In this document: piece after piece, positions 1-30,979 of the stretch
Layout of the letters: the number at the start of each line of letters is the position of its first letter
How positions within the stretch are numbered: position 1 is the stretch's first letter
Virus record (IMG/VR): IMGVR_UViG_3300020408_000025
Coordinates: 1-30,979 of that record
Source of the DNA: a virus
Strand: one strand, 5' to 3'
Length of the DNA: 30,979 nt
Made by a program: the position numbers and the translations under genes
Notes under the pieces: generated by a model
Told to the model about the DNA's origin: nothing
The model's database searches: none
Seen by the model: the letters and a program-made list of their open reading frames with translations, nothing else

Positions 1-42
1 ACATTAACATCGATGAGTACAAGAGTCAAGAGGGTCGGTATC

Positions 43-68
43 TTGACCCTCAATAATTGTGCTATAAT
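43..68 (+). promoter_or_regulatory. Putative extended -10 promoter
   Basis: TATAAT at 63-68 is preceded by TGC, giving an extended -10 (TGnTATAAT). A TTGACC at 43-48 is only 14 bp upstream, too close for a standard -35. The -10 ends 23 bp before the ATG at 92, the spacing seen at many other genes in this window. Confidence 0.55.
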
Positions 69-91
69 TACACTGTAACCTCTAGGAGACG

Positions 92-328
92 ATGACAAAG
101 TATTTCTACACTGTTGACCACTTCATTCCATTTCCTCGTTCTGAATATGGTGGAGTGTGGGTTGTTGTTGCAGAAAATGATGAAGAATGTTTTGATCTGA
201 TCACTGCTGAAGATGAAGGAGCGAATGATGACTATTATGGTCGCCTTCGTGAAAACATTTTGAAGGCACCAGCGTATCCACTTGCAGAAAATGCTGAGTC
301 CTGCATCGTGGAGCAGTTCACAACCTGA
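92..328 (+). CDS. Small acidic phage protein, unknown function
   Basis: 78 aa, not recognised. Start chosen at ATG 92 because AGGAG at 84-88 is a good ribosome-binding site 3 nt upstream. The product is acidic in the middle (a run of D/E around residues 26-48) and has an aromatic-rich N-terminus with no membrane segment. It stands alone, with its own promoter at 63-68 and a strong terminator at 351-373, so it is probably a monocistronic early-type gene. Function cannot be inferred. Confidence 0.75.
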   Translation: MTKYFYTVDHFIPFPRSEYGGVWVVVAENDEECFDLITAEDEGANDDYYGRLRENILKAPAYPLAENAESCIVEQFTT

Positions 329-350
329 AGACAATCTGGAATGTGGTACA

Positions 351-373
351 GGGGGTGCAACACCCCCTTTTTT
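351..373 (+). terminator. Intrinsic terminator
   Basis: Perfect 7-bp GC-rich stem (GGGGGTG / CACCCCC) with a CAA loop, followed immediately by six T. It ends the transcript of the gene at 92-328. The next promoter box begins 5 nt after the T run. Confidence 0.9.
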
Positions 374-378
374 GCGCC

Positions 379-400
379 TATACTAGGACAGTTCAGGAGC
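379..400 (+). promoter_or_regulatory. -10-only promoter with CAGTTCAGG initial sequence
   Basis: TATACT at 379-384, then CAGTTCAGG at 389-397, whose last bases form the AGGAG ribosome-binding site (395-399) for ATG 408. Near-identical arrangements occur at 3190, 1942 and 7816. No -35 is visible because the terminator T run lies just upstream. Confidence 0.6.
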
Positions 401-407
401 ATACCAC

Positions 408-806
408 ATGGGCACCAGATCGCGAATTGGCATAAAGACTAAGCACGGCATCGTTTCGTGCTACCACCACTGGGATGGGTATCCTGAGTGGTTGGGTCGC
501 ATTCTACAGGAGCACTATAACAATCGTGAGAGTGCCACTCAATTGATTGATGGTGGTGACATGAGTTCGTGCTGGTCCAACGAACTTTGGGGCAAGAAAC
601 TTCCAGAAGGAAAGTTTCGTCCTGAATACTATACGCTTCGTGGTGACACGGATGTTCATCCCATCTTTGCTGAGGACATGGATGAGTATTTGCAACAGTG
701 TACGGATTCTTGGGGCGAGTATGCCTATCTGTTCGTCCATGGCGAATGGAAATGCTTCAAAAATTCTGGTGAATCTGTTTGCATTTCTGCCCCAAATCCT
801 GTATAA
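408..806 (+). CDS. Conserved phage protein with MGTRSRIGI N-terminus
   Basis: 132 aa. The N-terminus (MGTRSRIGI, then a YHHWDGYPEWLG motif at about residues 19-30) matches a conserved hypothetical family that I recall from many phages and plasmids. Its biochemical role is unknown to me. The protein is rich in Trp, Tyr and His, with no signal peptide or membrane segment. AGGAG at 395-399 sets the start. A TATAAT for the next operon lies inside its last codons. Confidence 0.8.
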   Translation: MGTRSRIGIKTKHGIVSCYHHWDGYPEWLGRILQEHYNNRESATQLIDGGDMSSCWSNELWGKKLPEGKFRPEYYTLRGDTDVHPIFAEDMDEYLQQCTDSWGEYAYLFVHGEWKCFKNSGESVCISAPNPV

Positions 807-807
807 T
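802..807 (+). promoter_or_regulatory. Putative -10 box (TATAAT)
   Basis: A consensus TATAAT overlaps the 3' end of the preceding gene (stop codon at 804-806) and sits 25 nt before ATG 833. It could drive the three-gene operon 833-1312. Confidence 0.5.
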
Positions 808-832
808 TAAATGGTGTTGAGCAGAGGACTTC

Positions 833-988
833 ATGACTCAGGAAGTAGAACTTCAAATTGGAATTCCCGATTACTACCGTGAAGATCTCGACTCACACGA
901 GTTCGACAAGTATCTAGAAGATGCATCTGTTAAATCACAGGCGCTAGGCATCTCACTTCAATTCTATTTGATGGAGTTTCGTGAGTAA
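833..988 (+). CDS. Small acidic protein, unknown
   Basis: 51 aa (N-terminus MTQEVELQIG). Not recognised. AGAGGA 6 nt upstream of the ATG supports the start. First gene of a tightly packed three-gene operon: its last 8 nt overlap the next gene. Contains many D/E residues and no hydrophobic segment. Confidence 0.65.
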   Translation: MTQEVELQIGIPDYYREDLDSHEFDKYLEDASVKSQALGISLQFYLMEFRE

Positions 989-1157
989 CACATTCACAAT
1001 CACCGACAACATCACTCGTAAAAAACTGAAAATTACATTTTCGGAATTTTATGATTTGATTATCGGTTGCAAATGTGCCGTCGATATATATGACGGAGAT
1101 TCTCGATCTAGAGATTTCAAAACACTTTCAAACAAACTTATCAAAATTTCTGAATGA
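981..1157 (+). CDS. Small protein, GTG start, unknown
   Basis: 58 aa starting at GTG 981, inside the end of the previous gene (8-nt overlap, translational coupling). N-terminus MSNTFTITDN. Its stop TGA overlaps the next ATG (ATGA at 1154-1157). Both junctions argue that it is real despite its size. No recognised family; mixed charge and no membrane segment. Confidence 0.65.
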   Translation: MSNTFTITDNITRKKLKITFSEFYDLIIGCKCAVDIYDGDSRSRDFKTLSNKLIKISE

Positions 1158-1312
1158 CTGATTTCAACTACGATCACTCCAACTTCGATATTCGTGAACT
1201 CGAAGAAGATGCATGGGAGTCATTTCTTGAATCATCTGAAGATGATTGGCAACCACTCGGAATCGTAGAGAGCATGGATCCCGAAACAATGGAACTACTG
1301 AAAGAGTTCTGA
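1154..1312 (+). CDS. Small very acidic protein, unknown
   Basis: 52 aa, start coupled to the previous stop by ATGA. Strongly acidic with very few basic residues (runs such as ELEEDAWESFLESSEDDW), a composition typical of phage host-takeover peptides or DNA mimics. Function not assignable. Followed 20 nt later by an intrinsic terminator that closes the operon. Confidence 0.65.
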   Translation: MTDFNYDHSNFDIRELEEDAWESFLESSEDDWQPLGIVESMDPETMELLKEF

Positions 1313-1332
1313 TTTCAGGTTTTCTATATAAG

Positions 1333-1359
1333 TGCTCTACATATAGTAGAGCATTTTTT
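1333..1359 (+). terminator. Intrinsic terminator
   Basis: 8-bp perfect stem TGCTCTAC / GTAGAGCA (1333-1340, 1346-1353), 5-nt loop, then six T. Closes the operon 833-1312. Confidence 0.9.
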
Positions 1360-1371
1360 GTCTACTAAATT

Positions 1372-1545
1372 ATGCTCATGGATGAAGCAACAAAGTTGAT
1401 CCTTGCCAAATTTCAGATCGAAGGTGTCATGAAGTTGATTAAGGGAAATCCTTATGAACACCACATGCTTATGCATCTCAATCCAGTTTATTATGAACTG
1501 AAACGACAGTTGACTAATCTTGACAAAACACACTTGTCCGATTAA
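1372..1545 (+). CDS. Small helical protein, unknown
   Basis: 57 aa from ATG 1372. An in-frame ATG at 1378 is equally possible, since no ribosome-binding site distinguishes them. The sequence is rich in Leu, Lys, His and Met and should be largely helical (for example MKLIKGNPYEHHMLMHLNP). It resembles small unassigned proteins I recall from cyanophages, but no function is known to me. It is followed by a 27-nt gap and then the next gene. Confidence 0.65.
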   Translation: MLMDEATKLILAKFQIEGVMKLIKGNPYEHHMLMHLNPVYYELKRQLTNLDKTHLSD

Positions 1546-1572
1546 AATTAACCCACTAGCACGGAGTCTCCG

Positions 1573-1752
1573 ATGGATCGTACACTTTCCAAAAAACTCA
1601 CCAGATACCGCATCACTCTCGATGTCATGATTGATGGGACAGCGAGTGAAGTTCCCTCTCATTGGGACTGGGATAAACTGCTCCAACTCGAAGGAAATGA
1701 GCAGATCAATGATGTCTATGTTGAAAATCTCGGAGATTACAAGACCCCATGA
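1573..1752 (+). CDS. Small protein, unknown
   Basis: 59 aa (N-terminus MDRTLSKKLT). The upstream sequence has only a weak GGAG at 1563-1566. It contains a VPSHWDWDKL segment at residues 27-36 and an acidic C-terminal half. The stop overlaps the next ATG (ATGA at 1749-1752), so the two genes are coupled. No family recognised. Confidence 0.65.
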   Translation: MDRTLSKKLTRYRITLDVMIDGTASEVPSHWDWDKLLQLEGNEQINDVYVENLGDYKTP

Positions 1753-1883
1753 ACGAAAATGAGTTTTTTCAAATAATGGGAATTGATGTAAAAGAAAGTA
1801 ATGATGAAACCACTTTTTTCTACGAAGAGTATTTCTATGATGATGTTGCCGTTGGCGATACACTAGAGACCTACGACCCATGA
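1749..1883 (+). CDS. Small acidic protein, unknown
   Basis: 44 aa, coupled to the previous gene by ATGA. Very rich in D/E, F and Y (FFYEEYFYDD at about residues 23-32). No family recognised. A terminator follows at 1913-1937. Confidence 0.6.
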   Translation: MNENEFFQIMGIDVKESNDETTFFYEEYFYDDVAVGDTLETYDP

Positions 1884-1912
1884 GGCAACAGGGGACAGTT
1901 CGTGAACTGGTT

Positions 1913-1937
1913 GGGAGTCTTGCATGACTCCCCTTTT
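1913..1937 (+). terminator. Intrinsic terminator
   Basis: GGGAGTC (1913-1919) / GACTCCC (1926-1932) with a 6-nt loop, then C and four T. A smaller perfect inverted repeat, CAGTTC-GT-GAACTG, lies just upstream at 1896-1909. Confidence 0.75.
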
Positions 1938-1941
1938 ATGC

Positions 1942-1963
1942 AATACTACGGATAGTTGAGGGA
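1942..1963 (+). promoter_or_regulatory. -10-only promoter
   Basis: AATACT at 1942-1947 directly after a terminator, then AGTTGAGGGA, which supplies the ribosome-binding site for ATG 1968. Same layout as the modules at 379 and 7816. Confidence 0.45.
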
Positions 1964-1967
1964 ACCC

Positions 1968-2192
1968 ATGTCTACCACCATCAAGATTGAGCAACTCAAC
2001 CCAGACCTGGGTGAGATGGGTTGTTCGTGGAATGTTGGCAAGTATCTTCGTTCTGCTGCCATTGAGGCAGACATCGCAGAGATCCTACGAGAGAACGAGA
2101 TTGATGAAAAAATCGTTAATCTCATCTGCGACACAGTTGTAGATCACTTTGCCACCGCAGAATACCTGGAGCACGCTGATGACAGTTTCTGA
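1968..2192 (+). CDS. Small acidic helical protein, unknown
   Basis: 74 aa from ATG 1968, with GAGGGA 5 nt upstream. An upstream in-frame TTG at 1956 is less likely because it lies in the ribosome-binding site. The C-terminal two-thirds (residues about 27-70) is an acidic, amphipathic helical region. No family recognised. The last 14 nt overlap a 31-aa membrane-peptide gene. Confidence 0.7.
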   Translation: MSTTIKIEQLNPDLGEMGCSWNVGKYLRSAAIEADIAEILRENEIDEKIVNLICDTVVDHFATAEYLEHADDSF

Positions 2193-2274
2193 TTTTCAAA
2201 TGCTGGTATTGCTTTTGATGCCAGCAATGTTGATGTCTGTTCTTATTCTCTGGACATTTGCTGCTGGAGGTTAA
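2179..2274 (+). CDS. 31-aa single-helix membrane peptide
   Basis: 31 aa, starting 14 nt inside the previous gene. Residues about 7-29 form one hydrophobic helix (LVLLLMPAMLM, then SVLILWTFAAGG), giving a short cytoplasmic head and a membrane anchor. The GGAGG ribosome-binding site of the next gene is embedded in its last codons, so it fills the gap exactly between its neighbours, which supports coding. Could be a holin-like or membrane-modulating peptide; no family assigned. Confidence 0.55.
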   Translation: MTVSDFQMLVLLLMPAMLMSVLILWTFAAGG

Positions 2275-2276
2275 TT

Positions 2277-2663
2277 ATGGGAAGACCAAAACTCATCGGA
2301 CCATTGACTGCTTCTGAAACAAAGAAGAAGAAGCAAAGAGAAAAGTGGTATGCAGATCCAAAAAACAAAGAATTAACAAAGAAACGAGCACTTGAGTCTA
2401 AGAGAAGAACTCAGGAATGGTTCAAAGAAGAGAAAAAAAAGTATGAATGTTCTCATTGTAAATCCAAAGGATATGGAAAACTTGGATTTTATGATTTGTC
2501 TCACTCAAGGGTAGATCAAGTATCTGAACTGGTTGGTAGAGGCAGTCGCAAAAAAATCAAAGAAGAGATGGAATCAAGAACATGTATCTGTGAAAGTTGC
2601 TGGCACTTGCACTATACATGCGTACAATTTCACTTCCCGAAGATAAGTTTAGATGACATCTAA
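2277..2663 (+). CDS. Basic zinc-binding protein, degenerate HNH-like
   Basis: 128 aa; start fixed by GGAGG at 2266-2270. The N-terminal 57 residues are very basic and helical (Lys/Arg-rich, nucleic-acid binding type). The C-terminal half has paired cysteines: C58-x2-C61, then H76 in YDLSH, then C105-x2-C108 with H110 and H112. This spacing resembles the zinc-ribbon scaffold of HNH nucleases, with DLSH at the first HNH position and CESCWHLHY at the last. The second catalytic Asn is not evident, so it may be a DNA-binding relic rather than an active nuclease. Confidence 0.65.
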   Translation: MGRPKLIGPLTASETKKKKQREKWYADPKNKELTKKRALESKRRTQEWFKEEKKKYECSHCKSKGYGKLGFYDLSHSRVDQVSELVGRGSRKKIKEEMESRTCICESCWHLHYTCVQFHFPKISLDDI

Positions 2664-2714
2664 AGAAAAACTCCTATTTGTTTGTTCGTTTATTTGGTTT
2701 TTGCATTGGGGTCA

Positions 2715-3197
2715 ATGTCTTACATCACTCATTCTGGATACGGTTATTCTAAAAAACTCTGCAAGGATATTGCTCAGTGGTTTGTGAACAAGTATTATCC
2801 ACGCCATAAACTTGACATTGATATTGTTCACCGATCATTGAAATGCGACAATGTTTTTGGATTGTGTGATGTAAATGGGAACATAGGTAGTCGCCCTCGT
2901 GCATTTTTGATTGATCTTCACTCAAACATGGACAAGGAATTGTATGCAAGAACCCTTTTGCATGAACTGACGCACATGGCACAGTGGATCGATGGTGCGC
3001 TGCACATGAAACATGGAAAATTGTGTTATTCACAAGAACCCGTGGAGAATTATTCATACGAAGATCAACCTCACGAGATTGAAGCAAGAGAAAGTGAGGT
3101 GATTCTGTATGATCTGTGGTTGATGGATCGAGATCGTGTGCCAGTTGGACAGGTGTCATACGGTTTCCCCAATCGTCTCTGTCAGTCTTCATACTAG
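2715..3197 (+). CDS. Putative SprT-like zinc metallopeptidase
   Basis: 160 aa from ATG 2715. The frame is open back to a TTG at 2682, which would add an 11-residue hydrophobic head, but that start has no support. HELTH at residues 83-87 is a perfect HExxH zincin motif preceded by a hydrophobic helix. PHEIEARESE at about residues 119-128 supplies a candidate third zinc ligand (Glu). The small size and an extended N-terminal alpha/beta region fit SprT/WLM-type minigluzincins, which cleave proteins on DNA. In a phage it may trim host or virion proteins. Active-site assignment is by motif only. Confidence 0.65.
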   Translation: MSYITHSGYGYSKKLCKDIAQWFVNKYYPRHKLDIDIVHRSLKCDNVFGLCDVNGNIGSRPRAFLIDLHSNMDKELYARTLLHELTHMAQWIDGALHMKHGKLCYSQEPVENYSYEDQPHEIEARESEVILYDLWLMDRDRVPVGQVSYGFPNRLCQSSY

Positions 3198-3216
3198 GAA
3201 TGTTCTCGAAGGTAAC
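3190..3216 (+). promoter_or_regulatory. -10-only promoter
   Basis: CATACT at 3190-3195 followed by AGGAATGTTC, closely matching the TATACTAGGACAGTTC at 379. Lies over the stop codon of the metallopeptidase, 26 nt before ATG 3222. AAGGT at 3210-3214 serves as ribosome-binding site. Confidence 0.5.
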
Positions 3217-3221
3217 TGCTC

Positions 3222-3455
3222 ATGCCACTCTTTTACCTGGGAAATGGTACTACAGGGTACATTCCCCGAAACGACTGGAATCGTGCAACCTATCGGGAAC
3301 TGAAGGCGATTCTGAACGAACTGCCCGAACGCTACCTGGATCAGACTGCCACCATTGAGGTCGATGACGAGTATTACGGTTTCGGAATCTCGTTTACTGG
3401 ACCTGCCCATCAGGTACTAGATTCAGACCATCTGTTTTTCTCTGCAAACAAATGA
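3222..3455 (+). CDS. Small protein, unknown
   Basis: 77 aa. N-terminus MPLFYLGNGTTGYIPRNDWN; contains a DDEYYGFGISF segment near residues 48-58. Not recognised. First gene of a chain of six genes (3222-4323), each overlapping the next by 1-4 nt, so it heads a translationally coupled operon. Confidence 0.7.
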   Translation: MPLFYLGNGTTGYIPRNDWNRATYRELKAILNELPERYLDQTATIEVDDEYYGFGISFTGPAHQVLDSDHLFFSANK

Positions 3456-3568
3456 GCAACCAAGTCACCTATCGCGGCGTCAAGTACACCATCACTCCTG
3501 AGAAAAGGATCGTGATGGAAACTCTGACCTTGCAGTATCGAGGCAAAACCTATTCCAAAGTGTCATGA
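3452..3568 (+). CDS. 38-aa double-YRG peptide, DUF4278-like
   Basis: 38 aa, coupled on both sides by ATGA overlaps. Contains two YRG motifs: TYRGVKYT at residues 6-13 and QYRGKTYS at 28-35. A YRG-x-x-Y motif near the N-terminus is the hallmark of the cyanobacterial DUF4278 family, whose function is unknown. The likeness suggests host ancestry. The assignment rests on this short motif. Confidence 0.5.
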   Translation: MSNQVTYRGVKYTITPEKRIVMETLTLQYRGKTYSKVS

Positions 3569-3765
3569 ACTTTCGTGTAACATCGATCAACTTTGACTTC
3601 GTGGATGGTAACTTCGAGTTGCCACCAAATATGCAACAAGAAGTCATTAATACTACCATGGGTAGTATTTGGGAGGCAGATGATGAAGATGATCTCATCG
3701 AAGAGATTACATCTGCTACGGGTTGGTGCATCAATTCAATCGATTACGAACATGTTCTGAAATGA
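3565..3765 (+). CDS. Small acidic protein, unknown
   Basis: 66 aa, ATGA-coupled to both neighbours. The middle is very acidic (EADDEDDLIEEI at about residues 37-48). No family recognised; no membrane segment. Confidence 0.65.
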   Translation: MNFRVTSINFDFVDGNFELPPNMQQEVINTTMGSIWEADDEDDLIEEITSATGWCINSIDYEHVLK

Positions 3766-3905
3766 TTGTATTTGCCTCATTGACTACACTTCGTCTGTTG
3801 ATTCTGTGGTGTGGAGTTGTCTATTTCATTCCACTGATTGATGAGGCGATTTACATTCAATCTGTTTACTCAGAGTACGCTGGTTCCGCACTTTGCCACC
3901 TATGA
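3762..3905 (+). CDS. 47-aa membrane peptide
   Basis: 47 aa from ATG 3762, coupled by ATGA at both ends. Residues about 3-27 are a continuous hydrophobic stretch (VFASLTTLRLLILWCGVVYFIPLI) that should span the membrane once, followed by a short polar tail. One of several one-helix peptides in these operons. Function unknown. Confidence 0.55.
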   Translation: MIVFASLTTLRLLILWCGVVYFIPLIDEAIYIQSVYSEYAGSALCHL

Positions 3906-4180
3906 CAGAACAATCACCCAACAAAAAAGATCTTGAAGAACTCATTGAGAACTATGCCTGGCATATTATCGATGGGTTAGATCATAAATCAGCAGATCAA
4001 ATGTTGTTTGATTTGTTGAAACGAGAGTATGAAAAGTTGACCTGGGATGAGGTTATTGAAGAGATCGTAGATCTTTACGATGAAGATACTTTGATTGATC
4101 TGCTTCCTGATCAACAACCAGAATTGACTGAGATTGGAAAACTGGAAGCAACCGCACCTGATTATGGAGTCGGAAAGTAA
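3902..4180 (+). CDS. Acidic helical protein, unknown
   Basis: 92 aa from ATG 3902, which overlaps the previous stop. A TTG at 3893 in the same frame is less likely. Highly acidic and predicted largely helical (residues about 10-70). No family recognised. Its stop overlaps the next ATG (TAATG). Confidence 0.65.
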   Translation: MTEQSPNKKDLEELIENYAWHIIDGLDHKSADQMLFDLLKREYEKLTWDEVIEEIVDLYDEDTLIDLLPDQQPELTEIGKLEATAPDYGVGK

Positions 4181-4323
4181 TGCACAAAACAACACTGGAT
4201 CTGTTCTGCAATGAAGATCCCGATGATTACAACATCGATAAAGCATTTGAAGAGGCAATGGAAGAGTCTGCCGCTCGTCTTAAAGTCACGGTAGATTACT
4301 ACATGGAAGAGTTCCTGATCTGA
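4180..4323 (+). CDS. Small acidic protein, unknown
   Basis: 47 aa, start overlapping the previous stop by one base. Acidic helical sequence (DKAFEEAMEESAARLK at residues 20-35). Last gene of the coupled chain that began at 3222. No clear terminator follows. Confidence 0.6.
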   Translation: MHKTTLDLFCNEDPDDYNIDKAFEEAMEESAARLKVTVDYYMEEFLI

Positions 4324-4374
4324 CCACCTGCCGAACCGTCCATCAGACCCCTTGGCAGCATCCAACATTCGTCC

Positions 4375-4380
4375 TACACT
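4375..4380 (+). promoter_or_regulatory. Putative -10 box (TACACT)
   Basis: TACACT ends 21 nt before ATG 4402, the same distance as the better-matched promoters elsewhere. Weak on its own. Confidence 0.3.
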
Positions 4381-4401
4381 CCTATCAAAGGGACACCAAT
4401 C

Positions 4402-4587
4402 ATGATTCTCTCTCAAGCGTCACGGATCACAGATCGTCAACGGGTCTGGGTTGCTCGCAACAACGATGACTCCACCTTCGGCACCATTGCATCACGGTGG
4501 GGTTGCAAGTCCTGGGTGCTCGCTGGTGCCTGGAGCAAACGATACAAGGAAGAGGCGATTGCTAAGATCCCCTCCTTTGAAGATTGA
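4402..4587 (+). CDS. Small basic protein, unknown
   Basis: 61 aa (N-terminus MILSQASRITDRQRVWVARN). Contains FGTIASRWGCKSWVLAGAWSKRY at about residues 26-48, a Trp/Lys/Arg-rich stretch that could bind nucleic acid. Weak GGGA 8 nt upstream of the ATG. No family recognised. Confidence 0.65.
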   Translation: MILSQASRITDRQRVWVARNNDDSTFGTIASRWGCKSWVLAGAWSKRYKEEAIAKIPSFED

Positions 4588-4613
4588 GTTTTTTCAAAAA
4601 ACATTTTTTTATC

Positions 4614-4796
4614 ATGGAACATTCTAATCCCTACACCGCTCAGATCATGAGCAAAGGTTATTCTGAAAGTGAGGCACGCCAAGTGTCACCTTCGCTCCGA
4701 AAAGAGCGAACCTTTCCTTGCACTATTGGAGGCAGAGTTTTCCAAACTCAATCAGAATATGATGATGCTCTCCACGATTTTCTCAATGGGATGTGA
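4614..4796 (+). CDS. Small protein, unknown
   Basis: 60 aa from ATG 4614. An in-frame TTG at 4584 would add ten residues but lies in the 3' end of the previous gene. There is no Shine-Dalgarno; the start is preceded by a T tract and ATC, a leader shared with the genes at 5570 and 8140. GGRVFQTQSEYDDALHDFL near the C-terminus looks like an exposed strand followed by an acidic helix. Not recognised. Confidence 0.65.
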   Translation: MEHSNPYTAQIMSKGYSESEARQVSPSLRKERTFPCTIGGRVFQTQSEYDDALHDFLNGM

Positions 4797-4810
4797 CAGT
4801 CCCTGAGGTG

Positions 4811-4847
4811 TCCCGAAAGCGGTTGCGTTCATCCGCAACCGTGGGGC
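4811..4847 (+). terminator. Long GC-rich hairpin without T tract
   Basis: Inner perfect stem CGGTTGCG (4820-4827) / CGCAACCG (4834-4841) with a 6-nt loop. An outer helix pairs TGTCCC (4809-4814) with GGGGCA (4843-4848), with one G-U pair. No T run follows, so it may be a Rho-independent variant, an RNA-stability element or a processing site. Confidence 0.45.
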
Positions 4848-4896
4848 ATCATTCACATAACGGCGAAACAACTCACGCCGCTCCTTCTATAACATC

Positions 4897-5412
4897 ATGT
4901 CTAATTTCACTCTTCAGCAACTCAACGACACTCTCGAAGAAGTGATTCATGCTCAGAATGTTCTGACTGAATCTGTGAAGACCATCGCAGTTTCTCTCGC
5001 TAAGATGGAAACTATCAAGAGTGAAAAGGAACAACAGGAAGATACCTGGGATGACTTCATTACAAAGGAAATGTCTGATTTCCTGGTTGAGTTCTACCCT
5101 GAGACTGCAAATTATGTCTCGGAAAATGTTGTAAAGACATTGCAACTGTGCCGCACTCATGGTGATTATCGGTCGTTGCGTCCGACTTATTTTCGATACA
5201 ATGCCTCTAAGAATCTCAAGGTTCGTCAGATGCTGAAACTAATATCTGCTGCGGATCGTATGAAGTTCTTCGGCAAATTTGCACACAGAAGTTATCACAA
5301 AGCATATCTTTATGTGCTGAAGAGTCAGATCAAATATGCAAAAGCATGTCCTGAATGTGGCATGATTGCAAACAAGATCTGGGATCGCATGGAGAAGGAA
5401 AGCATCATCTGA
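4897..5412 (+). CDS. 171-aa protein with C-terminal CPEC, unknown
   Basis: 171 aa. Residues about 5-45 are predicted coiled coil (LQQLNDTLEEVIHAQNVL and following). The C-terminal two-thirds is basic, with a CPEC pair near residues 155-158 that may coordinate metal or form a disulfide. No Shine-Dalgarno; the start is preceded by CATC. A long structured leader-like region follows. Not recognised. Confidence 0.7.
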   Translation: MSNFTLQQLNDTLEEVIHAQNVLTESVKTIAVSLAKMETIKSEKEQQEDTWDDFITKEMSDFLVEFYPETANYVSENVVKTLQLCRTHGDYRSLRPTYFRYNASKNLKVRQMLKLISAADRMKFFGKFAHRSYHKAYLYVLKSQIKYAKACPECGMIANKIWDRMEKESII

Positions 5413-5414
5413 TA

Positions 5415-5504
5415 GTGTAGGCAGCACAGTATTCAGCGTAAGACCTACACATAGAGAGGCAAAACAGTAAGAGAGATCGATAAACAGATCTACGCCTCTC
5501 TTAC
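5415..5504 (+). promoter_or_regulatory. Structured region with mutually exclusive stems
   Basis: Three perfect pairings are visible. GTGTAGG (5415-5421) pairs with CCTACAC (5444-5450). AGAGAGGC (5453-5460) pairs with GCCTCTCT (5494-5501). GTAAGAGAG (5467-5475) pairs with CTCTCTTAC (5496-5504). The last two share the same 3' strand and cannot form together. This is the architecture of an attenuator or riboswitch-type leader upstream of the gene at 5570, although no known class is recognised. Confidence 0.45.
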
Positions 5505-5569
5505 ACATATAAGGGAGAAAACTGTGGGGAGGAGTATTCTTTCCCATTTTTGTTGTTGAATTTTTGATC

Positions 5570-5716
5570 ATGAGTCTTTCACAAAAACAAATTCAGTGGC
5601 AACATGCTTTCTATGAATGGCATTTACATCAGACAGATGATACTGCTGCTGATGAACTGAAAGCACGCAAACAGTTGTTATCAATAATTCGGGAGAATCG
5701 TAGGAAGAAACAATAG
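5570..5716 (+). CDS. 48-aa basic protein, unknown
   Basis: 48 aa (N-terminus MSLSQKQIQWQHAFYEWH), Gln/His-rich then strongly basic at the C-terminus (IIRENRRKKQ). No ribosome-binding site; the start follows a T tract and GATC, as at 8140. It lies downstream of the alternative-stem region, which might control it. No family recognised. Confidence 0.6.
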   Translation: MSLSQKQIQWQHAFYEWHLHQTDDTAADELKARKQLLSIIRENRRKKQ

Positions 5717-5732
5717 TGGACAGTCGGAGAGG

Positions 5733-5774
5733 TGGTATAACAGTCCTGATGCATGGCACTGGTGTCTGTATTAT
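5733..5774 (+). promoter_or_regulatory. Tandem putative promoters
   Basis: TGG-TATAAC (5733-5741) is an extended -10, 10 nt after a GTGGACAGT element (5715-5723, shared with 7214). TATTAT (5769-5774) is followed by TCAAGTTCAAAGCAAC, matching the initial-sequence motif of the other -10-only promoters. It sits 24 nt before ATG 5799. Confidence 0.45.
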
Positions 5775-5798
5775 TAACTCAAGTTCAAAGCAACACCG

Positions 5799-6134
5799 AT
5801 GAACACCCCACAACCCACCAATCTGATCTCCGTCAAGTTCACTCGTGAGCAGTTGTATCAACTGCGAGACATGATCGGCAAGGAGTTCAATCACATGGTG
5901 ACTGCCTGGGTTCCTGTTGGCACCTTCGATAAACAAAAGGATCTTGCTTACGGTATCATCAAGGCAGTTGATGTTGTCATCGGTGTGGAAGACTATCAAA
6001 ACACCTATGGTGATGTTGAGAAGAACCCTTTTGCTCCCACAGTGGTAGAGTTCCTGAAGGATCGTCGCTACTGTGATGATGAGCATCTGGAGCAGCAAGG
6101 TGTAATGTGGAAACCTGAGATTCAGGTTGCCTGA
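5799..6134 (+). CDS. 111-aa protein, unknown
   Basis: 111 aa (N-terminus MNTPQPTNLISVKFTREQLYQLRDMI). The first 65 residues are predicted mainly helical; the C-terminus is acidic then ends in VMWKPEIQVA. No recognised domain. First gene of a coupled five-gene operon running to 7204: its stop overlaps the next ATG (TGATG). Confidence 0.7.
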   Translation: MNTPQPTNLISVKFTREQLYQLRDMIGKEFNHMVTAWVPVGTFDKQKDLAYGIIKAVDVVIGVEDYQNTYGDVEKNPFAPTVVEFLKDRRYCDDEHLEQQGVMWKPEIQVA

Positions 6135-6298
6135 TGTTATCCTATCTCTCAAAACCTCGCTCACCTCACTATTATCGTCAACTCATGTTTAGGATTCTCG
6201 TTGTTGCTTGTCTCGCTGGATTGTTCTACACCAGTGAACCTGCGAGGCAGGTAACTTCCGATGCACTGCAACACTCTGCCGACTTTATCCGTCCTTGA
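6134..6298 (+). CDS. 54-aa membrane-anchored peptide
   Basis: 54 aa from ATG 6134, overlapping the previous stop by one base. A shorter start at ATG 6185 (37 aa) is also possible. Residues about 19-32 (FRILVVACLAGLFY) are hydrophobic and short for a membrane span. The tail (ARQVTSDALQHSADFIRP) is a polar helix. Resembles small unassigned cyanophage membrane peptides I recall. Stop overlaps the next ATG. Confidence 0.55.
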   Translation: MLSYLSKPRSPHYYRQLMFRILVVACLAGLFYTSEPARQVTSDALQHSADFIRP

Positions 6299-6651
6299 TG
6301 ATGTTATCTGCACGAGAATACGCTCGTCAACGACATGATCGTCGGAGACAAAGAAAGCGTGAGAGAGAACAATTCCTCGGAACATACCGATCTGGTGAAC
6401 AGAGAGCGTATGATCGCCGTGAGAATGATCGAGAGCGAAAATCTAAAGAATACCAACTCTATGCAAAAGCGGTAGAAAATAACCTCGCCGCTGGTATTCT
6501 TGATGATCGTGATGTTCAATCCCATGCACAATTCCAACGGGAAAAACATGCATGTTGGAAGGAAGGTGTGAAGTGGACTGAACATTATCAACAAAACAAG
6601 GATCTCAAACAGACCAACATCGAACAATTCACCACTGCAAAAGTATCATGA
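6298..6651 (+). CDS. Highly charged basic coiled protein, unknown
   Basis: 117 aa from ATG 6298 (ATG 6301 also possible). The first 60 residues are extremely Arg/Glu/Lys-rich (RQRHDRRRQRKREREQ), consistent with a single long charged helix able to bind RNA or DNA. The C-terminal half is less charged, with HACWKEGVKWTEHYQQ. No family recognised. Coupled to both neighbours. Confidence 0.65.
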   Translation: MMLSAREYARQRHDRRRQRKREREQFLGTYRSGEQRAYDRRENDRERKSKEYQLYAKAVENNLAAGILDDRDVQSHAQFQREKHACWKEGVKWTEHYQQNKDLKQTNIEQFTTAKVS

Positions 6652-7076
6652 TCTCACTCGACATTATTCAAGGTTGGACTGAAGAAATTTGCTCCGAAAT
6701 GAACAAGTTTCATGGAGGAGATTACTACAGTTTTGATTCATTCTCCCGATACTTTAGAATTTGGCATAGTGATTCAGAAATAATGCCCGTTGCTTATGTG
6801 AAGAAAGGATGGGGATATTTGTATGAACCTGAGTTCCGAAAGCGTAAAGCACCGAAAACATTAGGTAAGAATGGAGGAGTATTGTGGGATTTAACTAAAC
6901 AGGAAGATCGTGAAAGTTGCCTGGAATTGATAAGATCTGAGGGATTGATTTATGTTTCCCCTGGTCGTATGGAAAACCGCAATACTTATGCTTTTGCTGA
7001 TCCTAAGATTAAAAAATTAGAGCAATTAGTTGGGCATCAAGTTATCAATGATGTTGCAGTTATTGGATACTCATGA
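6648..7076 (+). CDS. 142-aa protein, unknown
   Basis: 142 aa, ATGA-coupled to both neighbours. N-terminus MISLDIIQGWTEEICSEMNK; central aromatic-rich beta-type region (YYSFDSFSRYFRIWH), then a KRKAPKTLGKNGG basic loop. No known domain recognised; soluble. Confidence 0.7.
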   Translation: MISLDIIQGWTEEICSEMNKFHGGDYYSFDSFSRYFRIWHSDSEIMPVAYVKKGWGYLYEPEFRKRKAPKTLGKNGGVLWDLTKQEDRESCLELIRSEGLIYVSPGRMENRNTYAFADPKIKKLEQLVGHQVINDVAVIGYS

Positions 7077-7204
7077 GAATTATTCTTGCCGCCATTGTTG
7101 TGCTCCTGGGTGTGAATTTGATGGTCGATGTTTTAGATTCAAAAATGAAGCATCAGATCATTGAACGCAATCGGAACATCCAAAGACTCATCGAGGAGTC
7201 TTAA
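7073..7204 (+). CDS. 43-aa membrane-anchored coiled peptide
   Basis: 43 aa, coupled by ATGA. Residues 3-18 (IILAAIVVLLGVNLMV) are a membrane anchor, followed by a charged amphipathic helix (KMKHQIIERNRNIQRLIEES). The layout of short anchor plus coiled coil is reminiscent of inner-membrane spanin-like or accessory lysis peptides, but without homology evidence. Last gene of the operon. Confidence 0.55.
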   Translation: MRIILAAIVVLLGVNLMVDVLDSKMKHQIIERNRNIQRLIEES

Positions 7205-7213
7205 GTTGAGATA

Positions 7214-7258
7214 GTGGACAGTTGACGGTCTGGTACAATTTAGGTCGTCACTGTCCAC
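7214..7258 (+). promoter_or_regulatory. Promoter enclosed by a long inverted repeat
   Basis: GTGGACAGT (7214-7222) faces ACTGTCCAC (7250-7258); the pairing extends inward through TGACG / CGTCA with one bulged base, about 13 bp in all. Between the arms lies an extended -10, TGG-TACAAT (7231-7239). As DNA it could be an operator around a promoter, and as RNA a hairpin. Confidence 0.5.
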
Positions 7259-7267
7259 ATTACTTAC

Positions 7268-7273
7268 TATACT
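7268..7273 (+). promoter_or_regulatory. -10-only promoter (TATACT)
   Basis: TATACT followed by ACCTTCAAGTC, 22 nt before ATG 7296, consistent with the other TATACT-type promoters here. Confidence 0.45.
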
Positions 7274-7295
7274 ACCTTCAAGTCACCCAAACATC

Positions 7296-7775
7296 ATGAC
7301 TGCACTCGTTGACACCATCCGCAAGCAACAGCAAGAAAATGTCCTGAAGTGGACCCAAGAACTGTGTGAAGCACTGGTAAAAGACTTCCAGCGGAAGAGC
7401 ATTGAACGCTCAACATTGAATCTGCTGATGTGTGACAAGGATGAAGATCACAACATCAAGTATTATCAAGAGCAAATTGCTGAAGCAGAGCGTGGAGAAA
7501 ATCTCTACAAGTTCTATCCTGAAAGTGGTAGAAAGTATCATAAAATTATGATGGAATGTGATGATGGTGCTCGCAGTGTTCATGCGTTTGTTGATAAGAA
7601 GACTGGTGAAGTTTACAAGGCAGCATCATGGAAAGCACCTGCAAAGGATGTACGCTACGACATGCGATTGATCACCGAACGAGAGAATCTGTATAAGCAT
7701 TGTGACTGGGCAGGTGGTTATCTTTACATGGAAGAATCCACCAGGATCCGTAACTATCCACAGGTGGACGGTTGA
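7296..7775 (+). CDS. Conserved cyanophage protein, unknown
   Basis: 159 aa. A helical N-terminal half is followed by SVHAFVDKKTGEVYKAASWKAP at about residues 89-110. I recall this signature from conserved hypothetical proteins in many T4-like cyanophages. Probably a core early protein; biochemical role unknown to me. It stands alone between its own promoter and a very strong terminator (7788-7813), so it may need tight individual control. The start follows CATC without a Shine-Dalgarno. Confidence 0.8.
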   Translation: MTALVDTIRKQQQENVLKWTQELCEALVKDFQRKSIERSTLNLLMCDKDEDHNIKYYQEQIAEAERGENLYKFYPESGRKYHKIMMECDDGARSVHAFVDKKTGEVYKAASWKAPAKDVRYDMRLITERENLYKHCDWAGGYLYMEESTRIRNYPQVDG

Positions 7776-7787
7776 GGCAGTGGCACT

Positions 7788-7813
7788 GGAGACCTATATG
7801 GTCTCCTTTTTTT
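7788..7813 (+). terminator. Intrinsic terminator
   Basis: Perfect 7-bp stem GGAGACC (7788-7794) / GGTCTCC (7800-7806), loop TATAT, then seven T. The next promoter box starts 3 nt later. Confidence 0.92.
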
Positions 7814-7815
7814 GC

Positions 7816-7838
7816 GATACTGGTATCAGTTCAGGGGA
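7816..7838 (+). promoter_or_regulatory. -10-only promoter with CAGTTCAGG initial sequence
   Basis: GATACT (7816-7821) after the terminator T run. CAGTTCAGGGGA (7827-7838) includes the ribosome-binding site for ATG 7847. The same terminator/-10/CAGTTCAGG fusion is present at 351-400. Confidence 0.5.
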
Positions 7839-7846
7839 ATCACCCG

Positions 7847-8098
7847 ATGCAACTCACTTCCAAAGACGGTCACATGGTTGTTGACTTCTACTCCCTCAAA
7901 TTTGCTGATGGGACTGAGCACAATCGACTGGCGATGAAAGTTGTTACTTTCATGGGAAAAACGCAGAGCAAGAGTTACATCAACATCAGTGATGTGAAGC
8001 GTGAGATTGAGTCTCGCATTGAGGGTTATGGGTATCGCCAGACTCGAATCAATGTGGAGGCACAACTGTTCAATTCCGCTCTTGCATGTGCCTGTTGA
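7847..8098 (+). CDS. Small protein, unknown
   Basis: 83 aa from ATG 7847 (AGGGGA 8 nt upstream). The frame is open back through the terminator to 7772, but that extension would cross the transcript end and is rejected. N-terminus MQLTSKDGHMVVDFYSLKFADGT; central KSYINISDVKREIESRIEGYG helix. No family recognised. A hairpin overlaps its stop codon. Confidence 0.7.
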   Translation: MQLTSKDGHMVVDFYSLKFADGTEHNRLAMKVVTFMGKTQSKSYINISDVKREIESRIEGYGYRQTRINVEAQLFNSALACAC

Positions 8099-8111
8099 GT
8101 TACACTCAACA
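8093..8111 (+). terminator. Hairpin over stop codon
   Basis: TGTTGAGT (8093-8100) / ACTCAACA (8104-8111), perfect 8-bp stem with a 3-nt loop covering the stop codon. T-rich DNA follows after a gap of about 7 nt, so it is at best a weak terminator. Confidence 0.55.
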
Positions 8112-8139
8112 AAAAGTTCATTTTATTCATTTTTTGATC

Positions 8140-8781
8140 ATGTTTATTCAACCTTCTGAAGAGACAACCATCGACAATTTTCATGAAATTCGAGCACTTT
8201 GTTTGTATGAACAGGATGATTCTTGTCCATTCGAGAGTACAATGAAAATCAAAGTTATTTTGTATGCTCAAAATTATAACTGGGATGACAAATATCAAGG
8301 AATTGAAATTGGACACATGAAATTGTATCGCACAGATTCGTATTATAGTTCTTCAGATTGGGCAGATTGTCATTCACAAATGTTACTTGATATGCACTAC
8401 ATGAAACAAGAGGTTTGTGGTGATGGTGAGAAAGAATGGGAATCAAAATTGTTTAATGAGGATTCAATTTCAAGTGATCATTTTTTCCTGACCAAAATGT
8501 ATTTGAAACCAGAATTTAGAGGCAAGAAGTTGGGTTACGAAGCAATGCACGCTGGATTGATGGCATGTGGTGCAAATCGTCAATTTGTTTACGTCTGCCC
8601 ATCTAAAAGTCCAGAGGATATGGGATTCAAATTTTTGAAGAAGTTTTATATGGGAATGGATATTGGCACAAAATACTCCAGAAAATATGGAACGATTGTG
8701 TGTCCAAATTACAACTACAATGACAGTGCAAAGAAAAAATCATCCCGTGTGCCAACTCGCGAACTGTCTACTGTCGCCTGA
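8140..8781 (+). CDS. GNAT-like acetyltransferase
   Basis: 213 aa from ATG 8140, preceded by a T tract and GATC instead of a Shine-Dalgarno. Residues 117-140 read LTKMYLKPEFRGKKLGYEAM...: a beta strand ending at a pyrophosphate-binding loop R127-G-K-K-L-G132, which matches GNAT motif A (R/Q-x-x-G-x-G/A) with the first Gly position changed to Lys. The family transfers acetyl from acetyl-CoA to an amine; the substrate here is unknown. It could modify a host protein or a nucleotide. The assignment rests on the one motif plus fold-like pattern. Confidence 0.55.
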   Translation: MFIQPSEETTIDNFHEIRALCLYEQDDSCPFESTMKIKVILYAQNYNWDDKYQGIEIGHMKLYRTDSYYSSSDWADCHSQMLLDMHYMKQEVCGDGEKEWESKLFNEDSISSDHFFLTKMYLKPEFRGKKLGYEAMHAGLMACGANRQFVYVCPSKSPEDMGFKFLKKFYMGMDIGTKYSRKYGTIVCPNYNYNDSAKKKSSRVPTRELSTVA

Positions 8782-8801
8782 GAATTGACCATATCTGCCC
8801 T

Positions 8802-8820
8802 TACAATGACTTCAGTTCAA
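8802..8820 (+). promoter_or_regulatory. -10-only promoter (TACAAT)
   Basis: TACAAT (8802-8807) followed by CAGTTCA (8813-8819). A TTGACC is 11 bp upstream. The -10 covers the first possible ATG (8806) of the next gene, pointing to ATG 8830 as the true start. Confidence 0.45.
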
Positions 8821-8829
8821 ACAAAGCAA

Positions 8830-9006
8830 ATGACTGCTTCCACTTTCACTTACAAGACTCTCAAGTACGAGATCGACGGCGAGGTGTTTTACTATGAGTG
8901 CGCTCCTGACACATGGCAATTCAACATGACTCGCGAAGAGGTTACCAGGTTCTTCCTGAATGAGTTTTGTAACCAGGACATATACATTCTTGGATGGGTC
9001 TGCTGA
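8830..9006 (+). CDS. Small protein, unknown
   Basis: 58 aa if started at ATG 8830; ATG 8806 would give 66 aa. I prefer 8830 because the putative -10 at 8802-8807 would place the transcript start downstream of 8806. Sequence has alternating strand-like segments (YKTLKYEIDGEVFYYE) and a C-terminal helix. No family recognised. Confidence 0.6.
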   Translation: MTASTFTYKTLKYEIDGEVFYYECAPDTWQFNMTREEVTRFFLNEFCNQDIYILGWVC

Positions 9007-9052
9007 GACCCTCCAGGATCGACCACAACACTGTTCAATCGCTTTCTTTAAC

Positions 9053-9211
9053 ATGACCGACGCTAAGGCAATCCGCGAGTATTTCACCGACGCTGAGTGG
9101 GATCTGATCGATTATGCACTCAGTGAGTATCAGGATCACGATGAGGATGCTGATGCCTGCCAAGCACTGCTGACCAAGATCGGCAACATGTTCACAGAAG
9201 TCCACAAGTGA
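9053..9211 (+). CDS. Small acidic cyanophage protein, unknown
   Basis: 52 aa from ATG 9053; an upstream in-frame start at 8960 would overlap the preceding gene by 47 nt and lacks support. Acidic helices (FTDAEWDLIDYALSEYQDHDE) resemble a small conserved protein family I recall from cyanophages, without known function. An AACACT-GTTCA sequence at 9027 may be its promoter (20 nt before the ATG). Confidence 0.65.
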   Translation: MTDAKAIREYFTDAEWDLIDYALSEYQDHDEDADACQALLTKIGNMFTEVHK

Positions 9212-9217
9212 CAATCG

Positions 9218-9247
9218 GAGCAGTGTCACATGATTTTGGCACTGCTC
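9218..9247 (+). terminator. Hairpin without T tract
   Basis: GAGCAGTG (9218-9225) / CACTGCTC (9240-9247), perfect 8-bp stem with 14-nt loop, 7 nt after the stop codon at 9209-9211. No T run. Just downstream GTTGTT-TC-AACAAC (9262-9275) is another small inverted repeat. Confidence 0.45.
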
Positions 9248-9293
9248 TCCAGATCGATTATTGTTGTTTCAACAACACAAGGGAGCACAACTC

Positions 9294-9548
9294 ATGGACG
9301 ATGTTTGTCTCATCAACCTCGGCAGCAAGCATCACTTCAATGTATTGCCTGTTGTGAAACTCAAGGAAACCGAGAAAGCAATTCAATTCGGTTCAACAAT
9401 TCATCTGAATCATTCTATCTGGTTTCCCAAGAAAGCACTGTCTGAGTGTAAAGAAGTGCCAGGTGTTTTCAATCTCGCACGATGGTTCAACTTCGACTCC
9501 TGGGGATCATTCTTCCTGTCCAACAACATGCGTCACACGAGGTTCTGA
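9294..9548 (+). CDS. Small protein, unknown
   Basis: 84 aa from ATG 9294, with AGGGAG 7 nt upstream; the in-frame upstream start at 9261 lies in the inverted repeat. The sequence looks like a small beta-rich fold (IQFGSTIHLNHSIWFPKKALSECKEVPG), then an aromatic C-terminus. No family recognised. The next gene starts 3 nt after the stop. Confidence 0.7.
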   Translation: MDDVCLINLGSKHHFNVLPVVKLKETEKAIQFGSTIHLNHSIWFPKKALSECKEVPGVFNLARWFNFDSWGSFFLSNNMRHTRF

Positions 9549-9551
9549 ATC

Positions 9552-9734
9552 ATGACTGTATTTGTGACACCTAAGTCCACAAAAGCAAAGAATCGATTGC
9601 ACAATCTGATGGACAATAATCCTGAAGTGATTGTTGAACAAGAGACCGAAACATCATTCTTTGTTGCATCAATCAACCGGAAGAATTTCTTTTGGATTGA
9701 TAAAATCAATGATCCACATTGGAGTCTAAAGTGA
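9552..9734 (+). CDS. Small basic protein, unknown
   Basis: 60 aa, starting just after the previous stop without its own promoter. Basic N-terminus (TPKSTKAKNRLHNL), then beta-like VIVEQETETSFFVASI. Stop overlaps the next GTG start (GTGA). No family recognised. Confidence 0.65.
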   Translation: MTVFVTPKSTKAKNRLHNLMDNNPEVIVEQETETSFFVASINRKNFFWIDKINDPHWSLK

Positions 9735-9940
9735 TCGTAACCACCAGCGCGAAAAGGACCACAATCAATGGTATGACTCGTGAAGAGATCAACGAGATTC
9801 TTCACCAGTTGCACCAAGAAGAAGCACGAATCAGAACACAGTATCAGACACTGAAGATGATGCGTGATGAGTTAGACAAGCAAACCCAATTCCATCAAGC
9901 AAATGTTAAACAGTTCACCGAATCGCTCACTCCTCAATGA
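9731..9940 (+). CDS. Coiled-coil protein, GTG start
   Basis: 69 aa from GTG 9731 (overlap GTGA with the previous stop). Residues about 20-65 are a strong coiled coil (INEILHQLHQEEARIRTQYQTL...). No function assigned. Its 3' end overlaps the next gene by 38 nt in a different frame. Confidence 0.65.
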   Translation: MIVTTSAKRTTINGMTREEINEILHQLHQEEARIRTQYQTLKMMRDELDKQTQFHQANVKQFTESLTPQ

Positions 9941-10085
9941 GATCCAGAAACTTCGATCAGAGCGTGAACAACATCTTCAACAAGCAAAAATCTGCACCAG
10001 TTGCATCTATGAACTCTCACTTCTCATCCAAAAACAGAACAATGAAACAGAACATCGAGGCGCAATTATTACATACGATTCATAA
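9903..10085 (+). CDS. Coiled-coil peptide in overlapping frame
   Basis: 60 aa from ATG 9903, in a third frame between two neighbours. Residues about 10-50 (LLNEIQKLRSEREQHLQQAK...) look like a genuine charged coiled coil, with two close cysteines at CTSC. The competing frame over the same DNA (from ATG 9937) is Ser/Asn-rich and looks like a shadow. It is also possible that this is the continuation of the 9731 gene through a frameshift, since both are coiled coils. Confidence 0.5.
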   Translation: MLNSSPNRSLLNEIQKLRSEREQHLQQAKICTSCIYELSLLIQKQNNETEHRGAIITYDS

Positions 10086-10245
10086 TCTGGAGGCAGCACT
10101 CAATGTTTGCAACAATGCGGACAACACCAGTGATGATGACGATCGTAGTTATCCTTTCGCTACTGGTTATGCTAAATCAGCAATGACAACATCAGTAGAA
10201 GATCTAGAGAAGGTTCTTCACTATCTACGGGCACAAGTATCATGA
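10042..10245 (+). CDS. Small protein, unknown
   Basis: 67 aa from ATG 10042; the same frame is open from ATG 9937 (102 aa), but the extra 35 residues overlap the better-looking coiled-coil frame. The C-terminal part (SYPFATGYAKSAMTTSVEDLEKVL) resembles small unassigned cyanophage proteins I recall. Stop overlaps the next ATG (ATGA). Confidence 0.55.
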   Translation: MKQNIEAQLLHTIHNLEAALNVCNNADNTSDDDDRSYPFATGYAKSAMTTSVEDLEKVLHYLRAQVS

Positions 10246-10319
10246 ACGATACAAGGAAACTTATCATCGTCTATGTTACTTTATGCTTCGTTGCTTCCAT
10301 TATTCTGATCCTACAATGA
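10242..10319 (+). CDS. 25-aa membrane peptide
   Basis: 25 aa, coupled by ATGA at both ends. Short charged head (MNDTRK) then one hydrophobic helix (LIIVYVTLCFVASIILIL). The perfect fit between the neighbouring overlaps is the main evidence of coding. Function unknown. Confidence 0.5.
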   Translation: MNDTRKLIIVYVTLCFVASIILILQ

Positions 10320-10483
10320 CTCATCGTAACTACACTGACAAACAACAAATTGAAGAGTTTGATGGTGACTGGGATGATCTAGTTTTACCTGAAGAATATC
10401 TAGAGATCTTAGATAGGAAAAGGTTCAATCAATCCATGGGTAAACCTGCATGGGATGGTATTCAAATTAAAAGAAAAGAGTAA
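10316..10483 (+). CDS. Small acidic protein, unknown
   Basis: 55 aa from ATG 10316, coupled to the membrane peptide by ATGA; an upstream in-frame start at 10283 would overlap the peptide gene by 37 nt. Acidic middle (EEFDGDWDDLVLPEEYLE) and basic C-terminus (IQIKRKE). No family recognised. Confidence 0.6.
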   Translation: MTHRNYTDKQQIEEFDGDWDDLVLPEEYLEILDRKRFNQSMGKPAWDGIQIKRKE

Positions 10484-10495
10484 TTGAAAAGAATA

Positions 10496-10519
10496 TGTGC
10501 CAATAGTTTTAGTGGCACA
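10496..10519 (+). terminator. Hairpin without T tract
   Basis: TGTGCCA (10496-10502) / TGGCACA (10513-10519), perfect 7-bp stem with 10-nt loop, 12 nt after the stop codon at 10481-10483. No T run follows. Confidence 0.45.
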
Positions 10520-10547
10520 ATAAATGAGCACTGGGATCTGATTCATG

Positions 10548-10571
10548 TATATTAAAAGAGTCAAAGCAACG
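10548..10571 (+). promoter_or_regulatory. Putative -10 box with TCAAAGCAAC leader
   Basis: TATATT (10548-10553), preceded by TG, then TCAAAGCAAC (10561-10570), a decamer also found in the leader of the gene at 5799. Precedes ATG 10582 by 28 nt. Confidence 0.4.
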
Positions 10572-10581
10572 AACCTGCATC

Positions 10582-10791
10582 ATGACAATCATCTCCGACA
10601 ACATTCGTGCAATCGCTCTTCTCCACCGCATCAATGGTTGCAAGGTTGAAGACAACGAAGGCAATCAATATAGTGTTGTTGATGTTAAGTATTTCAATGG
10701 ATCTGTTTCGTGGATCGGATTGAAAAATGTCGATGGTGATGTTAAGTATGCCACTCTTGATTGTTATATGGAGATGGCATCAGTTGGATAA
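10582..10791 (+). CDS. Small protein, unknown
   Basis: 69 aa, start preceded by CATC without Shine-Dalgarno. Predicted small beta-barrel-like pattern (CKVEDNEGNQYSVVDVKYFNGSVSWIGLKNVDG). No family recognised. It is the last gene before the large noncoding region. Confidence 0.65.
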   Translation: MTIISDNIRAIALLHRINGCKVEDNEGNQYSVVDVKYFNGSVSWIGLKNVDGDVKYATLDCYMEMASVG

Positions 10792-10864
10792 TTTGTTCGT
10801 CCTTATGTACCGAAAACAAGCAAAAACATGCTCAAAACACATAAAAAACGATTAAAAATGTGTT

Positions 10865-10957
10865 TATAAATATGTTTCGCTTTTTTATTGTAGAGTAACC
10901 CCATGGATACTACACAGTGTCTGTGGGGTATCTTTATGCCTGTTTTTAGTGTTTTTT
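10865..10957 (+). ncRNA. Putative late small RNA
   Basis: TATAAATA (10865-10872) is a perfect T4-type late promoter with no gene downstream. A hairpin follows: ACCCCA (10898-10903) / TGGGGT (10924-10929), with an inner GATAC / GTGTC helix and 6-nt loop. Two T tracts lie at 10934-10957. The order promoter, hairpin, T tract suggests a short untranslated transcript. No known RNA family recognised. Confidence 0.35.
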
Positions 10958-11072
10958 AAGTGTTAGAAACCTCCCGAAATGTGCTGAGGTCTTGTGGTCT
11001 TAGCGCCCCACCTATGAGGATGTCAAGTATTATCCCCATACCCCCACATAAAATTTCTGAAAACTTAAAATT

Positions 11073-11101
11073 TTGATATTTCTGAGGTTTTATGATATAA
11101 T
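11073..11101 (+). promoter_or_regulatory. Sigma70-type promoter
   Basis: TTGATA (11073-11078), 17-bp spacer, TATAAT (11096-11101), with an extended -10 TG at 11093-11094. Close to consensus for a host-type promoter. The -10 is inside one arm of the inverted repeat at 11090-11148. Confidence 0.65.
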
Positions 11102-11148
11102 GACATCATGAGTTTCTAACACAAACTCTCCGAGAGTTTATATCATAA
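11090..11148. repeat. Nested inverted repeats over a promoter
   Basis: Outer arms TTATGATATAA (11090-11100) and TTATATCATAA (11138-11148), 11 bp perfect. Inside is a 17-bp palindrome AAACTCTC-C-GAGAGTTT (11123-11139). A competing pairing GAGTTT (11110-11115) / AAACTC also exists. The outer left arm contains the promoter -10. Confidence 0.6.
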
Positions 11149-11247
11149 TTTCAGATTGTTACAGATATACCATACTCCATCTTAGATCATAATGGGGACA
11201 GTCTGTCAAGCGGTTTCAGGACACTTTGAGAACTGTCCTTGATACTA

Positions 11248-11276
11248 TTGACAGCATTATGTCAAGCACTTGTAAT
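11248..11276 (+). promoter_or_regulatory. Sigma70-type promoter
   Basis: Consensus TTGACA (11248-11253), exact 17-bp spacer, TGTAAT (11271-11276). The -35 is one arm of a TTGACA / TGTCAA inverted repeat (second arm 11260-11265), which could be an operator. Reads toward the gene at 11596. Confidence 0.6.
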
Positions 11277-11295
11277 GACTTGTAACAAACAAAAA

Positions 11296-11320
11296 GTTCT
11301 ACCTCCATCCTAGCACGCTA
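11296..11320. repeat. Duplicated upstream block, part 1, copy 1
   Basis: 25-nt sequence beginning GTTCTAC and ending TAGCACGCTA; matches 12765-12789 at 22 of 25 positions. Lies upstream of the gene at 11596 as the other copy lies upstream of the gene at 12887. Confidence 0.8.
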
Positions 11321-11533
11321 CGGGACTCGATCCGCCAGCGGTGGACACTTTAAGAACTGGCACAAGGTCGCTGGACAAGGTGGATCAGGGCATGGTAGAT
11401 TAGAGATAGAATCTTTTATAAAATAATTCCTTGCAGGTTCCGTGACGACCATTTCATCATCAGGGTTACCCCACCCCTCGTTCGATTGTGCCCTTATCCT
11501 ACAGCATCAGCAGCAGCAAACCACTGAGCATCA

Positions 11534-11576
11534 CGGAATCGAAACAATCGGTCACATAGCGGGTTTGTGTCGGTTT
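11534..11576. repeat. Duplicated upstream block, part 2, copy 1
   Basis: 43-nt sequence beginning CGGAATCGAAACAATCGG and ending TGTCGGTTT, identical to 12815-12857 except one base. Here it is 213 nt after part 1; in the second copy it is 25 nt after. Confidence 0.9.
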
Positions 11577-11595
11577 ATTAACACTGTTGTCCCGA

Positions 11596-11862
11596 GTGAC
11601 TGACATAGGGCAAGAATGGTTGCAGTTCCGATTCAGACCAATGCAAAAAACACTTGCCGAGTTGATCGCCAGTATTGCTGACGATAATGGTTGCATTCCC
11701 TACGATCTCGCATTCAACCTTGCATCACTACAGGGCGAGTCAGTGGCAATAGATTTTGTTGAAGTGTATGGGATCGCCGCTAGTTGGTCGATGGGCGTGG
11801 ATCTGGGCGAATTCTTAGTTTGGGTCAACCAATCGGCAGAGGGTCACTATGGGTCCTTGTGA
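11596..11862 (+). CDS. Protein sharing its N-terminus with the GP88-like gene
   Basis: 88 aa from GTG 11596; GTG is chosen because it aligns with the ATG of the gene at 12887, whose upstream DNA and first 18 codons are duplicated here (MTDIGQEWLQFRFRPMQK against MTDTEREWFQFRSRSMLK). After residue 18 it is unrelated: a helical region (LAELIASIADDNG...) and an acidic C-terminus. Looks like a chimera made by recombination through the shared 5' block. Function unknown. Confidence 0.6.
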   Translation: MTDIGQEWLQFRFRPMQKTLAELIASIADDNGCIPYDLAFNLASLQGESVAIDFVEVYGIAASWSMGVDLGEFLVWVNQSAEGHYGSL

Positions 11863-11907
11863 TCCCTGAAAAAATTTAAGACCATTAGTTCAACCGTAAT
11901 TCACTCC

Positions 11908-12222
11908 ATGCCAGCACAAACTAAACTCAAAAATCAATCAATCATTGAAACAATCGGGCAACAATTAGTCGATGATCTCTACAGTTTAGTTAAATATTCG
12001 CACGAATCTTTAACTTTAGAACTGCATGAATACCACGAAAATTGCATCAATGAGCGTGAAAATGCACGCACTAGCGAAAAACTAAAATTTAAAGAATTAT
12101 TTAATTTAATCGTCAATTCCGAGTTGCAAGATATATACGAAAGTTTGCAGGATTATTCACAAAAAGCGGTTCGCAATTATGTGAGAGACGTTTACCCTGA
12201 CTGGCGCGATTCAATGGTTTAA
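11908..12222 (+). CDS. Helical protein, unknown
   Basis: 104 aa (N-terminus MPAQTKLKNQSIIETIGQQL). Predicted almost wholly helical with many Glu, His and Asn. The codon choice is A/T-richer (TTA Leu, AAA Lys) than in the genes of the first 10 kb, suggesting a different recent origin. No family recognised. Followed by the repeated hairpin at 12235. Confidence 0.65.
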   Translation: MPAQTKLKNQSIIETIGQQLVDDLYSLVKYSHESLTLELHEYHENCINERENARTSEKLKFKELFNLIVNSELQDIYESLQDYSQKAVRNYVRDVYPDWRDSMV

Positions 12223-12234
12223 TTAACATTTAGC

Positions 12235-12261
12235 GGGGGCGATTTCGCCCCTTATTCTTTA
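12235..12261 (+). terminator. Repeated hairpin terminator, copy 1
   Basis: 16-bp palindrome GGGGCGATTTCGCCCC (12236-12251) followed by TTATTCTTTA. The 27 nt are repeated exactly at 12717-12743. Strong stem but an imperfect T tract. Confidence 0.7.
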
Positions 12262-12265
12262 CACT
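12260..12265 (+). promoter_or_regulatory. Putative -10 box (TACACT)
   Basis: TACACT then TTCAACC, 19 nt before ATG 12285, immediately after the hairpin terminator. Weak alone but it fits the terminator-promoter fusion pattern. Confidence 0.35.
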
Positions 12266-12284
12266 TTCAACCGCACTTTTTATT

Positions 12285-12698
12285 ATGTCCGTTACTCGCC
12301 AACTTTCAAAGTACACTTTGGAGTGGAATTCTTATTCTCAATTCGCCCCAGATGCAACACCACGTCGAGAAGGTGGAATTTACACACAAAAAGTGAAAAT
12401 CTACGCCGTGGGAGATTATACTTTCGAGGTTGAATTTAAAGTCGGTGAGTGGAGAACCTTGGGGATTTTATTTGCTAAGGTCACAACAATCGATAATTAC
12501 AACAACGTGTCAGAATTAAACTATAGTTTCGGGGAGTTTAGGACAGATGAGGGTGCGATGTTGTTCGCGCAGTTTGCACTTAACCGCTTCATTGAGTCGG
12601 AACGATGGGATGTTTGCCCGTCATTCCAGGCGATAGAGTATATCAACGGCGACCCATATACGCTCTCTGGCGACGAGATAGTGACCGGACTTATTTGA
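12285..12698 (+). CDS. 137-aa protein, unknown
   Basis: 137 aa (N-terminus MSVTRQLSKYTLEWNSYSQF). Predicted beta-rich in the first half (GGIYTQKVKIYAVGDYTFEVEFKVG) and helical after about residue 90 (GAMLFAQFALNRFIE). Not recognised. Flanked on both sides by the same 27-nt hairpin repeat, so it forms a cassette bounded by direct repeats. Confidence 0.7.
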   Translation: MSVTRQLSKYTLEWNSYSQFAPDATPRREGGIYTQKVKIYAVGDYTFEVEFKVGEWRTLGILFAKVTTIDNYNNVSELNYSFGEFRTDEGAMLFAQFALNRFIESERWDVCPSFQAIEYINGDPYTLSGDEIVTGLI

Positions 12699-12716
12699 TA
12701 GTAAGTTACACTTAAT

Positions 12717-12743
12717 GGGGGCGATTTCGCCCCTTATTCTTTA
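12717..12743 (+). terminator. Repeated hairpin terminator, copy 2
   Basis: Exact 27-nt copy of 12235-12261. A degraded third version follows the next gene at about 13684-13715. Confidence 0.7.
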
Positions 12744-12764
12744 TATTTTTACCAGGAAAAATAG

Positions 12765-12789
12765 GTTCTACTTTCATCTTAGCACGCTA
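12765..12789. repeat. Duplicated upstream block, part 1, copy 2
   Basis: Matches 11296-11320 at 22 of 25 positions. Confidence 0.8.
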
Positions 12790-12814
12790 AATTTGAACAT
12801 AAATCACTAAGTTG

Positions 12815-12857
12815 CGGAATTGAAACAATCGGTCACATAGCGGGTTTGTGTCGGTTT
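12815..12857. repeat. Duplicated upstream block, part 2, copy 2
   Basis: Matches 11534-11576 at 42 of 43 positions. Its end runs into 10-bp tandem units of the form CGGTTTGTKT: three here, two in copy 1. Confidence 0.9.
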
Positions 12858-12886
12858 GTTTCGGTTTGTTAACGTTGTTATGCAGA

Positions 12887-13675
12887 ATGACTGACACAGA
12901 GCGAGAATGGTTTCAGTTCCGATCCAGATCGATGCTTAAGTTCTCCAAGGGTAACGCCAAACTAGGGAAGCAAACTTTGATCTTCAACCTGCCTGCTGGA
13001 AAGACGTGTCCTGGCGCGTCCCTGTGCAAAGCATTCGCCGTAATGGGTGACAACGGAAAAACACGGATTCAGGATGGTCCTGAGACTGTTTTCCGATGCT
13101 TTGCTGCTAGTAGCGAAGCGCAATATCCTGCGACGTTTGCTGCCCGTGCTCATAACCTGCAGACAATCGTGGAAGCATTGCGCGATGGAATCGATGTGGC
13201 AGCAATTATGATCAACGAATGTATTCAAAATTACCGTACTAGATCTACTAAACTCGTAAGAATTCATGAGTCTGGTGATTTTTTCAGTCTCGCTTATTTG
13301 AGAGCATGGATTGCAGTTGCCAAACTTAATCCTGACCTTAAATTCTATTGCTACAGTAAATCTCTTGACTTATTTGTTAATGAAGAATTGCCATCTAATT
13401 TTTATCAAACTGCGTCATATGGTGGTAAGTTCGACTACTTAATCGATGAAGGATTCTTTACTCGTTACAGTAAAGTTGTTATGAATGATAATGAGGCGGA
13501 AGAATTAGGTCTTGAGGTTGACCATGACGATTCACACTGTTTCGGTGACAAACCCTTTGCACTTTTAGTTCACGGAACACAACCTAAAGGATCAATCGCT
13601 GCCGCTAAGTTAAAGGAACGGAAGCGTAATGGTGCGTTCTCAGGTTACAACAGCAAAAACAAAGTGGCAGCATAA
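12887..13675 (+). CDS. GP88-family protein
   Basis: 262 aa from ATG 12887; the frame is open from 12848, but that stretch is the duplicated noncoding block. NLPAGKTCPGA at residues 34-44, RIHESGDFFS at 125-134, FYCYSKS at 153-159 and a C-terminal LLVHGTQPKGS match what I recall of the phage 'Gene product 88' family (PF17338), whose function is unknown. Conserved Cys, His and Asp residues suggest a metal- or radical-type enzyme, but that is inference. The first 18 codons and upstream DNA are shared with the gene at 11596. Confidence 0.7.
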   Translation: MTDTEREWFQFRSRSMLKFSKGNAKLGKQTLIFNLPAGKTCPGASLCKAFAVMGDNGKTRIQDGPETVFRCFAASSEAQYPATFAARAHNLQTIVEALRDGIDVAAIMINECIQNYRTRSTKLVRIHESGDFFSLAYLRAWIAVAKLNPDLKFYCYSKSLDLFVNEELPSNFYQTASYGGKFDYLIDEGFFTRYSKVVMNDNEAEELGLEVDHDDSHCFGDKPFALLVHGTQPKGSIAAAKLKERKRNGAFSGYNSKNKVAA

Positions 13676-13887
13676 TTAACACTTAGGGGGGTGATTCTCT
13701 CATTCCTTTCATACCCTCCCACCTAAATTTGCGCCTTTAAAAAATAATAAATTCCTTGTTTTATTGTTTAGTTCGTATTAAAATTATTGTGTAATCTTCG
13801 TTGAGTTCTTTATATCGACAATCACAATCGTCGTTTATATCTTAATTCTAATTAATTAGCGGGGTGCGCCATTGTACCTAACCCGTC

Positions 13888-13921
13888 AAGGGTTTGCAAG
13901 TATGTCACCCTTAGTCTGCAA
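13888..13921 (+). other. Possible H-type RNA pseudoknot
   Basis: AAGGGT (13888-13893) pairs ACCCTT (13907-13912), and TTGCA (13894-13898) pairs TGCAA (13917-13921). The two helices interleave. An alternative small hairpin AACCC / GGGTT (13880-13894) competes with both. Confidence 0.35.
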
Positions 13922-13922
13922 C

Positions 13923-13939
13923 ATGTCCACAATGGACAT
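13923..13939. repeat. Perfect 7-3-7 palindrome
   Basis: ATGTCCA-CAA-TGGACAT. Operator-like size and symmetry. Confidence 0.6.
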
Positions 13940-14054
13940 CAAATAAGCAGTCGTCTCAATAGAGAATTAAGTCTAGAATCCCAGTCATACCAATGGATCT
14001 CGACCTTAGACGATTGAGAATCTTACGCCGTCAAGTATATCTTCACAACCCGTA

Positions 14055-14071
14055 ATGCACATTTTGTGCAT
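14055..14071. repeat. Perfect 7-3-7 palindrome
   Basis: ATGCACA-TTT-TGTGCAT. Same layout as the palindrome at 13923, with outer ATG/CAT and inner CA/TG conserved, 132 bp apart. Confidence 0.6.
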
Positions 14072-14222
14072 ATCAAAATATATCAAATAGCAGTGTTTTT
14101 ATGTTTTTTATATTTTGCCCCGCCCCCCTTAGCGGGTTAAAAAACAATGGGTCCCCGTAACCTACAACGAACCCAAATCGACCTCTAAATATCAAGCACA
14201 AAAAAAATTCTGAGATATAAAA

Positions 14223-14411
14223 ATGACTTCCGAAACCCCTGCAGACAAAAAAATTCCGCCAGTAGAAAATCCCACTGTACCCTCTAGCGGTAACGATAGA
14301 GTTTATTTGATACTAAGTCTCGTAGCTTGTTTTTGTTTTACCCTACTGATTATTGCGGCGGGATATCATCATGGGCACATGAGCATTTCGGCGGTATTCA
14401 AGAATCTATGA
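14223..14411 (+). CDS. 62-aa single-pass membrane protein
   Basis: 62 aa. A Pro-rich polar N-terminus (residues 1-26) is followed by one hydrophobic helix (about 27-47, VYLILSLVACFCFTLLIIAAG) and a short tail with YHHGHM. No Shine-Dalgarno. Could be a small virion- or membrane-associated protein. No family recognised. Confidence 0.6.
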   Translation: MTSETPADKKIPPVENPTVPSSGNDRVYLILSLVACFCFTLLIIAAGYHHGHMSISAVFKNL

Positions 14412-14442
14412 GGATATATAATGAGAGGAGGGCGTATGGACT

Positions 14443-14592
14443 ATGAAAATCGCAATAGACAACTACGAAAGAGAACTATTGATAGATACTCTTGAATATC
14501 GCATATACAACGACGAAAGATTAATTCGTGATGCGGGGATGAAAGAAGATCTCACATACTTATTGGAGAAAATTGTAGATGAATACTTATAA
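14443..14592 (+). CDS. 49-aa acidic protein
   Basis: 49 aa from ATG 14443. GGAGGG at 14426-14431 lies 11 nt upstream, long but usable. The ATG at 14436 in another frame reaches a stop after 19 codons. The sequence (YERELLIDTLEYRIYNDERLIR...) resembles a small helical protein I recall from cyanophages and closely matches its typical length. Function unknown. Overlaps the next gene by 14 nt. Confidence 0.6.
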   Translation: MKIAIDNYERELLIDTLEYRIYNDERLIRDAGMKEDLTYLLEKIVDEYL

Positions 14593-14746
14593 CATTTCAC
14601 ATCAAGGTATAATTATATTTCGTAGAATACCTGAGAAGGATGTGGAGAGTCATAGAGCAGCGATCAAGAATTTTATATGGATGGGAAGTAGTGGAAAAGG
14701 TATGGAGAAGATAGAAGAAGATATTGAGGTGACACTAAATACTTGA
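14579..14746 (+). CDS. 55-aa protein, unknown
   Basis: 55 aa from ATG 14579, overlapping the previous gene by 14 nt. N-terminus MNTYNISHQGIIIFRRIPEK, then a helix and an acidic C-terminus. Charge pattern and position argue for coding; no family recognised. Confidence 0.5.
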   Translation: MNTYNISHQGIIIFRRIPEKDVESHRAAIKNFIWMGSSGKGMEKIEEDIEVTLNT

Positions 14747-14773
14747 GTAACCATTGCATGATTTGACTTGCGG

Positions 14774-14782
14774 TGGTATAAT
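14774..14782 (+). promoter_or_regulatory. Extended -10 promoter (TGG-TATAAT)
   Basis: Consensus -10 with extended TG, 23 nt before ATG 14806. A TTGACT lies only 8 bp upstream of the -10, as TTGAC does at 7222. Confidence 0.6.
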
Positions 14783-14805
14783 GTATTTGTCACTTATTTG
14801 TTTTC

Positions 14806-15552
14806 ATGGCTAAAGGATTTACGGTAAAGACCGCTGCGCCAAAGAAGAAGGTAGAAGAGTTCGACCTAGCAGCAGCGAGAGAAATGATTCGTGGTAAGGC
14901 AATTGTTTTTTGTCTACCTGGTAGAGGATGTTCTTACACATTCTTGAAATCTTTTGTACAACTTTGTTTTGATCTGGTACAGAACGGAGCGAGTATTCAG
15001 ATCTCACAAGATTATAGTTCCATGGTGAACTTCGCACGCTGCAAGTGTCTTGGTGCGAATGTATTGCGTGGTCCTTCACAGAAACCATGGGATGGCAAAC
15101 TTCCTTATGACTATCAACTATGGATTGATAGTGACATCGTGTTTGATGTCGAGAAGTTCTATCGGTTAGTTGCGATGGATAAGGATATTGCCGCTGGTTG
15201 GTATTGCACTGAGGATGGACGCACAACTTCTGTCGCCCACTGGTTAGAGGAAGGCGATTTCCGTCAGAATGGCGGTGTGATGAATCATGAGACCTTAGAG
15301 TCGATCAGCAAGCGTAAGAAACCATTCACAGTTGATTACACTGGTTTTGGCTGGGTTCTGATTAAGCATGGAGTCTTTGAGAGTCTGCCTTATCCGTGGT
15401 TCGCTCCGAAGATGCAAACCTTCGAATCAGGGGAGGTCCAAGATATGTGTGGAGAGGATGTGAGTTTCTGTCTGGATGCGATTGAGAAGGGTTATGAGAT
15501 CTGGTGTGATCCTGTGATTCGTGTGGGGCATGAAAAAATGCGCGTTATCTGA
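14806..15552 (+). CDS. Glycosyltransferase-like (GT-A type) protein
   Basis: 248 aa. An N-terminal strand (KAIVFCLPGR, residues 31-40) is followed by a helix. LWIDSDIVF with D108-S-D110 is a DxD metal/nucleotide-sugar motif. GEDVSFCLDA (216-225) gives an acidic motif at the usual catalytic-base position, and CDPVIRVGH (234-242) a closing His. This order is typical of GT-A glycosyltransferases. Similar proteins occur near the baseplate genes of cyanophages. It may decorate virion proteins or a host sugar; the sugar is unknown. Confidence 0.65.
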   Translation: MAKGFTVKTAAPKKKVEEFDLAAAREMIRGKAIVFCLPGRGCSYTFLKSFVQLCFDLVQNGASIQISQDYSSMVNFARCKCLGANVLRGPSQKPWDGKLPYDYQLWIDSDIVFDVEKFYRLVAMDKDIAAGWYCTEDGRTTSVAHWLEEGDFRQNGGVMNHETLESISKRKKPFTVDYTGFGWVLIKHGVFESLPYPWFAPKMQTFESGEVQDMCGEDVSFCLDAIEKGYEIWCDPVIRVGHEKMRVI

Positions 15553-15562
15553 TGATTGGGTA

Positions 15563-15571
15563 TGTTATAAT
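15563..15571 (+). promoter_or_regulatory. Extended -10 promoter (TGT-TATAAT)
   Basis: Consensus -10 with extended TG just after the previous gene. The next gene starts at 15644, leaving an untranslated leader of about 65 nt, longer than elsewhere here. Confidence 0.5.
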
Positions 15572-15643
15572 GCTATGGTGGTCTGTTAGGTGGAGACCCG
15601 AAAAAGCCGCCCGTTTCAAAAAAATCCGCGAAAAAAACAAATT

Positions 15644-15790
15644 ATGGCAAAGATTAAAAAGTCTCTGATTGGTGAGAACATGATCGAGTCTACCCCCAAA
15701 AAGACTTGTCAAGGTTCGGGACAGCACACCAAGTACTCTGCATCTTCTCGTAATGGTGCAAAGAAGCGTTATCGTGGGCAAGGTCGTTGA
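15644..15790 (+). CDS. 48-aa strongly basic conserved protein
   Basis: 48 aa from ATG 15644 (an in-frame GTG at 15590 lacks support). Very basic, with TPKKTCQGSGQHTKYSA followed by NGAKKRYRGQGR at the C-terminus. This signature recurs, as I recall, in small proteins near the structural genes of T4-like cyanophages. Likely binds nucleic acid or acidic virion surface; role not established. Confidence 0.7.
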   Translation: MAKIKKSLIGENMIESTPKKTCQGSGQHTKYSASSRNGAKKRYRGQGR

Positions 15791-15792
15791 TA

Positions 15793-15816
15793 CATAGTTT
15801 AGTTTTATAAACTATG
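15793..15816 (+). promoter_or_regulatory. Hairpin adjoining a start codon
   Basis: CATAGTTTA (15793-15801) / TAAACTATG (15808-15816), perfect 9-bp stem with 6-nt loop, 2 nt upstream of ATG 15819 where a ribosome-binding site should be. Could be a processing site or translational switch; the following bases are not T-rich. Confidence 0.5.
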
Positions 15817-15818
15817 AT

Positions 15819-16550
15819 ATGTCAAGACTGATCACTAACTTACCAGCAGTTCATACTTGGGTTCGTAAAGAATATCTTTGTGATCACGAGTATGGACATG
15901 GTGAATTTGTAAAAGGCATATGGATCGCTGCTAAAAGTCTTCCTGGGCGTGCCTTTTACTTTGAAACATATCTACCAGATTATGCGGCAATGTTTGATAA
16001 GTTGCCGATTTCTGCCTTTGTAGCAGAACCAGAGACACCAGACCCCGATCTAGACCTCCCTAACCTGCAGTTTTGGAACTGTATGGACCATGATGTCACT
16101 ACACTGTGTAAGCAGCATGTAGGGTCAATGGAGTGGGAGATACGCACTCGTCATTTTGGTACAATGAAAGGTGAATATATTTGCACCTTAGACAATTATC
16201 ACGGCGATCCAGACATCATTGACTATTCAACCAGTGAACTTCCAAGTGAACACAAGTCATTTAACTTGATTGAACTGTACAATGGTCAGTATGCACTGTA
16301 TCCAAATAACAGATGTCGCATCTATGACATCTCATTAACTCCAGAAGACCCCAAGATACCTGACTTTAAAGTTTCTACTGAGTTTTATCAAGTAGAGAAT
16401 GGTGTATCTTGGGGTCGTTTAGGTGATTGTGACGATTATTTCTGGACAACACCCGGAGAGAGGGAAGAATACCCACAAAATAAATACGATTCGAGGGATG
16501 GCAACCCCTTAAAAAGTTCTGATTCAACTGATCAGGAGACAAATGGGTAA
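15819..16550 (+). CDS. 243-aa cyanophage protein, unknown
   Basis: 243 aa. N-terminus MSRLITNLPAVHTWVRKEYL; a strand-rich central part with FYFETYLPDY and many Asp/Pro turns (PETPDPDLDLPNLQFWNCMD). Position and composition suggest a conserved cyanophage protein near the baseplate cluster. No domain recognised. No Shine-Dalgarno; the start sits directly behind a hairpin. The last 8 nt overlap the next gene. Confidence 0.7.
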   Translation: MSRLITNLPAVHTWVRKEYLCDHEYGHGEFVKGIWIAAKSLPGRAFYFETYLPDYAAMFDKLPISAFVAEPETPDPDLDLPNLQFWNCMDHDVTTLCKQHVGSMEWEIRTRHFGTMKGEYICTLDNYHGDPDIIDYSTSELPSEHKSFNLIELYNGQYALYPNNRCRIYDISLTPEDPKIPDFKVSTEFYQVENGVSWGRLGDCDDYFWTTPGEREEYPQNKYDSRDGNPLKSSDSTDQETNG

Positions 16551-16764
16551 TTCACCTGTAGACCGTAACACAGAATACATGAAAGCAATGTGGGGAACAA
16601 CGAGTTTGATGACAGATTATTGGTCTTTGCCTCATAAAACAGAAGATCCAGAAGAAATGGAACTGAATGAAGTGATGCATCATAAAGCAAAACGCACTGA
16701 AAACCTTTCCGAAGGTGAGATTTTCTCTCCAGAGGAGTATAAAAACATTCCAAATCGATATTGA
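16543..16764 (+). CDS. 73-aa acidic protein, unknown
   Basis: 73 aa; CAGGAG 6 nt upstream sets the start within the end of the previous gene. N-terminus MGNSPVDRNTEYMKAMWGTT; acidic middle (EDPEEMELNEVMHHKAK). No family recognised. A possible NATAAATA late promoter lies inside the previous gene about 60 bp upstream. Confidence 0.65.
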   Translation: MGNSPVDRNTEYMKAMWGTTSLMTDYWSLPHKTEDPEEMELNEVMHHKAKRTENLSEGEIFSPEEYKNIPNRY

Positions 16765-16769
16765 TTACA

Positions 16770-16777
16770 AATAAATA
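16770..16777 (+). promoter_or_regulatory. T4-type late promoter (AATAAATA)
   Basis: Matches the NATAAATA late-promoter consensus of T4-like phages and lies 43 nt before the gp25 start. Confidence 0.75.
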
Positions 16778-16820
16778 CTGAAAACCATTATAGATAGTAT
16801 GTTAAAGTGTATTTAAATGG

Positions 16821-17222
16821 ATGACCGTACAGATTTCTCGCGGATTTAGAGATATAAGTCTTGCATTTAAGAGACATCCAATCACAAATGATGTAACTGT
16901 CTTGAAAAATGAGGATGCAATCAAGAAATCCGTAGTAAATTTAGTTCAAACTCGTCTCGATGAGAGGTTTTTTAACGATTTACTGGGCACATCCATTTAC
17001 AATACACTTTTTGAACTTAATAATGGGTATGTTGGTGATGAAGTAAGGGAAGAAATCATAACATTATTGGAAAACTTTGAACCTAGGATCAAACTGACCA
17101 ATGTTTATGTGGAATCTGAACCTGACACAAACACTGTATTGGTTCAGATTGAATATGACATCACTGGATTACCCATCCCTACACAGAATGTAGAGTTTAT
17201 CTTACAACCATCTAGACTATAA
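16821..17222 (+). CDS. 25: Baseplate wedge subunit gp25
   Basis: 133 aa, essentially the size of T4 gp25 (132 aa). The body (GTSIYNTLFELNNGYVGDEVREEIITLLENFEPRI) matches the gpW/gp25 family of baseplate wedge proteins, which join the wedge to the tube/sheath initiator in contractile tails. Family and position directly before gp6 agree. Its stop overlaps the gp6 ATG (TAATG). Expression is expected from the late promoter at 16770. Confidence 0.92.
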   Translation: MTVQISRGFRDISLAFKRHPITNDVTVLKNEDAIKKSVVNLVQTRLDERFFNDLLGTSIYNTLFELNNGYVGDEVREEIITLLENFEPRIKLTNVYVESEPDTNTVLVQIEYDITGLPIPTQNVEFILQPSRL

Positions 17223-19105
17223 TGTCATTCAATCAGTTTACTAACCTCGATTTCAATGATTTGCGATCTCAGATTAAGGAATATCTGAGAGCGAACAGTA
17301 ACTTCACGGATTTTGACTTTGAAGGGTCGAACTTTTCTGTTCTGATTGATACATTAGCATATAATTCTTACATTACTGCCTACAATACTAGCATGGCAGT
17401 CAATGAATCGTTCATTGATAGCGCAACATTGCGTGAAAATGTCGTTTCATTAGCGAGAAACATCGGATATGTCCCAAGATCGACGAAATCAGCAACTGCA
17501 GACATCACTTTTACCGCAAATTTAAGTGGACTTGATGCAAGATCGGCAAAATTAAAGAAAGGCGTTGTTGCATTAGGTGGAGCAGAGAACTCAAACTACA
17601 TTTTTTCAATTCCAGACGATATTACAGTCACTCCAGATGTAAATGGGATTGCGGCTTTCTCAGGAATCAAAATTTATGAAGGAAATTTACTGAAAAAGAC
17701 CTTTACAGTTGATGATTCTCAACCAGATGCGAAATATATCCTTCCAAATCGAAATATTGACACTTCTACGATTCGTGTTTCGGTAACTAACACAGCAACA
17801 GAAGAATATTCACCATATACAAACATTTTTAATGTAAGTCCATCAACTAGATTGTTCCTTACACAAGAAATTGACGACGAAAGATACCAAATTCTCTTCG
17901 GAGACAACATTTTAGGCAAAAAACCTGAAAATGGTTCGACCATTGAGGTGACATATCTTGTGAGTAGTGGAGCGGCAGCAGATGGTGCTAGAAACTTCAC
18001 TTTTTCTGGTGCTCTTACCTACTCTAAGGCAGGAAATGAGTATAAAGTATCCACTGGCATCTCCGCTATAACGACCCTACAAGCGGCAGAAAACGGTGAT
18101 GACATAGAAAGTATTGATACCATCAAATACCTTGCTCCTAGGGTCTATGCATCACAGTACAGAGCGGTTACAGCGAATGATTACGCTAGTCTGATACCTT
18201 TCTTATATCCAAATATTGATTCTGTGAGTGCATATGGTGGTGAAGAACTTGATCCACCACAATATGGAAAAGTTTTCATCACAATCAAACCAAAAAATGG
18301 TGAGTTCCTTTCAGATGTTGCAAAAGAATCAATCAAAAATGATTTGAAGAAATATACGATTGCTGGAATTAAACAAGAATTCTTAGATCTGAAATATTTG
18401 TATGTTGAGTATGATTCAACTGTTTCATATGATCCAAGTTTCATTAGCAGTTCAGATGATTTATACAGCAGGATTGTAAAGTCCATTGAGAATTATTCCA
18501 GATCTTCAGATATCAATTCGTTTGGTGGAAGATTAAAGTATAGCAAACTTCTTTCACAGATTGACCAAGTTGATAGAGCGATTACATCCAACATTACAAA
18601 ACTTGTGATGAGAAGGAACATGGTTCCTGCATATAATGCTCTTGCAAACTATGAAGTCTGTTATGCCAATCAGTTCCATGCTGATTTGGAAGGTTTCAAC
18701 ATTAGATCAACTGGATTCACTCTTGATGGAGTTGAAGGAACAGTATATCTGACAGATTTACCAGATCCTGACGGAAAAACTGGTGTGGTTCAGTTTTTCA
18801 CCTTGGATGATGGAGTTGTTAAGTATATCAATGAAGATGTTGGTAAAGTTGACTACATTAAAGGTGAAATTATCATCTATCCAGTAACAATTACATCTAC
18901 CTCTCTGGAAAATAGAATTGAAATTGAAGTGACTCCAGAATCTAATGATATCGTCGCAAAAGAGAATCTTTATATCGTCCTAGATACTACAGGAAAAAGT
19001 GTATTAACACTTAAAGAAGATTTGATTTCTTCTGGATCAAATAGATCTGGAGTATCTTACAATCCACCATCAAGTTTCATTAGCAACACAAAATATACAA
19101 GATAA
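17222..19105 (+). CDS. 6: Baseplate wedge subunit gp6
   Basis: 627 aa; T4 gp6 is about 660. The N-terminal part (FNDLRSQIKEYLRANSNFTDFDFEGSNFSVLIDTLAYN) and the central part (APRVYASQYRAVTANDYASLIP, residues about 303-324) are typical of baseplate J/gp6 proteins. These form the wedge ring that, with gp7, holds the baseplate together. Starts at the gp25 stop and is separated from gp7 by 3 nt, giving one wedge operon. The C-terminal 150 residues are less conserved in character. Confidence 0.92.
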   Translation: MSFNQFTNLDFNDLRSQIKEYLRANSNFTDFDFEGSNFSVLIDTLAYNSYITAYNTSMAVNESFIDSATLRENVVSLARNIGYVPRSTKSATADITFTANLSGLDARSAKLKKGVVALGGAENSNYIFSIPDDITVTPDVNGIAAFSGIKIYEGNLLKKTFTVDDSQPDAKYILPNRNIDTSTIRVSVTNTATEEYSPYTNIFNVSPSTRLFLTQEIDDERYQILFGDNILGKKPENGSTIEVTYLVSSGAAADGARNFTFSGALTYSKAGNEYKVSTGISAITTLQAAENGDDIESIDTIKYLAPRVYASQYRAVTANDYASLIPFLYPNIDSVSAYGGEELDPPQYGKVFITIKPKNGEFLSDVAKESIKNDLKKYTIAGIKQEFLDLKYLYVEYDSTVSYDPSFISSSDDLYSRIVKSIENYSRSSDINSFGGRLKYSKLLSQIDQVDRAITSNITKLVMRRNMVPAYNALANYEVCYANQFHADLEGFNIRSTGFTLDGVEGTVYLTDLPDPDGKTGVVQFFTLDDGVVKYINEDVGKVDYIKGEIIIYPVTITSTSLENRIEIEVTPESNDIVAKENLYIVLDTTGKSVLTLKEDLISSGSNRSGVSYNPPSSFISNTKYTR

Positions 19106-19108
19106 GAA

Positions 19109-22100
19109 ATGTTAGATAAAAAGGTAAAAATCTCTAGCATTCTGGATAGCCAGATTCCAGAATTCATTCAGGCAGAAAGTCCTCTGTTCAAAGAATTTTT
19201 GCAACAGTATTACATTTCTGAAGAACATGAATATGGAACTAGTGATCTTGCTGGTCGTATTGGTGATTTAAAAGATATTGAGTCATTTTCTAGACTCACA
19301 TATGCTGCTGTACCAGTAACAGTAACGCAAGAGGTTTTAGACCTTGATGATGTTATCAATGTATCATCAACTGCAGGTTTTCCAAGCACTTATGGATTAA
19401 TTAAAATCAATAGTGAAATTATTACATATACTGGAAAGACAAATACTAGTTTTACAGGTTGTGTTAGAGGATTTAGTGGAATTGATAGGATTGAAGGTGA
19501 ACTTCAACCAGAATTTTTAAATTTCAATTCAACTTCAACAGATAGTCATGATGTAAATTCTGTTGTTCAAAATCTCAGTTTAGTATTTTTACAAGAATTT
19601 TATAGAAAGTATAAGTCTCAGTTTTTACCTGGATTTGAAGAGAGACAATTTACAAGTGTTAATGTAGATAATATTCTTTCTAGGGCAAGAGATTTTTATA
19701 GTTCAAAAGGAACTGATTCTTCACTGAAAATTTTGTTCAGTGTTCTTTTTGGAAAAACTATTGAAGTTGTAAAACCATTTGATAATACCATTTTAGCATC
19801 TTCTGCAGATTGGTCGATTACTGACAATATTATAGTTGAGCAGATTGATGGAGATCCATCAAAACTTGCTGCTACTACTGTCTTAGAAAATTCACTTGTA
19901 AATCCAACATCAAAAGCAACTATTTCTAGAGTTACTCAAGTTTCTTTGGGAAATAAAATATATTACAAATTATTCATATCAAATGGGTCGATTACCAACC
20001 CATTATCTGTAAGTAAGAGAACTAAAGTATTAGGAACTAATAGTAGCAATACTACATTAACTGTAGATTCTACGATTGGATTTCCAGAATCTGGAAGTTT
20101 TTATAATTTAACAAATTTTGGATCATATACAAAGGTAGATTATAACGGAAAGTCTAGTAATCAATTTTTCAATTGTGTAGGACTCTCGACCACATTAACA
20201 GAGAATAGTCCAATCATTGATGGTGTCTATCTTTATGGTTTTGAGGATAATGATCTGACAAAACCAGTAAAAATGAGAATTGTAGGTTCTATTATAGGAT
20301 CTGCCAAAAACTCTGATATCACTAAATTGTTTTCTGGTGGAGATAGAATTGATGTAAGACATCTGGGAGAAAAAACAGATCAAAATGATAAAAGATTCAA
20401 TAGCTGGTTCTATAATAATGTATCATTTACAAATGTTGATTCTGTAGTACCTGCTTCTAATTCTATCACTACAGAAGTTAATCATTATCTGCATACTGGA
20501 GATAGAGTTGACATTCTTTTGAAAGAAACTAAAGGTCCAGTTGCACTAAATGCTCAAGTAACTTCTGTTAATAGTTCACTTGAATTTCAGATTGGTTCTG
20601 GAACATTACAAAGTGGCATTCCGTATGTTGTCAAGAAAAAATTAAATTTTGTTCCCACAAATATTTTAAGTGAAGGTGTATTATCAAATATTCAAAATTC
20701 CTTTGTAGATAAGGATAAAAACACATATGTTGCTTTTTCTGGATATCCTTCATACGATGTTGATACTACAAATCGTACCAAAACAGCCACTGTTGGAGTT
20801 GCTACTGGAACTTACTATGTGCATGTAGTAGACACTAACAACATTAGATTAGCACTTAGTCAATCTTCTATTGAAAATGTATCATTTGCTACCACTTCAA
20901 TTAATGTCAATGCTCATGGATTTTTGAATGGAGAAAAAGTTTATGTTAACCAAACAAGTATAACTCCATCATCTTTGCATGGTTCTTCATTAATTAATCA
21001 AAATAATTTTAAAAAAATCAATAAAACACCAAAACCAGCAGTAGACCATAAAGATATTGTAGGTGCTGTAGGTGTATCATTAAATGGTGTTGAGTTTGAT
21101 TCTCCAATTTCTTCAGATGCAATTTTTTATGGTCAAATTGAACAAGTTAACATATTAAATTCTGGATCTGAATTCGATATCATAAATGCACCACAAGTCT
21201 CTGTTGCAGATACTATTGGATCTGGATCAGTAGTTCACGGAAACTTTGAAGGATCAATAGAAGGGATTACTTTAACAAATCCTGGATTTGACTATATTGA
21301 AACACCATCTGTAACTATTTCTGGTGGAAACGGTTCTTCATCTGTTTGTGAAGCAAGACTGAGAGGATTTACCCATTCATCATCATTTACAGATTTCAAT
21401 GTAAATCTTTTAACTGATAGAGTAACAATTACAAATGAACATAAGTTCTTAGATGGTGAAGAAGTCACATATGTTGCTAGTGGAACACCTGTTGGTATTG
21501 GTAGTACTGCAGTTGGTTTTTCTACTGATAGACTTTCATCTGGAGCGATTTACTTTATTGCAAAGCATGATAATACATCATATTCTCTTGCAACTTCAAA
21601 AGCAGATGCTTTAGCAAAAACTAATCTGATTGATTTCAATGCTTTTGGTAATCAAGACCATACACTGAGATCAAGACAAATTAGAAAAGTAATTGATAAA
21701 ATTGTTGTAAATGAAAGTAGTAATGACTTTTCCAACAAAAAAGTAATTGTTGATGGTATTGCTTGGCCGCCTTCAGATCAAAAAGATATTTTCTCATCTT
21801 TTGTTGGAGTCAATACTGCAAACAATTACATCTATGCAAGAAACCACAAGTTCAAGAGTGGTGATAATGTAGTATACTCTGTAGATGGAACTCCCATAAC
21901 AGGATTAGCAACAACATCGTACTATAAAGTAACTGTATTAGATAATCACAGATTTAAGTTAAGTGAAGCAGGAACAGCATCTAGTATTACTAGTGTAAAT
22001 TACGATAATAAGATATATGCTGATCTTTCTAGTGTTGGAGTAGGAACACATACTTTCAAATATCCTGATATTGTAGTCACAATAAATGGATTGGTATCTG

Positions 22101-25100
22101 TAGGAGAAACTACCAGTGTTCCCTCATATTACAATGCTACTGCAACTCCAGTTGTGCGTGGTGGTCTTGAAAGTGTCTTTATACGCTCTGGCGGAATTGG
22201 ATATGGTTCAACTAATATTGTAAATTACAATAAGACTCCACAAGTAAAAGTTCTTACAGGAAAAGATGCTGATATTAGACCTTTAGTTTCTGCAGGAAAA
22301 ATTCAAAGCATTTATATTGCAGATGGAGGATCTGAATACACTACACCACCAACTGTAAGAGTTGTCGGAAAAGGAAGACTTGCAGAACTGACTGCAACTA
22401 CTGTTGATGGCGTAATTACTGCAATTACGATTATTAATGGAGGAACTGGATATGATGATAATACAGTTATTGAAGTTATTCCAACAGGAAAGGATGTAAA
22501 ACTAAATTCTGAAATTCATGAGTGGAAAATTAATAACATTCAAAGATACTCTAATGTACTGAGTAATTCTTTGTACAAGGATTTAGTTCAAATTAAGTCT
22601 ACTACATCATCTAGACAAAATAAATTAGTTTCGTTCTATCCAGGTAAGTTTTATCGTAATTTACTGAGTGACAATATTGTTACTCAAGGTGGAGGGACAT
22701 TAGCAGAGAAAACAACAGGACTTTCACACTCTCCAATTATTGGTTGGGCATATGATGGAAATCCAATCTATGGTCCATATGGAAATGGAAAAGCAATTCC
22801 TGATAATACTGGAACTGGTGGTATTAAGAAAATATATTCAAGTTATGAGGTAGATGTAGTCACAACACCTGATTTAAGACCACCTGGTTTCGCTAATGGA
22901 TATTTTGCACAAGATTATGTCTATAAAGCAAGTGGTGATCTTGATGAATATAATGGTAGATATCTTGTAAACTCAGATTTTCCAAATGGAACATATGCAT
23001 ATTTCTCAACATTAGATGTTAATGGAAATCTTGCATATCCATATATCACTAAATCTCATTACAATCACTCCGATGAATTTAATTATGATTTATCAGTTAA
23101 TCAATTAGATAATTATTTGAATAGTGGAGATTACAAGAGAAATGTATCACATTTGGGATTGAATGATCCTTCTAGAGATTATCCATTCCTGTCCGAAATT
23201 TTAGAATCTAGATCGCATGTTGAAGTATCTGCAGTAAAGAGTTCTAGAATTGATTCTATTACTATAGAAAATTCTGGAAAAAATTACAAAGTTGGAGCAC
23301 AAATAAATCTTTCCGATACATCTATTGATGCTGAAATTGAAGAGATTCTTGGAAAAAATATTGACTCAATAATAACAACTGATTCCGTAGTCGAAAATAT
23401 AATTTTATCTGTTAAGGATAACACAATAACTGGAATTTCTACATTACCTCATGGATTTGTGGATTCTGATATTGTAGAAATTTCTGGTATTTCTTCATCA
23501 CTTTATAAAAATATTGAAGGATTTAGAACTGTTGGTATAACCACTGTTTCTACTACACTTTCCGCTGGTATTGCTGCAACCACTGTTACTGGATTTTCCA
23601 CTTCAATTCAATTATCAGAAACTACAATTACTCGTAAATTTACTACGGGTGATGTGATCAAGGTTGGCAATGAGCAAATGTTAATTACTAATGTTGATTT
23701 AGTGAATAACAATTATAAAGTTACTAGATCACATAATAATACCACAGCATCTGCTCACAATAATGGTGTTGCAGTAGAAAAAGTTCCAACACGGTTTACA
23801 TTTGAATTCGGAACTAAGTTAGAAAATAAAAATATTGATTTAGGGTACAAACAAACATTTGATGCACCAAAGTCTGTTGGAATTGGAACAACATATAGTT
23901 CTGTTGTGGTTGGAACTGCTGGTAGCACTAATGTTACAGTTTCCATTCCTCCTAGAGCAATATATCTGCCAAATCATAGATTCAAGACTGGCGATAAAGT
24001 AGAATATGTTTCTGCTGGTGGATCTATTTTTGCATCTCCAAATTTTGCTCTCACTAATACCTTCCTGCTTAATGATGTTGCATCATCATTATATACGGTA
24101 AAATTTGCAAAAGACTTTGTTGGTATTACGACATCAAAGGCTGGAGTCGCTAGTTCTTCTTACATTTACTTTACTGGTTCAAATGGGACCAATCATTCAT
24201 TTGAAGTAGAAAAAGAAAATCTTACTGCTGTTGCTAAAAAAGTATCTGCACAAGTTGTTCTTGATACCCAGCATACATTAAAAGCAAAAGATGAAGTTAG
24301 ACTGAATGTAACTCCTAGCAGAACACAAGAATATACATTTAAATTCAATAGTGCTCTGAAAAAACTTGTAGTCAATCCTGTATCTTTTGCTTCTACTGCG
24401 GTTGCTATTGGATCAACATCAGAAATCACCATTGAAGGGCATGATTTTGAAACTGGAGATATTGTAATCTATACTAACTCTGTTGGTATTGCAACTCCAT
24501 TACAAGACAATAGAGAATATTATGTAATTAAAATATCTGATGATAAAATTAAATTATCTGATAGCAAAGCAGATATTTCAAAATTCCCTTATGATAATAT
24601 CACAATTTCTAATCAAGGTCATGGTACACATGAAATATCTAAGGTTAATCCTAGATTAGAATTTTATAAAGGTGGAAAGGTTTCTATCGCTGCTTCACAT
24701 CCAAGTCTCATCGATTATGATATTAATTTCTACACTGATAAGGAATTCAAATCTAGATATGAGTCTACTTTAATTAGAAAAGTTGGAACATTTGGAAATT
24801 CAAATACATCTACAGTAATTAGTATCGATGTTTCAGAAAATCTTCCAAAAGAATTGTTCTACAGAATTGAAGGAGATGGAATAAAGTATACAAATACTTA
24901 CCCATCATCGGCTGATACTGATGTGGATTTTTATTCAAACATTTCTGTAGTTAAATCCAAGTATAACAAAAAGCATAGAATTACAGGAGTCGGTTCTACC
25001 ACATTTAATTTCACCTTAGTTGGAAGTGCGGAAACAACTTCATATACTTCTGCAGGATTTAGCAGTGCATTCTACTCCACAAGTTCTTCTTTTGAGCAAG

Positions 25101-28100
25101 GAGGAATACATTCAGTTAAGGTTGTCAATCCTGGAAAATATTTGAAAGGACTCCCAATTGTAACATCAATAGCATCAACTACTGGATCTGCTGCAATCTT
25201 AAAAGTCAATACATCAGAGATTGGTCAAATTATTGATGATAAAGTAATTGAACAGGGAATTGAGTTTCTTGAGGATAAAACTCTCGCACCAAAAGCAGAT
25301 TCTAATGTAATCCTAAAACTAAAAAATATTTTGACTTTAAGGTCAATTGGAATTACTACTGGTGGAAGAAATTATACTTCTGCTCCAATTGTTGTTGCCA
25401 TTGGAAATTCAAATATCCAAACAAGAACAATTCTTCAGAGTAGTTCAGTATTTGATGTTGAGATTGTTTCAAATGATAGTAATCTGAATGAAGATCTTAG
25501 AATCGTTCCAACAGTTAACTCTAATGGTGTTAGAGTAACTAATGCTGTTTCGAATTTAGCAATAAATACTCTTTCACTTAGAGCACCTAACGCTGGATTT
25601 ACTACTGCAAATCCATTCCCATTTGCAATTAATGATAAAATTTATGTTGAAAATATCAAAATTACAAATTCTGCCGATGGTTATAATTCTAGTGATTATG
25701 ACTATCGTTACTTTACTGTAACTGGAATTAACACTATATCTGGAACTGAAAGTGTTTCATACTCAATTGCAGGAATTGGATCTACTGGAGGATCATTTGA
25801 TGCAACAAATTCATTTGGTAGAGTTATCAAAGCAGATGAGTTAGCAGTATTCACTCCAGAATTTGGAAAAGTTCAATTCTTAGAAAATGAGAAGATCATT
25901 GTAAACAATGGAGATGCATCTGGACTTGTCGCATTGAATGGATGGGATCCACAAACTGAAACATTGAAAGTTAAAAAAGTTTCAGAACCTTTCAAAAAAG
26001 GAGATATTATTAGAGGACAAGTTGGAAACTTTAAAGCAACCGTTGAAGATGTATTTGAGTTTGATTTCGATCTAAATGTTGGTAGTACGGTAGAAGATGT
26101 AAGTGAATGGAAAGATGATATCGGTAAGTTAAATTCGTCTCTTCAACACATTCATGATAGTGATTACTATCAAAGATTTGCATATAGTATTCGTGGTGAA
26201 GTTGCGTATGAGCACTGGAAAGAATCTGTTAATAGTTTAGATCACACTTCTGGATATAAAAATTTCTCAGATCTTCAAGTACTTAATGGTGCTGGAACCA
26301 GAGTTGGAATGAGCATCACAGATACTCAACTTGATCTTGATATTGTAATTCCAAGTAGTGCATCTGTACATACCAGAATGTTCTATGACCTTGCATCAGA
26401 AGATACAAATGTAGCAAATCTGTCCAAGTTCATCATATTTGATTCTAAAGTAATCACTGACTACAATGAATCAATCACAAATAAGGTTCTGATGATTGAT
26501 GACATCAGTCCACAGTTTACTGGATATACTACAAGTATTGGTGGCGGTATTGTTGGAATGTCAACATTCTCAATAGCAACTGGTGGAGACACTGTATTCT
26601 ATCATACATTTGATCCAGCATCTATCAATACATCAACCAACACTATAACAATTCCTCGTCATAATTTCAATACTGGAGAAAGACTTTTATATTCTCCAAC
26701 TAATAAGTCACAAAATACTGGTACAGTTATTGGAATTGACACTACCAGTTCACCAGGAATTGGTATTGCTGCAACTGACAAACTACCTAGTGCAGTATTT
26801 GCTATAAAAGTTACCGATAATCAATTCAAACTTGCCATAGGTTCTTCTGAAGCATCCGCAGGAACAGCAGTTACATTTATGTCTGTAACTGGAATTGGAT
26901 CTACACATAGTCTTGCAGTTCCAAGTGACCTTGCAACTTCTAGATCAATTATCACAGTTGATAATATTATTCAAAGTCCTGTTGCCAGAAAGGATGTAAG
27001 TATCGGACTTTCACAAGCAGTAGGAATCGGATCAACCACAGTAACAGTAAATGATATCTCAAATATCAAAGGTAAGTCTCTTATTAAGATTGAAGATGAA
27101 ATATTAAAAGTTCAATTAGTTGGAGTTGGATTGACAAATAGACTTGCGGTCATTCGTGGACAAATGGGAACAGTCGCTGCTGCACATACTGTAGGTGCTG
27201 CAACTACAGTTCTTTCTGGTGATTATAGAATTGATCATGGTAAACTTTACTTCACCGATGTTCCTTATGGTCCAACTGGCATTGGAAGTTTGACTACCAG
27301 ATCTACATTTTCAGGTAGAGCATACTATAGATTAGATTACACCACAAATAAGATTCTTGATGATATTTCTGAAGAGTTTGATGGATCTACAGATAAGTTT
27401 GATCTCAAGGAGAATGGGCAAACAGTTACTGGGATCAGTTCTTCATTTGGCGCTATTCTTATCGATAACATCTTCCAAAAACCATTCTATGGTGATGTTG
27501 GATCAATTCAGAAGTCAGATTATCAGATAACTGGTGTTGGACAAACAATTGACTTCACTGGAACTGGACCAAATGGGGATTTACCAAAGGGAGGAATTAT
27601 TAATGAGTTCTCAGTTGGTATTGGTAGTGGATATCAAGTTCCAAGACAAGCACTTGCAGTAGCATCTGTTTCTAGTGGTTCAATTCAGTCTATTGGTCTT
27701 TCTACTGGTGGATCTGGATATCTGAGCGCCCCAAGAGTTTCTATCGCGGATACTCTTGGAGTTGGTATCGGTGCGTCTGTGATTGCAAATGTATTCGCTG
27801 GAGTTGTAACCTCTTTCACTATTGCAACTAGTGGATCTGGATATAGTACTGCTAATCCACCTTTAGTGACTATAGATGCCCCTGCGCCATATACAAACTT
27901 AGATCTTGTTGGTGGAAATGGATCAGGTGCTAAGATGGATGTTGTAGTTGGTACTGGAGGAAGTATTGTTAATTTTAAAATGTCAGATCGAGGATCTGGT
28001 TATGAAGTTAATGATGTACTCACATTATCTGGTCTTCCATTCAACACTGTAGGTATCGGAACAAGCAATTTTGTGGTAACTGTTGTCAATAAGTATCAAG

Positions 28101-29359
28101 ATAAATTTGCAGGTTGGGCATTTGGTCAACTTATTGAACTGGATGATTTTAGTAATCAGTTCAATGGTTTCAAAAAATCATTCTTACTTACTAGAACAAA
28201 AACTAATAAAGAATATTACAGTATTGTGGCACAACAAGGTTCTGGAATCATACTTGCTAACAATCTGTTGATATTCTTAAATGATGTCTTACAAAAACCA
28301 AATGTTGATTATGTATTTACAAGTGGCACAAGATTAGAATTTAGAGAAGCACCAAAGTTTGGAAGTAATTTTAAAATTTATTTCTATACAGGTTCTGCTT
28401 CTGACTTTAGAGAAATTGATGTCGATGAATCTATCAAACCTGGCGATAGACTTAGATTACAAAGACAAGGTAACATTTTCTCACAAGATCAAAGAATCAT
28501 CTATGAATTGATTGCTTCTGATACTGTAGAAACCGAAACATATGGTGGTGTTGGTATTGTAACTGATTCTACATTTAAGAGACCCGTAGAGTGGACTAAG
28601 CAGACTTCTGACTTAATTATTGATGGTATTGTTATCTCCAAAGAAAGAGATTATCTTGAACCACAATATTTCCCAGCAAGTAATCTTATTGCTCCTTTCG
28701 ATGAAACTTCTACTAAGATGTACATCAATGATTCTTGGGCATTCCAAAATGTAGATAATCTTGGTCAAACATTGAATGATGTTAGAGTAGTTGGCGTTGG
28801 AACTACAGTAGTTGTAGAAGAATTTAAGAATGTTACTTATTCTGGTGATTATGGTGTGATTACCAGCATTGGTGCTAGTACAAGTGGCATTAACACTACA
28901 ACACCTATGATTGAATTTGATTTACGACCAAGTGATGTAATTTATGATAGTGCTGCTCCTGCAGGTAAAGTTTCAAGACCAGGTATCACCGCAGGAGACT
29001 ACTTTGTAATTAGAAATACTACTCTTGGTGCAGGAGTTACATCAATCGTAGGTGATGTAAATTCTGTTGTTGCTATTAGTACTAATTTTGTTGATAATGT
29101 TTATTATGCAAGCAAAGTTACTTCTATTGGGTCTTCAATAATTCGTGTATCTGCTAATGTTAATTCTCTTGCAGGAATTAATACTGCAAATCAACCAAAT
29201 TCAGGAACTTTTGGTACATATAGTTGGGGCACCATAAATACAGGAACTAGATCTGTATCTACTGCTAAGTCATTTACTTTCTACAATCAAAATGGAATCG
29301 CTGGTATTGAAACATCAGCACATGTGTCTAGACTTCTACAATTAAGAGTAGCTTACTAA
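19109..29359 (+). CDS. 7: Giant gp7-position baseplate protein with YHYH domain
   Basis: 3416 aa, over three times T4 gp7 (about 1032 aa). The N-terminal ~250 residues (IPEFIQAESPLFKEFLQQYY; ARDFYSSKGTDSSLKILFSVLFG) resemble cyanophage gp7-position virion proteins. A YHYH domain at about residues 1150-1340 contains IIGWAYDGNPIYGPYG (about 1209-1224). Two repeat types recur: H-x-F-x-T/S-G-D/E (about 460, 602, 777, 913, 1623, 1777, 2518) and GGxGY/SGSGY (about 684, 724, 1027, 1071, 1109, 2007, 2084, 2866, 2908, 2961). Conserved SDYYQRFAYSIRG lies near 2350. The whole is A/T-rich and continuous, with no stop or frameshift. Assignment as gp7 is by synteny and N-terminus. Confidence 0.85.
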   Translation: MLDKKVKISSILDSQIPEFIQAESPLFKEFLQQYYISEEHEYGTSDLAGRIGDLKDIESFSRLTYAAVPVTVTQEVLDLDDVINVSSTAGFPSTYGLIKINSEIITYTGKTNTSFTGCVRGFSGIDRIEGELQPEFLNFNSTSTDSHDVNSVVQNLSLVFLQEFYRKYKSQFLPGFEERQFTSVNVDNILSRARDFYSSKGTDSSLKILFSVLFGKTIEVVKPFDNTILASSADWSITDNIIVEQIDGDPSKLAATTVLENSLVNPTSKATISRVTQVSLGNKIYYKLFISNGSITNPLSVSKRTKVLGTNSSNTTLTVDSTIGFPESGSFYNLTNFGSYTKVDYNGKSSNQFFNCVGLSTTLTENSPIIDGVYLYGFEDNDLTKPVKMRIVGSIIGSAKNSDITKLFSGGDRIDVRHLGEKTDQNDKRFNSWFYNNVSFTNVDSVVPASNSITTEVNHYLHTGDRVDILLKETKGPVALNAQVTSVNSSLEFQIGSGTLQSGIPYVVKKKLNFVPTNILSEGVLSNIQNSFVDKDKNTYVAFSGYPSYDVDTTNRTKTATVGVATGTYYVHVVDTNNIRLALSQSSIENVSFATTSINVNAHGFLNGEKVYVNQTSITPSSLHGSSLINQNNFKKINKTPKPAVDHKDIVGAVGVSLNGVEFDSPISSDAIFYGQIEQVNILNSGSEFDIINAPQVSVADTIGSGSVVHGNFEGSIEGITLTNPGFDYIETPSVTISGGNGSSSVCEARLRGFTHSSSFTDFNVNLLTDRVTITNEHKFLDGEEVTYVASGTPVGIGSTAVGFSTDRLSSGAIYFIAKHDNTSYSLATSKADALAKTNLIDFNAFGNQDHTLRSRQIRKVIDKIVVNESSNDFSNKKVIVDGIAWPPSDQKDIFSSFVGVNTANNYIYARNHKFKSGDNVVYSVDGTPITGLATTSYYKVTVLDNHRFKLSEAGTASSITSVNYDNKIYADLSSVGVGTHTFKYPDIVVTINGLVSVGETTSVPSYYNATATPVVRGGLESVFIRSGGIGYGSTNIVNYNKTPQVKVLTGKDADIRPLVSAGKIQSIYIADGGSEYTTPPTVRVVGKGRLAELTATTVDGVITAITIINGGTGYDDNTVIEVIPTGKDVKLNSEIHEWKINNIQRYSNVLSNSLYKDLVQIKSTTSSRQNKLVSFYPGKFYRNLLSDNIVTQGGGTLAEKTTGLSHSPIIGWAYDGNPIYGPYGNGKAIPDNTGTGGIKKIYSSYEVDVVTTPDLRPPGFANGYFAQDYVYKASGDLDEYNGRYLVNSDFPNGTYAYFSTLDVNGNLAYPYITKSHYNHSDEFNYDLSVNQLDNYLNSGDYKRNVSHLGLNDPSRDYPFLSEILESRSHVEVSAVKSSRIDSITIENSGKNYKVGAQINLSDTSIDAEIEEILGKNIDSIITTDSVVENIILSVKDNTITGISTLPHGFVDSDIVEISGISSSLYKNIEGFRTVGITTVSTTLSAGIAATTVTGFSTSIQLSETTITRKFTTGDVIKVGNEQMLITNVDLVNNNYKVTRSHNNTTASAHNNGVAVEKVPTRFTFEFGTKLENKNIDLGYKQTFDAPKSVGIGTTYSSVVVGTAGSTNVTVSIPPRAIYLPNHRFKTGDKVEYVSAGGSIFASPNFALTNTFLLNDVASSLYTVKFAKDFVGITTSKAGVASSSYIYFTGSNGTNHSFEVEKENLTAVAKKVSAQVVLDTQHTLKAKDEVRLNVTPSRTQEYTFKFNSALKKLVVNPVSFASTAVAIGSTSEITIEGHDFETGDIVIYTNSVGIATPLQDNREYYVIKISDDKIKLSDSKADISKFPYDNITISNQGHGTHEISKVNPRLEFYKGGKVSIAASHPSLIDYDINFYTDKEFKSRYESTLIRKVGTFGNSNTSTVISIDVSENLPKELFYRIEGDGIKYTNTYPSSADTDVDFYSNISVVKSKYNKKHRITGVGSTTFNFTLVGSAETTSYTSAGFSSAFYSTSSSFEQGGIHSVKVVNPGKYLKGLPIVTSIASTTGSAAILKVNTSEIGQIIDDKVIEQGIEFLEDKTLAPKADSNVILKLKNILTLRSIGITTGGRNYTSAPIVVAIGNSNIQTRTILQSSSVFDVEIVSNDSNLNEDLRIVPTVNSNGVRVTNAVSNLAINTLSLRAPNAGFTTANPFPFAINDKIYVENIKITNSADGYNSSDYDYRYFTVTGINTISGTESVSYSIAGIGSTGGSFDATNSFGRVIKADELAVFTPEFGKVQFLENEKIIVNNGDASGLVALNGWDPQTETLKVKKVSEPFKKGDIIRGQVGNFKATVEDVFEFDFDLNVGSTVEDVSEWKDDIGKLNSSLQHIHDSDYYQRFAYSIRGEVAYEHWKESVNSLDHTSGYKNFSDLQVLNGAGTRVGMSITDTQLDLDIVIPSSASVHTRMFYDLASEDTNVANLSKFIIFDSKVITDYNESITNKVLMIDDISPQFTGYTTSIGGGIVGMSTFSIATGGDTVFYHTFDPASINTSTNTITIPRHNFNTGERLLYSPTNKSQNTGTVIGIDTTSSPGIGIAATDKLPSAVFAIKVTDNQFKLAIGSSEASAGTAVTFMSVTGIGSTHSLAVPSDLATSRSIITVDNIIQSPVARKDVSIGLSQAVGIGSTTVTVNDISNIKGKSLIKIEDEILKVQLVGVGLTNRLAVIRGQMGTVAAAHTVGAATTVLSGDYRIDHGKLYFTDVPYGPTGIGSLTTRSTFSGRAYYRLDYTTNKILDDISEEFDGSTDKFDLKENGQTVTGISSSFGAILIDNIFQKPFYGDVGSIQKSDYQITGVGQTIDFTGTGPNGDLPKGGIINEFSVGIGSGYQVPRQALAVASVSSGSIQSIGLSTGGSGYLSAPRVSIADTLGVGIGASVIANVFAGVVTSFTIATSGSGYSTANPPLVTIDAPAPYTNLDLVGGNGSGAKMDVVVGTGGSIVNFKMSDRGSGYEVNDVLTLSGLPFNTVGIGTSNFVVTVVNKYQDKFAGWAFGQLIELDDFSNQFNGFKKSFLLTRTKTNKEYYSIVAQQGSGIILANNLLIFLNDVLQKPNVDYVFTSGTRLEFREAPKFGSNFKIYFYTGSASDFREIDVDESIKPGDRLRLQRQGNIFSQDQRIIYELIASDTVETETYGGVGIVTDSTFKRPVEWTKQTSDLIIDGIVISKERDYLEPQYFPASNLIAPFDETSTKMYINDSWAFQNVDNLGQTLNDVRVVGVGTTVVVEEFKNVTYSGDYGVITSIGASTSGINTTTPMIEFDLRPSDVIYDSAAPAGKVSRPGITAGDYFVIRNTTLGAGVTSIVGDVNSVVAISTNFVDNVYYASKVTSIGSSIIRVSANVNSLAGINTANQPNSGTFGTYSWGTINTGTRSVSTAKSFTFYNQNGIAGIETSAHVSRLLQLRVAY

Positions 29360-29365
29360 ATTCAG

Positions 29366-29373
29366 TATAAATA
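29366..29373 (+). promoter_or_regulatory. T4-type late promoter (TATAAATA)
   Basis: Exact late-promoter consensus 18 nt before the gp8 start, just after the gp7 stop. gp8 can therefore be expressed independently of the very long gp7 message. Confidence 0.8.
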
Positions 29374-29391
29374 ATCAAAAAAACGCTCGAC

Positions 29392-30960
29392 ATGCCTGCC
29401 ATAATCACTGATCAATTTAGAATATTGAATGCGGAAACTTTTTCAAAAAGTTTGACGGGTATTGGTACGACCGCTAATTATTATTACACTTTCTTGGGTC
29501 ATCCAAATCCAAATAATACTTCAGTTGGTAATTATGGAACGAATGATTGGTCAACAAATCCCCCAGAACCAAAAGATTCTTTTGAACAGGAGGATTCATA
29601 TCATGACTCTATGCTCTTTTTGAAAAGAGTCACAACAAATGATGTTGCAAGAGTAGTTCCTAGAATCGATTGGACTTCAGGTATTACTTATGACATGTAT
29701 AGAAATAACTATGATGTATATAATGCAGCACCTCAGACAAGTTCAAAGACTTTGTATGAGTCTCGTTTTTATGTTGTAAACTCTGAGTATAAAGTTTATC
29801 TTTGCTTAAATAATGGATCAAATCCAGATTATCCAACTGGTCAGAAATCACTAAACGAACCAAATTTTGTAGATACCGTTCCACAAATTGCAGGCAACGG
29901 TTCAGATGGTTACTTATGGAAATATCTATTTACAATTCCTCCAGCGGACATCATTAAATTTACTACAGAGAAATATATTCCAGTTCCAAGAAATTGGGGA
30001 GATGTTAACACAGCATCAATCAAAAATGCCTCAATAGAAGGTAAAATTGAAACTACAGTAATTAAATCAAGAGGATCTGGATATGTCCTACAGGGTGGTG
30101 CAACCACTGGAACAGTCTCCAATGTTCCTATTCTTGGTGATGGAAGTGGTGGACTTGCCTCAGTAACAATTACTGGAGGAGAAGTAACTTCTGTTGTAGT
30201 TACAAGTGGTGGAACAGGATATACAAAAGCATTATTAAACTTTAGTACTACATCAGGTGGATCAACTCCAGTAACATCTGGTTCTGGAGCGTTATTTGAA
30301 GTACCAGTTCCCCCAAAAGGTGGTCATGGAAATGACATCTACCGTGAACTTGGTGCATACAGAGTCATGGTCTATTCAAAGTATGATGCAGACCCTGATT
30401 ATGTGATTGGAAATACTTTCTCAAGAGTAGGTATTGTAAAGAATCCTCGTGTACATGGAAGTCAAACACAGTTGATAAATACTTCTACCGCAACTAATCT
30501 TAGTGCATTAAAACTGAGACCAGTTGGTGCTGGAAATACAGCCGACACTTTATATCCAGTAAATGCAGAGATAAGACAAACAGTTGGTGTTGGTTCTACT
30601 GCGGTTGGTTATGTTGCATCATGGAATAGAACCACTGGAGTATTAAAATACTATCAACCAGTTGGTTTATCGACTATTGCAAATAATGGATACAAACTCC
30701 TTGATTTTGTTGGTGCTGCAAATACAATTACCTGTACAACAGTAACTGGAAACGCATTGATACCTGATATTGCATTTGATAATCAAAACACCATAACTGT
30801 TGGTGGCAAATTTATTGAATTAGGACAAACTTTCAGCTCAGGAAAAGCAAATCCAGATGTTGAAAGATATTCAGGTGAAATTATTTACATTGACAATAGA
30901 GCACCAATCACTAGGTCCTCATCACAAAAAGAAGAAGTAAAAATCGTAGTAGAGTTCTAA
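29392..30960 (+). CDS. 8: Baseplate wedge subunit gp8, enlarged
   Basis: 522 aa; T4 gp8 is 334. DGYLWKYLFTIPP (about residues 172-184) matches T4 GDGYVWEYLFEIPP. The C-terminus GEIIYIDNRAPI...QKEEVKIVVEF matches T4 GEMIYMENRPPI...QTEEINILFTF, so both ends of the fold are intact. Between them, residues about 223-300 hold two GGxGY/GSGY units and a Gly/Ser/Thr-rich stretch resembling the repeats of the neighbouring gp7 protein. This looks like an inserted domain. gp8 sits on the outside of the wedge in T4. Confidence 0.9.
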   Translation: MPAIITDQFRILNAETFSKSLTGIGTTANYYYTFLGHPNPNNTSVGNYGTNDWSTNPPEPKDSFEQEDSYHDSMLFLKRVTTNDVARVVPRIDWTSGITYDMYRNNYDVYNAAPQTSSKTLYESRFYVVNSEYKVYLCLNNGSNPDYPTGQKSLNEPNFVDTVPQIAGNGSDGYLWKYLFTIPPADIIKFTTEKYIPVPRNWGDVNTASIKNASIEGKIETTVIKSRGSGYVLQGGATTGTVSNVPILGDGSGGLASVTITGGEVTSVVVTSGGTGYTKALLNFSTTSGGSTPVTSGSGALFEVPVPPKGGHGNDIYRELGAYRVMVYSKYDADPDYVIGNTFSRVGIVKNPRVHGSQTQLINTSTATNLSALKLRPVGAGNTADTLYPVNAEIRQTVGVGSTAVGYVASWNRTTGVLKYYQPVGLSTIANNGYKLLDFVGAANTITCTTVTGNALIPDIAFDNQNTITVGGKFIELGQTFSSGKANPDVERYSGEIIYIDNRAPITRSSSQKEEVKIVVEF

Positions 30961-30964
30961 GAAC

Positions 30965-30979
30965 ATGACCCAGAACACC
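30965..30979 (+). CDS. Start of next gene (partial)
   Basis: ATG at 30965, 4 nt after gp8, opens a frame that runs off the window (MTQNT). By synteny a further baseplate or tail protein is expected, but nothing can be said from five codons. Confidence 0.35.

Follow-up and report, generated by a model that had tools for sequence, protein, structure and literature searches.

The virus record IMGVR_UViG_3300020408_000025, which we analyzed over its whole 31 kb (30,979 nucleotides; the window), belongs to a freshwater T4-like cyanophage and, in the explanation to which we give a probability of about two in three, contains a gene-exchange locus in which genes lie behind repeated terminator-promoter leaders and a lineage-specific leader has been duplicated. 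The window carries gp25-, gp6-, gp7-, and gp8-like genes at 16.8–31 kb in synteny with Synechococcus phage S-SRM01, and the duplicated leader region sits in a variable stretch upstream of the gp25-gp6-gp7 baseplate genes; the promoter-like site, leader blocks, hairpins, and genes described here between 11073 and 13675 are on its plus strand. The original prediction had proposed a recombination platform with a fixed upstream sequence and N-terminal tag and an exchangeable protein body. Relatives bear out the retention of upstream DNA and the exchange of the protein body at this same locus; the fixed N-terminal tag and the role of a 43-nt block as a general platform do not survive.

Direct evidence for a conserved leader with an exchanged body comes from comparisons involving relatives, the closest of which are metagenome contigs in which assembly errors at repeats are possible. 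The window and the contig L177 are 87% identical over 9858–11510 and 86% identical over 14124–15434, whereas between 11510 and 14124 L177 has a single DUF7178 gene and the window has ORF73, ORF104, ORF137, and a GP88-family gene. Contig L094 shares with L177 a 255-nt leader, 81% identical and ending at the ATG, behind which lies a DUF7227 gene in L094 and the DUF7178 gene in L177, after which homology resumes. Similarly, L009 and L177 have in common a leader that is 91% identical over 101 nt and a final 34 nt, ATG included, that are 85% identical, but L009 has GP88 behind it and L177 has DUF7178. GP88, DUF7178, and DUF7227 are distinct Pfam families. Gene differences flanked by homology in the first two pairs, together with the leader of L009, argue for an exchange locus.

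The element that recurs before many genes, including those behind the 101-nt leader, was overlooked in the original prediction. It is a leader element of ~85 nt, here called element C (11419–11505; consensus TTATTTTATGGCAGGNNNNGTGGCGA...hairpin...TTGT-N5-TANNNTA; E=4.8e-19 with a covariance model), found by matching the region upstream of the first leader copy to many GP88-containing contigs. Its hairpin (GGGT / TACCCC loop / ACCC, 11463–11476) has a 4-bp stem and a 6-nt loop, with 94.3% of cells paired over 66 diverse aligned copies and a stem covariation score of 0.923, versus 0.195±0.031 in shuffled and ≤0.21 in slid controls, and RNAalifold recovers the same stem unprompted. The 3' columns, T(0.80) A(0.99) N N (A/C) T(0.98) A(0.99), read like a sigma-70 -10 box, represented in the window by TATCCT(A) at 11495–11501, and the identity between the window and L177 ends at 11510, 9 nt beyond this box. 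Upstream of element C, T-runs occur in 97 of 146 copies (10 expected) and perfect GC-rich stems in 55 copies (7 expected). Hairpin covariation, the -10-like columns, and these upstream T-runs and stems are consistent with the exchange-locus explanation, and element C is a putative promoter. Since its consensus has the hairpin and a CCCCTC stretch, and no -35 hexamer, 17 nt upstream of the -10 box, it may not be an ordinary one.

Element C is both widespread among related phages and narrowly placed within each. An iterated profile search returned 152 distinct copies (~80 nt) in the fetched loci, an exact pattern scan found it in at least 120 viral contigs, and among phage records it matches Synechococcus phages only. 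In every genome with at least two copies, all copies lie within about 8 kb: six within 7.7 kb in a 224-kb and again in a 258-kb genome, four within 2.8 kb of a 208-kb genome, and two within 1.6 kb in S-SRM01 (241 kb), at 88.6 and 90.1 kb and both between annotated genes. When mapped gene by gene in S-SRM01 and L207, the cluster lies immediately upstream of a phrog_1574 gene, which is followed by the baseplate genes. Such clustering in one stretch is unlike a genome-wide promoter class. The proteins behind the 140 copies with a downstream ORF form 69 sequence clusters, with GP88, DUF7178, and DUF7227 among them, an upper estimate because ORF calling was crude (in the window it took ORF104 and not ORF73). 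Element C was found within 500 nt upstream of 9 and within 600 nt downstream of 46 of 100 GP88 genes, and is thus not tied to one gene. Copies within a locus resemble one another more than copies across loci do (0.688 versus 0.634; 0/1000 permutations, with kinship of whole genomes remaining in the permutation). The diversity of proteins behind element C, the clustering of its copies in each genome, and the likeness of copies within a locus also support reading this region as a site of exchange.

Other identities for element C were considered. Against a short coding ORF, most of the copies inspected have a broken frame, and 118 genome matches that might have indicated host sequence cover only the core pattern, at chance level. 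Rfam gave no match at E<1 for the copies in the window, L018, L029, L030, L007, or L022, and a single opposite-strand match at chance level for the L085 region. An integron-type array pairs a folded recombination site (attC) with a tyrosine recombinase; element C does have a hairpin with a covarying stem, and inspection of the genes annotated near the S-SRM01 locus revealed no recombinase. We advance only tentatively the possibility that cyanomyoviruses have in element C a dedicated leader, specific to this locus and dependent on its structure, such that every incoming gene would acquire or bring a copy, the hairpin would be needed for expression or recombination, and the array would form a built-in exchange slot by the baseplate genes. 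Two individual copies deserve mention: in L129 (78–190) the 3' end is partly tandem-duplicated, matching window positions 11433–11489 and again 11475–11510, a second leader duplication in this group of loci, and in L207 (15064–15135) a copy lies on the opposite strand within the cluster, apparently ahead of a gene on that same strand, as a promoter-like element would.

Within the window, the duplicated leader consists of three blocks of 33, 43, and ~49 nt that occur twice, both times in the order A-D-E. Motif A (TTCTACCTCCATCCTAGCACG, 11285–11320) includes the 25-nt block described originally and returns at 12757–12789 (82% identity over 33 nt, and 88% over the part 11296–11320/12765–12789). 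Block D, of 43 nt, is found at 11534–11576 and 12815–12857 with 42/43 positions identical (E=1e-17), and block E at 11596–11640, directly ahead of the ORF73 start codon, and at 12887–12931, ahead of GP88, with a core (11597–11637/12888–12928) that is 88% identical. The homology also reaches farther upstream of D than first noted (11518–11528/12801–12811). The block coordinates and identities of the original prediction are correct, and the duplication is far beyond chance, with a best ungapped score of 40 between the two leader regions compared to ≤10 in 40 dinucleotide shuffles. The 43-nt block is better conserved than the remaining leader (mismatches 1/43 versus 14/64; Fisher p=0.004). The copies differ in architecture: the distance from A to the D homology is ~197 nt in copy 1 and 11 nt in copy 2, and an extra 10 nt separate D from E in copy 2. 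The additional ~190 nt of copy 1 contain motif B and element C, and element C precedes only one of the two duplicated-leader genes, on the ORF73 and not the GP88 side. Motifs A and B are themselves dispersed, A with 81 matches in 53 loci and B (GGACACTTTNAGAACTGGCACA, 11343–11364, with another copy at 11219–11238), a short intergenic motif, with 187 matches in 100 loci on both strands. Some copies of motif B (GGACACTTTNAGAACTG...) form a perfect inverted repeat, GGACA/TGTCC.

The genes between and behind the two leaders are of different kinds. ORF73 (11641–11862), a small gene of unknown function with no Pfam or PHROG match, has tblastn relatives at 42–45% identity from residue 1 in L043, L192, L047, L048, and L055, and these are found in other phages, ~3 kb downstream of GP88. 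It is a real gene with its own family and not a decayed GP88, to which it has no similarity; the original prediction had likewise called this body unrelated. ORF104 (11908–12222) has no matches in other loci, and ORF137 (12285–12698) has relatives 49–55% identical, located downstream of GP88 in S-SRM01 (QPX48149) and L024. The positions of the ORF73 and ORF137 relatives downstream of GP88 elsewhere indicate that gene order has been shuffled at this locus, which again favors the exchange-locus explanation. The GP88 gene (12932–13675), of unknown function, belongs to PF17338 (E=4.7e-45; 154.7 bits, with a curated cut-off of 24.4) and is 71% identical to QPX48144 of S-SRM01. An identical 27-nt stretch follows ORF104 (12235–12261) and ORF137 (12717–12743), with an intrinsic-terminator-like hairpin at 12235–12252 and 12717–12734, respectively, and a weaker relative follows GP88 (13673–13691), so that repetition extends from the leaders to the gene ends.

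Block D, in contrast to element C, is known from this one contig. The 43-nt sequence had no matches in viral contigs, in 84,980 prokaryote genomes, in 203 other loci, or in phage records. The collection scans used exact 19–31-nt cores, which diverged copies could escape, and a profile search, run on the fetched loci, was more sensitive. Because the block is absent from all collections searched, it does not itself constitute a widespread platform, and the lack of matches in the prokaryote genomes speaks against a host origin. The proposed listing of the proteins behind each copy gives only two bodies, both in the window, and one of these is ORF73, so the block is not confined to the front of GP88 genes. 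Any role of D-E in exchange thus rests on two copies. A 53-aa ORF (11442–11603) that would make D coding crosses element C, whose length shifts by single bases between relatives, and it is therefore not conserved coding sequence. A 14-nt match to D within ORF104 (11944) is close to what chance would give (E about 0.02), no tRNA or tRNA fragment was found as a source of the repeat, and Rfam had no match at E<1 over D-E in the window.

The strong conservation of D may reflect a binding site for a phage regulator, or an RNA leader, copied in front of co-regulated genes, with recombination irrelevant to that conservation. This is possible but doubtful as a full account. Inspection of the sequence shows a potential 9-bp pairing, TGTGTCGGT/ACTGACAYA, in each copy, and a 12-bp helix can close the fold of copy 2; in copy 1, however, two positions of that helix are mismatched, and the folding of D-E is unexceptional (z -1.2 and -1.9). 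A regulatory site is in any case compatible with an exchange locus, and the two are not mutually exclusive.

An ordinary tandem duplication, in which a leader-GP88 unit was doubled and the first GP88 then replaced, would make the identity of D-E a matter of recent descent and require no platform. The presence of just two copies in a single contig fits this account, as does the 22% divergence already accumulated in the E part. We consider it unlikely, since no GP88 remnant lies behind copy 1, where ORF73 has its own family, the mismatches in D (1/43) beside those in E (14/64) are uneven for simple descent (p=0.004), and relatives exchange whole genes behind the leader at the same locus. A small MITE-like mobile element inserted twice would likewise leave two near-identical intergenic copies, but this is highly improbable, as neither terminal inverted repeats nor a target-site duplication was seen, no further copies occur in the viral or prokaryote collections, and in each copy homology continues across A-D-E as far as the start codon.

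The supposed 18-codon N-terminal tag common to different protein bodies, for which one can cite that both frames are open across the shared stretch, is contradicted by the start codons and has next to no remaining probability. GP88 begins at ATG 12932, matching the annotated start codon of the S-SRM01 gene, and its relatives have an ATG at residue 1 in 71 of 102 cases and an in-frame stop fewer than 17 codons upstream of the start in 44 of 99. ORF73 begins at ATG 11641, and the alignments of its five relatives start at residue 1, where each has an ATG. Moreover, seven of the eight differing codons in the stretch are nonsynonymous, and the 10-nt length difference between D and the supposed codons breaks any common frame. 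The stretch is an untranslated leader and so provides no fixed N-terminal tag. A leader motif ahead of the ATG, TCAAGCGGTTCCGACCC, was found before GP88 only.

In the exchange-locus explanation, the intergenic regions would be ordered as a terminator-like hairpin and T-run followed by a leader with element C and/or motifs A and B. Because such leaders are repeated both inside one genome and across genomes, the phage's own recombination can use them as short homologies, and genes would thereby be gained, lost, and reordered, each arriving gene keeping or gaining a ready leader. The likeliest history of the window is that the ORF73-ORF104-ORF137 DNA entered by recombination through the leader and left one leader copy on each side. 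The near-identity of block D probably reflects a regulatory function or homogenization by recombination.

Among known systems, the exchange locus appears most readily analogous to the promoter early stem-loop cassettes (PeSLs) of T4-type phages (Arbiol et al., 2010; Comeau et al., 2014, as summarized in PMC4503421). According to that summary, PeSLs are small repeated intergenic cassettes, promoter-like with a stem-loop, that precede diverse non-core genes in variable regions and are regarded as mediators of shuffling in T4-like phages. Element C, compared with PeSLs by description, is similarly intergenic and repeated before diverse genes in a gene-shuffling region, and combines its covarying hairpin and -10-like box with the upstream T-runs. 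Unlike PeSLs as described, it has a conserved loop on a covarying stem between the terminator-like hairpin and the -10 box, lacks the -35 of T4-type early promoters, and is confined to one locus in the genomes examined. These differences of structure, -35, and distribution make it a PeSL analogue rather than a member of that class. T4 early and middle promoters have a -10 in which A at position 2 and T at position 6 are almost invariant, and many precede novel ORFs (PMC1524935); the -10 of element C shares both positions, but its consensus has neither the GTTTAC-like -35 of the early promoters nor the MotA box of the middle promoters.

A precedent for repeated intergenic sequences acting as viral promoters is the tailed halovirus HF2, in which such repeats lie before different genes and showed promoter activity in a reporter assay (PMC8707807). 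As presented there, the HF2 repeats are archaeal promoters and keep their positions across the genus; the genes behind the element C leader, by contrast, are exchanged. The abstract of that study reports no covarying hairpin, which element C has. A text search of the S-SRM01 paper (PMC8557907) found no mention of promoters or intergenic regions. The mechanism by which T4-like cyanophages acquire and swap genes has been called unclear, with PeSLs unlikely there and judged not to explain gene gain in cyanophage S-PM2 (PMC4503421). A conserved leader that has a covarying hairpin, is restricted to a single exchange locus, and stands before different genes offers a concrete and testable candidate for such swapping, and element C provides both a marker for finding these loci in metagenomes and a way of listing the exchanged genes (GP88, DUF7178, DUF7227, and others).

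Further observations concern the surroundings of the locus. The best sigma-70 consensus match of the region is a promoter-like site at 11073–11101 (TTGATA-17-TATAAT with TG ahead of the -10; 11/12 by consensus match only), present with the same sequence in L177. About 20 nt past it lies a palindrome, AAACTCTCCGAGAGTTT (11123–11139), also kept in L177. At 15819–16550 the window encodes a phrog_3704 protein, annotated as ferredoxin, with a weak, below-cut-off Pfam match to a beta-trefoil domain that is probably meaningless. Two ORFs at the edge of the L207 cluster (4461–5914) are, we presume from their N-terminal sequence, GIY-YIG-type homing endonucleases. The S-SRM01 cluster contains an annotated HNH endonuclease (QPX48145).
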